DNA of 64,000 bases from Mycolicibacterium sp. MU0053 (GTDB lineage Bacteria; Actinomycetota; Actinomycetes; Mycobacteriales; Mycobacteriaceae), in the NCBI RefSeq assembly GCF_963378095.1, contig NZ_OY726397.1, positions 310,001 through 374,000 of the forward strand, given 5' to 3'. The notes under the pieces are model-generated. The model made no database searches. It was not told where the DNA came from and saw only the letters and a program-made list of their open reading frames with translations. Each line of letters starts with the position of its first letter. Position 1 is the first letter of the stretch. Shown here in pieces: positions 1 through 64,000 of this stretch. The position numbers and the translations under genes are program-made.

Positions 1-895
1 CGACGGCGCGTTCCACCGTCAGTGGGCACAGCGGAGGATGGGTGCGGTTCAGGATGAGGCCGGCCAGCGGCATCTTCTCCTGAGAGAGCCGGTCGACGAA
101 GAAGGCCGCTTCGCGCAGCGCGTCCGGCGCCGGCGCGGACACCACGACGAACTGCGTCCCGCGCCGCTTCAACAGCGCATAGGTGCGGTCCGCCTTTTCC
201 CGGAACCCGCCGAACGTCGAATCCAGCGACTGCACGAATGCCGAGGCGTCGGAGAGCATCTGCGAGCCCAGGACGGTCGACAACGCCCGCATCGCCAAGC
301 CGACGGCGCCGGTGACCAACTTGCCGATGCCGCGCCCCGGGGCCAGCAACAGCCGCCACAGTCGGCCGTCCATGAAGCTGCCGAGCCGCTTGGGTGCATC
401 CAGGAAATCCAGCGCGTTGCGCGACGGCGGGGTGTCCACCACGATCAGGTCCCAGCGATCCTGAGACAGCAGCTGTCCCAGCTTCTCCATCGCCATGTAC
501 TCCTGCGTGCCGGCCAACGACGTCGCCACCGTCTGATAGAACTGGTTGTCCAAAATCGCTTGCGCGCGTGCAGGATCCGAGTTCTCGATGACCATCTCGT
601 CGAAGGTGCGGCGCATGTCGAGCATCATCGCGTGCAGCTCACCGGTGACCTCTGGATCCAGCGGCACCCGCTGCGGGGTGTTGCCGAGGTCCTTGATTCC
701 CAACGCCTGGGCCAGCCGACGGGCCGGGTCGATGGTCAGCACCACCACGGTGCGGCCGTACTCCGCGGCCCGCAGCGCCATGGCCGCGGCCGTCGTGGTC
801 TTGCCGACCCCGCCGGCGCCGCAACACACCACGACGCGGTTGGAGGTGTCTTGCAGAATCGACGCCATATCGAGCGCCGGGGGTTTGGTGCTCAT
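1..895 (-). CDS. bagB: Get3/ArsA-like ATPase, second of a pair (BagB, Rv3680 type), 3' end outside window
   Basis: Anion-pump/Get3-type P-loop ATPase of the cytoplasm. The frame is open from the ATG at 895 down to the window edge, giving 298 codons without a stop, so the C-terminus is missing. The N-terminal P-loop reads GAGGVGKTT, in which the first lysine of the deviant Walker A motif is alanine. The switch region carries [15 protein letters not shown]. The start overlaps the stop of the upstream ATPase gene by one base (TGATG), so the two are translationally coupled. In M. tuberculosis the pair is known as BagA/BagB and has been linked to protection against glycerol toxicity. The role here is inferred from sequence and pairing. 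Confidence 0.9.
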
Positions 896-1914
896 CAGCG
901 GACTCCCTGGTGGGCAAGCGCATCGGCGAGTTCGTAGAGACTGCCGAGGTCGATGCCGTCGTTGATGGATGGCAGTTCCAGCCGGGGCACATGAATCTCG
1001 TCGAGCCGCTCGGCCGTTTCGGCCCGGGACGTCACCCGGGTGGCGTGTTGGATGGTCTCGGTGAGCAGACCCGCGAAATCGCTGTCGGGCATGGTGATTC
1101 CGATCCTGTCCAGATCCGCCCGGATCGCGTCGGCGTCGATGTCGCCCTCGGCGGCCTTGGCCAGATCGTCGGCCGGCAGGAAATTCGGGATGTTGCGGTT
1201 GACGATCACGGCGCCGATCGGCAGGCCGATCTCCTCGAGTTCCTCGATGGCCTCGACCGTCTCCTGGATGGGCAGCGACTCCAGCAGCGTCACCAGGTGG
1301 ATCGCGGTTTGATCGGACCGCAGGATGTTGACCACGCCCTCGGCCTGGGAGTGCACCGGTCCGCCCTTGGCCAGATCCGACACCGCGCGCGTGACGTCCA
1401 GGAACCGGGCGATCCGGCCGGTGGGGGGTGAATCGACGACGATCGCGTCATAGACCGGCTGCTTGTTGCGGTCGACGCGGATCACCGCCTCCTTGATCTT
1501 CCCGGTGAGCAGCACGTCGCGCAGGCCCGGTGCGATCGTGGTGGCGAACTCGACCGCCCCGATGCGTTTCATCGCCCGGCCGGCCAGACCCAGGTTGTAG
1601 AACATGTCGAGGTACTCCATGAACGCGGCCTCGATGTCGATGGCCAGCGCGTTGACCTGCCCACCCCGCTCGGCCGTGGCGATCTTGAGTTCCTCATAGG
1701 GCAGCGGCGGTACGTCGAAAAGCTGCGCAATCCCTTGCCGCTCTTCGACTTCCACCAACAGAACTTTGCGGCCACCGGCGGCCAGCGTCAGCGCCAGGGC
1801 GGCGGCCACCGTGGACTTGCCGGTACCCCCCTTGCCGGTGACGAAATGAAGTCGGGCCTTGGCCAAACGGGAGGGCCAGCCGACGGTTCGTCCGCCGCTC
1901 GGTGTGGTCGCCAT
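895..1914 (-). CDS. bagA: Get3/ArsA-like ATPase, first of a pair (BagA, Rv3679 type)
   Basis: A 339-residue soluble ATPase of the ArsA/Get3/MinD superclass. Near residue 25 it has a full deviant Walker [12 protein letters not shown], including the signature lysine that its partner lacks. A switch motif [17 protein letters not shown] lies in the middle of the protein. The length matches the mycobacterial family (about 340). Only this member of the pair keeps the canonical signature lysine, which suggests unequal catalytic roles in a complex; that is inference. The gene is divergent from the small DUF4177 gene at 1964, leaving about 50 bases for both promoters. Confidence 0.92.
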
Positions 1915-1963
1915 GAACTGATGCTAACGAACGCCTTGAGCCGACCGACTAAGCTCTTCACGT

Positions 1964-2125
1964 ATGAGTCAACCCACCACCTGGGAGTACGCCACCGTGC
2001 CGCTGCTCACCCACGCCACCAAGCAGATCCTCGATCAATGGGGCGCAGATGGATGGGAGTTGGTTTCGGTCTTGCAGGGGCCCACGGGCGAACAGCACGT
2101 GGCGTACCTGAAACGACCCAAGTGA
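1964..2125 (+). CDS. small DUF4177-like protein (Rv3678A type), 53 aa
   Basis: A 53-residue protein starting MSQPTTWEYATVPLLTH and ending EQHVAYLKRPK. The WEYATVPL start and the GWELVSVLQ segment are typical of the DUF4177 family of short beta-rich proteins of unknown function. The stop overlaps the GTG start of the following RidA gene (GTGA), so the two are coupled. The function is not known. Its place between the BagA and RidA genes is conserved in mycobacteria. Confidence 0.85.
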   Translation: MSQPTTWEYATVPLLTHATKQILDQWGADGWELVSVLQGPTGEQHVAYLKRPK

Positions 2126-2577
2126 GCGCTACCGCGCGCCTGGCCGAGCTGGGGCTGACCCTGCCCGCCGTCGTCACTCCGCTGGCGGCCTACGTGCCGG
2201 CCGTGCGGACCGGTGACCTGGTCTACACCTCCGGACAGCTGCCGATCGCCGACGGCGAGCTCAAGGGCCGCGGCAAGGTCGGCGATGCCGTCAGCCCCGA
2301 GGACGGCCGGGAGCTGGCCCGGCTGTGCGCGCTGAACGCGCTGGCCGCGGTCGACGCGCTGGTTGGCCTCGACAACGTCGCCAGGATCGTCAAGGTCGTC
2401 GGATTCGTGGCCTCGGCCCCGGGATTCAACGGTCAACCCGAGGTCGTCAACGGCGCCTCGGAATTGCTCGGCGAGGTGTTCGGCGCGGCCGGCACCCATG
2501 CGCGCTCGGCCGTAGGCGTCGCCGAACTGCCGCGGGACGCCCCGGTCGAGGTCGAACTCATCGTCGAGGTGAACTGA
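2122..2577 (+). CDS. RidA/YjgF/YER057c-UK114 family protein, 151 aa
   Basis: Reactive-intermediate deaminase family. The start is the GTG at 2122 that overlaps the upstream stop. The frame is open further upstream to 1735, but that stretch lies across the bagA start and the DUF4177 gene and has no matching family sequence. The family features are LVYTSGQLP near the N-terminus and a C-terminal PVEVELIVEVN strand. The length fits the longer Rv3678c subgroup, in which the catalytic arginine of true RidA enzymes is often not conserved. Deamination of enamine/imine intermediates is therefore only the family's general activity. The next gene, a metallo-beta-lactamase-fold protein, follows within about 40 bases. 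Confidence 0.9.
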   Translation: MSATARLAELGLTLPAVVTPLAAYVPAVRTGDLVYTSGQLPIADGELKGRGKVGDAVSPEDGRELARLCALNALAAVDALVGLDNVARIVKVVGFVASAPGFNGQPEVVNGASELLGEVFGAAGTHARSAVGVAELPRDAPVEVELIVEVN

Positions 2578-2614
2578 GCTGAGCGACGCGGGCCGGGCAT
2601 CCGAGGCGGGGAAG

Positions 2615-3388
2615 GTGATCAGCCACCCCGCCTACGGGCTGCTGCGGCCCGTCACCGCCACCGCGTCGGTGTTGCTGTGCGACAACCCCGGCATCATGAC
2701 CCTCGACGGCACCAACACCTGGGTGCTGCGCGGGCGCGGGTCCGACGAACTCGTGGTCGTCGACCCCGGTCCCGACGACGACGCGCACCTGGAGCGGGTG
2801 GCCGACCTCGGCAAGATCTCGTTGATCCTGATCAGTCACCGCCATGGCGACCACACCGACGGCATCGACCAACTCGTCGACCGCACCGGTGCGGTGGTCC
2901 GATCGGTGGGTAGTGGCTTCCAGCGCGGCCTGGGCGGACCGCTGGTCGACGGCGAGGTCATCGACGCCGCGGGGCTGGCGATCACCGTCATGGCCACTCC
3001 GGGCCACACCGCGGACTCGGTGTGCTTCCTGGTCGACGACGCGGTCCTGACCGCCGACACGGTGCTGGGCCGCGGGACCGCCGTCATCGACAAGGAGGAC
3101 GGCAGCCTGCGGGACTACCTCGACTCGCTGCGCCGGCTCCGGGGTCTCGGTTCGCGACGTGTGCTGCCGGGACACGGCCCGGACCTCGGCGACCTGCACG
3201 ACATCAGCGAGATGTACCTGGCGCACCGCGAGCAGCGGTTGGATCAGGTCCGGGCAGCGCTGCGCGAGCTCGGGGACGATGCCACCGCGCGGCAGATCGT
3301 CGAGCACGTCTACACCGACGTCGACGAGAAGCTGTGGGAGGCCGCCGAGTCGTCGGTGCAGGCCCAACTCGACTATCTCCGGCAGTGA
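2615..3388 (+). CDS. metallo-beta-lactamase-fold hydrolase (Rv3677c, LACTB2-like)
   Basis: A 257-residue zinc hydrolase. The metal motif is SHRHGDHTDG (HxHxDH), followed by GHTADS and the downstream metal-site histidine in LPGHGPDLG. The N-terminal segment LDGTNTWVLRG with VVDPGPDDD is typical of the LACTB2-like branch. The C-terminal 50 or so residues resemble the winged-helix tail of that branch. The start is the GTG at 2615; the only candidate further upstream is a CTG at 2579. Substrate unknown; some relatives act as RNases. It lies in the same operon as the RidA-type gene and converges on crp. Confidence 0.9.
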   Translation: MISHPAYGLLRPVTATASVLLCDNPGIMTLDGTNTWVLRGRGSDELVVVDPGPDDDAHLERVADLGKISLILISHRHGDHTDGIDQLVDRTGAVVRSVGSGFQRGLGGPLVDGEVIDAAGLAITVMATPGHTADSVCFLVDDAVLTADTVLGRGTAVIDKEDGSLRDYLDSLRRLRGLGSRRVLPGHGPDLGDLHDISEMYLAHREQRLDQVRAALRELGDDATARQIVEHVYTDVDEKLWEAAESSVQAQLDYLRQ

Positions 3389-3435
3389 TTTCGGTGCGCC
3401 TGGCGGCGCTGGGCGCCTCCGAACGCACCGAAATC
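3387..3435. terminator. bidirectional hairpin between convergent genes
   Basis: A perfect 12-base inverted repeat, GATTTCGGTGCG at 3387-3398 and CGCACCGAAATC at 3424-3435, encloses a GC-rich 25-base loop that can itself pair. The left arm starts within the stop codon of the beta-lactamase-fold gene, and the right arm ends 5 bases before the crp stop. The A/T-containing arm ends give each strand a short T-containing tail. The likely role is termination of both convergent transcripts. Confidence 0.55.
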
Positions 3436-3440
3436 GCTGG

Positions 3441-4115
3441 CTAGCGGGCCCGGCGGGCCAGCCGTTCGCTGTCGCTGATCAGCACGCTCTTGCCCTCGAG
3501 GCGGATCCATCCACGGTGGGCGAAGTCGGCCAGCGCCTTGTTCACCGTCTCGCGGGAGGCGCCGACGAGCTGCGCGATCTCCTCCTGAGTCAGGTCGTGC
3601 GTGACGCGCAGCGCCCCGCCTTCCTGGGTGCCGAAGCGCTGGGCCAGCTGCAGCAACTGCTTGGCGACCCGGCCCGGAACGTCGGTGAAGATCAGGTCGG
3701 CGAGGTTGTTGTTGGTCCGGCGGAGCCGCCGTGCCAACACCCGCAACAACTGGTCGGCGATCTCGGGGCGGTCCTTGATCCACGCCTTGAGCGCGTCACG
3801 GTCCATCGAGACCGCACGCACCTCGGTGATGGTGGTCGCGCTCGAGGTCCGCGGACCCGGGTCGAAGATCGACAGCTCGCCGAACATGTCGGACGGGCCC
3901 ATGATCGTCAGCAGGTTCTCCCGGCCGTCCGGGGACCGCCGACCGATCTTCACTTTGCCCGAAATAATGATGTACAGGCGGTCACCGGGTTCGCCCTCAG
4001 CGAACACCGTGTGCCCACGCGGGAAGTCGACCGGCTGTAGCTGCTTGGTGAGTGCAGATACGGCACTGGGTTCGACTCCCTGGAAGATTCCGGCCCTGGC
4101 CAGGATCTCGTCCAC
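3441..4115 (-). CDS. crp: cAMP receptor protein (Crp/GlxR, Rv3676 type)
   Basis: A 224-residue global regulator. The N-terminal cyclic-nucleotide domain has the phosphate-binding cassette [18 protein letters not shown] (about residues 78-95), with the conserved Glu and Arg. The C-terminal helix-turn-helix [20 protein letters not shown] binds the GTGA-N6-TCAC type of site. The protein starts [14 protein letters not shown], as the mycobacterial protein does, and the length is the usual 224. A clear ribosome site, AGAGGGG, precedes the ATG. Two candidate target sites occur in this window, in front of acs and in the Ms1 promoter. Confidence 0.97.
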
Positions 4116-4216
4116 GTTGCCCCTCTTAATTCTTTAATGGTCTGATGCGCGCTGACCAGCCTCTATACGGTTAGCGTGATTAGTCTAGAGGTAGACCCAT
4201 CCGCGACAGGCCAACG
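4116..4216 (-). promoter_or_regulatory. crp leader and candidate promoter
   Basis: On the minus strand a TATAGA hexamer (4162-4167) lies about 50 bases upstream of the crp ATG and is the best -10 candidate. No good -35 stands at 17 bases. The leader carries the ribosome site AGAGGGG just before the start. No perfect Crp half-site pair was seen here. Confidence 0.35.
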
Positions 4217-4558
4217 CTACACACGATTGACGTGGCGAGTCGGCTGAAATTGCGGATTCGGATTGAGCGTTTGGCAGATTCGGGTCGGCAAATCAGGCTC
4301 GTCGTCGAGATTGATCGGCAGGATCGGCGATGGCGCCGAAACCCGGACGCGCGTCCGGTCGGTGCGGGCCCGCGCGCTGTCGGAGGCGACCCGATCGATC
4401 AATGCCGCCAGGGCGTCGTCGTCGGCCGTCGGCTCGTCGATCGCCGTTTCGAGTCGCTCCAGCCCGAACGTTGCCATCATGAGCAACGCGGGAATGGAAA
4501 CTGCCAACAACCAGGCCACACGACGAAGTAAACACGGACAAGGTCTCAGCGGGATCAC
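4217..4558 (-). CDS. small single-pass membrane protein (Rv3675 type), 113 aa
   Basis: A 113-residue protein with one hydrophobic segment near residues 13-31 ([19 protein letters not shown]), followed by an acidic then polar tail ([17 protein letters not shown]). This is the size and place of the small membrane protein next to crp in M. tuberculosis. No catalytic motif is visible and the function is unknown. It is read in the same direction as crp from about 100 bases upstream and could share its control. The start codon is uncertain. Confidence 0.6.
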
Positions 4559-4592
4559 GAATTGCCATCCGCTACGCGGCTACCCTGTGGGG

Positions 4593-5348
4593 GTGGCGGG
4601 CAAGCGGAAACGAAACCGTAATTGGGATGAGGAAACTCAGTTGGGGCTGGTTCGTCGTGCCCGCCGGATGAACCGGACGTTGGCGACGGCGTTCCCCAAC
4701 GTCTACTGCGAATTGGACTTCACCAACCCGCTGGAACTCACCGTGGCGACCATCCTGTCGGCGCAGAGCACCGACAAGCGGGTCAATCTCACCACCCCGG
4801 CGCTGTTCGTCAAGTACCGCACCGCGGCCGACTACGCCCACGCCGACCGCACGGAACTCGAGGAACTGATCCGGCCCACCGGGTTCTACCGCAACAAGAC
4901 CACGGCGCTGATCGGCCTGGGTCAGGCGCTGGTCGAACGCTTCGACGGCAAGGTCCCGGCCACGCTGGAGGAACTGGTGACGTTGCCCGGCATCGGCCGC
5001 AAGACCGCCAACGTGGTGCTCGGCAACGCCTTCGACATCCCGGGCATCACGGTCGACACGCACTTCGGCCGTCTGGTCCGGCGCTGGCGCTGGACCGACG
5101 AGGAGGACCCGGTCAAGGTCGAGAAGGTCGTCGGCGACCTGATCGAACGCAAGGAGTGGACGCTGCTGAGCCACCGGGTGATCTTCCACGGCCGCCGGGT
5201 CTGCCATGCCCGACGGCCCGCCTGCGGGGTGTGCGTGCTCGCCGACGACTGCCCGTCGTTCGGTCTCGGCCCCACCGAACCGCTGCTGGCGGCTCCGCTG
5301 GTGCGGGGCCCGGAAACCGAACATCTGCTGGCGTTGGCGGGACTATAG
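4593..5348 (+). CDS. nth: endonuclease III, base-excision DNA glycosylase/AP lyase
   Basis: A 251-residue enzyme that removes oxidised pyrimidines and nicks abasic sites. The helix-hairpin-helix [14 protein letters not shown] carries the catalytic lysine, and TVDTHFGRL holds the catalytic aspartate. The 4Fe-4S cluster ligands C-x6-C-x2-C-x5-C lie in [17 protein letters not shown] near the C-terminus. The start is the GTG at 4593 (product begins [10 protein letters not shown]); the frame is open 330 bases further upstream over the antisense small membrane gene, which is not credible coding sequence. The membrane thioredoxin gene begins 8 bases after the stop. Confidence 0.95.
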
Positions 5349-5356
5349 CCGCGCGG

Positions 5357-6010
5357 ATGACCAGATCAGCGAAATGGACGCTGGTGATCGCGGCGGCCAT
5401 CGCCGTGGTCCTCGGCGGCTTCGTCGTCGAACTGCGCGGTGCCGGCCCCGACGAACCCGCGGCGCAGCAGTCCGGCGGCGCGCTCGACGACACCGCGCGG
5501 GACCGTCGCGCCGCCGACACCGCCGAGGCGCTCGCCGGTCCGCGCCGGCTGGCCGATCTGCGGCCGTGCCCGACCGGCGGCGACGCGCCCGGTCCCGAGG
5601 CGCTGCGCTCGGTGGTCCTCGAATGCGCGTCGGACGGCGTCCCGGTCGACGTGGCGCGCGCGGTCGCCGGCCGGCCGGCCGTGCTCAACCTGTGGGCCTA
5701 TTGGTGCGGACCGTGTACTGACGAACTGCCGGCAATGCAGGAGTATCAGCGTCGGGTCGGCCCGGACGTGACGGTGCTGACCGTGCATCAGGACGCCAAC
5801 GAGGAGGCCGCTCTGTTGCGGCTCGCCGACCTGGGCGTGCGGCTGCCGACCCTGCAGGACGGCCGGCGCCGGGTGGCCTCGGCGCTGCGGGTGCCGAACG
5901 TGATGCCAGCGACGGTTGTGCTGCGTGCGGACGGTAGCGTGGCCAAAATCCTGCCGCGGGCATTCGCCGACGCCGACGAGATCGAGGTGGCGGTGGGTGA
6001 CCTGCGATGA
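5357..6010 (+). CDS. membrane-anchored TlpA/ResA-like thioredoxin (Rv3673c type)
   Basis: A 217-residue extracytoplasmic thiol-disulfide protein. An N-terminal uncleaved anchor (about residues 8-24, LVIAAAIAVVLGGFVV) is followed by a low-complexity linker and a thioredoxin fold with the active site YWCGPCTDELPAMQEYQRR. A second cysteine pair (PCPTGG and LECASDG) precedes the active site. The start is the ATG at 5357. It is read with nth, NUDIX and marP, a conserved mycobacterial cluster. The likely role is thiol redox control outside the membrane; the partner is unknown. Confidence 0.9.
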   Translation: MTRSAKWTLVIAAAIAVVLGGFVVELRGAGPDEPAAQQSGGALDDTARDRRAADTAEALAGPRRLADLRPCPTGGDAPGPEALRSVVLECASDGVPVDVARAVAGRPAVLNLWAYWCGPCTDELPAMQEYQRRVGPDVTVLTVHQDANEEAALLRLADLGVRLPTLQDGRRRVASALRVPNVMPATVVLRADGSVAKILPRAFADADEIEVAVGDLR

Positions 6011-6023
6011 GAGGGGAGCCGTA

Positions 6024-6785
6024 GTGAGCGCAGCGGTACCGCTCACGCCGGAGGCGGGCCCCCCGTGGTTACGGCCCCTGCTCGACAATGTCGATGAACT
6101 CCGCGGGATCTACCGCCGCCACGTTCCCCCCGAGATCCTGGCCACGATCAGCGACGCCAATACGCACGCCGCGGCGACCGGGACCCGACGGGATGCCGCG
6201 GTGCTCGTGTTGTTTTCCGGGCCGCAGCACGCCGCCGCCGACGGCCTGCCCGACGAGGCGCGGTTGTTGGTGACGGTGCGCGCCTCCACCCTGCGGCATC
6301 ACGCCGGTCAGGCCGCGTTCCCCGGTGGCGCCAGCGATCCCGGCGACGCCGGCCCCGTGGGCACCGCGCTGCGGGAAGCGTGGGAGGAGACCGGCATCGA
6401 GACCTCCCGGCTGCAACCGCTGGTGACGCTCGAGCGGATGTTCATCCCGCCGTCGAACTTTCATGTCGTCCCCGTGCTGGCCTACTCGCCGGATCCGGGT
6501 CCGGTCACTGTGGTCGACGAGGCCGAGACCGCCCTGGTGACGCACGTGCCGGTGCGGGCGTTCGTCAACCCGGAGAATCGGCTGACGGTCTACCGGGCCG
6601 AGCGCGGTCGCCGCTACGCCGGCCCGGCGTTTCTGCTCAATCAGATGCTGGTGTGGGGCTTCACCGGGCAGGTGATCTCGGCAATGCTCGATGTTGCCGG
6701 CTGGGCTCAGCGGTGGAACAGCGACAATGTCGTGGAACTGGATGAGGCGATGGCCATGGTGCCGACGACGGGTGGGGGATTATGA
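6024..6785 (+). CDS. NUDIX hydrolase, CoA diphosphatase-like (Rv3672c type)
   Basis: A 253-residue NUDIX protein starting at the GTG at 6024. The NUDIX helix reads TALREAWEETGI after FPGGASDPGD. The aspartate and the one-residue-longer spacing before RE match the CoA-pyrophosphatase (UPF0035) subgroup rather than MutT. The family hydrolyses CoA and acyl-CoA to phosphopantetheine and 3',5'-ADP. The C-terminal 100 residues (VYRAERGRRYAGPAFLLNQM) are usual for this branch. Its stop overlaps the marP start by four bases (ATGA). Confidence 0.9.
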   Translation: MSAAVPLTPEAGPPWLRPLLDNVDELRGIYRRHVPPEILATISDANTHAAATGTRRDAAVLVLFSGPQHAAADGLPDEARLLVTVRASTLRHHAGQAAFPGGASDPGDAGPVGTALREAWEETGIETSRLQPLVTLERMFIPPSNFHVVPVLAYSPDPGPVTVVDEAETALVTHVPVRAFVNPENRLTVYRAERGRRYAGPAFLLNQMLVWGFTGQVISAMLDVAGWAQRWNSDNVVELDEAMAMVPTTGGGL

Positions 6786-7969
6786 GTTCGTCGCAGTGGC
6801 TGGACATCGCAATCGTGGCGATCGCGTTCGTGGCGGCCGTGTCCGGATGGCGTTCCGGCGCGCTGGGTTCGCTGATGTCGTTCGTCGGGGTGGTGCTCGG
6901 CGCGGTCGCGGGCGTGCTGCTCTCGCCGCACCTGGTGGACCGCATCGATGGGGCGCGCACCAAGCTGTTCGTGGCGCTGTTCTTGATCCTGGCCCTGGTG
7001 GTGATCGGCGAGATCGCCGGCGTCGTGCTCGGCCGCGCGGTGCGCAGCGCGATCCGAAGTCCCGGACTGCGTTTCGTCGATTCCATCATCGGGGTGTGCA
7101 CGCAGGTACTGGTGGTGCTGATCGCCGCGTGGATGCTGGCCACGCCGCTGACCTCCTCCGATCAGCCGAATCTCGCTGCCGCCGTGAAGGGTTCGAAGGT
7201 GGTCAGCGAGGTCGACGGGTACGCCCCGGAGTGGCTGCGGGCGGTGCCCAAACGCCTGTCCGCGCTGCTGGACACCTCCGGCCTGCCCGATGTGCTGCAG
7301 CCGTTCGGCCGGACGCCGATCGTCGCGGTGGACCCCCCGGATGCGACGTTGGCGAACTCCACCGTGGTGGAGGCGGTGCGGCCGAGCGTGGTGAAGATCC
7401 GCGGGGTGGCACCGGGTTGCCAGAAGGTGCTGGAGGGCACGGGATTTGTCGTCGCCCCCAACCGGGTGATGTCCAACGCGCACGTGGTCGCCGGATCGGA
7501 CAGCGTCACGGTCGAATCCGACGGGCAGACCTACGAGGCCACCGTGGTCTCCTACGACCCGAACGCCGACATCTCGGTCCTGCAGGTGCCCGATCTACCG
7601 GCCCAGGCGCTGCCGTTCGCCGAAGAGCCCGCCATCAGCGGGACCGACGTGTTGGTGGTCGGCTACCCCGGCGGCGGCGAGTTCGCCGCGACCCCGGCGC
7701 GCATCCGCGAGATCATCGAACTCAACGGCCCCGACATCTACCGGACCACCACCGTCATGCGCGAGGTGTACACGATCAGAGGGACCGTGCGGCAGGGTAA
7801 TTCGGGTGGTCCGCTGATCAACCGCAGCGGTCAGGTGCTCGGGGTGATCTTCGGCGCGGCGGTCGACGACACCGATACCGGCTTCGTGCTCACCGCCAAC
7901 GAGGTCTCCGCGCAGTTCGCCAAGGTCGGCAACACCGAACGGGCGCCGACGGGTTCCTGCGTTACCTAG
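6782..7969 (+). CDS. marP: membrane serine protease MarP (Rv3671c type)
   Basis: A 395-residue protein. Four transmembrane helices fill roughly residues 1-140 (a CvpA-like region) and anchor a chymotrypsin-fold domain outside the membrane. The triad is visible: His in SNAHVVAG, Asp in NADISVLQ and Ser in RQGNSGGPL. Two cysteines (PGCQKV and TGSCVT) match the disulfide that controls the M. tuberculosis enzyme. MarP is known there for survival in acid. The start overlaps the NUDIX stop, so it is translated as part of the nth-to-marP operon. Confidence 0.95.
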   Translation: MSSSQWLDIAIVAIAFVAAVSGWRSGALGSLMSFVGVVLGAVAGVLLSPHLVDRIDGARTKLFVALFLILALVVIGEIAGVVLGRAVRSAIRSPGLRFVDSIIGVCTQVLVVLIAAWMLATPLTSSDQPNLAAAVKGSKVVSEVDGYAPEWLRAVPKRLSALLDTSGLPDVLQPFGRTPIVAVDPPDATLANSTVVEAVRPSVVKIRGVAPGCQKVLEGTGFVVAPNRVMSNAHVVAGSDSVTVESDGQTYEATVVSYDPNADISVLQVPDLPAQALPFAEEPAISGTDVLVVGYPGGGEFAATPARIREIIELNGPDIYRTTTVMREVYTIRGTVRQGNSGGPLINRSGQVLGVIFGAAVDDTDTGFVLTANEVSAQFAKVGNTERAPTGSCVT

Positions 7970-7983
7970 CTCGCCGGGCTATG

Positions 7984-8035
7984 CTCCTCCGCGGTTCGCT
8001 ACGCAAGCTCCGCGAACCGCTGCGTCATCCGACGG
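7984..8035. repeat. palindromic 52-base direct repeat, copy 1
   Basis: The first of two identical 52-base units (the second begins 67 bases later). Each unit contains the inverted repeat GCGGTTCGC / GCGAACCGC around a 12-base spacer, so each folds into a stem-loop. It lies between the convergent marP and Ntn-hydrolase genes. It may act as a terminator, or it may be a copy of a dispersed palindromic element. Confidence 0.85.
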
Positions 8036-8050
8036 GACCCGATGGTCGGA

Positions 8051-8102
8051 CTCCTCCGCGGTTCGCTACGCAAGCTCCGCGAACCGCTGCGTCATCCGAC
8101 GG
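8051..8102. repeat. palindromic 52-base direct repeat, copy 2
   Basis: Identical in all 52 bases to the copy at 7984. The last 11 bases run into the 3' end of the Ntn-hydrolase gene and supply its stop codon and last codons, so the element has been taken into the end of that coding region. Confidence 0.85.
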
Positions 8103-9075
8103 CGAGGAACGGGAACGGATCGGCCGCCCGGAACTGGCCGCTGGCATCTCCGGCGTAGACCGTTTTCTCGCCTTCGCCGAGTTCGAGCTTCAGCGTCGGG
8201 GCGCCCGCGCTGAAGTCGAGTTTGTCCAGGTTGACCCAGAAGGTGTTGGGCGCCAACGCCGATTCGAAGAAGTAGCGGCGGTCCTTGTGGTCAACCGCGG
8301 TGCGCCAGCGCGTCGAGGAGATGTTCGGCTCGTCGGCGGTGGTGATGCCGTAGGGGACCGAGGCGTTGCGAATGACGCTGAGCACCGCGGCCACCGAGAC
8401 CTGACGATCATCGGTCTTGGGAATGGCGTTGACGTAGAACGACGCCCGCACAAAACGGTCGGCGGCGCGATTGGTGCCGGGCAACATCACGACGCCGCCG
8501 ATCTGGTGCCAGTACTCGTTGATGGCCAACTGCTTGTCGAAGGTCGGCGAGTTGGTCATCACCTGATAGTCGCGCCCGTGGTGGATGACCTGCGCACCGT
8601 CGATGTACTCGATGATGGCGCTGTCGCCGGTGGGATCCGACATCGACAGGTGCAGCGTGGCCAGCCGGCCCTCGCCGGGCACCTCGGCGGTCACCACCCG
8701 GATCGGGTTGGCGGACAACGCCGTTACCGCCTCGGCGACGGTCGCGAAGTTGTCCAGCACGTACTGGCCCCACAGCGCCAGCGAGATGCCGGGCCGGTCG
8801 TCGACGCTCTGGGCGTACTCGGACTCGGCCAACCACAGCAGGTTCATCGCCAGCCCGGCCTCGTTGAGACCGTCGGTGGTGCAGATGTCATAACCGGTCG
8901 CGACGACGCTGCCGTACTTCGAGGTCCATGTCGCCGAGCCGGCGCCGGCCAGGCCGGTGCGCTCGACTCCGCGCGGCAACGACCACAGGTTGGTGCCGAT
9001 TTCGGCCTTCCAGTCCATCGAACGACCCGTGATGATGCGATCGCCACTGCCCAGGTATACGACGCGGGTGCACAT
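8092..9075 (-). CDS. choloylglycine hydrolase/penicillin V acylase family Ntn hydrolase
   Basis: A 327-residue N-terminal-nucleophile amidase. Met1 is followed directly by Cys2, the nucleophile after Met removal. Further family residues are visible: Arg/Asp in TGRSMDW (about 18-22), Asn in MTNSPTF (about 175) and Arg in GTNRAADRF (about 220). The family hydrolyses amide bonds of bile salts, penicillin V or acyl-homoserine lactones; the substrate here cannot be read from sequence. No signal peptide is present, so it should be cytoplasmic. The 3' end overlaps a palindromic repeat. Confidence 0.92.
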   Translation of the reverse strand: MCTRVVYLGSGDRIITGRSMDWKAEIGTNLWSLPRGVERTGLAGAGSATWTSKYGSVVATGYDICTTDGLNEAGLAMNLLWLAESEYAQSVDDRPGISLALWGQYVLDNFATVAEAVTALSANPIRVVTAEVPGEGRLATLHLSMSDPTGDSAIIEYIDGAQVIHHGRDYQVMTNSPTFDKQLAINEYWHQIGGVVMLPGTNRAADRFVRASFYVNAIPKTDDRQVSVAAVLSVIRNASVPYGITTADEPNISSTRWRTAVDHKDRRYFFESALAPNTFWVNLDKLDFSAGAPTLKLELGEGEKTVYAGDASGQFRAADPFPFLAVG

Positions 9076-9085
9076 GGGCTAGAGG

Positions 9086-10036
9086 TTAGCCGTTGGCCTG
9101 CTCGAAGAAGCGCATCAGGTGTTCATTGACCGCCGTCGGTGCCTCTTCGTGACCGAAATGGCCTGCCCCGGGCAGCGATACGAACCGACCGTGCGGCACA
9201 TAGGGCTGGGTGCGGGCCACCGGGTCGGCCAGCACGTAGGGGTCGGCGTCGCCATGCAGGTGCAGCACCGGAATGCCCAGCGGACGGTCCATCGCGCGCA
9301 TGAAGCGACGGCCCTCCGAACGGAACTGGCTGCGCACCGCCCACCGCTGGTATTCCAGGGCACAGTGTGCCGCGCCCGGAATCCGGAAGGCCTGTCGCAG
9401 ATGACCGATGCTCTCCGAGAAGTCCTCGGAGGCCAACCACTTGTCGGAGGCCCGGCTGCGGATCACGGCCTCCAGGGCCGCGGCGTCGTGGCGGGTGAGG
9501 GCACGTTCGGGTCGCATCGGAACCTGATACGACAGCAGCGACGGCAGCAGCGCGCGCGCCTGCTCGCGGTGCGTCAGCGCCGAACGGCGCAACGCGATCG
9601 GATGCGGTGAGCTCACCAGGCCGATGGCCCGCACCAGCCGCGGATGCAGCACCGAGGTCGCCCAGCACACCAGCCCGCCGTCGGCGTGACCGATCAGCGT
9701 CGCCGAGCGGTGCCCGAGCGCCCGGATCAGGCCCGCGGTGTCGCCGGCCAGGGTCCACCCGTCGTAGCCGCGGGGCGGTTTGTCGCTGCCGCCGTAGCCG
9801 CGCAGGTCCATGGCCACCACGCGGGCCCCGCTCAGGCCGCGCAGTTGGTGGCGCCAGGACCACCAGAACGATCCGAAGCCGTGCAGCAGGATCACCAGCG
9901 GGCGGTCGGTGGCCGGTGCGTCGTTGGGTTTCGAATGCGCCTCCACCACCTGGAAGCGAATGCCGTTGGCGTGCACATCGAGGTGCCGCCAGGGCCCGGC
10001 GATGCGCGTTACGGACGGGTCGGGCCCGGCCGCCAT
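9086..10036 (-). CDS. alpha/beta hydrolase, EphE-like, with altered nucleophile elbow
   Basis: A 316-residue alpha/beta-hydrolase-fold protein in the place of Rv3670 (EphE). The oxyanion segment is LLHGFGSFWWSWRHQL, DLRGYGGSDKP follows, and the C-terminal histidine stands in GAGHFGHEE. At the nucleophile elbow, epoxide hydrolases read GHDWGG; here it is GHADGG, with alanine at the nucleophile place and aspartate one residue later. Catalysis as a classical epoxide hydrolase is therefore doubtful. It lies 7 bases after the stop of the small membrane gene at 10044 and forms a two-gene unit with it. Confidence 0.85.
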   Translation of the reverse strand: MAAGPDPSVTRIAGPWRHLDVHANGIRFQVVEAHSKPNDAPATDRPLVILLHGFGSFWWSWRHQLRGLSGARVVAMDLRGYGGSDKPPRGYDGWTLAGDTAGLIRALGHRSATLIGHADGGLVCWATSVLHPRLVRAIGLVSSPHPIALRRSALTHREQARALLPSLLSYQVPMRPERALTRHDAAALEAVIRSRASDKWLASEDFSESIGHLRQAFRIPGAAHCALEYQRWAVRSQFRSEGRRFMRAMDRPLGIPVLHLHGDADPYVLADPVARTQPYVPHGRFVSLPGAGHFGHEEAPTAVNEHLMRFFEQANG

Positions 10037-10043
10037 CAGGCCA

Positions 10044-10559
10044 TCACCACCCCGACGGGTCGGGCACCGCTGCCTTGTCCGCGGTGCCGGGGGCGCCGTG
10101 GTGATCGCCGCCGGTGAGCGCCGAGCGGGTTTCCTTGACGGATTCGATGGTCTTCTGCGGTCCGCGGATGCGGCGGACCTTGAGATAGCCGATCAACGCG
10201 AGCACCGCGGTGACCACCACCATGATCCCGAAGACGATCAGGTAGGCCACCCAGCTCCACAGCCAGGTGTCGAGCAACTCGGCCAGGAAGAAGAAGAAAA
10301 AGAACGTCGAATAGAACAACACCACCAGTGCGGCGATGAAGAAGATGCTGCCGGTCACGCCCTTCTTGACGTCCCGGGTGATCTCCGCTCGCGCCAGCTC
10401 GACTTCGGCCCGCACCAGCGTCGACACCTGCGAGGTGGCGTCCTTGACGAGGTCGCCGATGGAGGCGTTGGCGGGCACGGCGTGCGGGTCGACCAGCGGG
10501 ATCGAGGTCACGGTGGCTGGGACGCCGTTCTTCTGATCACCTTTGCTCACGGCAGCCAT
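10044..10559 (-). CDS. phage-holin-family/DUF1469-like membrane protein (Rv3669 type)
   Basis: A 171-residue protein. A polar N-terminal third (IGDLVKDATSQVSTLVRAEV) precedes two transmembrane segments (about residues 68-92 and 98-122, the first containing a run of seven phenylalanines), then a basic C-terminal tail. The amphipathic helix before the membrane part is characteristic of the actinobacterial phage-holin-like superfamily III. The start is the ATG at 10559; the frame is open far upstream over the antisense protease gene, which is not credible. The function is unknown; a role in envelope stress is possible. Confidence 0.85.
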   Translation of the reverse strand: MAAVSKGDQKNGVPATVTSIPLVDPHAVPANASIGDLVKDATSQVSTLVRAEVELARAEITRDVKKGVTGSIFFIAALVVLFYSTFFFFFFLAELLDTWLWSWVAYLIVFGIMVVVTAVLALIGYLKVRRIRGPQKTIESVKETRSALTGGDHHGAPGTADKAAVPDPSGW

Positions 10560-10668
10560 GTTGCCATGTCTGCCATGGCCAGCACGACCCGATGATGCCG
10601 GTGTTGCTGATGAGGTGTGGATAGACTTGCCCGACGAGTCGGGGCTCGAGCAGCTAGGAGACCTATTG

Positions 10669-11364
10669 ATGACCGGGCACCGCTGGCGGGGGATGGTGGC
10701 AGGAGTCTGCGCGGCGCTCGGGTTGTCGATGCTCCTCGCCGGTCCCGCCGTCGCTGCGCCGGTCACCCTGGGCGGTGGCGCGGGCATCGTCGTCAATGGC
10801 GAGTCGTTTTGCACGCTGACGGCGATCGGCACCGACAACCGCGGCGATCTGGTCGGCTTCACCTCGGCGCACTGCGGCGGACCCGGGGCGACGGTGGCCG
10901 CCGAGGGCGCCGAAGCGGCCGGCCCGGTGGGCACCATGGTCGCGGGTAACGACGAACTGGACTATGCCGTCATCCGCTTCGACCCGGCCAAGGTCACGCC
11001 GACCAACACCGTCAAGGGATTCGTGATCAACGGCCTGGCGCCGGACCCGGCGTTCGGCGACGTCGCCTGCAAGCTGGGCCGCACCACCGGCTATTCCTGC
11101 GGGGTCACCTGGGGGCCGGGCAAGGATCCGGGCACCATCGTCAACCAGGTTTGCGGTCAGCCCGGTGATTCGGGCGCGCCGGTGACGGTCGACAACAAGC
11201 TGGTCGGCATGCTGCACGGCGCCTTCACCGAAGGGCTGCCGACCTGCGTCATCAAGTTCATTCCGCTGCACACCCCGGCGGTGACCATGTCGTTCAACAC
11301 CCAGCTGGCCGATATCGTCGCCAAGAACCGCCCGGGCAGTGGTTTCGTCCCGTTCGGGGCCTGA
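10669..11364 (+). CDS. secreted trypsin-like serine protease (Rv3668c type)
   Basis: A 231-residue protein with a Sec signal peptide (MTGHRWRGMVAGVCAALGL, cleavage expected after AVA-A near residue 29), then an S1 protease fold. The triad is His in TSAHCGG, Asp in ELDYAVIRF and Ser in GQPGDSGAPV. Several cysteines suggest disulfides in the exported enzyme. The start ATG follows a good ribosome site, TAGGAGA, at 10655-10661. The substrate is unknown. Confidence 0.92.
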   Translation: MTGHRWRGMVAGVCAALGLSMLLAGPAVAAPVTLGGGAGIVVNGESFCTLTAIGTDNRGDLVGFTSAHCGGPGATVAAEGAEAAGPVGTMVAGNDELDYAVIRFDPAKVTPTNTVKGFVINGLAPDPAFGDVACKLGRTTGYSCGVTWGPGKDPGTIVNQVCGQPGDSGAPVTVDNKLVGMLHGAFTEGLPTCVIKFIPLHTPAVTMSFNTQLADIVAKNRPGSGFVPFGA

Positions 11365-11444
11365 CCAACCAACGCGAGCGCTCACCCCGGTACGCCGCCG
11401 CCCGGCGTGTCGGGTACCCACGTGGCCGCTCGCGCGGCGGCGGG

Positions 11445-13409
<1,965 letters not shown>

Positions 13410-13413
13410 GGAA

Positions 13414-13427
13414 GTGAGCCTAGTCAC
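13414..13427. promoter_or_regulatory. candidate Crp site between acs and dppA
   Basis: The sequence GTGAGCCTAGTCAC has both perfect half-sites of the GTGA-N6-TCAC consensus used by mycobacterial Crp. It begins 5 bases upstream of the acs start codon, a position that fits repression or a start-proximal promoter, and 65 bases upstream of the dppA start. Confidence 0.5.
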
Positions 13428-13491
13428 CAACGGTGGCACCGCAATTGTCAACCCACACACGATTCGGCAGACGGCTGTCAAGGAGGCTGGT

Positions 13492-15135
13492 TTGGATCGG
13501 ATCCGCGTTGCGGTGACCCGATTGACGGCCCTCCTGGTGCTCGGCACGTTGGTGCCGGCCTGCGGCGGCCCGGGCGGTTCCCCCAGCGGCGGCGGCCTGG
13601 TCGCCGTCAACGCCGGCGAGCCGCAGAACCTCCTGATCACCACCGATAGCGACGGGACCGACGGTGCCCGGATCCTGGACCGGTTGTTCGCCGGGTTGAT
13701 GTCCTATGACGCCGACGGCATGCCGACGCCGGAGGTGGCCGAGTCCATCGACACCATCGACAATCGGACGTACCGGATCACACTCGAGCCGGGGTGGACG
13801 TTCACCGACGGCTCACCGGTGACCGCCCGGTCGTTCGTCGACGCCTGGAACTACGGCGCCTTGAGTACCAACGCCCAGGCGCTGCGGGGTTTCTTCGCCC
13901 CCATCGAGGGTTATGACGCGCTGGCCGCGGCCGAGCCCACCGCCGCGGCGATGTCGGGACTGGAGATCCACAGCGACACCGAGTTCACCGTGCGCCTCAA
14001 GGCACCCAGCATCGATTTCATCCAGCGACTCGGATTCACGCCGTTCTATCCGCTGCCGCCGGTGGCGTTCGAGGACATGGCGGCGTTCGGCGCGCATCCG
14101 ATCGGCAACGGCCCCTACGTGCTGGCCGCCGGCCCCGGCGGCGGTCCGCCGTGGCGGCGCGGCGTGGGCATCGACGTGGTGCCCAACCCGGACTACCGCG
14201 GTAACCGCATCCCCGCAAACCGGGGCCTGCGCTTCGTGTTCTACGACGACCCGGAGCGGGCCTACCGGGACCTGTTGGCCGACGAACTCGACGTGCTCGA
14301 CACCATCCCGACCGGGAAGCTGCCGGCCACGTTCAAAGAGGACCTCGGCGACCGGGCGCTGGCCGGGCTGGTGCCGCAGAATCAGACGCTGAGCACGCCG
14401 CTGTGGTTGCCGCACTTCGGCGGCGAAGAAGGCCGGCTGCGTCGACTGGCGCTCTCGGCGGCGATCGACCGAGACCGGATCTGCGAGCTGAGATTCGCCT
14501 CAACGTGTTCTCCGGCAAGGGATTTCACTGCTGGGTCGATGCCCGGGTTCGATGCGGAACTGCCAGGCAGCCGGGCACTGGAGTACAACCCGCCGCTGGC
14601 CCGGCAACTGTGGGCGCGCGCCGATGCCATCTCGAAGTGGCGGGGTGGGTACCCGATCGCCTACAACGCCGACGGCGGGCACCGAAACTGGGTGGCGGCG
14701 GTGGCCGAGAGCATCAGCGACGCGCTGGGGCTCGAGGCCCAGGCGGTGGCCGTGCCGACGTTCGCCCGATTGCGCACCGAGGTCGCCGACCGCGCCGTGG
14801 ACTCCGCGTTTCGGGCCGGGTGGCAGGCGGACTATCCCTCGATGCTGGCGTTTCTGGAACCGGTCTTCGTCACGGGCGCCCGCGGCAACGACGTCGGCTA
14901 CTCGAACCGGGACTTCGACGGTGCCCTCGCCGTGGCGCAGTCCGCGCCGACGTTGGCGGAGTCGTACGCGTTGACCAACGCCGCGCAACGCATTCTGCTG
15001 CGCGATATGCCGGTGATTCCGTTGTGGAGCTATCTGGTGGCCGGCGGTCACTCCACCAAGGTGGGCGAGGTTGCGATCGGCTGGAACGGGCTGCCGGACT
15101 ACGAGCGGATCACCAAGGACCAGCGCACCGCCTGA
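13492..15135 (+). CDS. dppA: peptide ABC-transporter substrate-binding lipoprotein, DppA-like (Rv3666c type)
   Basis: A 547-residue SBP family 5 protein. The start is the TTG at 13492, preceded by AAGGAGG at 13480-13486, which decides it over the upstream in-frame codons. The product begins with a basic segment and hydrophobic helix ending in the lipobox LVPAC, so it is a lipoprotein. Family features are GLMSYDADGMPTPEVAES and LEPGWTFTDGSPVTARS. In M. tuberculosis the gene is followed by dppBCD; here the next gene is the Rv3662c-like gene 45 bases downstream, so the permease and ATPase are missing at this locus. In M. tuberculosis DppA binds peptides and heme. Confidence 0.9.
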   Translation: MDRIRVAVTRLTALLVLGTLVPACGGPGGSPSGGGLVAVNAGEPQNLLITTDSDGTDGARILDRLFAGLMSYDADGMPTPEVAESIDTIDNRTYRITLEPGWTFTDGSPVTARSFVDAWNYGALSTNAQALRGFFAPIEGYDALAAAEPTAAAMSGLEIHSDTEFTVRLKAPSIDFIQRLGFTPFYPLPPVAFEDMAAFGAHPIGNGPYVLAAGPGGGPPWRRGVGIDVVPNPDYRGNRIPANRGLRFVFYDDPERAYRDLLADELDVLDTIPTGKLPATFKEDLGDRALAGLVPQNQTLSTPLWLPHFGGEEGRLRRLALSAAIDRDRICELRFASTCSPARDFTAGSMPGFDAELPGSRALEYNPPLARQLWARADAISKWRGGYPIAYNADGGHRNWVAAVAESISDALGLEAQAVAVPTFARLRTEVADRAVDSAFRAGWQADYPSMLAFLEPVFVTGARGNDVGYSNRDFDGALAVAQSAPTLAESYALTNAAQRILLRDMPVIPLWSYLVAGGHSTKVGEVAIGWNGLPDYERITKDQRTA

Positions 15136-15179
15136 GCAACTGGCCGGTGGGCGCGGGCGCCACTGTAAGGTGAGCCGCC

Positions 15180-15950
15180 GTGGCCGCCGATCCGCTTGCT
15201 CCGTTGCTGGCGCTGCCCGGCGTGGCCGTGGCAGCCGAAGAGACGCGGGAGGCGCTGGGGCGTGCGCACCGCCATCGCGCCAACCTGCGCGGCTGGCCCG
15301 TCACCGCGGCCGAAGCCTCGCTGCGCGCGGCCCGCGCGTCCTCGGTGCTCGACGGCGGGATTTTGCAACTCGACGAGAACGCCGGCAGCGATCCGGTGTT
15401 CGCGGGGGCGCTGCGGGTGGCCCAGGAGTTGGAGGGTGGCACCGGCACCCTGATCGGGGTGTGGCGCCGCGCCCCATTGCAGGCGCTCGCGCGTTTGCAT
15501 TCGCTGGCCGCCGCGGACCTGGTCGAGGACGACCGGCTGGGCCGACCACGCGCGACCCCGGAGATCTCGGCTCGTTTGGACCTGGTGACCAGGTTGGTCA
15601 CCGGCACCTCCTCGGTACCGGCGCCGATCTTGGCCGCGGTGGCGCACGGCGAGATGCTGGCCCTGTCGCCGTTCGGCAGCGCCGACGGGGTGGTGAGCCG
15701 CGCGGTCTCCCGACTGGTGTCGATCGCCACCGGATTGGACCCGCGCGGCCTGGCAGTGCCGGAGGTGTACTGGATGCGCCGGGCCGCCGACTACCGCAGC
15801 GCCGCGGCCGGCTTCGCCGCGGGCACCGAGCGAGGATTGACCGATTGGCTGCTGTTGAGCTGTCGGGCCATGCAGGAGGGCGCGCGGGAAGCGCTCGCCA
15901 TCGCCGACGCCAAAGACCAGGCCGGCAAGTCCAAACCGGCGGACGACTAG
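15180..15950 (+). CDS. conserved actinobacterial protein (Rv3662c type), unknown function
   Basis: A 256-residue soluble protein starting at GTG 15180 after GTAAGG. It has no transmembrane segment. Alanine- and arginine-rich helices and the segment LQALARLHSLAAADLVEDDR give it a Fic/Doc-neighbourhood look, but the HPFxxGNGR Fic motif is absent, so AMPylation should not be assumed. A C-terminal stretch (LTDWLLLSCRAMQEGAREAL) is amphipathic. Its conserved place is on the far side of the Ms1 RNA from the HAD hydrolase. Confidence 0.8.
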   Translation: MAADPLAPLLALPGVAVAAEETREALGRAHRHRANLRGWPVTAAEASLRAARASSVLDGGILQLDENAGSDPVFAGALRVAQELEGGTGTLIGVWRRAPLQALARLHSLAAADLVEDDRLGRPRATPEISARLDLVTRLVTGTSSVPAPILAAVAHGEMLALSPFGSADGVVSRAVSRLVSIATGLDPRGLAVPEVYWMRRAADYRSAAAGFAAGTERGLTDWLLLSCRAMQEGAREALAIADAKDQAGKSKPADD

Positions 15951-15997
15951 ATCGGTCATTTGTTCGGAAGGGCCGCCGGCGCAAGGCCTTACACGGC

Positions 15998-16293
15998 AAA
16001 GCGGGCGGCGTTCCGATTCCTCGGATCGCCGCCCGCTAGCACGGAACTCGGTTACCAAGCGTGCAACGGTGGGCTGCGTGGGTTGGCCTCGGCGTATCTG
16101 CGCTGCGTTACGGTGGCGACCCCACCCAAAGGGTTGCGATCCGTCCGCTCTTCGCAAATTCCGCAGGCCCGCAACACTTCTGCCAATATCGCGGCTGTAG
16201 CTCCGCGTGGGTGCCGGGTGCCGTGCTGGGTTGCCCGCTTCGGGAGATCGAACCCTTCTCTTCCGAGTCGATCTTGGCCTCGTGGGCTTCCGT
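15998..16293 (-). ncRNA. ms1: Ms1/MTS2823-type RNA (RNA-polymerase-binding small RNA), predicted
   Basis: A 465-base gap between the Rv3661-like and Rv3662c-like genes, with no credible coding frame. This is the place of MTS2823 in M. tuberculosis and Ms1 in M. smegmatis, an abundant RNA of about 300 nt that binds core RNA polymerase without sigma. On the minus strand a promoter with 17-base spacing (16300-16328) precedes a predicted start near 16293, and a near-perfect hairpin (16000-16037) ends the transcript, giving about 296 nt. Identification rests on position, strand, promoter, length and terminator. I could not align it to a reference Ms1. Confidence 0.8.
16000..16037 (-). terminator. 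long hairpin at the 3' end of the Ms1-type RNA
   Basis: The 11-base arms AGCGGGCGGCG (16000-16010) and CGCCGCCCGCT (16027-16037) enclose a second stem TCCGA/TCGGA with a four-base loop. On the minus strand the stem is followed by TTTGCC, a short T-tract, which is usual for mycobacterial terminators. It may also stop the convergent Rv3662c-like transcript. Confidence 0.7.
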
Positions 16294-16299
16294 GCCTCC

Positions 16300-16328
16300 T
16301 TTGTACTACGTGATCTCGATCACAGCAA
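16300..16328 (-). promoter_or_regulatory. predicted Ms1 promoter with a Crp-like palindrome in the spacer
   Basis: Read on the minus strand: TTGCTG (16323-16328) as -35, a 17-base spacer, and TACAAA (16300-16305) as -10. The palindrome GTGATCTCGATCAC (16310-16323, plus-strand reading), a GTGA-N6-TCAC site, fills most of the spacer and touches the -35. A bound protein here would be expected to block polymerase. Confidence 0.6.
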
Positions 16329-16415
16329 GTCCGAACCGCCGAGAAGTGCCCAACTCGACCTCGGATCGTGATCGGCGACGGCCCGCAGGCGTCAAAACCG
16401 CTGTCAAAGTTGGGC

Positions 16416-17276
16416 TTAACGCAGCACGAAGCGGCGCAACAGCGAGAACGTCAGGGCGCCCGCGCTCAGCGCCGTGATGCCGACCGCGGCCGTGGTGGCG
16501 ATCGCGGCGCCCGACGGTGCGGAGAACCGGTCGCGCAGCGACACCGGCTTGGAAAAGGTCAGCACCGGCCAGTTGCGGGCGACGGCTTCCTTGCGGAAGT
16601 TCCGGTCCGGGTTGACCACCGCGGGATGGCCGACCAGTTCGAGCATCGGCAGATCGGTCATCGAGTCGGAGTAGGCGTAGCAGTGCTCCAGCAGGTAGCC
16701 CTCGCGGGCCGCCAGTTCGCGAATGGCCTCGGCCTTGCCCTCGCCGAAGCAGTAGAACGCGATGTCGCCGGTGTACTTGCCGTCCTCGACGACCATGCGG
16801 GTCGCCATCGCGTGGGTGGCCCCGAGCGCGCGGGCGATCGGCGCCACGACCTCCTCGCCGGACGCCGAGACGATCACCACGTCGCGGCCGCACAGCTTGT
16901 GGTCGGTGATCAGCGTCGCCGCCTCGGCGAACACCAGTGGGCTCACGATCTCGTGCAGGGTTTCCTCCACGACGGACTTGACCTGTTCGACGTCCCAGCC
17001 CGTGCACATGCTCGTCACATACGAGCGCATGCGGTCCATCTGGTCGTAGTCGGCCCCGGACATCAGGAATACGAACTGGGCATAGCTGGATTTCAGGACG
17101 GTGCGGCGGTTGAGCAGTCCCTGCGCGAAGAAGGGTTTGCTGAAGGCCAGCGTGCTGGACTTGGCGATGACCGTCTTGTCGAGGTCGAAGAAGGCCGCGG
17201 TGCGTGGGGGTCCGTCGGGCGCCGGCGCCAGCCGAGCGTTCGTGGGTGCGGCGTCATCCGGAACGGGGGCGGTCAC
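16416..17276 (-). CDS. HAD-superfamily IB hydrolase, SerB-like (Rv3661 type)
   Basis: A 286-residue phosphatase-like protein. Motif I is FFDLDKTVIA (the DxDxT nucleophile), motif II is the serine in VVIVSASGEEVV, and motif IV is YSDSMTDLPM. The C-terminus carries one hydrophobic helix (ATTAAVGITALSAGALTFSLL) that probably anchors it to the membrane. The GTG at 17276 is chosen because it gives the family's usual length; another GTG nine codons upstream is possible. The phosphoserine-phosphatase relationship does not fix the substrate. It is convergent with the Rv3662c-like gene and flanked by two non-coding RNA genes. Confidence 0.9.
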   Translation of the reverse strand: MTAPVPDDAAPTNARLAPAPDGPPRTAAFFDLDKTVIAKSSTLAFSKPFFAQGLLNRRTVLKSSYAQFVFLMSGADYDQMDRMRSYVTSMCTGWDVEQVKSVVEETLHEIVSPLVFAEAATLITDHKLCGRDVVIVSASGEEVVAPIARALGATHAMATRMVVEDGKYTGDIAFYCFGEGKAEAIRELAAREGYLLEHCYAYSDSMTDLPMLELVGHPAVVNPDRNFRKEAVARNWPVLTFSKPVSLRDRFSAPSGAAIATTAAVGITALSAGALTFSLLRRFVLR

Positions 17277-17396
17277 CCAGCCAGGATAGGTCGCCCGTGA
17301 CACCTGTCGGCGAACTGTTCAAAATGGCAGTTCAAGCCAGGTGTCGCAGACTGCAATTCTGCAGTCCGGGACGGCCTCTGGCATTCGTGTCGACAC

Positions 17397-17427
17397 TTGC
17401 ACCGGGGCGCTCCGTCGTGTGTATAGT
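17397..17427 (+). promoter_or_regulatory. predicted promoter of the 6C RNA
   Basis: TATAGT (17422-17427) is a strong -10, with TTGCAC (17397-17402) as a -35 at 19 bases, longer than ideal. The expected start is near 17435, directly upstream of the two C-loop hairpins. Confidence 0.55.
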
Positions 17428-17434
17428 GAGTATT

Positions 17435-17529
17435 ACTCGGCTTATGCCGGGTGTGCATCAGCCCGACCCCCCGGGGCTGATACACGACGACCTCCGCCTC
17501 CTCCCCCCCTGGCGGGGGTCGTCTTTTTT
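17435..17529 (+). ncRNA. 6C small RNA (B11 type)
   Basis: About 95 nt, containing two stem-loops that each display a run of six or more cytosines, the mark of the actinobacterial 6C family. Hairpin 1 spans 17451-17485 (ATCAGCCC paired with GGGCTGAT, C6 at 17467-17472). Hairpin 2 spans 17486-17523 (GACGACC paired with GGTCGTC, C7 at 17503-17509) and is followed by six T's (17524-17529), so it also acts as terminator. The M. tuberculosis B11 RNA is 93 nt and lies between the same two genes on the matching strand. The C-rich loops are thought to pair with G-rich translation-start regions of targets. Confidence 0.9.
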
Positions 17530-17681
17530 GTGGGGAAAGTCGGCTGCGCCTTCGCTGGCGAATCGGTATGCGCCGGAATCACATTCTCGAAGGCCGTCCG
17601 TCCGTCCACAGTCCAGCGCCGATCCACAGTTCGGGTCTATCGCGGTGGCGTAGCCCGTGCGGTCTGCCGCACGGTGAACCC

Positions 17682-18785
17682 GTGACCGAACACTCTGGAT
17701 TGCTGGCGCTGCTCGCCGACTCGGCGCTGCGCGATGAGGTCGACCGGATCGCGGCTGCGGTCGGAACCGGGGTGGTGCGGCTGTCGTCGCCGACGGCGTT
17801 GGGCCGCACGGCCTGGTCGGCGGCGCTGGCGGTGGTGGTCGACGAGGGCGGCGCGGCGCGTTGTGCGGCCATGGGGCTGCCGCGGCGCCGGGCGGTCTTC
17901 GTGCTGGCCCCCGCCGAACCGACGGCGACCACGTTCCACGCCGCGATGGCGGTGGGAGCCCAGTCGGTCCTGATGCTGCCGGCCCAGGCCGACGAGCTGG
18001 TGCGGGCGTTGACCGCGGCGCTCGAGGACGGCCGCGGCGAAGCTCGCAGCGGCGCCCCGGGCGGTGCCGTGGTCGCGGTGATCGGGGGACGCGGGGGCGC
18101 CGGCGCCTCGGTGCTGGCCGCCGCGCTGGCCCTGCGGGCGCCGGAGTCGCTGCTGATGGACCTGGACTCGTTCGGTGGCGGCATCGACCTGCTGCTCGGG
18201 GCGGAATCCTCGACCGGCCTGCGCTGGTCGGACATCGCGGTCCGCAGCGGCCGGCTCAACTGGGCGGATCTGCGCCAGGCGTTACCCGCCCACGGCGGGG
18301 TCACGGTGTTGTCGGGTGACCGACGCGGCTTCGAAATCGACTGCGGAGCAGCCGAAGTCATCCTCGATGCGGCCCGCCAGGGCGGCGCGACGGTGGTGTG
18401 CGACCTGCCTCGGGGATTGACCGACGCCGCCGTGGTGGCCCTGGAACAGGCCGATCTGGCCGCGGTGGTGTGTCCCAGCGACGTCCGGTCGTGCGCGGCC
18501 ACCGCGGCGCTGGCGCCGACGCTCAACGCGGTGAACCCCAACGTGGGCCTGGTGGTGCGGGGGCCGTCGCCGGGCGGGTTGCGCGCCGTCGATGTCGCCG
18601 AAATCGTGGAGTTGCCACTGCTGGCGGCGATGCGCCCCGAACCCATGCTCAGCGAGCACTTGGAGCGCGGCGGTGTGCGGCTGCGCCCCCGCTCCCCGTT
18701 GGCGCTCGCGGCGACCGCGGTGCTGGACCTGCTCGGGCGCCGGCCGGGGCGCGGCGTGGGTCGCCACCCCGGGGCGGCGGCATGA
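17682..18785 (+). CDS. ssd: CpaE/TadZ-like MinD-family protein Ssd (Rv3660c type)
   Basis: A 367-residue septum-site/pilus-localising protein. The N-terminal 120 residues are receiver-like. The MinD-type ATPase part begins near residue 130 with AVIGGRGGAGASVLAAALAL, a degenerate deviant Walker A in which the catalytic lysines are replaced by Arg and Ala, so ATP hydrolysis is doubtful. DLDSFGGGIDLLLG follows. The start is the GTG at 17682. It heads the Tad-like operon and overlaps the ATPase gene by four bases. The M. tuberculosis homologue affects septation and dormancy genes. Confidence 0.9.
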   Translation: MTEHSGLLALLADSALRDEVDRIAAAVGTGVVRLSSPTALGRTAWSAALAVVVDEGGAARCAAMGLPRRRAVFVLAPAEPTATTFHAAMAVGAQSVLMLPAQADELVRALTAALEDGRGEARSGAPGGAVVAVIGGRGGAGASVLAAALALRAPESLLMDLDSFGGGIDLLLGAESSTGLRWSDIAVRSGRLNWADLRQALPAHGGVTVLSGDRRGFEIDCGAAEVILDAARQGGATVVCDLPRGLTDAAVVALEQADLAAVVCPSDVRSCAATAALAPTLNAVNPNVGLVVRGPSPGGLRAVDVAEIVELPLLAAMRPEPMLSEHLERGGVRLRPRSPLALAATAVLDLLGRRPGRGVGRHPGAAA

Positions 18786-19948
18786 ACGCATCGTTGATCG
18801 ACCGCGTCCGGGAACGCCTTGCCACCGAATCGGGCCCGCTGCGTGCCAGCCTGGTCGCCGAGGCCATCCGGGCCGAATCCGGCGGGGTGCTCGGCGACAC
18901 CGAGGTGCTCACGACCCTGCGGGTGCTGCAGACCGAGCTGACCGGCGCCGGGCCGCTCGACCCGTTGCTGCGGATCCCGGAGGTCACCGACGTCCTGGTG
19001 GTTGGGCCGGATTCGGTGTGGAGTGACTCGGGAACGGGCTTGCAGCGCAGCGCCATCCGGTTTCCCGACGACGCCGCGGTGCGCCGGCTGGCGCAACGGC
19101 TGGCGTTGGCGGCCGGCCGGCGCCTCGACGACTCCCAGCCATGGGTCGACGGGGTGTTGCCGGGATTGGCGGCCGGCGCCGCCGCGGTGCGACTGCACGC
19201 CGTGTTGCCGCCGGTCGCGGTCGGTGGGACCTGCATCTCGCTGCGGCTGCTGCGCCCGGCGACCCAAACCCTGGCCGGTCTGGTGACGATCGGGGCCATC
19301 GCGCCGGCGGCGGAACAGCTGCTGCGCGATGTGGTCGCGGCCCGGCTGGCCTTCCTGGTCTCGGGCGGTACCGGCGCCGGTAAGACCACCCTCCTGGCGG
19401 CGCTGCTCGGTGCCGTCGAGCCCGGCGAACGCATTGTGTGCGTCGAGGATGCCGCCGAACTCCGGCCGGCCCATCCGCACGTCGTGCGCCTGGTGGCGCG
19501 CGGCGCCAACGTCGAAGGGACGGGCGAGATCACGCTGCGCCAGCTGGTGCGGCAGGCCCTGCGGATGCGTCCGGACCGCATCGCGGTCGGCGAGGTCCGC
19601 GGCGCCGAGGTGGTGGACCTGCTGGCGGCACTGAACACCGGTCACGACGGCGGCGCCGGCACCGTGCACGCCAACAGCACCGCCGAGGTGCCGGCGCGGC
19701 TGGAGGCGTTGGCGGCCACCGGGGGACTGGACCGCAACGCACTGCACAGTCAACTCGGCGCGGCGGTGCAGGTCCTGCTGCACGTCGACCGGGCGCCCGG
19801 ACATCGTCGCCTCGCCGAGGTGGCCGTCCTGCGTCGGGCGGGTGCCTCGGGGCTGTGCGAGCCGGTCCCGGTCTGGCAGGCCGACCGCGGCTTCGACGGT
19901 GGAATGGCCGAATTCCGCGATCTGCTGGCGCGCAGGCGCACCGCGTGA
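18782..19948 (+). CDS. tadA: TadA/CpaF-like secretion ATPase (Rv3659c type)
   Basis: A 388-residue type II/IV secretion ATPase of the Tad branch, which powers pilus assembly at the inner face of the membrane. The Walker A is SGGTGAGKTTLLAALLG near residue 200. The Asp box (RIVCVEDAAELRP), Walker B (MRPDRIAVGEVRGAE) and His box (GHDGGAGTVHANS) are all present, so it should be active. The start overlaps the ssd stop (ATGA). Confidence 0.94.
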   Translation: MNASLIDRVRERLATESGPLRASLVAEAIRAESGGVLGDTEVLTTLRVLQTELTGAGPLDPLLRIPEVTDVLVVGPDSVWSDSGTGLQRSAIRFPDDAAVRRLAQRLALAAGRRLDDSQPWVDGVLPGLAAGAAAVRLHAVLPPVAVGGTCISLRLLRPATQTLAGLVTIGAIAPAAEQLLRDVVAARLAFLVSGGTGAGKTTLLAALLGAVEPGERIVCVEDAAELRPAHPHVVRLVARGANVEGTGEITLRQLVRQALRMRPDRIAVGEVRGAEVVDLLAALNTGHDGGAGTVHANSTAEVPARLEALAATGGLDRNALHSQLGAAVQVLLHVDRAPGHRRLAEVAVLRRAGASGLCEPVPVWQADRGFDGGMAEFRDLLARRRTA

Positions 19949-20733
19949 GCGCCCTGACCGGGGCGGCGCTGAGCCTGGCCGCCGCGCTGGTGATAGCGCC
20001 CGACTCGCCGCGGCGCCGCTTGGCGCCGCACCGCGCTCGGACCGCCCTGCGCCGCGCCGGGCGCGTGGTGGTGCCGGTGTCGGCGGGCGCGGTGCTGGTC
20101 TGGGCCGGGCCGTTCATCGCGGTGGCGGCCGCGCTGCTCGGTGGCACCCTGTGGATCCGGCGTCGGCGCCGCAGCGCCCAGCGGCGGTATCTGCGGGACG
20201 GCACGGCGATGGCCGAGGCGCTGGAAATGCTCACCGCCGAACTGCGGGTGGGCAGCCACCCCGTCCAGGGGTTTGCCGCGGTGGCCCGCGAGGCGGCCGG
20301 TCAGGTAGGCGCGGGCTTTCAGGCGGTGGCTGCCCGGGCGCTGCTCGGGGCCGACGTCAGCGCGGGATTACGTGCCGCCGCGCAGCATTCGGCGCGCGGG
20401 CGGGACTGGGAACGGATGGCGGTGTTCTGGGCGTTGGCCGCCGATCACGGCCTGGCGGTCGCCGCCCTGATGCGGGCGGCCCAGCGCGACATCATCGAGC
20501 GGCAACGGTTCGACGCTCGGGTCGAGGCCGGGATGGCCGGAGCGCGGGCCACCACGGCGATCCTGGCCGGGTTGCCGGTCGTCGGGATCCTGCTCGGTCA
20601 GGCGATGGGCGCGGCGCCGGTGGCCTTCCTGATCGGCGGCGGCGCCGGGGGTTGGCTGCTGGTCGGCGGCGTGGTGTTGGCGTGTTGCGGGTTGCTGTGG
20701 GCCGACCACATCACCAGCGGAGCCGTGGCATGA
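19945..20733 (+). CDS. tadB: TadB-like pilus assembly membrane protein (Rv3658c type)
   Basis: A 262-residue T2SSF-domain protein. Hydrophobic segments lie near residues 6-20, 50-75, 205-225 and 233-255. The cytoplasmic T2SSF core contains EALEMLTAELRVGSHPVQGF and GLRAAAQHS. The start is GTG 19945, overlapping the tadA stop by four bases. It forms the membrane platform with TadC. Confidence 0.9.
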   Translation: MSALTGAALSLAAALVIAPDSPRRRLAPHRARTALRRAGRVVVPVSAGAVLVWAGPFIAVAAALLGGTLWIRRRRRSAQRRYLRDGTAMAEALEMLTAELRVGSHPVQGFAAVAREAAGQVGAGFQAVAARALLGADVSAGLRAAAQHSARGRDWERMAVFWALAADHGLAVAALMRAAQRDIIERQRFDARVEAGMAGARATTAILAGLPVVGILLGQAMGAAPVAFLIGGGAGGWLLVGGVVLACCGLLWADHITSGAVA

Positions 20734-21302
20734 CGGTCGCGGCGGTGGCGTTGGCGCTGGCCTTGCTGCTGAATCCGGCTGCGGCAGTGCGTCGATCACG
20801 CGTTGTCGGCCCGGTGCTGCGGCCGAGCGAACGGGGCCCGCGGGCCGATGACCCGTTGGCCACCGCCTCGAGCCTGGATGTGCTGGCGGTCTGCCTGAGC
20901 GCGGGGATGTCGGTGGCGGCCGCGGCGCGGGCGACGGCGGCTTCGGCGCCCCCGGAGTTGGCGGGGTTGCTCGGGCGGGCCGCGGACCTGATTGCGCTGG
21001 GGGCGGATCCGGGCACCGCGTGGGCGGCCACCGCGGAGGTCACCGACGAGCACTGCATCGCATTCCTGCGCCTGGCCCGGCGGTCCGCGGTCTCGGGCGC
21101 CGCGCTGGCGCAAGGTGTCACCGAACTGGCCGAGCAATCCAGGCAGGCCGCGGTCCATCGCGCCGAGGCGACGGCCGAGCGCGCCGCGGTCGTGATCGCC
21201 GGCCCGCTGGGGCTGTGCTTCTTGCCGGCGTTCGTGTGCCTGGGTGTGGTGCCGGTCGTCGCGGGCCTCGCGGCCGAGGTGCTGGGTCCGGGGTTGCTGT
21301 GA
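20730..21302 (+). CDS. tadC: TadC-like pilus assembly membrane protein (Rv3657c type)
   Basis: A 190-residue short T2SSF protein. An N-terminal hydrophobic segment is followed by a helical domain (SSLDVLAVCLSAGMSVAAAA and SGAALAQGVTELAEQ) and a C-terminal membrane helix (VVIAGPLGLCFLPAFVCLG). The start overlaps the tadB stop (ATGA). The pilin gene follows after 24 bases. Confidence 0.9.
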   Translation: MTVAAVALALALLLNPAAAVRRSRVVGPVLRPSERGPRADDPLATASSLDVLAVCLSAGMSVAAAARATAASAPPELAGLLGRAADLIALGADPGTAWAATAEVTDEHCIAFLRLARRSAVSGAALAQGVTELAEQSRQAAVHRAEATAERAAVVIAGPLGLCFLPAFVCLGVVPVVAGLAAEVLGPGLL

Positions 21303-21326
21303 AATCACCGAGGAAAGGGAAACATC

Positions 21327-21530
21327 ATGTTGGACAGGCTGTTACCGACGATACGGACCCGGCTGACGCTGCTCGTGGTGGACGAGTCCGGGATGTCGAC
21401 GGTCGAATACGCGATCGGTACGGTGGCCGCTGCGGCCTTCGGGGCGATTCTCTACAGCGTCGTCACCGGCGATTCCATCGTGGGGGCGTTGACCAACATC
21501 ATCAACCGGGCGCTGAACACGGGCGCCTGA
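21327..21530 (+). CDS. Flp-type pilin, DUF4244 family (Rv3656c type), 67 aa
   Basis: A 67-residue prepilin. A basic leader ends in a class-III-type cleavage motif, SGMSTVEYAIG: Gly at -1, then Glu at +5 and Tyr at +6, followed by a hydrophobic helix (TVAAAAFGAILYSVV). A good ribosome site, GAGGAAAGGG (21309-21318), suggests higher expression than the flanking coupled genes. It is the likely structural subunit of the Tad-like appendage. No prepilin peptidase gene is in this window. Confidence 0.92.
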   Translation: MLDRLLPTIRTRLTLLVVDESGMSTVEYAIGTVAAAAFGAILYSVVTGDSIVGALTNIINRALNTGA

Positions 21531-21865
21531 GCGGCGATGCGGGCATCGGCACGGTCGAGACCGCGCTGGCCCTGGTCACCCTGGTGGCGGTCCTGGTGTT
21601 GTGCGTCGGCGGACTGGCCGCTGTCATGGCGTCGGTGCGCTGCACCGACGCCGCCCGCGAGGCGGCCCGGTTGGCCGCCCGCGGGGACCAGGCCGCGGCC
21701 GCCGCGGTGGTGGGGGCCGTGGCGCCGGCCGGGGCGGAACTGCGGTTGCGCAGCGAGGGCGGCTTCGTCATCGCCACGGTCAGCACCGCCGTCCGGACGC
21801 TGCCGGGGATCACGATCAGCGCGCGGGCCGTCGCGGCGCTCGAACCCGCCTCGGCTTCGGGGTGA
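21527..21865 (+). CDS. TadE-like pseudopilin (Rv3655c type), start codon non-standard
   Basis: About 112 residues. A prepilin-like motif, AGIGTVETALALV, has Gly at -1 and Glu at +5, and is followed by a membrane helix and a TadE domain (CTDAAREAARLAARGDQ). No ATG, GTG or TTG occurs in frame between the pilin gene and the motif. The only near-start codon is the CTG at 21527, overlapping the pilin stop; this is taken as the start, by translational coupling. An upstream extension through the pilin gene in another frame is not credible. Confidence 0.75.
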   Translation: MSGDAGIGTVETALALVTLVAVLVLCVGGLAAVMASVRCTDAAREAARLAARGDQAAAAAVVGAVAPAGAELRLRSEGGFVIATVSTAVRTLPGITISARAVAALEPASASG

Positions 21866-21881
21866 CGCGGGGGCGGCGACG

Positions 21882-22208
21882 GTGCTGGCCGCGGCCATGG
21901 TGCTCGCATTGCTGCTGATCATGGCGGCAGTGCTGCGCGTCGGCGCCGCCGTGGTGGCGCGTCATCAGGCCCAGAGCGCGGCCGATCTGGCGGCGCTGGC
22001 GGCGGCCGCCGCGCTGCCGGCCGGCCGCGAGGCGGCGTGTGGCCGGGCCCGGGAACTGGGCACGGCGATGCGGGCGGAGGTCGTCGGCTGCGACGTCGAC
22101 GGCCTCGACATCACGGTCCGGACCACGGTGCGGGTCGTCATCGGCGCCGCGAGCGCCGCCGCGCGGGCCGGTCCGGTGCGCGCCGGCGGGGCTAATCCGC
22201 CGGGGTGA
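21882..22208 (+). CDS. TadE/TadG-like membrane protein of the helicase/secretion neighbourhood (Rv3654c type)
   Basis: About 108 residues from the GTG at 21882: a membrane helix (MLAAAMVLALLLIMAAVLRVG), then a helical TadG-like part (RHQAQSAADLAALAAAAALP) with a CG...VVGCDV cysteine pair. The family's N-terminal motif GDAGAATVLAA is encoded just upstream in the same frame and overlaps the TadE-like stop, but has no standard start codon, so the true product may begin there. The 3' end overlaps the convergent Rv3651-like gene by 17 bases. Confidence 0.7.
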   Translation: MLAAAMVLALLLIMAAVLRVGAAVVARHQAQSAADLAALAAAAALPAGREAACGRARELGTAMRAEVVGCDVDGLDITVRTTVRVVIGAASAAARAGPVRAGGANPPG

Positions 22209-22833
22209 CCGGTTCGCTGCGCCAGTTCATGGCACGGGCGATGACATGGTCACGCCCGCCGCCGGCCGGTTCCAGGCCCACCCGGGTGACGAAACCGATC
22301 GCGATCGGTTCGCCACGCCAGTCGTTGACCTCCCAGGTCGCGCAGTAGGTGGTCCCGGGCTCGGCCTGCGCGGCACGGGCCAGCACGCGGCTTTCCCGGC
22401 TGCTCAGGTCCCGCCCCGGCAGGTCGTCGGCGAAGGCCCGACCCGCCGTGACCCCGACGTCCGGGTCCAGTCCGCTGTTGAGTAGTGACTCCGGCGTGTC
22501 GACGGCCACGCCGGTGCTGAGGTCCCAGAACAGCGGCCCGGGGATCATCCGTTCGGGCGGTTCGGATTTCGCCGACCCCACCCACACGTGCACGCCGTGC
22601 ACGACGCCGTCGGTCATCCGCACGGGTTCGGTCCGGATCACCCGATTGCCCTTGGGCGCCAGGCTCACCAGGCTGCTGGCGGTGCTGACCGTCTCGGTGA
22701 TCGCGGTTCGGATCGCCGCCAAATGCGGGCTGCGGCGACAGAATGCGCTGACCGGGACGAAGTCCTTCGGTTCCCGACCGTCCGCGACGACGACGGGTTC
22801 CGCGCCCAACGTCTCTACCAGCAGCCACTGCAT
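22192..22833 (-). CDS. Rv3651-like PAS-fold protein (PF18007/DUF5593 type), short form
   Basis: A 213-residue protein beginning MQWLLVETLGAEPVVVADG, a start typical of the mycobacterial Rv3651-like N-terminal (PAS-like) family. The middle part VVHGVHVWVGSAKSEPPER also fits. The M. tuberculosis protein is about 345 residues with a further C-terminal domain. Here the protein stops after the first part, at the overlap with the tadG-like gene, so the last domain is missing or was never present. The function is unknown; the family is thought to be sensory. Confidence 0.7.
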   Translation of the reverse strand: MQWLLVETLGAEPVVVADGREPKDFVPVSAFCRRSPHLAAIRTAITETVSTASSLVSLAPKGNRVIRTEPVRMTDGVVHGVHVWVGSAKSEPPERMIPGPLFWDLSTGVAVDTPESLLNSGLDPDVGVTAGRAFADDLPGRDLSSRESRVLARAAQAEPGTTYCATWEVNDWRGEPIAIGFVTRVGLEPAGGGRDHVIARAMNWRSEPVTPAD

Positions 22834-22900
22834 GTGCGCTGATTCTAGTGAGCACCGGCCCGAGAGGCCATTTGCTGGTGAATGCGAACCCGCACAGAAT

Positions 22901-22918
22901 TGACACCCTGTCAGGGTG
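22901..22918. promoter_or_regulatory. overlapping palindromes upstream of the Rv3651-like gene
   Basis: The 18 bases TGACACCCTGTCAGGGTG contain two interlocked inverted repeats: TGACA-CCC-TGTCA (22901-22913) and CACCCTG-T-CAGGGTG (22904-22918). They lie about 70 bases upstream of the minus-strand Rv3651-like start and downstream of the helicase stop. This could be a repressor operator or a short terminator hairpin; no T-tract follows, which favours an operator. The rest of the 256-base gap shows nothing else. Confidence 0.4.
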
Positions 22919-23089
22919 AGACGGTTCGCCCGTTGCGTTCAATCCGGTTGCGTGACCCCCTCGCGCGGGGTAATTTTCCGGTGCGCCCGACCGCCGGGAG
23001 GGGAGCGGATTCCCTGTAGTGGACCGGTTCTCGGCAGGGGGCGTCGTTGGCCGCCCACCTGGGAGGTCGACCGTTCGAGGGGTCGGTCG

Positions 23090-25426
23090 TCACCCCAGTC
23101 TGGCCAGCACGGTGCGCAACACCGTCACGGCGCCTGCCTTGTCCAGCGGATCGTTGCCGTTGCCGCACTTCGGCGACTGCACGCACGACGGGCATCCGTG
23201 CGGGCATTCGCAAGCCTGGATCGCCGCGGCCGTCGCACCCAACCACTGTGCTGCGCGGTGGAAGCCACGTTCGGCAAACCCGGCCCCGCCGGGATGGCCG
23301 TCGTAGACGAACACCGTGGGCAGACCGTTCTCCGGGCCCGCCGCGGTCGAGACCCCGCCGATGTCGCCGCGATCGCAACTGGCCACCAGCGGCAGCAACC
23401 CGATCGCGGCGTGCTCGGCGGCGTGCAGCGCGCCGGGAATCCGGAGTGTGTCAATGCCGTTGGCAATCAACAACTCCGGAGGCAGCGAGTACATCACGGC
23501 GGTGGTCGCCAAGGTCTGGGTCGGCAGGTCGAGCTCGATGAAGTCGATGACCTCGCCGGCCAGCGTGCGACGCAGATACCCCACCACGGTGTGCGACACC
23601 GCGACCGGGACGAACCCCAGGGTGACCTGATCCGGTTCGGTCCCCAGCTCCATCCGCTCGCCCGGCCCGGTCACCGTGATGTCGGTCAACTCTCGCGAAA
23701 ACGTGGTGTAGCCGGGATCCTCGGCGTGCACGAACGCGACGCCGTCGTCCAACTGCAACGCGTCGACCAGATAGGTCTCGCCCTGATGCAGATACACCGC
23801 GCCGGGGTGCACGGTGGCGGGCGCCTGCCCCGCGCCCACCCCGCCGAGCAGCCGACCCGTCTCGCTTTCGACGATCGAGACCTGCCCGCCGATCGCGCCG
23901 CGAATATCCACCGCCTGGTGCGGGTTGAGCCCCGGCGCCGGAAAGTACCGGCCGGCCCGGCGCCGCAGCAGCCCGTCGTCGATCAGGGCGGCGGCCACCG
24001 ACTCCGCGCCCCAGCCGCGTACCTCGGCCTCCTCGACGGGCAGTTCGGTGGCCGCGCAGAGCAACTGCGGCCCCAGCACATACGGGTTGGTGGGGTCGAT
24101 GACCACCCGCTCGATCGGCTTGTCCAGCAGCGCCTCGGGATGGTGCACCAGGTAGGTGTCCAGGGGGTCGTCGCGCGCGATCAGCACCACCAGCGCGCTC
24201 TGCCCCCGCCGCCCGGACCGCCCGGCCTGCTGCCAGAACGAGGTCACCGTGCCCGGAAAACCGGCCAGCACGACCGCGTCGAGGCCGGCGATGTCGACGC
24301 CGAGTTCGAGCGCGTTGGTGGTCGCCAGGCCCAGCAGCCGGCCGTCGGCCAGGGCCCGCTCCAGCTCGCGGCGGTCCTCGGCCAGATATCCGGCCCGGTA
24401 GGACGCCACCTTGTCGACGAGGTGCGGCGCGATGTCGCTCAGCCGGGCGCGCGCGCCGAGCGCGGTCAGTTCGGCACCGCGGCGCGACCGCACGAACGTC
24501 AGCGTCCGGGCCCCCTCGACCATCAGATCGGCCATCAACCGGGCAGCCTCGGTGCCCGCGGCACGGCGCACCGGTGCGCCGTGCTCCCCGGTGACGTCGG
24601 TGCGCATCGCCGGTTCCCACAGCGCCACGGTGCGCGCGCCCTGCGGGGAGCCGTCCTCGGTCACCTCGAGCACCGTCTGCCCGATCAGCTCGGCGGCGGT
24701 CTCGCCGGGCGCGGCGGTGGTGGCGCTGGCGAAGATCACGGTGGGCTGCCGGGCCTCGGCCGCGGCATACCGCTGGGCCAGCCGCAGCAGCCGGCGCAGC
24801 ACCATCGCCACATTCGAACCGAACACACCGCGGTAGTAGTGGCATTCGTCGACCACGATGTAGCGCAGGCCGCGCAGGAACACCGCCCAGCGGGCATGGT
24901 TGCGCAGCATCGACAGGTGAATCATGTCCGGGTTGGAGAACAGCCAGCGCGACCGTTCCCGTGCGAAGCGGCGCACTTCGGTGGGGCTGTCCCCGTCGTA
25001 GGCGGCGGGTGCGACGTCGGCCAACCGCGGCACCGCCGCGGTCAACGCGTGCGCCGCGCGCAGCTGATCGTGACCCAACGCCTTGGTCGGCGACAGGTAG
25101 AGGACCCGGGCGCGGGGGTCGGCGGCCAGCGTCGCCAGCACCGGCAGCTGATAGGCCAGCGACTTGCCCGACGCCGTCCCGGTGCTGATGACGACATGGC
25201 GGCCGTCGTACGCGTACTGCGCGGCGCGCACCTGATGGCGCCACGGGGTGGCCACGCCGCGCTCGGTGAACGCGTGCACGACGTCGGCGTCGGCCCAGTC
25301 GGGCCAGCGGTCCGGAACCCCGGTACGGGCCGGCAGTTCGGCAACGTGACGAACCGGGTGCTCGGCGCCGTCATGGTCGCCCGCGAGGGCAGCGGAGAGC
25401 AGCTCACTGCCAAAATTCGTCTTCAC
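23090..25426 (-). CDS. DEAH-box helicase with DUF1998/MZB zinc domain (Rv3649, MrfA/Hrq1-like)
   Basis: A 778-residue superfamily 2 helicase. Motif I is STGTASGKSLAYQLP, motif II DECH in VVDECHYYRG, motif III FASATT and motif VI QQAGRSGRRGQ. The C-terminal domain has four cysteines, CECPHGCPSC with CVQSPKC, as in the MrfA (YprA) and Hrq1 family, which repairs mitomycin-type DNA damage. In Actinobacteria this gene is a standing neighbour of the Tad-like locus ('helicase/secretion neighborhood'), as here. Length 778 against about 771 in M. tuberculosis. Confidence 0.93.
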   Translation of the reverse strand: MKTNFGSELLSAALAGDHDGAEHPVRHVAELPARTGVPDRWPDWADADVVHAFTERGVATPWRHQVRAAQYAYDGRHVVISTGTASGKSLAYQLPVLATLAADPRARVLYLSPTKALGHDQLRAAHALTAAVPRLADVAPAAYDGDSPTEVRRFARERSRWLFSNPDMIHLSMLRNHARWAVFLRGLRYIVVDECHYYRGVFGSNVAMVLRRLLRLAQRYAAAEARQPTVIFASATTAAPGETAAELIGQTVLEVTEDGSPQGARTVALWEPAMRTDVTGEHGAPVRRAAGTEAARLMADLMVEGARTLTFVRSRRGAELTALGARARLSDIAPHLVDKVASYRAGYLAEDRRELERALADGRLLGLATTNALELGVDIAGLDAVVLAGFPGTVTSFWQQAGRSGRRGQSALVVLIARDDPLDTYLVHHPEALLDKPIERVVIDPTNPYVLGPQLLCAATELPVEEAEVRGWGAESVAAALIDDGLLRRRAGRYFPAPGLNPHQAVDIRGAIGGQVSIVESETGRLLGGVGAGQAPATVHPGAVYLHQGETYLVDALQLDDGVAFVHAEDPGYTTFSRELTDITVTGPGERMELGTEPDQVTLGFVPVAVSHTVVGYLRRTLAGEVIDFIELDLPTQTLATTAVMYSLPPELLIANGIDTLRIPGALHAAEHAAIGLLPLVASCDRGDIGGVSTAAGPENGLPTVFVYDGHPGGAGFAERGFHRAAQWLGATAAAIQACECPHGCPSCVQSPKCGNGNDPLDKAGAVTVLRTVLARLG

Positions 25427-25643
25427 AGAGGCAATTGTTCACGAGTTCGTAGCAACGAGACTGTCGCTAACCGTCCGATCATGATTGGATGTGGGTGGTC
25501 GCAGCTTCTGTGTGGTGTCAAAGCTTTCGCAGGATCGACGTTGCGGTCGCGGTTCCTGCGAAGGATGTGCGGTCACAACGGGCCCGGTGCACTGCAACGG
25601 TGGTGTACCGCACCCGGTAGGAAAAGTAAGGAAAGATCGAAAG
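25427..25643 (+). promoter_or_regulatory. long structured 5' leader of cspA
   Basis: 217 bases between the divergent helicase start and the cspA ATG. A 9-base perfect stem, TTCGCAGGA (25526-25534) with TCCTGCGAA (25554-25562), encloses a 19-base loop. A second pair, GGTGC/GCACC, can form nearer the gene. The start is preceded by an A-rich AAGGAAAGATCGAAAG. The long leader resembles those of cold-shock mRNAs that fold differently in the cold. I could not place the promoter with confidence. Confidence 0.45.
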
Positions 25644-25847
25644 ATGCCACAGGGAACTGTGAAGTGGTTCAACGCGGAAAAGGGCTTCGGTTTTATTGCG
25701 CCGGAGGATGGCTCCGCGGATGTGTTCGTCCACTACACGGAAATTCAGGGGTCCGGATTCCGCACCCTCGAGGAAAATCAGCGTGTGGAGTTCGAGGTCG
25801 GCCAGAGCCCCAAGGGCCCCCAGGCCACCGGCGTTCGCGCCGTCTGA
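25644..25847 (+). CDS. cspA: cold-shock protein A (Rv3648c type), 67 aa
   Basis: A 67-residue single cold-shock domain that binds single-stranded RNA and DNA. RNP1 is KGFGFIAPE and RNP2 is VFVHYTEIQ, with the [10 protein letters not shown] start. The ATG at 25644 gives the exact family length; the frame is open upstream but only through the untranslated leader. A strong terminator follows 15 bases after the stop. Confidence 0.98.
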
Positions 25848-25862
25848 GAATTCATTGACATA

Positions 25863-25897
25863 AACGCCCCGGGTGGTCTTGCCGCCCGGGGCGTTTT
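25863..25897 (+). terminator. intrinsic terminator after cspA
   Basis: The stem AACGCCCCGGGTGG / CCGCCCGGGGCGTT with a five-base loop is followed by TTTTGTC. It is a GC-rich hairpin plus a T-tract directly after the cspA stop. Confidence 0.85.
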
Positions 25898-25918
25898 GTC
25901 TGGCTTACTGTCGGTGTC

Positions 25919-26509
25919 GTGAGCCAGCTGTCCTTTTTCTCCGCGGAAGCCATACCGCCCGCGGCATCCGACCTGACCGGGCTGCTGGCCACGTCGGGTC
26001 AGGTGGTGCTGGTGGGCTCACCGGAGGTGGTCGGCGCCCGGCTGTCGGTGGTCGTCGACCGGCCGTGGCGCGCGCAGGCACTGGCCACCATGATCGAGGA
26101 GTCCGGATTGCAGCCGGAGATCAGCCGCACCGACGAAGACACCCCGCTGGTCCGCACGGCCGTCGACCTCCGCCTGGTCGCTGTTGCCGCCCAGTGGACG
26201 CGTGGGGCGGTCAAGACGGTGCCCGCACAGTGGCTGCCCGGGCCGCGCGAACTGCGCGCCTGGACGCTGGCGGCCGGCTACGCCGACGGCGACCGCTACC
26301 TGCTGGGTTTGGACCCACACGCGCCTGACACGCACTCGCCGCTCGCATCGGCGTTGATGCGGGTGGGAATCGCACCTACCCTCATCGGCACCCGCGGCAC
26401 CCGTCCGGCCCTGCGAATCAACGGCCGCAGACGGCTATCACGGCTGGTAGAGAACGTCGGGGAGCCCCCCGATGACGTCGAGGCGCAGGCGCAGTGGCCC
26501 CGTGTCTGA
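25919..26509 (+). CDS. conserved mycobacterial protein (Rv3647c type), unknown function
   Basis: A 196-residue protein starting at the GTG at 25919. It has no membrane segment and no recognised catalytic motif. Visible features are an N-terminal LLATSGQVVLVGSPEVVGAR segment and a basic stretch, RGTRPALRINGRRRLSRLVE, near the C-terminus that could bind nucleic acid. It sits between cspA and topA, as in M. tuberculosis. Confidence 0.8.
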   Translation: MSQLSFFSAEAIPPAASDLTGLLATSGQVVLVGSPEVVGARLSVVVDRPWRAQALATMIEESGLQPEISRTDEDTPLVRTAVDLRLVAVAAQWTRGAVKTVPAQWLPGPRELRAWTLAAGYADGDRYLLGLDPHAPDTHSPLASALMRVGIAPTLIGTRGTRPALRINGRRRLSRLVENVGEPPDDVEAQAQWPRV

Positions 26510-26622
26510 CAGCACATCGGATGCGGTCCAGTTTGCTTCGGTGGGTACACAATGCAAAATTGGCAGTTGCTCGCAGGCACGATGTCCTGTGAGAGCAATG
26601 AAGAAGTGGAGCGTAACCCCAG

Positions 26623-29435
<2,813 letters not shown>

Positions 29436-29439
<4 letters not shown>

Positions 29440-31025
29440 CCCGCGGCGGCGTCCGCCGGCTCCGGGGTCTCGGCCAGCTTGATCGGCCGCGCCAGCTGCG
29501 TCGGTGCGACGCGCCCGCGCAGTTCCACGATCTCGCCGACGTTCCAGGCCAGCGCCTCGGAGTCCAGCGCGCCGCTGACCGCCTGCGCGGAGGCCAGCAC
29601 GCGGCCCTCCTCGTGCTTGGCCAGTTCGGTCAGCCGCGCGGCCTCGTTGACCGGGTCGCCGATCACGGTGTACTCGAAGCGGGCCCGGGCGCCGATGTGT
29701 CCGGCGATCGCGCGGCCCGCGGAGACCCCGATGCCGAATTCGGCGCTGCCGAGGACCGGCAGCAACTCGTCGTGCAGGCCGCGCGCGGCGGCCAGCGCGG
29801 CGCCGTAGGCGTCGGGATGCTCGATCGGCGCGCCGAAGATGCACAACGCCGCGTCACCCTGGAACTTGTTGACGAAGCCGCCGTGCTTGGCGACCGTGCC
29901 CACCACCACGCGGAAGAACTCGTTGAGCAGGTTCACCACCTCGCTGGGTGGACGGGTCGAGGCCAGCTGCGTCGATCCCACCAGGTCGACGAACAGGACC
30001 GCGACATCGCGTTCCTGACCGCCCAGTTCGGTGCCGCGCTCCAGGGCGCGCCGCGCCACGTCCTCGCCGACGTAGCGGCCGAACAGGTCGCGCAGCCGCT
30101 GGCGTTCGGACAGGTCGCGGACCATGTCGTTGAATCCGGCCTGCAGCAGCCCGAGTTCGCTGGCGTCGTAGATCTGCATGTGCGCGTTGTAGTTACCGCG
30201 CTGCACCTCGCCGAGCGCCCACCGCAGCTGCCGCAGCGGGTCGGCGATCGACATGGCGGCCAGGACGGTGCCGGCCAGCCCGATTCCCAGCGCGGCCAGC
30301 GCCATCAGCAGGATCGGGGTGAACAACTGATCGGCGGAGGTCTGCAGGATCGCGAACTTGCTCGCGACGATGGACAGCACGATCGCCAGCAGCGGCACCC
30401 CGGTGCCGAGCGCCCACGTCAGCAGCAGCCGCAGGATGACCCCGGGCGCCCGGAAGTTCTCGGGCGATCCGCTGCGCAACGCGGCCACGGCGACGGGCCG
30501 CAGGGTCCGTTCGGACTGCAGGTAGCCGATGATCGCCGTCGCGGCGGCACCCAACCCGGTCGCGACCGCCAGCACCGGGGCCGAGTGGCCGGCCACCGGC
30601 CAGGCGGCGGCGATGAACACGACGCCCCCCAGGCACCAGTTGGTCAGGCTGATCGCGGTGCGGTAGATCGGCATCCGCAGCGCGCGCACCCGCGCCAGGT
30701 CGGTGGCCACCGGGTCGGAGTCCGACAGCAGGCCGTCCCGGCGCTGCCACCGGAACACCGGCACCAGCAGTCGCAGGCTGACGTAGGCGCCGATGCCGAA
30801 CGAGATCAAGAGGTAGCCCACGAAGATCGCGAGATTGAGCTGCGGCAGGTCCTGCAGCTGGATGCGGTCCTGCGTGGGCAGGCCGAACCGCAGGAAACTC
30901 AGGACGAACAGGGCGCCGATGATGTCGGCCTGCACCATCCCGAGCGTGAAGACCGGCCATGGGGTGCGCACGACCCAACGGACGAATGCACCCATTCGCC
31001 CGGGCGTTACCTCCCCAGTGGTCAC
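29436..31025 (-). CDS. membrane class III adenylate cyclase (Rv3645 type)
   Basis: About 529 residues from the GTG at 31025; a TTG ten codons upstream and an ATG at 30995 are alternatives. Six hydrophobic segments form a membrane region, followed by a HAMP domain (around SIADPLRQLRWALGEVQRGN) and a catalytic domain. Metal-binding Asp is in VLFVDLVGST, the adenine-selecting Lys in NKFQGDAALCIFG, and the transition-state Asn in GDPVNEAARL. The catalytic residues are complete, so it should make cAMP. M. tuberculosis Rv3645 is a main cAMP source and is linked to fatty-acid and drug tolerance. Together with crp this supplies both ends of a cAMP pathway. Confidence 0.93.
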
Positions 31026-31130
31026 CCGTTCACCGTATCCGGCAAGGGCGGCCAATCCGAACCGTTGCCGTGGCCGGTTCTGTGACCGCGAAGTCGGCGA
31101 TGTCGCCGGTGAGCACTAGTCTTGCCGGTG

Positions 31131-32345
31131 ATGTCCGGGGTTTTTGCACGCTTGGTGGGCCAACACACGGTCGAAGCCGAACTCGTCGCGGCCGCGCGGG
31201 CCGCGCGGGGTGACGCGATTCACAGCGCTGCGAGCGGTCCGTCGATGACACACGCGTGGTTGTTCACCGGTCCGCCCGGGTCGGGGCGCTCGGTGGCGGC
31301 GCTGTGCTTCGCCGCCGCGCTGCAGTGCACCGGCGAGGGGGTGCCGGGCTGCGGCGAGTGCCGGGACTGTACGACGGCGATGGCCGGCACGCACGCCGAT
31401 GTCCGGCGGGTGATCCCGGAGGGGCTGTCGATCGGGGTGAGCGAGATGCGGGCGATCGTGCAGATCGCCTCGCGGCGACCGAGCACCGCGCGCTGGCAGA
31501 TCGTGGTGATCGAGGACGCGGACCGACTCACCGAAGGCGCGGCCAACGCGCTGCTGAAGGTGGTCGAAGAACCGCCGCCGTCGACGGTGTTCCTGCTGTG
31601 CGCGCCCTCGGTGGATCCCGAGGACATCGCGATCACGCTGCGCTCACGGTGCCGCCACGTCGCGCTGGTGACCCCGGGGGTCGACGCGATCGCCCAGGTC
31701 CTGATGGACTCCGACGGGCTGGGCGCCGACGACGCCCGCTGGGCCGCCTCGGTCAGCGGCGGTCACGTGGGGCGCGCGCGCCGGTTGGCCACCGATCCGG
31801 AGGCCCGGGAGCGCCGCAAGCGCGCGCTCGGCCTGGCGCGCGACGCCGCGACCCCGTCGCGGGCCTACGCCGCGGCCGAGGAACTGGTCGCCGCCGCCGA
31901 GGCCGAGGCCAAGGCGCTGACCGAAGACCGCAACGAAGTCGAAACCGACGAACTGCGCACCGCGTTGGGCGCCGGTGGCACGGGCAAGGGCACCGCGGGC
32001 ACCATGCGCGGCGCCGCCGGTGCCATCAAGGAACTGGAAAAGCGGCAGAAGTCCCGTCACACCCGGGCCTCGCGCGATGCGCTGGATCGCGCCCTGATCG
32101 ACCTGGCGAGCTATTTTCGCGATGCGCTGCTGGTGTCGACCGGCAGCGGCGGGGTCACGCCGAATCATCCGGACATGGCCGAGCGGATCGCGGCGATGGC
32201 CGCCCACGCGTCCCCGGACCGGTTGTTGCGTTGCATCGAGGCGGTGCTGCAATGCCGCGAGGCCCTGGCGGTCAACGTGAAGCCGAAATTCGCGGTCGAT
32301 GCCATGGTGGCCTCGGTGGGTCAGGCACTGCGTAGCGACCTGTAG
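31131..32345 (+). CDS. holB: DNA polymerase III delta' subunit
   Basis: A 404-residue clamp-loader subunit. It starts MSGVFARLVGQHTVEAEL. The P-loop-like segment is FTGPPGSGRSVAA, where the Walker lysine is arginine, as is usual for delta'. Zinc-module cysteines are in GCGECRDC, and LLKVVEEPPPSTVF with SRCRHV marks the AAA+ core. The start is the ATG at 31131; the TTG three codons upstream is less likely. A tRNA gene follows 28 bases after the stop. Confidence 0.93.
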   Translation: MSGVFARLVGQHTVEAELVAAARAARGDAIHSAASGPSMTHAWLFTGPPGSGRSVAALCFAAALQCTGEGVPGCGECRDCTTAMAGTHADVRRVIPEGLSIGVSEMRAIVQIASRRPSTARWQIVVIEDADRLTEGAANALLKVVEEPPPSTVFLLCAPSVDPEDIAITLRSRCRHVALVTPGVDAIAQVLMDSDGLGADDARWAASVSGGHVGRARRLATDPEARERRKRALGLARDAATPSRAYAAAEELVAAAEAEAKALTEDRNEVETDELRTALGAGGTGKGTAGTMRGAAGAIKELEKRQKSRHTRASRDALDRALIDLASYFRDALLVSTGSGGVTPNHPDMAERIAAMAAHASPDRLLRCIEAVLQCREALAVNVKPKFAVDAMVASVGQALRSDL

Positions 32346-32373
32346 ACTCTCCTGCGCCCGGGCAACCGGGCAC

Positions 32374-32449
32374 GCCGCCCTAGCTCAGTCGGTAGAGCAA
32401 TTCACTCGTAATGAATAGGTCAGGAGTTCGATTCTCCTGGGCGGCTCCA
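32374..32449 (+). tRNA. tRNA-Thr (anticodon CGU)
   Basis: The cloverleaf is complete. Acceptor GCCGCCC pairs with GGGCGGC, the D arm is GCTC...GAGC, the anticodon stem is ATTCA/TGAAT with loop CTCGTAA (anticodon CGT, reading ACG), and the T arm is AGGAG-TTCGATT-CTCCT. A CCA is encoded at 32447-32449. The position after holB matches M. tuberculosis. Confidence 0.97.
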
Positions 32450-32461
32450 CGTGAACGTGCC

Positions 32462-32851
32462 TCAGATCTGATGTTCTCGGCTGAAGGCCTTCAGCGCCGC
32501 GTGCTTGGCGGTGTTGGCCGCCGGGAAGCCGGCGTAGCCGGAGCTGTGGTAGACGACCTCGGCCAGTTCGTCCTCGGTCAGGCCGTTCTGCAGGGCGATC
32601 TGGAAGTGTGACTCCAGCTCCTGCTCGGCGCCCAGCGCGATCAGGATGCCCAGGGTGAGCAGGCTGCGGTCCCGTCGGGACAGTCCCTCGCGGCTCCACA
32701 GTCGACCGAAGATGCCCTCGATGCCGATTTCCATCAACTCGGAGGCGAAGCCGGTGCCGAAGCTGACCTTCTCATTAGGCAGGTTCTCCGGCAGGACGCC
32801 GGGCAGCATTTCGCGGAACACGTTCAGGCCCTCGTCGCGCAAGTTAGTCAT
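32462..32851 (-). CDS. carboxymuconolactone decarboxylase family protein, 129 aa
   Basis: A small all-helical protein of the PcaC/AhpD superfamily. The family segment reads RDRSLLTLGILIALGAEQEL, with HFQIALQNGLTEDELAEVVYH. It contains no CxxC pair, so it is not an AhpD-type peroxidase, and it is nearer to 4-carboxymuconolactone decarboxylases. No protocatechuate genes lie nearby, so the function is open. It ends 12 bases from the convergent tRNA-Thr gene and is the last gene of the long minus-strand run that starts at 42154. Confidence 0.88.
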   Translation of the reverse strand: MTNLRDEGLNVFREMLPGVLPENLPNEKVSFGTGFASELMEIGIEGIFGRLWSREGLSRRDRSLLTLGILIALGAEQELESHFQIALQNGLTEDELAEVVYHSSGYAGFPAANTAKHAALKAFSREHQI

Positions 32852-32872
32852 ACGAACTACTCTGACACAGCC

Positions 32873-34603
32873 TCAGCGCCTGGGCGCGAGGTGGCCCACC
32901 GGCCCCGAGGCCAGGCACACCGACAGCGCGGCGGTCTGCGCCTGCGCCGTGATGGACCCGCCGGCGCCGGATAGCCGCACGTAGACGCGGTTGAGGCCCG
33001 GTCGCACCGGCACCCGCACCTCGGTGCCCTCATCGAGGGTCATGGTCATCGAGCCGTCGCTGTTGGCCAGGTAGTTGATCTCGGCGGTCCATTCCGCGGG
33101 CAACAACGGCCCGTCCAGCGGCATCTGCACCGGCTGGTCGGGCTGGGTGAGATATCCGCAGTGCGGGGTGGGGCCGGGTAGCACCGTTCGCACCCAGGTG
33201 ACGTTCGCGTCGACGACGTGTCCGCCGGCATCCAGCATGCGTAATTCCGTTGTGGAGGAGTCGAATTCGGGTCGGTCCGGCAACAGCGCGAACATGTGGC
33301 TGGCCAGGTTCTCCGGCCAGGCCATCCGCTGCAGAATCAGTGGATCGACCTCCTGATCCAGCAGCGGTGCCGACGACTCCGATTGCGCGACAGCCAGACT
33401 CGCCCGAGCGGTCTGCAGATAGGACTTGGTCGGATTGTCGCGCCAGCTGGTGAGGAAGGTCGCCGTCGAGTACAGGCTGCTGGCGACGAACAGCACCGCC
33501 GCGGCGGCCGTCGCGATGCTGCGCGTCCTGGAGGCGTCCAACCAGGCCGCGCCGGGACGATTCGGCGCGCTCAGTCCGACCGCGGCCAACAGGGCCGCCA
33601 CCACCACCAGATCCGGCAGATAGCGCAGCGTCTGCGCCAGTTCCAGCGCCGTGAACTGTGAGGACCGCATCAGGTAGATCGGGATCTGGCAGGCCACCGC
33701 GTAACCGAGGGCGACCGCCCACACCGGGCCGATCCGTTGTTTACGGATCAGCGAGACCGCCAGCACGACGGCCAGCGCCACCCAGCCCAGCGCCATCACC
33801 GTCGTCGGCGGGACCCCCCAGGGGGAGGCCGGGGCCCACCGCTGCCATTCCCACGGGCCACCCACCAGGCCCGGCACGATGCCGTGCGTGAATGAGCGCC
33901 GCAGCAGATCCCACGTCATGGCCAGATCGGAACTCCACCGCTGCTGGTCGACCACCACCAGGTACAGCCCGACCCAGGCCGCGGTCAACGCCAGGGCGGC
34001 CGCCCACAACCGCAGGCCGCGGCGCCAGACCGTGCGGATCGGCTGGTGCTCGCCCTGGACGTGCGCCAGCAGCACCGCGACGGTGAACGCCACGAACGGG
34101 ATGACGGCGGCCTTCTCGAAGAACAGCAGACCGCCGAGGAACATCGCGGCTCCGGTGACCGCATACCGTTGCCGTCCGGTGCGTACCAACAGGATCGCGT
34201 CCGCGCACACCCAGGCGAGCGCGGCCAGCATCGGCAGGGAGTTCAACCCGGCCGCCCACCAGGCGTAGCCCGGCACGCCCAGCGGCGTGAACAGTGCGAA
34301 GGTCAGCGGGATCAACAGCACCGGCCGCCAACCCAGGATCACCCGCAGCGCCCGCAGCAGCGCCAGCGAGGCCAGTACCTGCAACAGCACCAGCGACAGG
34401 GCCGGTCCGAACCAGTTCAGCGGGGCCAACCGGGTGATCAGGCCCCCCAGTAGGAACCCGCCCGGCATCACGTGGCCGTCGTGGTCGTCGAAGAGGTAGC
34501 CCGGCGACAGCAGGTGCTGGGTGCCGGCGCGTCCCACCAGGATCAGATCGTCCCAATAGAAGTAGCCGCCGAACGCCAGCACCGCCCGGACCGCAAGCGC
34601 CAC
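32873..34603 (-). CDS. polytopic membrane protein, GT-C glycosyltransferase-like (Rv3635 type)
   Basis: A protein of at least 576 residues with about eleven membrane helices in the first 430 and a soluble C-terminal domain of about 170. After the first helix the motif GGYFYWDDLILVGRAG places two aspartates on the outer face, as in GT-C lipid-phosphosugar transferases. The C-terminal domain is beta-rich (TEVRVPVRPGLNRVYVRLSG). The GTG at 34603 would remove part of helix 1, so the true start is probably upstream, overlapping the galE end, where I find only a TTG at 34771. The likely role is sugar transfer to an envelope polymer outside the membrane. Confidence 0.75.
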   Translation of the reverse strand: MALAVRAVLAFGGYFYWDDLILVGRAGTQHLLSPGYLFDDHDGHVMPGGFLLGGLITRLAPLNWFGPALSLVLLQVLASLALLRALRVILGWRPVLLIPLTFALFTPLGVPGYAWWAAGLNSLPMLAALAWVCADAILLVRTGRQRYAVTGAAMFLGGLLFFEKAAVIPFVAFTVAVLLAHVQGEHQPIRTVWRRGLRLWAAALALTAAWVGLYLVVVDQQRWSSDLAMTWDLLRRSFTHGIVPGLVGGPWEWQRWAPASPWGVPPTTVMALGWVALAVVLAVSLIRKQRIGPVWAVALGYAVACQIPIYLMRSSQFTALELAQTLRYLPDLVVVAALLAAVGLSAPNRPGAAWLDASRTRSIATAAAAVLFVASSLYSTATFLTSWRDNPTKSYLQTARASLAVAQSESSAPLLDQEVDPLILQRMAWPENLASHMFALLPDRPEFDSSTTELRMLDAGGHVVDANVTWVRTVLPGPTPHCGYLTQPDQPVQMPLDGPLLPAEWTAEINYLANSDGSMTMTLDEGTEVRVPVRPGLNRVYVRLSGAGGSITAQAQTAALSVCLASGPVGHLAPRR

Positions 34604-34649
34604 CCCGATCAGGGCGACTGCGACCAGGGCGACGCGGGACTGCGCAGCG

Positions 34650-35627
34650 TTAGCCCGGATACGCGTCTCCGGCCTGCCGGCGAGCCTGCCACGCGGAGGC
34701 CACCATGTCGGTGATGGTGTGGCGCATCTGCCAGTCCAGGTCGCGGGCGGCCAACTCCCCGGCGGCGACAATCCGCGCGGGGTCCCCGGGCCGCCGGTCG
34801 GCGACCTCCGGTTCGAAGTCGACGCCGGTGACCGAGCGGATGGCGGTCATGATCTCGCGGACCGACGTCCCGGCCCCGCTGCCGAGGTTGTAGACCGGCT
34901 CGACCGGCAGACCCTCGTCCAGTCGGCGGGCGGCCGCGACGTGGGCCAGCGCCAGATCGGCGACGTGGACGTAGTCGCGCACGCAGGTGCCGTCCGCGGT
35001 CGGATAGTCCGCGCCGTTGATGCGCGGCGTCTGGCCGCGGTGCAACATCTCGAACACCTTGGGGAACAGGTTGAATGGGCTGACGTCGAACAGTTCGCTG
35101 GAGCCGGACCCGACCACGTTGAAGTATCGCAGGCTGGTGTGGCGCAGCCCGGTGGCGGCACCGACGTCGCGCAGCAGCCATTCGCCGATCAGTTTGCTTT
35201 CGCCGTACGGCGACTCCGGCGCGGTGGGGGTGGTCTCGTCGACGAGGTCGGTGTCCGGGGTGCCGTAGGTGGCGGCGCTGGACGAGAAAACGAACTTGTC
35301 GATCCCGGCGGCTGTCACTTCCTCCAGCAGGGTGACCATCGCCGACACGTTCTGGCGGTAGGTGTGCAGCGGCCGGCGCACGGATTCGCCGGCGTACTTG
35401 TATCCGGCGATGTGGATGACCCCGGTCACCCGATGGAATTCGAGTATCAAGCGCACGGTGTCGGCGTCGAGCAGATTCGCCGGCACCAGCGGGACGTCGC
35501 CGGGCAGGAACTGGGCCAGGCCGGTGGACAGATCGTCGATCACGACCACGGCTACGTCGGCCTCCCGTAATGCGCGCACCACATGGGAGCCGATGTAGCC
35601 GGCGCCGCCAGTCACAAGCCAGGTCAT
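34650..35627 (-). CDS. galE: UDP-glucose 4-epimerase-type NAD-dependent epimerase
   Basis: A 325-residue extended short-chain dehydrogenase. The NAD motif is TGGAGYIGSH, the catalytic serine segment is FSSSAATYGTP, and the Tyr-Lys pair is in PYGESKLIGE. RYFNVVGSG and CVRDYVHVADLA are typical of GalE proper. The sequence is unlike the atypical GalE1 (Rv3634c) of M. tuberculosis, and it reads in the opposite relative direction. It supplies UDP-galactose or a similar epimer. It lies between the flippase-like and GT-C-like genes with 25 bases or less of spacing, which suggests it feeds the same envelope product. Confidence 0.93.
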   Translation of the reverse strand: MTWLVTGGAGYIGSHVVRALREADVAVVVIDDLSTGLAQFLPGDVPLVPANLLDADTVRLILEFHRVTGVIHIAGYKYAGESVRRPLHTYRQNVSAMVTLLEEVTAAGIDKFVFSSSAATYGTPDTDLVDETTPTAPESPYGESKLIGEWLLRDVGAATGLRHTSLRYFNVVGSGSSELFDVSPFNLFPKVFEMLHRGQTPRINGADYPTADGTCVRDYVHVADLALAHVAAARRLDEGLPVEPVYNLGSGAGTSVREIMTAIRSVTGVDFEPEVADRRPGDPARIVAAGELAARDLDWQMRHTITDMVASAWQARRQAGDAYPG

Positions 35628-35652
35628 GACCGCCGATGCTACCGATGGGCAC

Positions 35653-36906
35653 TCAGCCCCGGCTGCCCGCCGCCAGCGCGAACAGGTGCACGGCGATGCC
35701 GACCACCGGCCCGCACAGCAGCGCGATGACCGTGCGTGTTTCCAGCGGCAGCGGCAACGTCAGCACCCCGGCGGCGACGACGGTCGCCCCCACCCACCCC
35801 ACCGAGTAGGCGCGATGCAGCGCCGCCGCCACGGTCGCGGCGCCGGTGACGGTCAGCACCGCGATCGCCACGGCGCCCGCGGTCAGCCAGGCGAGCAGCC
35901 CGCCGGTGGTGACGTAGTCGGGTCCGAAGCCGACCCGCAGCAGCCACGGCCCGGCGCCCCACGCGAGCCCGACGCCCACCGCACCGATCACCGTGACGAT
36001 CGCGATGGGCGCCAGCAGGGCCCGGAGCCGGCGTTGCCGCTGGTCGACGAAGTACGCGATCAGGTTGCCCTGCATCGCGGTCAGCGGGACCAACAGCGGC
36101 GCGCGGGTAAGGGTGACCGCCAGGATCACCACGCCGCCGGTGGCGCCGAGGTCACCCGAGGTGGCCTGCAGCAGCACCGGGAAGCCCATGACCAGGATGG
36201 CGCTGGCGCCCGCGGCGGCGATCGCGTGCGAGGCGCCGCGCAGGAAGCTGCCGGTGTCCTGGTGGGCGACCAGGGCCGCGGTGGCCCGGGCCACGGGCGA
36301 GGCCGCGAGCAGCAGCAGCCAAGCCATCGCGCCGCCCACGGTGGCCCACAGGAAGCCGACCAGGCCCCAGCCCACCAGCACGGTGGCCCCGGCGATCAGC
36401 ACCCGGGTCACCGCGTCGGTCACCATCAGGGCGCCGTATTGCGACCAGTGGTTGGCGCCGGCGAGCATGCCCAGCAGGGTGGCGTGCAGGCAGAACCCGG
36501 CCAGTCCGACCGCGAGCAGAATCACGGAGAGCCAACGGGATTCCACGAAGACATGCGAGGACCACAGCGTCGCGGTGGCGACGATCGCCGCCGCCGACAA
36601 CACCCCGACGATGGCGGCCACCCGCAGCGGCCGCGTGATCGGACGGTGCTCGGGCAGCACCGTGCGCGCCATCCGGATCTCGCGGGTGCTCTGCTGCAAC
36701 AACCCGTTGGCCGCGCCGGTCACCAGCCCGAACGCGCCCCAGAACACGGCGAACACCGAGAAGCCGGCCGGGTCCAGATCGCTCGCGGCCAGGTACAGCA
36801 CCGCGTACCCGCACACCGCGGTGACGGCGGTCGCGACACCCACCCGGGCCACCCCACTGCGGGCGATGGGCCCGGCGGGCCCGGTGGGTACCGCGGCGTC
36901 GGTCAC
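35653..36906 (-). CDS. polysaccharide-flippase-like polytopic membrane protein (Rv3630 type)
   Basis: A 417-residue integral membrane protein with about 12 predicted helices, of the MATE/Wzx-like (MOP) appearance: FAVFWGAFGLVTGAANGLLQ near helix 2 and paired six-helix halves. The start is the GTG at 36906, overlapping the aminopeptidase stop by four bases. In M. tuberculosis the homologue sits beside polyprenol-phosphate glycosyltransferases. The likely role is flipping a lipid-linked envelope precursor; the substrate is unknown. Confidence 0.82.
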   Translation of the reverse strand: MTDAAVPTGPAGPIARSGVARVGVATAVTAVCGYAVLYLAASDLDPAGFSVFAVFWGAFGLVTGAANGLLQQSTREIRMARTVLPEHRPITRPLRVAAIVGVLSAAAIVATATLWSSHVFVESRWLSVILLAVGLAGFCLHATLLGMLAGANHWSQYGALMVTDAVTRVLIAGATVLVGWGLVGFLWATVGGAMAWLLLLAASPVARATAALVAHQDTGSFLRGASHAIAAAGASAILVMGFPVLLQATSGDLGATGGVVILAVTLTRAPLLVPLTAMQGNLIAYFVDQRQRRLRALLAPIAIVTVIGAVGVGLAWGAGPWLLRVGFGPDYVTTGGLLAWLTAGAVAIAVLTVTGAATVAAALHRAYSVGWVGATVVAAGVLTLPLPLETRTVIALLCGPVVGIAVHLFALAAGSRG

Positions 36907-38249
36907 AACTCCGGGACCGCGGTCGAGTACAGCCACGCCTGCCACAGCGGACGCAGCGAGACCTCGGCATACTGCGCCGCCAACCCGGTGAAGTCGTCGG
37001 TGACGACCGTGGCGTGCCGGTACCGCGCGGCCCAATCACGAAGCAGTTCAAAGAATTTCTTGTCGCCGAGCGCGGCGCGCAGCGCATGCAGGGTCAGCGC
37101 GCCGCGCTTGTAGACGCGGTCGTCGAACATGTCCTTGGGGCCCGGATCGGCCAACAGTAGATCCTGCGGCGAATTGCGCAACCGATCGTGGTAATGCCGT
37201 GCCCACTGCTCGGTGCTGCGCCCGCCGGCCGCTTCCGACCACAGCCATTCGGCGTAGCAGGCGAAGCCCTCGTGCAGCCAGATGTCGCGCCAGCGCCGCG
37301 CCGTGACGCTGTTGCCGAACCACTGGTGTGCCAATTCGTGGGCGATCAACCGCTCGGAGCTGCCCGTGCCGTCGCAGTGGTTGGCGCCGAATATCGAAAT
37401 CCCCTGCGCCTCCAAGGGAATCTCGAGTTCGTCGTCGGTGACGACAACGGTGTAGCCGCCGGCCAACGGGTAGGGGCCGAACAGCTTCTCGAACAGCTTC
37501 ATCATCTGCGGTTGCTTGGCGAAGTCGTGGTCGAAGTTGCTCTTCAGCCGTTCGGGCAGCGCCGCCTGCATCGGCACGTCGGACTTGGGGAGGTGGTGCA
37601 CCGAGTAGTCACCGATCTGCAGGGTGGCCAGGTACGTCGAGGTCGGCTCGGGCAACTCGTAGGTCCACGTGGTCATGCCGGCGCGGACGCGGCGAGACAG
37701 CAACTCGCCGTTGGCAATCGCGCGGTAGGGGCTGTCGGTGCTGACCTGGATCCGGTAGCTTGCCTTCGAGCTGGGGTGATCGTCGCAGGGGAACCAGGAG
37801 GTCGCCCCGTTGGGCTGGCCGGCCACCAGCACACCGTTGGTGAGTTCCTCGAAACCGACTTCGCCCCAAGGGGTTCGGATGGGCCTGGGATTACCGCCGT
37901 AGCGGACGGCGATGTGCAGGGCCGCACCGGCCGGCAGCACGTCGCCCAGCGTGATGTCGAGCTTGCCCTTGGACCGGCTGAAGCCCCGCGGGCGCCGGCC
38001 GTTGACGGTGACCTTCGAGACGGTCAGGGCGTCGGAGAGGTCGAGGGAGAACGTGCGCAGCGCAGCCAGGGTGGCCGCGGTGATCGTCGCCGATCCGGCC
38101 AGTCGGTTGGCCGCGACCTTGTACTCGAGATCGAGTTCGTAGCGCGATACCCGATAGCCGAAGTTGCCGGAGCCGGGCAGATAGGGATCGATCACCGGCG
38201 GTGTGGCCGGGGCCCGCCGTTTGCCGTTGCTGTTCTTGGCCTTCGTCAT
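36903..38249 (-). CDS. M1-family zinc aminopeptidase, 448 aa
   Basis: A short gluzincin aminopeptidase. The zinc motif is IAHELAHQWFGNSV (about residue 300), with the third ligand in WLHEGFACYAEWLW. The aminopeptidase exopeptidase box is present as LEAQGISIFGANH (usually GxMEN), a deviation typical of this M1 branch. It lacks the C-terminal helical domain of PepN (usual length about 850). No signal peptide is seen. The start is ATG 38249, overlapping the stop of the Pls-like gene (ATGA). Tight coupling to an amino-acid-activating enzyme suggests a role in trimming its product. Confidence 0.9.
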   Translation of the reverse strand: MTKAKNSNGKRRAPATPPVIDPYLPGSGNFGYRVSRYELDLEYKVAANRLAGSATITAATLAALRTFSLDLSDALTVSKVTVNGRRPRGFSRSKGKLDITLGDVLPAGAALHIAVRYGGNPRPIRTPWGEVGFEELTNGVLVAGQPNGATSWFPCDDHPSSKASYRIQVSTDSPYRAIANGELLSRRVRAGMTTWTYELPEPTSTYLATLQIGDYSVHHLPKSDVPMQAALPERLKSNFDHDFAKQPQMMKLFEKLFGPYPLAGGYTVVVTDDELEIPLEAQGISIFGANHCDGTGSSERLIAHELAHQWFGNSVTARRWRDIWLHEGFACYAEWLWSEAAGGRSTEQWARHYHDRLRNSPQDLLLADPGPKDMFDDRVYKRGALTLHALRAALGDKKFFELLRDWAARYRHATVVTDDFTGLAAQYAEVSLRPLWQAWLYSTAVPEL

Positions 38250-41200
38250 GAGCGCCGACCCTTCTTGCGTGGAACCGGCCACGGCGCAATGGGATTGCCC
38301 TGCCACCGGGTCGACGCCGGAACCTCGTCTCCGCGCATCACCAGCGACGCCGGGCCCACGGTGGCGCCGGCGCCCACCCGGGCGGCGGGCAGCGCCACAC
38401 AGTGTGGGCCCAGGGTGGCGCCGTCCTCCAGGACCACGGTGTCCATCCGCATGATGCGGTCGTGGAACAGGTGGGTCTGCACCACGCAACCGCGGTTGAC
38501 GGTGCTGCCGCGTTCCAAGGTCACCAGGTCGGCCTCGGGCAGCCAATAGGTTTCGCACCAGACCCCGCGGCCGATGTCGGCGCCCAGGCCCCGCAGCCAG
38601 ATGTTCATCACCGGTGTGCCGCTGGCCGAGCGCGCGAACCAGGGTGCGGCCACGGTCTCGACGAACGTGTCGGACACCTCGTTGCGCCACACGAACGACG
38701 ACCACAGCGGATGCTCGACGGCCCGGATGCGGCCCACCACAACCCATTTCGCGATCACCGAAACGGTGCCGGCCACCGCGCCGGCGGCCAGCAGCACCAG
38801 GCCAGCGGCCAGGGCCGCCCACCCCCAGCCCAGGTGCAGCACCAGCGCCTGCAGGGCGCCGAGCACCGCCACCCCGATCGCGAACGTCACCATCACCGGG
38901 ATCAGCCGGCAGGTCTCGACGATGCCGCGCATGATCTTCAGCGCCACCGACGGCGCGAAGGTGCGCTGCGCGTCGGCCGCAGCGGCCTGGCGGCGCAGGC
39001 GAACCGGCGGGCTGCCCAACCAGGACGAGCCGCGCTTGGCCTTGCGTGGGGTCGCCGACAGGACCGCAACCAGACCGTCCTCGGGCACCCGACGGCCGGG
39101 CTGCGTGATGCCGGAGTTGCCGAGGAACGCCCGCTTTCCGACGGTCGCCGTGGCCACGTGGATCCAGCCGCCGCCCAGTTCGTAGCTGGCGACCATGGTG
39201 TCGTCGGCCAGGAAGGCGCCGTCCTCGATGACCGTGAACTTCGGCGTGAGCAGGGCCGTGGAAATCTCGGTGCCCTTGCCGACCTTCGCCCCGAGCAACC
39301 GCAGCCACCACGGCGTCAACAGGCTGGCATAGACCGGGAACAGGTAGTTGCGGGCGCCGTCCATCAACCGTTCGGTGGCCCACAGCTGCCACCCGATCCG
39401 GCTGCGCACCGGGTGATAGCCCTCCCGCAGGCCGATCGCCAGCAGTCGCACCAGCACCGCGGTCAGCACCGCGTACACCGCCAGCGCCACCAGGGTGGCG
39501 ACCGGCAACCAGATCAACGCCGGCACCACGGCCTGCGACAGCGAGGCGGTCCCGCGCGTCGCGTAGGCGATCACGGCGAGCCCGGCACCCAGGGCGGCCA
39601 GCGGCAGCGCGCCCAACAGCAGTGACGTCAGCCCATAGGTCAGCACCCAGGCCGGCGCGCGCGGCGGCCGGTGGTCGGGCCACGGGTGGCGGGCCTTACC
39701 GGATTTCACCGCCGGCGAACCCTTCCAGTACTGCTTGTTCTTGACCCTGCCGACCACCCCGGACCCGGCCGCGACATCGGCGTTCTTGCCCACCACCGCT
39801 CCCGGCAGCAGCGTGGTGCGGGCGCCCACGGTGGCATCGTTGCCGATCGAGATGGAACCGACGTGGAAGATGTCGCCGTCGATCCAGTGCCCGGACAGAT
39901 CGACCTCCGGCTCGATGGAACTGCGATGGCCCAGCGTCAGCATCCCCGTCACCGGGGGTGCCGAGTGCAGGTCGACGCCCTTGCCGACCCTGTTACCCAG
40001 CGCGCGGGCGTAGTACACCAGCCACGGTGCGCCGGCCAGATTCTCCGCGCCGCTGGCCTCCGACAACCGTTCGGCCAGCCAGACCCGCAGATGCTCGCCA
40101 CCGCCGCGGCGATAGCTGCCCGGCTGCAGATTCGACAGCAGCATTCGCGCGCACAGCACCGCGACGCCCATCCGGCCCAGCGGCGTGACGAACACCAGGA
40201 CTGCCGCGATCACCCACCACCAACTGGTCGGCGCCAGCCAGGCCGGTGCCAGCGTCGCCGGCAGCAGCGCTGCCGCGACGTTGTTGGCCACGGCCAGCCA
40301 GGTCACCCATTGCGCTGCGGCCAGGGTGGCCAGCGGCAGCGAGAGCAGCACCTGCAGCGCCTGCGCCCCCACCGGCGTCGGCTCCACGCGGCGCGGTTCG
40401 ACCTTGGCGGTCGGGTCCAGCTCGTCGAGGTAGCCGGCCAGCGATCCCAGCCGCGGGTGGTCGTAGAGCTGCGCGACGGTCAGCTGCGGGTAGCGCTCGC
40501 GCAGCGCGACCACGAGCTGGGCCGCGGACAGGGATCCGCCGCCGAGCGCGAAGAAGTCCGCCTCGGGGCCGTCGATCTGCGCGCCGAGCACGTCCCGCCA
40601 CAGGGTGGCCAGCCAGCCCATGGTGCCCTCGAGCGTGGTCTCCTCGGTCGGGTCCGCGCCCGGCGGTGGCCACGGCAGCGCATCGCGGTCGACCTTCCCG
40701 GAGGTACGGGTGGGCAGCTCGTCGACCAGCACCAGCCGCGGGATCAGCGCCGCGGGCAGCGACGCGGCCAGGGCGGCACGGGCCACGTTCACGTCGAAGT
40801 CGGGGTCCGCGCTGGCCAGATAGCCCACCAGCAGCGGGGTTCCGGTGGCCGTCTTGCGCACCGCCGCGGCCGCGCCGGCTACCCCGGGCAGGTTGACCAG
40901 CGCGGTGTCGACCTCGCCCAGCTCGATCCGCCGGCCACCCACCTTGACCTGGTCGTCAGCCCGGCCCTGGAAATACAGTCCGTCCGGTTCCAGCCGAACC
41001 AGGTCACCGCTGCGGTAGGCACGCTGCCAGCGCCCGGCCGGCTCCAGCAGCGGCATCGGCGCGTATTTCTCGGCGTCCTTCTCGGGGTCGAGGTATCGGG
41101 CCAGTCCGACGCCGCCGATCACCAGTTCGCCGGTTTCGCCGTAGCCGACCTGACGCCCCTGGCTGTCCACGACGGCCAGATCCCAGCCGGGCAGCGGCAA

Positions 41201-42154
41201 CCCGATGCTGACCGGGCCGGTGCCGTCGAGTTCGGCCAGGCACGCCACCACGGTGGCCTCGGTGGGGCCGTAGGTGTTCCACACCTCGCGACCCTCGACC
41301 GCCAGGCGTTCGACGAGTTCGGGCGGGCAGGCCTCGCCGCCGAAGATCAGCAGCCGCACCTGTTCGAGCGCCTCGGCCGGCCACAGCGCCGCCAGCGTGG
41401 GCACGGTGGAGACCACCGAGATGTCCCGGGACACCAACCACGGACCCAGGTCCATCCCGCTGCGCACCAGCGATCTCGGCGCGGGGACCAGGCACGCGCC
41501 GTGCCGCCAGGCCAGCCACATTTCTTCACAGGACGCGTCGAAGGCCACCGACAACCCGGCCAGCACCCGGTCATCGGGTCCAATCGGATTGTCCTGCAAG
41601 AACATCTGCGCTTCGGCGTCGACGAACGCGGCGGCGTTGCGATGCGTGACGGCCACGCCCTTGGGGGTTCCGGTCGAGCCCGAGGTGAAGATGATCCACG
41701 CGTCGTCGCGGCCCAGTGGTGCGCCGGCTCGCCAGCCCCGCGAGGATCCGGGCCCGCGCACCAGGCCCTCGCCGGTGATGATGGCAACCACCTGCGCCTC
41801 GCCGAAGACGAGCTCGGCGCGCTCGTCGGGATCGTCGGCGTCCACCGGCACATAGGCCGCGCCGGTGGCCAGCGTCGCCAGGATCGATACGTAGAGCGCG
41901 TAGCTGCCGGACGGCATCCGGATCCCGATGCGGTCCCCGCGGCCGATGCCGCGGGCCGCGAGCCAGGTCACGCTGTCCTCGATGTCGGCGATCAGCTCGC
42001 TGTAGGTGAGCTGAACCGTGCCGTCGTCGATGGCTGCGGCGTCGGGGTAGCGCGCCGCGGTGTCATAGAGAATGTCGATCAGCGTGCGGGGAGCGGGTGC
42101 GTGCTCGGCTAGTAGGTATTGAGCGGGAATCTCGTGGTTCGGTTCCGCTGTCAC
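38246..42154 (-). CDS. Pls/PosA-like membrane NRPS: adenylation, carrier and beta-helix domains
   Basis: A 1302-residue fusion. Adenylation domain: TSGSTGTPKG (about 160), FDASCEEMWLAW, NTYGPTEATV, YRSGDLV, KVGGRRIELGEVD and a C-terminal catalytic Lys in SGKVDRDAL. A carrier domain follows, with phosphopantetheine serine in DFFALGGGSLSAAQ (about 540). The last 700 residues hold several membrane helices and three groups of hexapeptide beta-helix repeats near 740-800, 960-990 and 1200-1290. This is the 'NRPS terminal domain of unknown function' layout, shared with epsilon-poly-lysine synthetase (Pls), where the membrane part polymerises the activated amino acid. No condensation or thioesterase domain is present. 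The product here is unknown. It heads a six-gene operon. Confidence 0.93.
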   Translation of the reverse strand: MTAEPNHEIPAQYLLAEHAPAPRTLIDILYDTAARYPDAAAIDDGTVQLTYSELIADIEDSVTWLAARGIGRGDRIGIRMPSGSYALYVSILATLATGAAYVPVDADDPDERAELVFGEAQVVAIITGEGLVRGPGSSRGWRAGAPLGRDDAWIIFTSGSTGTPKGVAVTHRNAAAFVDAEAQMFLQDNPIGPDDRVLAGLSVAFDASCEEMWLAWRHGACLVPAPRSLVRSGMDLGPWLVSRDISVVSTVPTLAALWPAEALEQVRLLIFGGEACPPELVERLAVEGREVWNTYGPTEATVVACLAELDGTGPVSIGLPLPGWDLAVVDSQGRQVGYGETGELVIGGVGLARYLDPEKDAEKYAPMPLLEPAGRWQRAYRSGDLVRLEPDGLYFQGRADDQVKVGGRRIELGEVDTALVNLPGVAGAAAAVRKTATGTPLLVGYLASADPDFDVNVARAALAASLPAALIPRLVLVDELPTRTSGKVDRDALPWPPPGADPTEETTLEGTMGWLATLWRDVLGAQIDGPEADFFALGGGSLSAAQLVVALRERYPQLTVAQLYDHPRLGSLAGYLDELDPTAKVEPRRVEPTPVGAQALQVLLSLPLATLAAAQWVTWLAVANNVAAALLPATLAPAWLAPTSWWWVIAAVLVFVTPLGRMGVAVLCARMLLSNLQPGSYRRGGGEHLRVWLAERLSEASGAENLAGAPWLVYYARALGNRVGKGVDLHSAPPVTGMLTLGHRSSIEPEVDLSGHWIDGDIFHVGSISIGNDATVGARTTLLPGAVVGKNADVAAGSGVVGRVKNKQYWKGSPAVKSGKARHPWPDHRPPRAPAWVLTYGLTSLLLGALPLAALGAGLAVIAYATRGTASLSQAVVPALIWLPVATLVALAVYAVLTAVLVRLLAIGLREGYHPVRSRIGWQLWATERLMDGARNYLFPVYASLLTPWWLRLLGAKVGKGTEISTALLTPKFTVIEDGAFLADDTMVASYELGGGWIHVATATVGKRAFLGNSGITQPGRRVPEDGLVAVLSATPRKAKRGSSWLGSPPVRLRRQAAAADAQRTFAPSVALKIMRGIVETCRLIPVMVTFAIGVAVLGALQALVLHLGWGWAALAAGLVLLAAGAVAGTVSVIAKWVVVGRIRAVEHPLWSSFVWRNEVSDTFVETVAAPWFARSASGTPVMNIWLRGLGADIGRGVWCETYWLPEADLVTLERGSTVNRGCVVQTHLFHDRIMRMDTVVLEDGATLGPHCVALPAARVGAGATVGPASLVMRGDEVPASTRWQGNPIAPWPVPRKKGRRS

Positions 42155-42257
42155 AGCTCGAAGATACTAAGCGGGTCAGCTGACGGCCGGGTGGCCGCTG
42201 TGCTGGGCGTTCGCGCCCGGCTTCTCATTTTCGGCCGGGAGCTGACAGACTGTCGGG

Positions 42258-42364
42258 CAGAGGGGAGTACTCCTTCGCTGCGGAGTCGTCATCACGTCGA
42301 CCGTCATCGGACGACCGGCGCCGTGGATCGCTCCGAGCTTGCCGAGCGGTGGAAGAGACCTCTG
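42258..42364 (+). promoter_or_regulatory. yybP-ykoY manganese riboswitch
   Basis: P1 pairs CAGAGG (42258-42263) with CCTCTG (42359-42364). Inside it are the two signature strings of the class: GGGGAGTA (42262-42269) after the first strand and AGACC (42356-42360) before the second, which dock to form the Mn2+ pocket. A variable GC-rich arm fills the middle. It ends 27 bases before the TTG start of the TerC-family gene and should switch its expression with manganese. Confidence 0.85.
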
Positions 42365-42390
42365 GTGCTTTGACGACCGGAGGTCCTGCT

Positions 42391-43365
42391 TTGAACGTCA
42401 CCCAGCTCGAATGGATCGTCACCCTCGGGGTGACGATCGCCATCCTGCTCTTCGACGTCGTCTACATCGCCCGCAAACCCCACGAGCCGACGATGCGGGA
42501 ATGCGGCATCGCCCTGACGGTCTACGTCGGCCTGGCGATCGCCTTCGGCCTGTGGACCTGGAACTTCCACGGCGAGCAGTACGGGCTCGAATTCTTCGCC
42601 GGCTGGCTCACCGAGTACAGCCTGTCGATCGACAACCTGTTCATCTTCATCATCATCATGGCCAGCTTCAAGGTGCCGAGGAAGTTTCAGCAGCAGGCAC
42701 TGATGGTCGGCATCATCTTGGCGTTGATCTTCCGCGGCATCTTCATCGCGCTCGGTGCCGTCGCGATCGAGCGGTTCTCCTGGATTTTCTACGCCTTCGG
42801 GGCGTTCCTGGTCTACACCGCGGTCAAGCTGGTGCGCGACACCAGCCACGACGACGACGGTGAGAACCGGATCGTCAAGTTCGCCCGCTCGCATCTGAAC
42901 TTCACCGACAAGTGGGACGGGCTGAAGCTCTGGATGAAGGACGGCACCGGCAAGCGGCTGATGACGCCGATGTTCCTGGTGATCGTCGCGCTGGGCACCA
43001 CCGACCTGATGTTCGCGCTGGATTCGATTCCGGCGATCTACGGCCTGACCCGCGAGCCCTACATCGTGTTCACCGCCAACGTCTTTGCGCTGATGGGCCT
43101 TCGGCAGCTGTACTTCCTGCTCGGTGACATGCTCAACCGGCTGGTGTACCTGTCGCAGGGGTTGGCGTTCATCCTGTTGTTCATCGGCGTGAAGCTGATC
43201 CTGCACGCCCTGCACGAGAACGAGTTGCCGTTCATCAACGGTGGCGAGAACCTGCCGGTCCCGGAGATCCCGACGCTGTGGAGCCTCGGGGTGATCATCC
43301 TGACGCTGTTCATCACGATGATCGCCAGCCTGATCCGGGCCAGGGTGGTGGCGCGGGAGCGCTGA
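42391..43365 (+). CDS. TerC/Alx-family membrane protein, probable manganese exporter
   Basis: A 324-residue protein with about nine membrane helices. The family aspartate motifs are SLSIDNLFIFIIIM and TTDLMFALDSIPAIYG. The start is the TTG at 42391, preceded by CCGGAGG (42378-42383) seven bases away. An in-frame codon at 42349 would lie inside the riboswitch and is rejected. TerC proteins under yybP-ykoY control (Alx, YkoY, YceF) export Mn2+ or load it into secreted enzymes; the riboswitch makes that the best reading here rather than tellurite resistance. Confidence 0.93.
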   Translation: MNVTQLEWIVTLGVTIAILLFDVVYIARKPHEPTMRECGIALTVYVGLAIAFGLWTWNFHGEQYGLEFFAGWLTEYSLSIDNLFIFIIIMASFKVPRKFQQQALMVGIILALIFRGIFIALGAVAIERFSWIFYAFGAFLVYTAVKLVRDTSHDDDGENRIVKFARSHLNFTDKWDGLKLWMKDGTGKRLMTPMFLVIVALGTTDLMFALDSIPAIYGLTREPYIVFTANVFALMGLRQLYFLLGDMLNRLVYLSQGLAFILLFIGVKLILHALHENELPFINGGENLPVPEIPTLWSLGVIILTLFITMIASLIRARVVARER

Positions 43366-43424
43366 TTCGATTCCCGCTGAGCGCAACCGGCGACGGATCC
43401 GGCCGGCGTTCCTACCGTGGCGGT

Positions 43425-43853
43425 ATGTCCAACCCGAGAGTGTTCATCGACGTGGCGGCCGGCGCGACCGACGACTGGACGGAGCTGACCGACGACGATC
43501 GGCCCGCGGTGCGGTTGCAGGCGCGCGACCTGCAGCATGCGCAGCGGGTCAGTCGTCGGCTCCGCGCCGACACCGGCGCGGCGGCGGTGCTCGACGTCAC
43601 GGTGTTGGTCGCCGAGGACGGCCGCGCGGCGCGCGGGCTGCTGGCCGCGGCCGGCTCCTATCGCGGCGCGGTGCACTATGTCGGGACGGTGGCGGGCCTG
43701 GCCGGGTTGGTCGACGACATCTACACCGCGGGCGTGGCCGACGGCGTCACGTTGATCCCCGCCGCCGAACAGCAGGACGTGCGGGCGGTGGGGGAACAGG
43801 CGTTGGCCCGGCTGCGGGTCGGCGCGCAGCGGTCGGGCCCGCACGGCGGCTGA
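43425..43853 (+). CDS. hypothetical protein with LLM-oxidoreductase-like tail, 142 aa
   Basis: A 142-residue soluble protein starting MSNPRVFIDVAAGATDDW. The second half (YVGTVAGLAGLVDDIYTAG followed by VADGVTLIP) resembles the last helix and strand of luciferase-like flavin monooxygenases, where the phrase sets the end of the barrel. The length is far too short for a barrel, so it may be a fragment or a stand-alone domain. The ribosome site is weak. It is convergent with the reductase gene at 43883. Confidence 0.6.
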   Translation: MSNPRVFIDVAAGATDDWTELTDDDRPAVRLQARDLQHAQRVSRRLRADTGAAAVLDVTVLVAEDGRAARGLLAAAGSYRGAVHYVGTVAGLAGLVDDIYTAGVADGVTLIPAAEQQDVRAVGEQALARLRVGAQRSGPHGG

Positions 43854-43882
43854 GGGTGCGGCCTCGCCCGCGGTGGGCGGGC

Positions 43883-44986
43883 CTACAGGTCCAGCGTCAG
43901 GGGGGTGCCGGCCACCGACCGCGACACGCAGACCAGCATCTGATCGGCCCGCTCCGGCGCGGTGAGTAGCGTGTCGCGATGGTCGACGTCCCCGGCGAGG
44001 ACCCGGGTGCGGCACGTCCCGCAGAAGCCCTGCTGACATGAATACGGTGCTGCGGCACCGGCTTTGGTGAGTGCGTGCAGCAGGGTCTCGTCGGCCGCCA
44101 CCGGCACTGTCGTGCCGCTGGCGGCCAGCCTCGCCTCGAACGCCACCCCGTCGAGCACCGGTGCCGCCCCGAACCGTTCGTAGTGCAGTTCCACCTGGTC
44201 GCGGCCGGCCAGCGCGGCGCGCACGGTCGCCAGCAGCGGGGCCGGACCGCAGGCGTACACCGCGGTGCCGTCCGGGCAGTCGCCGAGCAGGGCATGCGCC
44301 GACGGCACGCCGTGGACGTCGTCGGTGCGGATCTGGACCCGGGGCCCGAACCCGGCGACCTCATCGAGAAACGGCAGGCTGTCGCGGCTGCGGCCGACGT
44401 AGCTCATCGACCAGTCGACGCCCAGGCGCTCGGCGACGGCGAGCATCGGCAGGATCGGCGTGATGCCGATGCCGCCGGCGATGAACCGCACGCGCCGGGT
44501 CGGTGATCCGTAGCCGGGGACCGCGAACGGGAACGCGTTGCGGGGGCCCAGCGTGGTGACGGTGGCGCCCACCGGCAGCCGGTCGTGGATCTCGACCGAC
44601 CCGCCCCCGCCGTCGGGAATGCGGCGGACCGCGATGCGGTAGTGGTCGCGGGCGGCCGGGTCGCCGCACAGCGAGTATTGGCGGACGGTGCCGCTGGGCA
44701 GGTGCACGTCGATATGCGCGCCGGGGTGCCAGCGCGGCAACGTCGGGCGATCCGCCGGCACCAGCCGCAACTCGACAACGTCCTGGTTGTGGGCGGCGAC
44801 CCTGCGCTCGGCCACCGACAGCGGCAAGACTTGTTCGGGAATCGCCGAAACCGGTTTGCGGACAACAGCTCCGGACACCGTCCACAGGCCGCTGATGGCC
44901 AGGTCCGCCAACCGGATCAGGGGGTCGTGCCGGAACGTGCCGGACACGCTGGGTGGGGTCTGGCGCAGCCGCTGGCGGAGCTTCAT
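43883..44986 (-). CDS. phthalate-dioxygenase-reductase-type ferredoxin reductase
   Basis: A 367-residue electron-transfer protein. The flavin-binding RQYSLCGDP motif comes first, the NAD-binding GGIGITPILPML next, and a plant-type 2Fe-2S domain last, with ligands C-x4-C-x2-C-x27-C in CQQGFCGTCRTRV and LVCVSR. It begins with about 60 extra residues. The start is the ATG at 44986, three bases after the stop of the diiron-like gene. Such reductases pass electrons from NAD(P)H to an oxygenase, and the coupled gene upstream is the obvious partner. Confidence 0.92.
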   Translation of the reverse strand: MKLRQRLRQTPPSVSGTFRHDPLIRLADLAISGLWTVSGAVVRKPVSAIPEQVLPLSVAERRVAAHNQDVVELRLVPADRPTLPRWHPGAHIDVHLPSGTVRQYSLCGDPAARDHYRIAVRRIPDGGGGSVEIHDRLPVGATVTTLGPRNAFPFAVPGYGSPTRRVRFIAGGIGITPILPMLAVAERLGVDWSMSYVGRSRDSLPFLDEVAGFGPRVQIRTDDVHGVPSAHALLGDCPDGTAVYACGPAPLLATVRAALAGRDQVELHYERFGAAPVLDGVAFEARLAASGTTVPVAADETLLHALTKAGAAAPYSCQQGFCGTCRTRVLAGDVDHRDTLLTAPERADQMLVCVSRSVAGTPLTLDL

Positions 44987-44988
44987 CT

Positions 44989-45888
44989 TCACTCCAACGC
45001 GGCCCGCGCCGCGGGGGACGCCGCCAGATAGGCCACCGCCTGCGCCGTCGAACCCATGTGCTCGGGGGAGTACCGCGGGGCGAAGTAGGTCAGCGTCTGG
45101 GTCCCGAACAGGTGGTGGAACTTCGGCAGCAGGCCGCGCTTGGAGTCCCGCATCCGCTGCCGGTTGTACTGCCACCAGCTGAGCTCGATCCGCGGATCCT
45201 GCTTGACCAGGTACCAGGTGCCCTTCTGGAAGAACCCGGCCATCATCGGAACCACCACCGCCATGGCCCGGATCCGGGCCAGGTAGCTGTCGTTGAAGTA
45301 GACCGCGACGTCATGGGCCACCGAACGGTGTTCGACCTCCTCGCTGCCGTGCCACCGGAACAGGTCGACGATCACGGGGTCGGCGCCGTGGTCGTCCCAG
45401 GCGTTGTTGAGGGCGAAGTCGCCCAGCACCGCCGTGTAGTGCTCGATGGCCGCGATCAGCCACAGCCGCTCGCGCAGGTGATTGAAGCGGCGGCGGTCGT
45501 GGGGCGAGGTGCTGGGCGCCAGCACCGTGCCGAACAGGTGCTCCACCAGGTCCAGGATCGGGTCGGGATCCAGGCCCTGGTCCCGCAGCAGGGTGTCCAG
45601 CACGTGGTCGTGGGCGCCGGCGTGGATGGCCTCCTGCCCGATGAAGCCGCGCATGTCGGCGGCCAGCCGTGGGTCGCGCACGTGCGGCAGGGCCTCGTTG
45701 AACGCCTGCACGAACCAGCGCTCGACCGGGGGCAGCAGCACATTGAGCAGGCTGCCCATGTGCGAGGCCACCGGGTGGCCGGGAATCCAGTGCACGGCCA
45801 CCCCGTCGACGTCGAATTGCACGTCGCGGGCGTGGATCTGGACTGGACCGGGATCGATCTCGCGCTCGGGTCGGTGTGGGCGCAGCAT
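44989..45888 (-). CDS. PF10118-type 'metal-dependent hydrolase', ferritin-like diiron candidate
   Basis: A 299-residue protein of the family usually named predicted metal-dependent hydrolase. It has the ligand pattern of ferritin-like diiron carboxylate proteins: Glu56 (PPVERWF), Glu86 and His89 (GQEAIHAGAH), Glu149 (AAIEHYTA), and Glu184 with His187 (GSEEVEHRSVAH). Most of the protein is helical. With a ferredoxin reductase coupled directly behind it, an oxygenase function is more likely than hydrolysis; this is an inference. Ribosome site GAAAGG precedes ATG 45888. Confidence 0.85.
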   Translation of the reverse strand: MLRPHRPEREIDPGPVQIHARDVQFDVDGVAVHWIPGHPVASHMGSLLNVLLPPVERWFVQAFNEALPHVRDPRLAADMRGFIGQEAIHAGAHDHVLDTLLRDQGLDPDPILDLVEHLFGTVLAPSTSPHDRRRFNHLRERLWLIAAIEHYTAVLGDFALNNAWDDHGADPVIVDLFRWHGSEEVEHRSVAHDVAVYFNDSYLARIRAMAVVVPMMAGFFQKGTWYLVKQDPRIELSWWQYNRQRMRDSKRGLLPKFHHLFGTQTLTYFAPRYSPEHMGSTAQAVAYLAASPAARAALE

Positions 45889-45928
45889 TCGAACACCTTT
45901 CTTGCTCGAATGCGTACTGTAGCGCGTA

Positions 45929-45961
45929 GCCAGTACTGGCGGTACCGGTTACCGGTACCGC
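45929..45961. promoter_or_regulatory. double palindrome upstream of the diiron/reductase genes
   Basis: Two abutting inverted repeats: a perfect 12-mer GCCAGTACTGGC (45929-45940), and a perfect 23-mer at 45939-45961 with arms GCGGTACCGGT and ACCGGTACCGC around one base. They lie 41-73 bases upstream of the minus-strand start at 45888, with TACAGT (45918-45923) as a possible -10 between. This looks like a repressor operator. It is also 3 bases after the stop of the UraD-like gene, so a terminator role is possible, though no T-tract follows. Confidence 0.6.
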
Positions 45962-45963
45962 AC

Positions 45964-46479
45964 TCACCAGTTCAGGTAGCCGCCCTCGGGGCCCAGCATC
46001 CGCTCCAACCGGGTGCGGTTGATCCGCGCCAGCTCGTTGCGGACCACCTTGAGTTCGGTCTCCCGGTCGTGGTACAGCCGATCGGTGACGGTCGCCAACA
46101 CCTCGCGCGCCGACAGCCCGGCGCAGCACATCACGAAGCCGAAGCCGAACTGCTCGAGATAACGCTGCGACGCGCGCTGCAGGCAGGCCATCACCTCGGC
46201 GTCCTCGTCCCAGATCGCGCATTGTTCGGCGTGGGATCTGAGACTGCGCGGTCGGCGCCCGATGTCGGGGTAGGCGACCATGATCTGATCGATCGCCTGA
46301 TCGGACATGCTGAACAGCAGCTCGTCGGCGTGCCGAAACAACGCGTCGTGGCTGTCGTAGGGCCGGCCCGCGACCAGGTCGTGCGCCAGGATCACGCTGT
46401 TGCAGCACTCATAGAGCGCATGCACGGCCCTGCGCTCGGGCAACGCGTTGAACGCGTCGAGGCCCATCCCCTGATGCAT
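45964..46479 (-). CDS. UraD/OHCU-decarboxylase-like protein with altered active site
   Basis: About 171 residues. The start is the ATG at 46479; a GTG two codons upstream and an ATG four codons downstream are possible. The fold is recognisable from FNALPERRAVHALYECCNSV, SHAEQCAIWDED and the FGFGFVMCC segment with TDRLYHDRETE. In 2-oxo-4-hydroxy-4-carboxy-5-ureidoimidazoline decarboxylase the catalytic His stands in a His-Pro pair; here it is Tyr-Pro (VAYPDIGRRP). The Glu of the EQ pair is kept. No other urate-pathway gene is near, so a different reaction or no activity is possible. Confidence 0.8.
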   Translation of the reverse strand: MHQGMGLDAFNALPERRAVHALYECCNSVILAHDLVAGRPYDSHDALFRHADELLFSMSDQAIDQIMVAYPDIGRRPRSLRSHAEQCAIWDEDAEVMACLQRASQRYLEQFGFGFVMCCAGLSAREVLATVTDRLYHDRETELKVVRNELARINRTRLERMLGPEGGYLNW

Positions 46480-46545
46480 CAGCACACCGGCATCATGAAG
46501 AACGGATGGGACAGCCGCGTTACCGCGTGTTACGGCGCTGAAAAA

Positions 46546-47040
46546 TCAGTGCCCGCTGGTCTTGAAGCGCTCGATCGAGCGTTGCACCTCGGCCTCGGCC
46601 TCGGCCCGGCCGACCCAGTCGGCCGCCTTGACGAACTTGTTCGGCTCAAGGTCCTTGTAGTGCACGAAGAAGTGCTTGATGGCCTCGAGTTCGAAGCTCG
46701 AAACGTCGCCGATCTCTTGGACGTGGTCCCAGCGGACGTCCCCGGCGGGCACGCACAGCACCTTGTCGTCGCCGCCGGCCTCGTCGACCATCTTGAACAT
46801 CCCGACGGGGCGGGCCTCGACGATCACGCCGGGGAACACCGACTGCGGCAGCAGCACCATGGCGTCCAGCGGATCGCCGTCCTCGCCCAGGGAGTCCTCG
46901 ATGTAGCCGTAGTCGGCGGGGTACGCCATGGAGGTATAGAGGTAGCGGTCCAAGCGGATCCGACCGGAATCATGGTCGATCTCGTACTTGTTGCGCTGCC
47001 CCTTGGGGATCTCGATGGTGACGTCAAACTCCACCGGCAC
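46546..47040 (-). CDS. ppa: inorganic pyrophosphatase
   Basis: A 164-residue family I soluble pyrophosphatase. The signature is [14 protein letters not shown], with the substrate-binding [15 protein letters not shown] segment and [11 protein letters not shown] near the C-terminus. Length and sequence match the mycobacterial enzyme. It is divergent from dacB with 87 bases between. Confidence 0.97.
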
Positions 47041-47127
47041 GTCTCCTTCGCATGGCTGATCGTCGAATCGTCGGACGTCACACTAGCGTGGGCGGCCCGG
47101 GCCCGGCGGGGCGATACCCTGCACTAC

Positions 47128-48513
47128 ATGCATCCGAACCGGTGGCGCCGTTCGACGCACCTGGCGATAGGTGCCGTGGTGCTCGTGGCGGTCGTCGCGG
47201 TGGTCACCGCCGCGCTGCTGTTCGTGGGGGACCGCCGCGCCGTCGAAGCGCTCGGTGCCACCCGGCCCGCGCCGGTGCTGGCCGACCCGGGGATCGTGCC
47301 CGTCGCGGCGGATTCGGAGGTTCCCACCGAGGCCGGGATGAGCGCCACCCTGGCCGCGCCGCTGGCCGACCCGAATCTCGGCATCCTGACCGGTCGGATC
47401 AGCGACGCCATGACGGGGGAGCAGCTCTGGGAGCAGGGCGACGACGTGCCCATGCAGCCCGCCTCGACGAACAAGGTGCTGACCGCCGCGGCGGCGCTGC
47501 TGACCCTGGACCGCGACGCCAAGGTGTCCACCACGGTGGTCGCCGCCGCCGACGGCCGCTCCAGCGGCGTCGTCGTGCTGGTCGGCGGCGGGGACACCAC
47601 ACTGTCGGCCGCCCCGCCCGGGGTGAACACCTGGTACAAGGACGCGGCCCGGATCAGCGACCTCGCCGGGCAGGTCCGCCGCAGCGGATTCACCCCGACC
47701 GCGGTCCAGGTCGACACCTCGCTCTACAGCGGCCCGGGGCTGGCCCCGGGCTGGGACCCGGCCGACATCGACGGCGGCGACATCGCGCCCATCGAGCCGG
47801 TGATGCTAGACGGTGGCCGCACCCAGCCGACCACCTTTGATTCCCGACGCTCCCCGACCCCGGCCCTCGACGCCGGTCGCGCCCTCGCGGTCGCGCTGGG
47901 GGTCGACCCGGCGACAGTCACCACCGTGCCGGGCCCACCGACCGGGCCGGAGCTGGCCAAGGTCGAGTCGGCGCCGCTGATCGAGCGGCTGCGGCAGATG
48001 ATGGTGAACTCCGACAACGTCATGGCCGAGAGCATCGGCCGCGAGGTCGCGGCGGCGTCGCACCGGCCGCTGAGCTTCGCCGGTGCCGCGGGCGCGGTGT
48101 GGTCCCGGCTCGCGGCCGAGGGCATCGATCTGACCGGCGCCAAGCTGCTGGACTCCAGCGGCCTGTCGGTCGACAACCGTCTCACCGCGATCACCCTCGA
48201 CGAGGTGATCGGCGAGGCGGCCGGCCCCAACCACGCCGAACTGCGGCCGCTGTTGGATCTGCTGCCGGTCGCCGGCGGTTCGGGCACGCTGTCGGAACGC
48301 TTCCTGGACCCGGTCACCAACCGGGCCGCGGCCGGCTGGCTGCGCGCCAAGACCGGTTCGTTGACCCGCACCAACGCGCTGGCCGGCGTCGTCACCGATC
48401 GCAGCGGCCGGGTGCTGACCTTCGCGTTGCTGTCCAACGAGGCCGGACCGACGGGACGGCTGGCGATCGACGCGCTGGCCGCGACGCTGCGCAGCTGCGG
48501 GTGTGTCCGATGA
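47128..48513 (+). CDS. dacB: D-alanyl-D-alanine carboxypeptidase, PBP4/DacB family (Rv3627c type)
   Basis: A 461-residue peptidoglycan carboxypeptidase/endopeptidase. An N-terminal signal anchor (HLAIGAVVLVAVVAVVTAALLF is the hydrophobic core, residues 11-32, quoted in part) directs export. The active site is SxxK in PASTNKVLTAA, SxN in VNSDNVMAES and KTG in RAKTGSLTRT. The start is the ATG at 47128, giving the same length as M. tuberculosis; the frame is open over 2 kb further upstream, which is antisense to the pyrophosphatase, UraD-like and diiron genes. Confidence 0.95.
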   Translation: MHPNRWRRSTHLAIGAVVLVAVVAVVTAALLFVGDRRAVEALGATRPAPVLADPGIVPVAADSEVPTEAGMSATLAAPLADPNLGILTGRISDAMTGEQLWEQGDDVPMQPASTNKVLTAAAALLTLDRDAKVSTTVVAAADGRSSGVVVLVGGGDTTLSAAPPGVNTWYKDAARISDLAGQVRRSGFTPTAVQVDTSLYSGPGLAPGWDPADIDGGDIAPIEPVMLDGGRTQPTTFDSRRSPTPALDAGRALAVALGVDPATVTTVPGPPTGPELAKVESAPLIERLRQMMVNSDNVMAESIGREVAAASHRPLSFAGAAGAVWSRLAAEGIDLTGAKLLDSSGLSVDNRLTAITLDEVIGEAAGPNHAELRPLLDLLPVAGGSGTLSERFLDPVTNRAAAGWLRAKTGSLTRTNALAGVVTDRSGRVLTFALLSNEAGPTGRLAIDALAATLRSCGCVR

Positions 48514-49520
48514 GCCCGGCGAGCATCGGCGGCGCCGTCGACTGGCAGTTCGCGGCCGCCGTCGGGGCGCGGTTGGCCCGGTCGGCCCCGCCCACCACCG
48601 ACTACACCCGCAATCAGGCGATCGGGGAGCTGGCCGAATCCTCCCGCGCCGCCGAGCCGCCCGTCCGGGACGTCACGCGCCTGCACACCGACGGGCCCAT
48701 CCCGGATGCCCGCATCGTCGACCGTCCCGAATGGATCCGGGCCGCAAGCGAATCCATGCGTCTGATGACCGGCGGGGGCGAGCAGCCGGACGGGTTTCTG
48801 GCGGGCCGGATCAGCGGCGCGCAACTGGGCGCGGTACTGGGGTTCGTGTCTTCCGGGATTCTCGGGCAATACGATCCGTTCACGCCCGACGGCGGCAAGC
48901 TGCTGCTGGTCTACCCCAACATCATCGCCGTGGAGCGGCAGTTACGGGTGGTGCCCAAGGACTTTCGGCTCTGGGTGTGCCTGCACGAGGTCACCCATCG
49001 GGTGCAGTTCACCGCCAATCCGTGGCTGGCCGGTTACATGACCGACGCGTTGGAGGTCCTTACCGTCGACGCCGGTGAGGAGATGGCCGAGGTGATCGGC
49101 CGACTCGCCGACTTCGTCCGCGACCGCCAGGACGGGATGATCGGTTTCATGCGCGCCGTGCAATCCGAACCGCAACGGCAGGCGCTGGACCGGTTGCTGG
49201 TGCTCGCGACCCTGCTCGAGGGGCACGCCGACCACGTGATGGACGCCGTCGGCCCCACGGTGGTGCCCTCCGGGACCACCATCCGCCGCCGCTTCGATGA
49301 GCGACGGCAGCGCAAACAGCCACCGCTGCAACGGATCATGCGGATCCTGCTCGGCATCGACGCGAAGATGTCCCAGTACACCCGCGGTAAGGCCTTCGTC
49401 GATCATGTGGTCGGCCGGGTCGGGATGGACCGGTTCAACACCGTTTGGACCGGCGCCGAGACCCTGCCGTTGCCCGACGAGATCGATGAACCGCAGCGAT
49501 GGATCGATCGAGTCCTGTAA
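48510..49520 (+). CDS. zinc-dependent metalloprotease-like protein (Rv3626c, DUF2342 type)
   Basis: A 336-residue protein. The gluzincin motif is CLHEVTHRVQF, with a probable third ligand in LLEGHADHVMDAVG. Family members are often labelled 'coenzyme F420 biosynthesis associated', but no F420 gene is nearby. No signal peptide. The start overlaps the dacB stop (ATGA). The 3' end overlaps tilS by 22 bases. Confidence 0.88.
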   Translation: MSPASIGGAVDWQFAAAVGARLARSAPPTTDYTRNQAIGELAESSRAAEPPVRDVTRLHTDGPIPDARIVDRPEWIRAASESMRLMTGGGEQPDGFLAGRISGAQLGAVLGFVSSGILGQYDPFTPDGGKLLLVYPNIIAVERQLRVVPKDFRLWVCLHEVTHRVQFTANPWLAGYMTDALEVLTVDAGEEMAEVIGRLADFVRDRQDGMIGFMRAVQSEPQRQALDRLLVLATLLEGHADHVMDAVGPTVVPSGTTIRRRFDERRQRKQPPLQRIMRILLGIDAKMSQYTRGKAFVDHVVGRVGMDRFNTVWTGAETLPLPDEIDEPQRWIDRVL

Positions 49521-50473
49521 GACGGCTTCGGCAGGCCGTCGCGGCGTTCGCCCGGGAGCATCTCGGTGACGCGGACCGCTGGTGTGTGGCGCTCTCGGGC
49601 GGGGCGGATTCGCTGGCGCTCACCGCGGCCGCGGCCGACGTGCTGCCCACCACGGCCCTGATCGTCGACCACGGCCTGCAGGCCGGCTCGGCCGCGGTGG
49701 CGACCTCCGCGCAGCGTCAGGCTATTCAGCTGGGATGTGTTGGGGCGCAAATTATCCCGGTGGTGGTGGGGGTCGACGGCGGCCCGGAGGCGGCGGCGCG
49801 GTCCGCCCGTTACGCGGCGCTGGAGAGCGCCCGGTCCGGGGCTCCGGTGCTGATCGGACACACCCTCGATGATCAGGCCGAGACGGTGCTGCTGGGCCTG
49901 GGCCGCGGTTCGGGGCCGCGTTCCATTGCGGGGATAAGGCCCTACGACCCGCCGTGGTGTCGGCCGCTGCTGGAGATCCGTCGCACGGTCACCGAGGCGG
50001 CCTGCGTCGCGCTCGAGCTGGACCCCTGGCGCGATCCGCACAACCACGACCCGCGCTTCACCCGAACCCGGCTGCGTCATGAGGTGCTGCCGCTGCTCGA
50101 GGAGGTGCTCGGCGGCGGGGTCGCCGAAGCGTTGGCGCGGACCGCCACCGCGCTGCAGGAGGACGGCGACGTGCTCGACGACCTGGCCGCCCGCGCCCTG
50201 GCCGAGGCCGGCGGGGCGGCCGCGGATTCGCCGGGGCTCGCGGTGGCCGCGGTGCTGGGGCTGCCCCGCGCGGTGCGGCTGCGGGTGATCCGCGGCTGGC
50301 TGCTGGCCGGTGGGGCGCGCAACCTGACCAGCAAGCAGATTCGCGGGGTCGACGAGTTGGCCAGCGCCTGGCGCGGTCAGGGCGGGGTGGCGGTCGGTGG
50401 CGGCCGGGCCGGTGCGCGGTTGTTCGCGCAACGCCGCGACGGCGTGCTGGTGCTGCGGCACGAGCAGCGCTGA
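49499..50473 (+). CDS. tilS: tRNA(Ile)-lysidine synthase
   Basis: A 324-residue N-type ATP pyrophosphatase that modifies C34 of tRNA-Ile(CAU) to lysidine, which is essential for reading AUA. The PP-loop is [14 protein letters not shown], with [20 protein letters not shown] and the [17 protein letters not shown] segment of the family. It overlaps the preceding gene by 22 bases and lies 44 bases upstream of hpt, the classical tilS-hpt-ftsH order, here interrupted by four kb before ftsH. Confidence 0.95.
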
Positions 50474-50517
50474 GGGGCTGTTTGGCCACCCTGACGACAA
50501 CATGGCACGCTGGGCAC

Positions 50518-51087
50518 GTGCCAGCGAAATCTGCCGAGCTGTACCCGGGAGACATCAAGTCGGTGTTGCTGTCTGAGCAACAAATTCAGGACAAGACCGC
50601 CGAACTGGCCGCCACGGTCGGGGCCGACTACGCGGACTGCGGCGAGGACCTGCTGCTGGTCACGGTGCTCAAGGGCGCCGTCATGTTCGTCACCGACCTG
50701 GCGCGCGCCATTCCGGTGCCCACCCAGCTGGAATTCATGGCGGTGTCGTCCTACGGTTCCTCGACCTCGTCGTCGGGTGTGGTGCGCATCCTCAAGGATC
50801 TCGACCGCGACATCAGCGACCGCGACGTGCTGATCGTCGAGGACATCGTGGATTCCGGGCTGACCCTGTCCTGGCTGCTGCGCAACCTGGCCAGCCGGCG
50901 CCCTCGCTCGCTGAAGGTGTGCACGCTGTTGCGCAAACCCGACGCCGTGCGCGCCGATGTCGACATCTCCTACGTCGGCTTCGACATCCCGAACGAATTT
51001 GTCGTCGGATATGGGTTGGATTACGCCGAACGCTACCGCGATCTGCCCTACATAGGCACTCTGGAACCGAGGGTTTACACGCCCTGA
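50518..51087 (+). CDS. hpt: hypoxanthine-guanine phosphoribosyltransferase
   Basis: A 189-residue purine-salvage enzyme. The PRPP loop is [14 protein letters not shown]. The [13 protein letters not shown] flexible loop and [13 protein letters not shown] near the start are conserved. The start is the GTG at 50518; a TTG at 50482 would add 12 residues. Confidence 0.95.
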
Positions 51088-51106
51088 CTTTCCTCGGGAG
51101 GACGCC

Positions 51107-53287
51107 ATGACCACGGACCTTCGCATCTGTCCCATCTGCGAGGCCACCTGCGGGCTGACCCTCACGATCGAGGACGGTCGGGTGACCGGCGCGCGCGGTG
51201 ACGCCGAGGACGTCTTCAGCGCGGGTTTCATCTGTCCCAAGGGCGCGAGCTTCGCCGAACTCGACGGCGACCCGCACCGGCTCACCGGCCCGCTGGTGCG
51301 CCGCGACGGGCAACTGGTCGAGGTCAGCTGGACCGAGGCGTTCGACGCCGTCGCCGAGGGACTGGGGGCGGTGCTCGCCGAGCACGGTGGCAAGTCGGTC
51401 GGGGTGTACGTGGGAAACCCGAACGCGCACACCGTCGCCGGCGCGCTGTACGGGTCCATGGTGATCAAGGCGCTGGGAACCCGCAGCGTCTTCTCCGCCA
51501 GCACCCTGGATCAGATGCCCAAACAGGTCGCGCTGGGGCATCTGCTCGGCAACCCGTTTGCCTTCGCGGTCCCGGATCTGGACCGCACCGAGCATCTGGT
51601 GATCATCGGCGCCAATCCGCTGGTCTCCAACGGCAGCCTGGCCACGGCGCCGGACTTCCCGGGCAAGCTGAAGGCGCTGCGCAAGCGCGGCGGCAAGCTG
51701 ACCGTGATCGACCCCGCGCGGACCCGGACCGCGGCACTGGCCGACTGGCACCTGGCGCCGCGGCCCGGCACCGACGCGGCGCTGCTGTTCGCCGTCGTGC
51801 ACGTGCTCTTCGACGAGGACCTGGTGGCCGAGGATCTGGGCGGCATCGCCGCGCATGTCCGTGGGGTCGACGAGGTGCGCACCCTGGCCGCCGACTTCCC
51901 CCCGGAAGCTGTGGCGGCCTACTGCGACATCGCGGCCGACGACATCCGCACGCTGGCGCGCGAGATCGCCGCCGCCCGCAGCGCCGCGGTGTACGGCCGG
52001 ATGGGCACGACGACGGTCGAGTTCGGCACCGTGGGCAGCTGGCTCATCGAGGTCATCAACGTCCTCACCGGCAACCTGGATCGACCCGGCGGCGTGCTGT
52101 TCCCGCTCTCGGCAACGGCGGCCAAGCCACGCCCGCCGCGCCCGGGCCGGGGCTTCGCGACGGGCCGCTGGCACAGCCGGGTGTCCGGCCACCCCGAGGT
52201 GGCCTCGGAACTGCCGGCGGCCGCGCTGGCCGAGGAGATCGACACCCCCGGCGACGGACAGCTCAAGGCGCTCATCACCATCGCGGGTAATCCGGTGCTC
52301 TCGGCGCCGGACGGGGAGCGGCTGACTCGCGCGCTGGCCGGCCTGGGCTTCATGATCAGCATCGACCCGTACCTCAACGCCACCACGCGGCACGCCGACG
52401 TGATCCTGCCGCCGCCACCGCCGTCGCAGAGCCCGCATTACGACTTCGTGCTGAACAACCTGGCGGTGCGCAACAATGCGCGGTACTCGCCGCCGGTGCT
52501 GCCGCTTGACGGGCGGCCCGACGAGACCGAGATCCTGGCTCGGATCGCGCTGCTGATCTTCGGGGTGGGGGTGCACGCGGATCCGGCGTTGCCCGACGAG
52601 CAGGTGATCCGCGGAGCGCTGACCAAGGAGGTCGCGGACCCGGATTCGCCGGTCGCGGGCCGCGACGTCGACGAGCTGATCGCGATGCTCGCCATTGGAC
52701 CGGGCTATGAGCGACGGCTGGACATGATGCTGCGCCTCGGCCCCTACGGCGACGGGTTCGGCGCGGATCCGGCCGGCCTGACGCTGCAGCGGCTGCTCGA
52801 CGCGCCGCACGGCGTCGACCTGGGACCGCCGCGGCCGCGGTTGCCCGAGGTGCTGCGCACCCCGTCCGGCCAGCTGGAACTGGCGCCGCTGCCGCTGGTC
52901 GCCGACACGCTGCGGCTGCGGGAAGCGCTGGATCGGCGCGCCGACGGTCTGCTGTTGATCGGTCGGCGGCAGCTGCGGTCCAACAACAGTTGGATGCATC
53001 TGCCCGGCGGTACCAACCGCTGCACGCTGCAGATCCACCCGGACGACGCCGCCGAGCTGGGGTTGACGGATGTGGCCGTGGTGAAGGGCCCGGGCGGCGA
53101 GCTGTTGATCCCGGTCGAGGTCACCGACGGCATCCGGCCCGGGGTGGTGTCGATCCCGCACGGCTGGGCTGAGGCCAACGTCAACCGTCTCAACGACGGC
53201 AGCGTGCTGGATCCGTTGTCCAGCACCTCGGTGCTCAACGGCATCCCGGTCGAGGTGTCGGCCGTGGACCCGGTGCCCAGCGGTTGA
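51107..53287 (+). CDS. molybdopterin oxidoreductase, formate-dehydrogenase/BisC-like
   Basis: A 726-residue cytoplasmic oxidoreductase (no Tat signal) with a 4Fe-4S cluster at Cys8, Cys11, Cys15 and Cys43 (CPICEATC...ICPKG). Mo-bis-MGD contact segments include IGANPLVSNGS, NVLTGNLDRPGG and the C-terminal dinucleotide domain (SNNSWMHLPGG). In the usual molybdenum-ligand region the sequence reads SASTLDQMPKQ with no Cys or Sec. A strong ribosome site, GGGAGG, precedes the ATG, 19 bases after hpt. No electron-partner gene lies nearby. The substrate is unknown. This gene is not in the M. tuberculosis interval. Confidence 0.9.
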   Translation: MTTDLRICPICEATCGLTLTIEDGRVTGARGDAEDVFSAGFICPKGASFAELDGDPHRLTGPLVRRDGQLVEVSWTEAFDAVAEGLGAVLAEHGGKSVGVYVGNPNAHTVAGALYGSMVIKALGTRSVFSASTLDQMPKQVALGHLLGNPFAFAVPDLDRTEHLVIIGANPLVSNGSLATAPDFPGKLKALRKRGGKLTVIDPARTRTAALADWHLAPRPGTDAALLFAVVHVLFDEDLVAEDLGGIAAHVRGVDEVRTLAADFPPEAVAAYCDIAADDIRTLAREIAAARSAAVYGRMGTTTVEFGTVGSWLIEVINVLTGNLDRPGGVLFPLSATAAKPRPPRPGRGFATGRWHSRVSGHPEVASELPAAALAEEIDTPGDGQLKALITIAGNPVLSAPDGERLTRALAGLGFMISIDPYLNATTRHADVILPPPPPSQSPHYDFVLNNLAVRNNARYSPPVLPLDGRPDETEILARIALLIFGVGVHADPALPDEQVIRGALTKEVADPDSPVAGRDVDELIAMLAIGPGYERRLDMMLRLGPYGDGFGADPAGLTLQRLLDAPHGVDLGPPRPRLPEVLRTPSGQLELAPLPLVADTLRLREALDRRADGLLLIGRRQLRSNNSWMHLPGGTNRCTLQIHPDDAAELGLTDVAVVKGPGGELLIPVEVTDGIRPGVVSIPHGWAEANVNRLNDGSVLDPLSSTSVLNGIPVEVSAVDPVPSG

Positions 53288-53412
53288 TCATGGGTTGAGG
53301 GCGAGCAGCAATCGCACCAACTCGGCCTATCGGTGGGTGCCGGTCTTGTCGAAGATGTGCTGCAGGTGGGTCTTCAGGGTGGACGTCGACAGCGAGCGCT
53401 CGAGATTGCACT
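53288..53412 (-). pseudogene. remnant of a LuxR-type regulator (C-terminal helix-turn-helix)
   Basis: Minus-strand translation gives ERSLSTSTLKTHLQHIFDK followed by TGTHR, an in-frame TAG at 53327-53329, then AELVRLLLALNP and a TGA. This is the recognition-helix end of a LuxR/NarL-type domain. The preceding helices are degenerate and no frame extends to an N-terminal domain, because the lpqG 3' end is only 115 bases away. It is a decayed gene fragment, convergent with the molybdopterin gene. Confidence 0.7.
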
Positions 53413-53526
53413 GGTGGCCCTGGGATTGAGCTGACGGCGAGAATTCGCGCGCATTCGCGCACTGGGGACAACCTCAGGGCCGTGGATGCAATGTCGGCAC
53501 CGGGGCCGCCGCCAGGCCCAGGTGGC

Positions 53527-54264
53527 TCAGCGCAGCGTCCACACGACGGTCACCGAGAAGCTGACGGTCTGCTCGCCGGGGGACAGCGGCACATCGGAGG
53601 CCATCGCGCGCGGCATCGGGGTGGGCGACGGCGGGGTGGGTTCCTGGCCGGTCTCCGAAATCGAGATCACGTCGCCCAGTTGCGACCCGGACAGCTCCGC
53701 ATACTGTTCGGCGCGATTGCGAGCGTCCTCGAAGGCGCGGGCGCGCGCGTCGATCACCAGCTGGGAATCGTCGTCGATGGCGAAAGCCACCGAGTTGATG
53801 CGGGTCGCGTCGCCGCCGATGCTGGTGATCAGCGCCAGCGCCCGCGAGGCCGCGCTGACGTCGCGAATGGTGACATCGACGGTGTTGGTGGCCTCGTAGC
53901 CGGCGGCCGTGCTGCCGTCGGGATCGAGACGCGGCTGCAGGCGCACCTGGCTGGTGGCGATGTCCTCGCGGTCCACCCCGGCGCCCAGCAGGGCGTCGAC
54001 GACCGCCCGCTGCCGCTCGTTGGTCTGGTTCAGCGCCGTGGTGGCGTCGGCCGCGACGAAGCTGATGCCCACATTGGTCGTCAGGGTGTCGGGGGTGCCC
54101 TCGACCTGGCCCGAGCCGACCACGGTGACCTGACGGCCGTTGTCGCCGCCGCCGACACCGACGCTGGGGGCCGCGTCGCAGGCCGCGAGTGCGACGACCG
54201 CCAGGGGCGCGATCAATGCAATGGACAGGCGGCGCAGAAGTTTGGGGTTCCCGACTGTGGGCAT
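53527..54264 (-). CDS. lpqG: SIMPL-domain (DUF541) lipoprotein LpqG
   Basis: A 245-residue exported lipoprotein. The signal peptide ends in the lipobox LAAC (about residue 30). The SIMPL domain covers the rest (VTVVGSGQVEGTPDTLTTNV, ERQRAVVDALLGAGV, FSVTVVWTLR). The start is the ATG at 54264; a GTG three codons upstream is possible. It binds no known ligand. In M. tuberculosis it follows hpt, as here apart from the inserted oxidoreductase. Confidence 0.92.
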   Translation of the reverse strand: MPTVGNPKLLRRLSIALIAPLAVVALAACDAAPSVGVGGGDNGRQVTVVGSGQVEGTPDTLTTNVGISFVAADATTALNQTNERQRAVVDALLGAGVDREDIATSQVRLQPRLDPDGSTAAGYEATNTVDVTIRDVSAASRALALITSIGGDATRINSVAFAIDDDSQLVIDARARAFEDARNRAEQYAELSGSQLGDVISISETGQEPTPPSPTPMPRAMASDVPLSPGEQTVSFSVTVVWTLR

Positions 54265-54410
54265 GGTGGGCACCTTACCGGCGGCGCCTGGGCACCCCTG
54301 CAGACGAGTAGCCGATTACGCGTGTCCCACGCCCCCGGGCCGGGCGACGCTTTTCAGGTGTCCCGCGGACTGCCAATAGCCCGCAGACCACCGAAACGGG
54401 GTGAACCATC

Positions 54411-54641
54411 ATGACCACCAACTCAGCACACTTCGGCGACTATCCGTTGGGTCGGCCGCTGTCGTTGCCCGCGCCCAGATTTGAGCATTGGGCGGCGATC
54501 ACCGCGACCATCTCGCGGGTGTTCGGCAAGCTCGCGGCGGCCGCGACAATGGAAGCTGCAGACCCGAGCGGCAGGCCCCGGCGGGCCCGGGCCGCGTATC
54601 TGGACCAGTCCACGATGTCGCGCGAGATGTTCCGACTGTGA
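54411..54641 (+). CDS. small hypothetical protein, 76 aa
   Basis: A 76-residue basic protein with the core FEHWAAITATISRVFGKLAA, an amphipathic helix, followed by an arginine-rich stretch ([14 protein letters not shown]). A modest ribosome site (GGGGTGAACC) precedes the ATG. No signal peptide or known motif. Codon use looks like the neighbours, with GC-rich third positions. It is convergent with ephA. Not recognised. Confidence 0.5.
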   Translation: MTTNSAHFGDYPLGRPLSLPAPRFEHWAAITATISRVFGKLAAAATMEAADPSGRPRRARAAYLDQSTMSREMFRL

Positions 54642-54653
54642 GGCCCTGGCCGG

Positions 54654-55556
54654 CTAAGCCCCGGTCAGGAAATCCAGCAGTATCTGGTTGATCTCGGCCG
54701 GCCGCTCCTGTTGGAGCCAGTGGCCGGCGCCCGGCACCCAGACCTCGCGATAGGGACCGGCGACGACCTCACCGGCGCGCTCCGGCCGCATGGTGCCGCG
54801 GATCGGGTCATCGGTGCCACCGACGAACAGGGCGGGAACGGTGATCCGGCGGTCGGTCAGATGCGCCGTCGCCGCCCAGTTGCGGTCGTAATTGCGATAC
54901 CAGTTCAGCGCCCCGGTGAATCCGGTCCGGCTGAATTCCTCGACGTAGACGTCGAACTCCTCGGCCGAGATCCACTGCGGCAGCCCGTCGGTTCGGCCTT
55001 CGGCGAACATGTCCCGCATCGTGGCGGCCACGTCGGCCGCCAATTCGGCGTCCGCGACGCCGGGCTGCTGGTAGCGCAGCATGTAGAAGTCGGGACCGAA
55101 TTTCTCCAGCCACCGCTCGGTGGGGCGCGAACGTGCCCGCGGGATCGGCGGCACGCTCAGACCCGCGACGGCCCGCACCCGGTCCGGATGCAGCAGCGCG
55201 GTGTGCCACACCACCATCGCGCCCCAGTCGTGGCCGACGAAGAACGCCTGCTCGACCTCGATGTCGTCGAGCAACCCGACAAGGTCCGAGGTCAGGGCGA
55301 CAATGTCGTAGGCCTCGACCGCGGCCGGCCGCTGCGACGGCAGGCCCGAGCCGCCGTAGCCGCGCTGATCGGGTGTCAGCACCCGGTAGCCGGCCGCGAC
55401 CAGCGCCGGGATCTGGTGGCGCCAGGAGTACGCCAACTCGGGGAAGCCGTGCGCCAGCACGACCACGGGTTGGTCCGGCCCACCGCGGTCACCCTGGTCG
55501 ATGACGCGTAGCCGGACGCCGTTGAGGTCGACGAATCGCTCTCCCGATGTGAGCAC
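54654..55556 (-). CDS. ephA: epoxide hydrolase EphA-like
   Basis: About 300 residues, alpha/beta-hydrolase fold. [15 protein letters not shown] gives the oxyanion hole, GHDWGA the aspartate nucleophile, and [11 protein letters not shown] the catalytic histidine. The lid carries [18 protein letters not shown] with a catalytic-type tyrosine. All parts of the classical epoxide hydrolase site are present, unlike the EphE-like protein at 9086. The start used is the GTG at 55556; a GTG six codons upstream is possible. Confidence 0.92.
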
Positions 55557-55688
55557 GATCTCACCAAAGCACACCGTCGGGAACCGGCGTTCGTTGGACT
55601 AGCGGTAACCTGGCTTGACCCTGTTTGCACCCTTTGCACCCTGCCCGGACCTCGGAAGGAACCAGACCGGTCGACGGTCGATGCTCGA

Positions 55689-57992
55689 ATGAAGCGAAAA
55701 AACGTAATCCGCACGCTGACGGCGATCGGTGTCCTGCTGTTGCTGGTGTGGTCGTTCTTCTACTTCAGCGACGACACCCGGGGCTACAAACCGGTGGACA
55801 CCTCCGTCGCGGTCGCGCAGATCGACGCCGGCAACGTCACGAGCGCGCAGATCGACGACCGCGAGCAGCAGTTGCGACTGGACCTCAAAGAGGGCAAATC
55901 GGAGACCGAGGACTCCGACAAGATCATCACGAAGTTCCCCACCGGCTATGCGGTGCCGCTGTTCGACGCGTTGCAGAGCAAGGACGCGAAGATCAACACC
56001 ACGGTGAACCAGGGCAGCGCGCTGGGAACACTGCTCATTTACATGCTGCCGCTGCTGTTGCTCATCGGCCTGTTCGTGATGTTCTCCCGGATGCAGTCCG
56101 GCGGCCGGATGGGATTCGGCTTCGGCAAGTCGAAGGCCAAGCAGCTCACCAAGGACATGCCCAAGACCACCTTCGCCGACGTCGCCGGCGTCGACGAGGC
56201 GGTCGAGGAACTCTACGAGATCAAGGACTTCCTGCAGAATCCCGCGCGGTATCAGGCGTTGGGCGCCAAGATCCCCAAGGGCGTGCTGCTCTACGGCCCA
56301 CCGGGAACCGGTAAGACGCTGCTCGCGCGAGCCGTCGCGGGGGAGGCCGGCGTGCCGTTCTTCACCATCTCCGGTTCGGACTTCGTCGAGATGTTCGTCG
56401 GTGTCGGCGCCTCCCGCGTCCGTGACCTGTTCGAACAGGCCAAGCAGAACAATCCGTGCATCATCTTCGTCGACGAGATCGACGCCGTCGGTCGCCAGCG
56501 CGGCGCCGGTCTGGGCGGCGGCCACGACGAGCGCGAGCAGACCCTGAACCAGCTGCTGGTCGAGATGGACGGCTTCGGTGAGCGCCAGGGCGTGATCCTG
56601 ATCGCCGCCACCAACCGGCCGGACATCCTGGACCCGGCGTTGCTGCGGCCGGGCCGCTTCGATCGTCAGATCCCGGTGTCGGCCCCCGATCTCGCGGGCC
56701 GGCGGGCGGTCCTGGCGGTGCACTCACAGGGCAAGCCGATTGCGCCCGACGCGGACCTGGAGGGGCTGGCCAAGCGGACGGTCGGCATGTCCGGCGCCGA
56801 CCTGGCCAACGTGATCAATGAGGCTGCCCTGCTGACCGCGCGCGAGAACGGCACGGTCATCACGGCCGCGGCGCTGGAAGAGGCCGTCGACCGGGTGGTC
56901 GGCGGGCCGCGCCGCAAGAGCCGGATCATCAGCGAGCACGAGAAGAAGATCACCGCCTACCACGAGGGTGGCCACGCGTTGGCGGGCTGGGCGATGCCCG
57001 ACATCGAACCCATCTACAAGGTCACCATCCTGGCCCGCGGCCGCACCGGCGGGCACGCGATGTCGGTGCCCGAGGACGACAAGGGTCTGATGACCCGCTC
57101 GGAGATGATCGCGCGCTTGGTGTTTGCGATGGGCGGCCGCGCCGCCGAGGAGTTGGTGTTCCGGGAGCCCACCACGGGGGCGTCCTCGGATATCGACCAG
57201 GCCACCAAGATCGCCCGTGCGATGGTCACCGAGTACGGCATGAGCGCCAAGCTCGGCGCGGTGCGGTACGGCACCGAACACGGCGACCCCTTCCTGGGCC
57301 GCACCATGGGCACTCAGGCCGACTACAGCCACGAGGTGGCCCGGGAGATCGACGAAGAGGTGCGCAAGCTCATCGAGGTCGCCCACACCGAGGCCTGGGA
57401 GATCCTCACAGAGAACCGCGACGCGCTGGACCGTCTCGCCGGGGAGCTGTTGGAGAAAGAGACCCTGCACAAGGCCCAACTGGCCGAGGTGCTCGCCGAC
57501 GTGCGCAAGCGCCCGCGGATCACCGCGTTCAACGACTTCGGTGGCCGGATCCCGTCGGACATACCTCCCATCAAGACTCCGGGTGAGCTGGCGATCGAGC
57601 GTGGCGAGGAATGGCCCAAACCGGAGCCCGAGCCCGCGTTCAAGTCCGCCATCCGAAACGCCAACGGCGCCAACGCTTCCAATGGTGTCAACGGCGCGCC
57701 GCCGGAGAACGCCGGCGCCACCCAGCCCGACTACGGAGCCCCGGCCGGCTGGCACGCGCCCGGTTGGCCGCCGGGCGGCCCGGGTCAGGCGCAACCCGGC
57801 TGGTACCCGCCGCCGCCGCACCAGCAGCAGCCGCCGCCACCACCCCAGCAGCAGGGGGGATGGCCGCCGCCGCAGCACTATCCGGGTCAGCACCACCCGT
57901 ATCAGCCGTATCCTCCGCAGCCTCATCAGCAACCTGAAGGTGAGCCCCGCGGCGACGATGCGAACCGGTCCATACCGCCGGGAAACGGTTGA
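55689..57992 (+). CDS. ftsH: ATP-dependent membrane zinc protease FtsH
   Basis: A 767-residue AAA+ protease. Helix 1 (residues 8-27) and helix 2 (about 112-132) flank an extracellular domain. Walker A is [13 protein letters not shown] (about 203-215), Walker [12 protein letters not shown], second region of homology [18 protein letters not shown], zinc site [14 protein letters not shown] (about 425) and the third ligand in [15 protein letters not shown]. The last 120 residues are rich in Pro, Gln and Gly and probably disordered, as in mycobacterial FtsH. It degrades misfolded membrane proteins and leads the folate operon, 18 bases before folE. Confidence 0.97.
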
Positions 57993-58010
57993 TGACGAAC
58001 GGAGTCTTGA

Positions 58011-58619
58011 ATGGTGCAGCCGGACCTACTCGCGGCTACGGTCGACGTTCCGGTGTTTGATCAGGGACGTGCCGAGGCAGCGGTCAGAGAGCTGCTGTAC
58101 GCGATCGGCGAGGACCCGGACCGACACGGTTTGGTCGACACGCCGTCCCGGGTCGCCAGGGCGTTCGAGGAGATGTTCGCCGGGCTCTACCTCGATCCCG
58201 ACGAGGTGCTCAACACCACCTTCGACGAACAGCACGATGAACTGGTGTTGCTCAAGGACATTCCGATGTACTCGACCTGCGAGCATCACCTGGTGGCCTT
58301 TCATGGGGTGGCCCATGTCGGATACATCCCCGGCCACGACGGCCGCGTGACCGGTTTGTCGAAGCTGGCCCGCGTCGTGGATCTGTACGCCAAGCGTCCC
58401 CAGGTCCAAGAGCGGTTGACCGCGCAGGTGGCCGACGCGTTGATGCGCAAGCTCGACCCGCGCGGCGTCATCGTGGTGGTGGAGGCCGAGCACCTGTGCA
58501 TGGCGATGCGCGGCATCCGCAAGCCGGGAGCGATCACCACCACCTCCGCCGTGCGCGGACAGTTCAAGACCGACAAGGCATCTCGGGCCGAGGCGCTGGA
58601 CCTCATCCTGCGTAGATGA
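58011..58619 (+). CDS. folE: GTP cyclohydrolase I
   Basis: A 202-residue first enzyme of folate synthesis (GTP to dihydroneopterin triphosphate). The zinc ligands and substrate loop are in [20 protein letters not shown] and [17 protein letters not shown]. The length is exact for the family. The ATG of folP overlaps its stop (ATGA). Confidence 0.97.
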
Positions 58620-59467
58620 CGCCACGGCTGGAATCCGGCTTGCAGGTGATGGGCGTCGTCAACGTCACCGACGACTCGTTCTCGGACGGGGGTCGGTACC
58701 TCGACCCCGAGCGCGCGGTGGCCCACGGCCTGCGGCTGGTCAAAGAGGGCGCCACCATCATCGACGTGGGCGGCGAATCCACCCGTCCGGGCGCGGTGCG
58801 CGTCGATGCCGTGGTCGAATCGGCGCGTGTCGTTCCGGTTGTGAAAGAACTTGCCGCTCAGGGCATCACGGTCAGCATCGACACCATGCACGCCGAGGTG
58901 GCCCGCGCCGCGCTGGAAAGCGGTGCCCGGATCGTCAACGACGTCTCCGGCGGCCGGTCCGACCCGGGCATGGCCGCGCTGGTGGCCGAGGCCGGGGTCC
59001 CGTGGGTGTTGATGCACTGGCGCTCGGTGAAAGCCGATCAGCCGCACCAGGTTCCGCACTACGACGACGTGGTGGCCACCGTGCGCGCCGAGTTGCAGGC
59101 CGCGGTGGACGACGCGCTGGCCGCCGGTGTCGCCGAACGTCAGCTCATCATCGACCCGGGGCTGGGATTTGCCAAGACCGCGCAGCACAACTGGGAGTTG
59201 CTGCGGGCGCTGCCGAGTTTCGCGGCCGCCGGGTTGCCGGTGCTGATCGGGGCCTCACGCAAGCGGTTCCTCGGGGCCGTGCTGGCCGATGATCGCGGTG
59301 AACCCCGCCCCCCGGACGGTCGCGAAACCGCGACGGCGGTCATCTCGGCCCTGGCGGCCATCCACGGCGCCTGGGGCGTGCGGGTGCATGACGTGCGGGC
59401 AACGATGGACGCGTTGCGGGTGCTGCAGGCCTGGGAGGGCGCAGGCAGAAAGGGTGTCGATGGCTGA
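58616..59467 (+). CDS. folP: dihydropteroate synthase
   Basis: A 283-residue TIM-barrel enzyme joining pterin pyrophosphate and p-aminobenzoate, the sulfonamide target. [15 protein letters not shown] opens the pyrophosphate-binding region, [11 protein letters not shown] the substrate loop, and [15 protein letters not shown] and GASRKRFLG the later strands. This is the FolP1 type, with all catalytic segments kept. It overlaps folE and folB at either end. Confidence 0.97.
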
Positions 59468-59924
59468 CCGGATCGAGTTACGCGGCTTGGCGGTTCGCGG
59501 GAACCACGGGGTTTTCGACCACGAGCGCCGCGACGGCCAGGACTTCATCATCGACATCACGGTTTGGCTCGACCTGTCGCGGGCCGCGGCCAGCGATCAG
59601 CTGTGCGACACCTATGACTACGGGGTGCTGGCCCAGCGCGCCGCGGCGATCGTCGGCGGCGAACCCCGAAACCTCATCGAGACCGTGGCCGGCGAGATCG
59701 CCGACGACGTGCTGGCCGACGACCGCGTCCATGCCGTGGAGGTGGTCGTGCACAAGCCGCAGGCGCCGATCCCCCTGGATTTCGCCGACGTCGCGGTGGT
59801 GGCGCGACGATCGAGGCGTGCCGGCGGCACCGTGATACCGGCCAGTTCGACGAGCGGTGTGGTTCCGGGGGCGACAACCGATCCCGCCGGCGATCCCGGT
59901 AACGAGGAGGTGGCCCCGCTGTGA
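59460..59924 (+). CDS. folB: dihydroneopterin aldolase
   Basis: A 154-residue aldolase/epimerase of folate synthesis. [20 protein letters not shown] holds the pterin-contacting start, [11 protein letters not shown] and [12 protein letters not shown] the active-site Glu segment, and [11 protein letters not shown] the catalytic lysine. The C-terminus is about 20 residues longer than the M. tuberculosis enzyme (133 aa), with a Pro/Gly-rich tail. The start is the ATG at 59460, overlapping folP by eight bases. Confidence 0.95.
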
Positions 59925-60463
59925 GTCGGGTGGTGTTGTCGATCGGTTCGAATCTCGGCGACCGAATGGCGCGGCTGCAGGCGGCCGTCGACGCGCTCGG
60001 GGACCGGGTGGTGGCGGTGTCGCCGGTCTTTCAGTCCGACCCCTGGGGTGGCGTGGAGCAGGGCCCGTTCCTCAACGCGGTGATCGTCGCCGAAGACCCC
60101 AGCCTGGACGGGGCGGACTGGCTGGACTTCGCCCAGCGACTGGAACGCGAGGCCGACCGGGTGCGCGGACAGAAGTGGGGCCCACGGACCCTCGATGTGG
60201 ACCTGATCACCGTGCACAACGAGGCGAACCCGGACAGTCCCGAGGAGTTCTCCCGATCGGACGGGCTGACGTTGCCGCATCCGCTGGCGCATCTGCGGGC
60301 CTTCGTGCTGATTCCGTGGCTGGCGGCGGACCCGGACGCCTGGCTCACCGTGGCCGGTGTGCGCCGAACCGCGGTGCACTTGCTGGATCAAATCGACGCG
60401 GCCGAGCGCGCCGGTGTGCATCGCTTCGATGCGGAGTTGCATGGGCCCGACCAGAAAGCGTGA
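59921..60463 (+). CDS. folK: HPPK, 6-hydroxymethyl-7,8-dihydropterin pyrophosphokinase
   Basis: A 180-residue kinase. The [14 protein letters not shown] start, [15 protein letters not shown] and the metal/ATP motif [12 protein letters not shown] are diagnostic. [17 protein letters not shown] is the C-terminal family segment. The start is the GTG at 59921, overlapping the folB stop by four bases. It completes the folE-P-B-K set. Confidence 0.97.
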
Positions 60464-60932
60464 CCTCGCGGCGGCCGTGCTGGTCGCCGGCGTCCTCGGC
60501 TATCTCGCCGTCCTGCTGCTGTATCGGTGGTTTCCGCCGCTGACGGTGTGGACCGGGATGTCGCTGGCGGCGGTCGCGGTGGCCGAGGCCGCCTGGGGCT
60601 GGCAGGTGCGATCGAAGATCGCTTCCGGACAGATCGGGCTGGGTGCCGACCGGTTGAATCCGCTCGCGGTGGCACGGACGGTGGTGATCGCGAAGGCCTC
60701 GGCGTGGGTCGGGGCGCTGGTGCTCGGGTGGTGGCTGGCCGTCGTGGTCTATCTGTTGCCGCGGCGCGCGATGATCCGGGTCGCCGAGGCGGACACCGCG
60801 GGCGCCGTCGTCGCCGCCGGTTGCGCGCTGGCGCTGCTGGTGGCCGCGCTGTGGTTGCAGCACTGCTGCCGATCCCCGTCGGATGACTTCGACGGAAACG
60901 GGGATTCGGACCGCGAACCGGCTCCGGATTGA
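60441..60932 (+). CDS. DUF3180 membrane protein (Rv3605c type)
   Basis: A 163-residue protein with four membrane helices (about residues 10-28, 33-50, 82-104 and 115-135), beginning [17 protein letters not shown]. The segment KIASGQIGLGADRLNPLAVA between helices 2 and 3 is the conserved loop of DUF3180. The function is unknown; it is a constant neighbour of folK in Actinobacteria. It overlaps folK by 23 bases. Confidence 0.93.
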   Translation: MGPTRKRDLAAAVLVAGVLGYLAVLLLYRWFPPLTVWTGMSLAAVAVAEAAWGWQVRSKIASGQIGLGADRLNPLAVARTVVIAKASAWVGALVLGWWLAVVVYLLPRRAMIRVAEADTAGAVVAAGCALALLVAALWLQHCCRSPSDDFDGNGDSDREPAPD

Positions 60933-60986
60933 GAATCGCCGAAGAGCCCGACACGCGGACTGACCTCCCGCAGGTACAGTCGGCCC

Positions 60987-62414
60987 ATGACCGTTCTGTC
61001 CCGCGGCGCCCGGGCTCGGCGGGGCGGCCGCAGGCCGGGTTGGCTCCTATTGACCGTGTTGCTGGTCCTCGCTATTGCGGCCAGTTCCGCGTTGGTTTTC
61101 ACCAACCGTGTCGAGCTGTTGAAGCTCGCCGTGATCCTGGCGCTGTGGGCGGCGGTGGTGGGGGCATTCGTGTCGGTGATCTACCGGCGCCAAAGCGATG
61201 CCGACAGCGCCAAGGTGCGGGATCTGAAGCTGGTCTACGACCTTCAGCTGGACCGCGAGATCTCCGCGCGCCGCGAGTACGAGTTGACGGTGGAAACGCA
61301 TCTGCGCCGCGAGATCGCGTCCGAGTTGCGGTCGCAGGCCGCCGACGAGGTTGCCGCGCTGCGGGCCGAACTCGCCGCGCTGCGAACCAATCTCGAGATT
61401 CTCTTCGATGCCGACCTGGCGCAGCGGGCCGCCCTGGAATCCGACCGGCGTCAGGAGCGCGCCCACAGCGAATGGGTCCGCACCCCGGAGCCGGTCCGCT
61501 CCGATCGCGTGGTCAGTAGTCGTTACACCCCGGTGCACGACGACGACATGACCCGCACCAACGAGAGTCCGATCATCGACGTCCCCGAAGAACCGGCGCC
61601 ACCCCCACCGCCGCCCCCACCGCCGCGGCCGGCCGCGGCCTCGACCCCCCCGCGCCGGCGTCGCCGTCGTGCCGAGGAGGCTGCCCGGGAGGACGATTAC
61701 CGCGGATCGCATCGGCGTCCGTGGCAGGAGGAGAGCTGGGCACCGCCGGTGGCGGCGCAGCCCGAACCGCCGCAGCCGGAACCGCCGCGCCCCGAACCGC
61801 CGCGCGCCCAACCGCCGCGGCCCGAGCCACCGCGCGCCGAGCCCCCGCCCCCGCCCCGGCCCGAACCCCAGCAGCCGTGGCGCGAGACGCAGTCGGACTG
61901 GGACCCGCTGAACACCTGGAAACCGCAGGCGACACCGCCGCCGCCCGTGCCGCCGGTGAGCCCGCCGCGGGTGGCCCCGCCGGAGCCACCGGTGCCCGCG
62001 CCGGCCGCAGCCGCTCCCGAGCCGCCACCGCCGGTGCCGTCCTACCGCGACGAGCCGCCCGCCGAGCCGGCCTGGACACCGCCGTCCCCACCCACCGAGG
62101 GGCGACGGCGCCGCGGGCGGCACGCGAGCGCGTCCGATCCGGTCCTCCCACCCCCGACCCCGGCGCCCGAACCCGAGCCGGAACCGGTGGATCGGCGCGG
62201 CCGGCACTGGGCGCCACCGGCCGAGCCCGAGGATCCGCTCGCAGCGCCGTACCGGCCGCCCACCCCGGAACCGGACAGCGAACCGGCGGCGCGCCACCGC
62301 GGGCTCGACGACGAAGAGCCGGTCCGGCCGCGCGGACAATCGGCCGCCGAACTGCTCGCCCGATTCCAGGCCACCCCCGGTGGCGGCGGCCGCCGGCGGC
62401 GGCGCGAGGACTGA
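60987..62414 (+). CDS. DUF6779-type membrane protein with long proline-rich tail (Rv3604c type)
   Basis: A 475-residue protein. Two membrane helices (about residues 17-36 and 45-64) are followed by a charged coiled-coil stretch (about 75-150, including RREYELTVETHLRREIASEL). The remaining 290 residues are Pro/Glu/Arg-rich, with tandem PEPPRPEPPR-type repeats and several RRRR clusters. The tail is surely disordered and cytoplasmic. A scaffold role is possible; no enzyme motif is seen. Confidence 0.88.
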   Translation: MTVLSRGARARRGGRRPGWLLLTVLLVLAIAASSALVFTNRVELLKLAVILALWAAVVGAFVSVIYRRQSDADSAKVRDLKLVYDLQLDREISARREYELTVETHLRREIASELRSQAADEVAALRAELAALRTNLEILFDADLAQRAALESDRRQERAHSEWVRTPEPVRSDRVVSSRYTPVHDDDMTRTNESPIIDVPEEPAPPPPPPPPPRPAAASTPPRRRRRRAEEAAREDDYRGSHRRPWQEESWAPPVAAQPEPPQPEPPRPEPPRAQPPRPEPPRAEPPPPPRPEPQQPWRETQSDWDPLNTWKPQATPPPPVPPVSPPRVAPPEPPVPAPAAAAPEPPPPVPSYRDEPPAEPAWTPPSPPTEGRRRRGRHASASDPVLPPPTPAPEPEPEPVDRRGRHWAPPAEPEDPLAAPYRPPTPEPDSEPAARHRGLDDEEPVRPRGQSAAELLARFQATPGGGGRRRRRED

Positions 62415-62523
62415 CCGGCGACGGCGGCGAGCGCGATTTCCGCTAAAGTTTGGCTCTGACCGTCCGGTACCCGCAGCGCGGGACTGGAACGAACGAAGAG
62501 AACTCGCGAGGGGTCGTCCTCCG

Positions 62524-63444
62524 ATGATGCAGTCGGAACAGCTCGATGGTCTGCGCCCGGCCCGCCTCAAGGTGGGCGTCATTTCCGCGGGCCGGGTCGG
62601 GACCGCACTGGGCGCCATGCTGGAGCGCGCCGACCACGTGGTGGTGGCCTGCAGCGCCATCTCCAATGCGTCCCTGCGGCGGGCCGCCAGCCGGCTGCCC
62701 GACACCCCGGTCCGGCCCATCCCCGACGTCGCCGACGCCTCGGAGCTACTGCTGCTGGCGGTGCCCGACGCCGAGCTGGGCGGGCTGATCTCCGGGCTGG
62801 CCGCCACCGGCGCGGTGCGGGCGGGCACCATCGTCGTGCACACGTCCGGCGCGAACGGCATCGGCATCCTGGCGCCCCTGACCGAGCAGGGCTGCCTGCC
62901 GCTGGCCATCCACCCGGCCATGACCTTCACCGGCGCCGACGAGGACCTCACCCGGCTGTCCGAGGCGTGTTTCGGGATCACCGCGGCCGACGAGATCGGC
63001 TACGCGATCGCGCAGTCGCTGGTCCTCGAGATCGGCGGGGAACCGGTCCGGGTCCGCGAGGACGCCCGCACCGTCTACCACGCCGCGCTGGCCCACGGCA
63101 GCAATCACGTCGTCACCGTGATCGCCGATGCCCTCGAGGCGCTGCGGTCCGCTCTGCAGGGCCAGGAGCTGCTGGGACAGGAACTCGTCGATGACGCGCC
63201 GGGCGGGATCGCCGAACGCGTGCTGGCGCCGCTCGCGCGCGCCGCGCTCGAGAACGCCCTGCAACGGGGTCAGGCCGCGCTCACCGGCCCGGTCGCGCGC
63301 GGCGACGCGCCGGCCGTCGCCGCGCACCTCGCGGCCCTGGGCGAGGTGGACCCCGCGCTCGCCGAGGCCTACCGAACCGCCTCGCTGCGCACCGCGCAGC
63401 GCTCCCACGCCGCCCCGGAGGTATTCAAGGTGCTCAACCCATGA
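62524..63444 (+). CDS. DUF2520 Rossmann reductase, PanG-like (Rv3603c type)
   Basis: A 306-residue NAD(P)-binding protein. It opens with [20 protein letters not shown] (Rossmann) and has the DUF2520 C-terminal half ([36 protein letters not shown]). Relatives include PanG, an alternative ketopantoate reductase. Its stop overlaps panC (ATGA), so a pantothenate role is well supported by context but not proved. The start is the ATG at 62524. Confidence 0.9.
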
Positions 63445-64000
63445 CCCAGCCCCGCGCGAAGTTCGCGGCCGGCGAGCTCAACGTCTACACCTCCCCGGCG
63501 GAGGTCTCCAGCGTCACGCGCGCGCTGCGGCACACCGGCCGGCGGGTGATGCTGGTACCGACCATGGGCGCACTGCACGAGGGACACTTGAGCCTGGTCC
63601 GAGCGGCCAAGAAGGTGCCCGGCGCGGTGGTGGCGGTGTCGATCTTCGTCAATCCGCTGCAGTTCGGTGCCGATGAGGATCTCGAGGCCTATCCGCGCAC
63701 CCTGGACACCGACCTGCAGATGCTGCGCGAGGAGGGCGTCGAGATCGCGTTCACGCCCAACGCCGCGGCGATGTACCCGGCGGGCCCGCGCACCACCGTC
63801 CAACCCGGGCCGCTGGGCGCCGAACTCGAAGGTGCCGCGCGTCCCACACACTTCGCCGGGATGCTGACCGTGGTGCTCAAGCTGCTGCAGACCATCGAGC
63901 CGGACCGGGCGTTCTTCGGCGAGAAGGACTATCAGCAGCTCGTTCTGATCCGCCAGATGGCCGACGACCTGAACCTCGCGACCCGCATCGTCGGTGTCCC
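63441..64000 (+). CDS. panC: pantothenate synthetase (pantoate--beta-alanine ligase), 3' end outside window
   Basis: The first 186 codons. The HIGH-type ATP motif is [17 protein letters not shown], followed by [35 protein letters not shown] and [13 protein letters not shown], all diagnostic. It condenses pantoate with beta-alanine. It is cut by the window edge without a stop. Coupled to the PanG-like gene. Confidence 0.97.

What the first reader, a model, noticed from the sequence alone, without database searches (positions are those of the whole stretch)
32462..42154. Six-gene operon around a Pls-like membrane NRPS: candidate undescribed envelope polymer system
Seen: on the minus strand a Pls/PosA-type protein (A domain, carrier domain, membrane and beta-helix parts), an M1 aminopeptidase and a flippase-like protein are joined by 4-base overlaps. 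A GalE epimerase follows 25 bases later, then a GT-C-like membrane protein and a carboxymuconolactone-decarboxylase-family gene. Known: Pls makes epsilon-poly-lysine with the same domain order, and the membrane part polymerises the carrier-bound amino acid. Inference: the operon activates an amino acid, attaches or polymerises it, trims it with the peptidase, and flips or glycosylates a lipid-linked envelope product.
Basis: partly seen in the sequence, partly recalled or inferred. Interest (0 to 1): 0.8.

Follow-up and report, generated by a model that had tools for sequence, protein, structure and literature searches.

The report
Poly-lysine synthetase pair in a mycobacterium
This stretch of a mycobacterial chromosome carries a coupled gene pair that looks like the known poly-lysine making and degrading enzymes, sitting next to a separate set of cell-wall sugar genes; the pair belongs to a known kind, and what it does in mycobacteria is untested.

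Summary
The six genes are real and at the stated places. They read as two modules, not one undescribed pathway. Module 1 is Pls plus the M1 peptidase. Pls is a full Pls/PosA-family synthetase whose adenylation pocket (DAESIGTVVK) equals that of the Streptomyces albulus epsilon-poly-L-lysine synthetase. The M1 gene overlaps it, as pldII is reported to be coupled to pls in S. albulus. In 40 chosen Mycobacterium genomes the M1 gene occurs in 20 of 21 with Pls and 0 of 19 without; the exception has a decaying Pls with a broken adenylation domain. Module 2 is a flippase-type (MOP-fold) gene and a GT-C-like gene, matched in 40 of 40 genomes with or without Pls (flippase broken or in pieces in 3). 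Between them lies either a PpgS/DUF2304/epimerase cassette, whose M. tuberculosis counterparts are reported to serve arabinogalactan galactosamine, or, as here, a GalE gene; the two were exclusive in 20 of 20 genomes. Best reading: a conserved epsilon-poly-lysine synthetase/hydrolase pair upstream of an envelope-glycan locus. Poly-lysine synthesis is inferred, not shown. New points: how widely mycobacteria keep the pair, the cassette swap, and a candidate for a flippase called unidentified in print.

The parts
38246..42154 (-). pls: Pls/PosA-family synthetase, 1302 aa (A domain about residues 20-500, carrier 514-576, membrane/beta-helix polymerisation domain 599-1289)
   Evidence: TIGR02353 744.8 bits, cut-off 423.1; AMP-binding, PP-binding, Hexapep; S. 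albulus Pls A-domain structure 7wew 633 bits; pocket DAESIGTVVK and carrier Ser541
40655..42097 (-). adenylation domain, lysine-type pocket D206 A207 E210 S249 I270 G272 T294 V302 V303 K487
38288..40360 (-). C-terminal polymerisation domain (membrane helices and left-handed beta-helix repeats)
   Evidence: TIGR02353 over residues 599-1289; hydrophobic segments
36903..38249 (-). M1 metallopeptidase, 448 aa, PldII-like by position and coupling; HEXXH-18-E intact; no hydrophobic segment at the cut-off used
   Evidence: PF01433/PF17900; motif; 4-base overlap with pls
35653..36906 (-). MOP-superfamily membrane protein, 417 aa, probably a Wzx-like flippase
   Evidence: predicted model pLDDT 87; PDB best TM WzxE 9g9p 0.78/0.79, best E-value a MATE exporter
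34650..35627 (-). GalE-type UDP-sugar 4-epimerase, 325 aa, in the place where other mycobacteria have PpgS-DUF2304-epimerase
   Evidence: TIGR01179 319.6 bits
32873..34603 (-). probable GT-C membrane glycosyltransferase with C-terminal beta domain (start codon uncertain)
   Evidence: model pLDDT 75; top PDB matches EmbC, OST subunits and ArnT, TM below 0.4
32462..32851 (-). carboxymuconolactone-decarboxylase-family protein, 129 aa; link to the rest not established
   Evidence: PF02627
42349..43365 (+). TerC-family gene, divergent from pls; upstream boundary of the cluster
   Evidence: PF03741
32374..32449 (+). tRNA-Thr(CGT), downstream boundary on the other strand

Best explanation
Two modules lie side by side. 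(1) Pls activates L-lysine, loads it on its carrier domain and polymerises it in the membrane domain into epsilon-poly-L-lysine that leaves through the membrane; the translationally coupled M1 peptidase, the positional counterpart of PldII, hydrolyses the polymer for turnover, trimming or self-protection. (2) The flippase-type protein and the GT-C-like enzyme belong to the neighbouring envelope-glycan locus, where either a PpgS/DUF2304/epimerase cassette or, here, a GalE cassette supplies the sugar. Shown by computation: family membership, lysine-type pocket, start/stop overlap, co-inheritance of Pls with M1, presence of the flippase and GT genes without Pls, exclusivity of the two cassettes in the genomes tested. 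Inferred: actual poly-lysine production, the peptidase's substrate, substrates of flippase and GT, and a cytoplasmic site of M1 (no hydrophobic segment over the cut-off).
For: Pls over the equivalog cut-off; A domain matches S. albulus Pls 7wew at 633 bits, the next chain at 373. Pocket DAESIGTVVK in all 110 aligned Pls rows that cover it and are not the decaying copy (rows partly redundant) and in 24 of 24 class-wide loci with an A domain (best-scoring loci only); the PosA work ties Ala at position 2 to lysine enzymes and conserved Asp/Glu to the whole group (PMC10522769 passages and sections). A start codon overlapping the pls stop in 69 of 79 loci; M1 next to Pls in 22 of those 24 class-wide loci. 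M1 in 20 of 21 Pls-positive and 0 of 19 Pls-negative genomes. In the exception, G183, the Pls A domain has lost its core motifs. Flippase and GT kept without Pls. Pls-negative genome G060 has TerC next to the flippase gene, where Pls-M1 sits in others. PpgS in 11 and GalE in the other 9 of 20 genomes.
Against: No product has been measured here, and I saw none in print for a mycobacterium. The M1-flippase junction overlaps by 4 bases in 27 of the 32 loci where it could be scored, and the order Pls-M1-flippase recurs in a Williamsia, a Speluncibacter and a Dietzia locus, which hints that the two modules may be co-expressed for a reason. The M1 protein has no evident signal or membrane segment, whereas PldII is described as lying outside the membrane.
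Confidence: 0.8

Rival explanations
1. One pathway: the lysine or poly-lysine made by Pls is joined to a lipid-linked sugar that the flippase exports and the GT transfers to the wall.
For: 4-base M1-flippase overlap in 27 loci, 3 more close, of 32 scorable; the order Pls-M1-flippase also in three loci outside mycobacteria, L075, L081, L106; a galactosamine substituent is also cationic (PMC7502851 passages).
Against: Flippase gene matched in all 19 Pls-negative genomes (one broken, one in two pieces) and GT in all 19; Pls-M1 far from them in G026, G031, G161, and no flippase or GT match within the fetched flanks of L047, L049, L053, L054, L055, L057; by a heuristic gene call the next gene after M1 runs the other way in a Rhodococcus, a Nocardia and a Kribbella locus, though two Tsukamurella loci have more same-strand frames.
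Confidence: 0.1
2. Pls makes a short lysine oligomer or another diamino-acid product rather than true epsilon-poly-L-lysine.
For: Chain length is attributed to Pls itself (PMC8506220 and PMC9223678 passages), and the window's Pls is only about 60% identical, over the whole aligned stretch, to the Streptomyces-sized genomes' lysine-type copies; related pockets serve ornithine and beta-lysine (PMC10522769).
Against: Pocket identical to that of the S. albulus lysine enzyme at all ten positions; the printed ornithine and beta-lysine codes differ.
Confidence: 0.15
3. The M1 gene is a general housekeeping aminopeptidase that merely neighbours pls.
For: M1 enzymes are common; a larger relative (open frame over 850 aa, 27-32% identity) appears in 40 of 40 genomes searched.
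Against: The pls-linked M1 is absent from 19 of 19 Pls-negative genomes and missing where Pls has decayed; start/stop overlap in 69 of 79 loci.
Confidence: 0.05

Closest known systems
pls-pldII of Streptomyces albulus (epsilon-poly-L-lysine synthetase and type II degrading enzyme)
   Same: Pls domain order, ten pocket residues, and a peptidase gene directly after pls and reported as translationally coupled.
   Different: Mycobacterial host; the pair is followed by a flippase gene and a glycan locus; no poly-lysine production known for it; M1 shows no export segment. I did not align the PldII sequence itself.
Pls of Nocardia (nfa3790 and relatives)
   Same: A Pls homologue predicted for poly-lysine, 55% identical to S. 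albulus Pls (PMC4035055 passages).
   Different: The passages seen do not discuss the peptidase, linkage, or mycobacteria.
NAPAA-type (non-alpha poly-amino acid) clusters
   Same: [quoted passage not shown] the term and a case beside a glycosyltransferase appear in PMC13291983 (passages).
   Different: That case lies in a hybrid PKS-NRPS-lipid cluster; the mycobacterial clusters named there are of another kind.
PosA, delta-poly-L-ornithine synthetase of Acinetobacter baumannii
   Same: Same enzyme family and architecture.
   Different: Pocket DMEHNGTVSK against DAESIGTVVK here.
Arabinogalactan galactosamine locus (PpgS Rv3631, Rv3632, epimerase Rv3634c)
   Same: Relatives have GT2 (PpgS-like), DUF2304 and an epimerase between the same flippase and GT genes; published roles.
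   Different: The window has GalE there and no PpgS orthologue in the genome (best 29% identity). One-to-one naming with the M. tuberculosis genes is inferred; no M. tuberculosis sequence was aligned.

Membership tests
Pls/PosA family synthetase | C-terminal membrane/beta-helix domain above the TIGR02353 cut-off | tested here: met
   744.8 bits against 423.1
Pls/PosA family synthetase | N-terminal A domain and carrier domain with serine | tested here: met
   PF00501, PF00550; Ser541
epsilon-poly-L-lysine synthetase | lysine-type pocket as in S. albulus Pls | tested here: met
   all ten positions equal to 7wew, read by eye from the alignment; code listing; position scheme recalled
epsilon-poly-L-lysine synthetase | makes epsilon-poly-L-lysine | not testable with these tools
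   needs assay and mass spectrometry
[quoted passage not shown]
   4-base overlap; overlapping start codon in 69 of 79 loci; definition from PMC9223678 introduction. Coupling itself is not an experiment here
[quoted passage not shown]
   HEXXH-18-E in 19 of 19 aligned M1 proteins; that PldII itself is M1 is recalled, not from a call
[quoted passage not shown]
   window's protein and 17 of the 18 aligned relatives show no hydrophobic segment at 1.6 or more; L056 does (1.89); localisation not testable
MOP-superfamily Wzx-type flippase | MOP fold | tested here: met
   model pLDDT 87; WzxE TM 0.78/0.79
MOP-superfamily Wzx-type flippase | Wzx rather than MATE branch | tested here: inconclusive
   WzxE best by TM-score, a MATE exporter best by E-value
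MOP-superfamily Wzx-type flippase | moves a lipid-linked sugar | not testable with these tools
   needs a transport or mutant assay
GT-C glycosyltransferase | GT-C fold | tested here: inconclusive
   GT-C enzymes rank first but TM below 0.4, model pLDDT 75
Arabinogalactan galactosamine locus (PpgS type) | PpgS orthologue present | tested here: not met
   best match in the window's genome 29% identity

The most novel reading that the evidence does not exclude
Many mycobacteria make epsilon-poly-L-lysine as an envelope polycation of their own rather than as an antibiotic. The pair is kept beside the locus that puts galactosamine or another sugar on the wall because both control envelope charge, and the flippase between them is the missing flippase of polyprenyl-phosphate-linked galactosamine (or its GalE-type replacement sugar).
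Probability: 0.15. Interest if true: 0.8.

Novelty: new member of a known kind. Interest (0 to 1): 0.45.

Why it matters
If mycobacteria make poly-lysine, a cationic polymer would have to be fitted into models of their envelope, of biofilms and of resistance to cationic peptides. The locus also offers a testable candidate for the flippase of the galactosamine donor, a step described as unidentified (PMC9671496 passages), and shows a natural swap between a galactosamine cassette and a GalE cassette.

Tried and rejected
One six-gene pathway: not the leading view, because the flippase and GT genes persist without Pls. Recent gain as an antibiotic cluster: not favoured, because the pair lies near the same genes (S13 peptidase gene upstream and/or holB downstream) in several Nocardia and Rhodococcus loci too and fragments remain in two 3.3-Mb genomes. 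A functional adenylation-dead Pls in G183: considered and rejected as unproven; 37 of 167 A-domain and 41 of 176 membrane-domain positions invariant elsewhere are changed and dN/dS is raised, which looks like decay, although the frame is open. Pfam at relaxed E-values for the flippase and GT gave nothing useful. An empty site between TerC and the flippase gene was sought in six Pls-negative loci; one (G060, L126) shows it, the other five (L127-L131) have no TerC match in the fetched stretch. Searches for a mycobacterial poly-lysine paper showed none in what I read; I looked at passages of the listed papers that seemed relevant, not at all listed ones (PMC10049677 unread; one search had 7,302 papers, 20 listed). 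The library holds only open-licence papers, so this is weak evidence of absence. The primary paper on galactosamine biosynthesis was not held; I used papers that cite it.

Full report
The six minus-strand genes are at the stated coordinates with the stated junctions: Pls and M1 overlap by four bases, M1 and the flippase-like gene by four, and GalE follows after 25 bases. The window lies at 310001-374000 of a 5.45-Mb single-contig genome; its genus is Mycobacterium in the broad sense, judged from the nearest named Pls loci (Mycolicibacterium and Mycobacterium, 80-82% identity at the top). Upstream are a TerC-family gene and an S13 peptidase gene with an Rv3627c-type domain; downstream are a tRNA-Thr, holB and an adenylate cyclase gene.

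Pls. The protein scores 744.8 bits against the Pls/PosA model, cut-off 423.1, and has AMP-binding, carrier and hexapeptide parts. Its A domain matches the crystal structure of the S. albulus epsilon-poly-lysine synthetase A domain over residues 4-500 with 633 bits; the next chain scores 373 over two modules. Placing the ten pocket positions by conserved motifs (the position scheme is recalled) gives DAESIGTVVK, and the S. albulus protein reads the same in the alignment. Of 115 aligned rows (some genomes twice, the window included), 110 show this code, four are cut short and one, G183, differs. The PosA paper links alanine at position 2 to lysine and finds no activity when the Asp or Glu of positions 1 and 3 is changed in PosA (PMC10522769, passages and sections 10, 11, 13, 14). 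Lysine is therefore the predicted substrate; the product was not measured.

M1. The 448-aa peptidase has the zinc motif, as do 19 of 19 aligned proteins, the window's included. It lies downstream of Pls in 79 of 80 named loci; the 80th contig ends in Pls. A possible M1 start codon overlaps the pls stop by four bases in 54 and by one in 15 of the 79; five are close and five are set apart by about 570 to 2,100 bases. Across the class, 42 of 197 genomes have the Pls domain over the cut-off, and loci were made for the best 30 places, 27 of them new. Of the 27, 24 have a full A-domain code; all 24 show the lysine code, and 22 have M1 next to Pls. The two without are L146, where M1 might lie beyond the fetched flank, and the distant L157 (36% identity). 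The other three are relatives without that A domain at 23-24% identity. In S. albulus, pldII is reported as translationally coupled to pls (PMC9223678, introduction). A review's passages and that introduction say that inactivating pld and pldII left chain length unchanged, whereas repression of pldII in that paper changed it.

Co-inheritance. Of 297 genomes of the genus, 219 carry the Pls domain over the cut-off. I picked 40 of them by hand for closer work, mostly complete genomes with and without a Pls match. By full-length match, 21 have Pls (65-100%) and 19 do not. M1 at 70% identity or more is in 20 of the 21 and none of the 19. Without the window's own genome: 19 of 20 against 0 of 19. 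The exception, G183, has a Pls at 65% with an open frame but broken A3, A5, A8 and A10 motifs (motif names recalled) and pocket DAASLGTVVV, no M1, and the flippase gene directly downstream. Of 167 A-domain positions invariant in 114 other rows it keeps 130, and of 176 membrane-domain positions 135; pairwise dN/dS with the window is 0.35 and 0.52, against 0.12-0.21 and 0.21-0.29 for the window's pairs with five other loci. This looks like decay after loss of function, with M1 lost alongside; it is one genome. Two 3.3-Mb genomes, G115 and G075, hold only Pls-like fragments with stops, and G115 also M1 fragments.

The flippase and GT genes are a different matter. The flippase gene is matched in 40 of 40 genomes, broken in G115 and in two pieces in G247 and G175; the GT in 40 of 40 at 64% identity or more. 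In 13 of the 20 genomes with both Pls and M1 the flippase directly follows M1; in four Pls lies within 1.4 kb after the GT gene; in three (G026, G031, G161) it is over 150 kb away. Among named loci, 30 have the flippase next to M1, 27 of them with a four-base overlap, two have it apart, and 48 could not be scored because no usable flippase match lies in the stretch. The order Pls-M1-flippase also occurs in a Williamsia locus (with an insert between Pls and M1), a Speluncibacter and a Dietzia locus at 40-50% flippase identity; a second Williamsia locus has no flippase match. In Pls-negative G060, TerC and the flippase gene are neighbours with no Pls or M1 match between; five other Pls-negative stretches show no TerC match. 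So the pair is an insert in, or a loss from, a standing locus; co-expression may be useful but is not obligatory.

The standing locus. In relatives the stretch between flippase and GT holds a family-2 glycosyltransferase, a DUF2304 protein and an epimerase. By order and family these resemble Rv3631 (PpgS), Rv3632 and Rv3634c; I had no M. tuberculosis sequence to align, so the one-to-one naming is inference from published descriptions and recall. PpgS makes polyprenyl-phosphate-GalNAc for arabinogalactan, and its flipping and deacetylation are called unidentified (PMC9671496 passages). In the window GalE stands there instead. In 20 of the 40 genomes, searched for both, PpgS (66-90%) is in 11 and GalE (75% or more, window included) in the other nine, never both; in the named loci 23 show PpgS, seven GalE, none both, and the rest show neither, many being cut short. 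M. smegmatis is reported to lack ppgS (PMC3485146 passages). The predicted flippase model (pLDDT 87) is closest by TM-score to the lipid III flippase WzxE, while a MATE exporter ranks first by E-value; this makes the gene a candidate for the missing flippase, not more. The GT model (pLDDT 75) ranks EmbC first, but with TM below 0.4.

Novelty. The pair is a known kind: pls-pldII in Streptomyces, Pls in Nocardia (PMC4035055 passages), an epsilon-poly-lysine-like cluster noted in a Rhodococcus (PMC12915292 passages), a named cluster class, NAPAA (PMC13291983 passages), and widespread homologues (PMC10522769). I saw no paper on a mycobacterial poly-lysine synthetase in searches, in an open-licence library only and without reading every listed paper. 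What is new here is the breadth in Mycobacterium, the tight co-loss with M1, the placement in the glycan locus and the cassette swap.

Noticed in passing
L113 (G183) 7251-11156: Open-frame Pls relative whose adenylation core motifs are broken, with M1 missing and the flippase gene directly downstream; looks like decay, found in one genome only.
   Followed up: partly
L134, L141, L142: Proteins over the Pls/PosA domain cut-off without a lysine-type A domain in the fetched stretch (23-24% identity to the window's Pls), in three genomes of 6 to 9 Mb of one genus; function not examined.
   Followed up: no
L034, L035, L041, L077, L099: An amidohydrolase gene sits inside the flippase-to-GT stretch of several Mycolicibacterium-type loci, in the opposite direction; a possible candidate for the unassigned deacetylation step, but that is speculation.
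   Followed up: no
L087: Epimerase and GT genes present but no PpgS or window-type GalE match between flippase and GT; an exception to the two-cassette picture.
   Followed up: no
G045 contig 1, about 6127057-6130902: Pls match falls into three pieces, so this copy appears frame-disrupted.
   Followed up: no
L065, L068, L070, L075, L082: About 570 to 2100 bases lie between pls and the M1 gene in Tsukamurella and Williamsia loci, an insert not seen in the other 74 loci with M1.
   Followed up: partly
G000 contig 1, about 459000-471000, 2.12 Mb, 5.08 Mb: The window's genome carries several very large ordinary NRPS frames (2602 to 8168 aa) apart from Pls.
   Followed up: no
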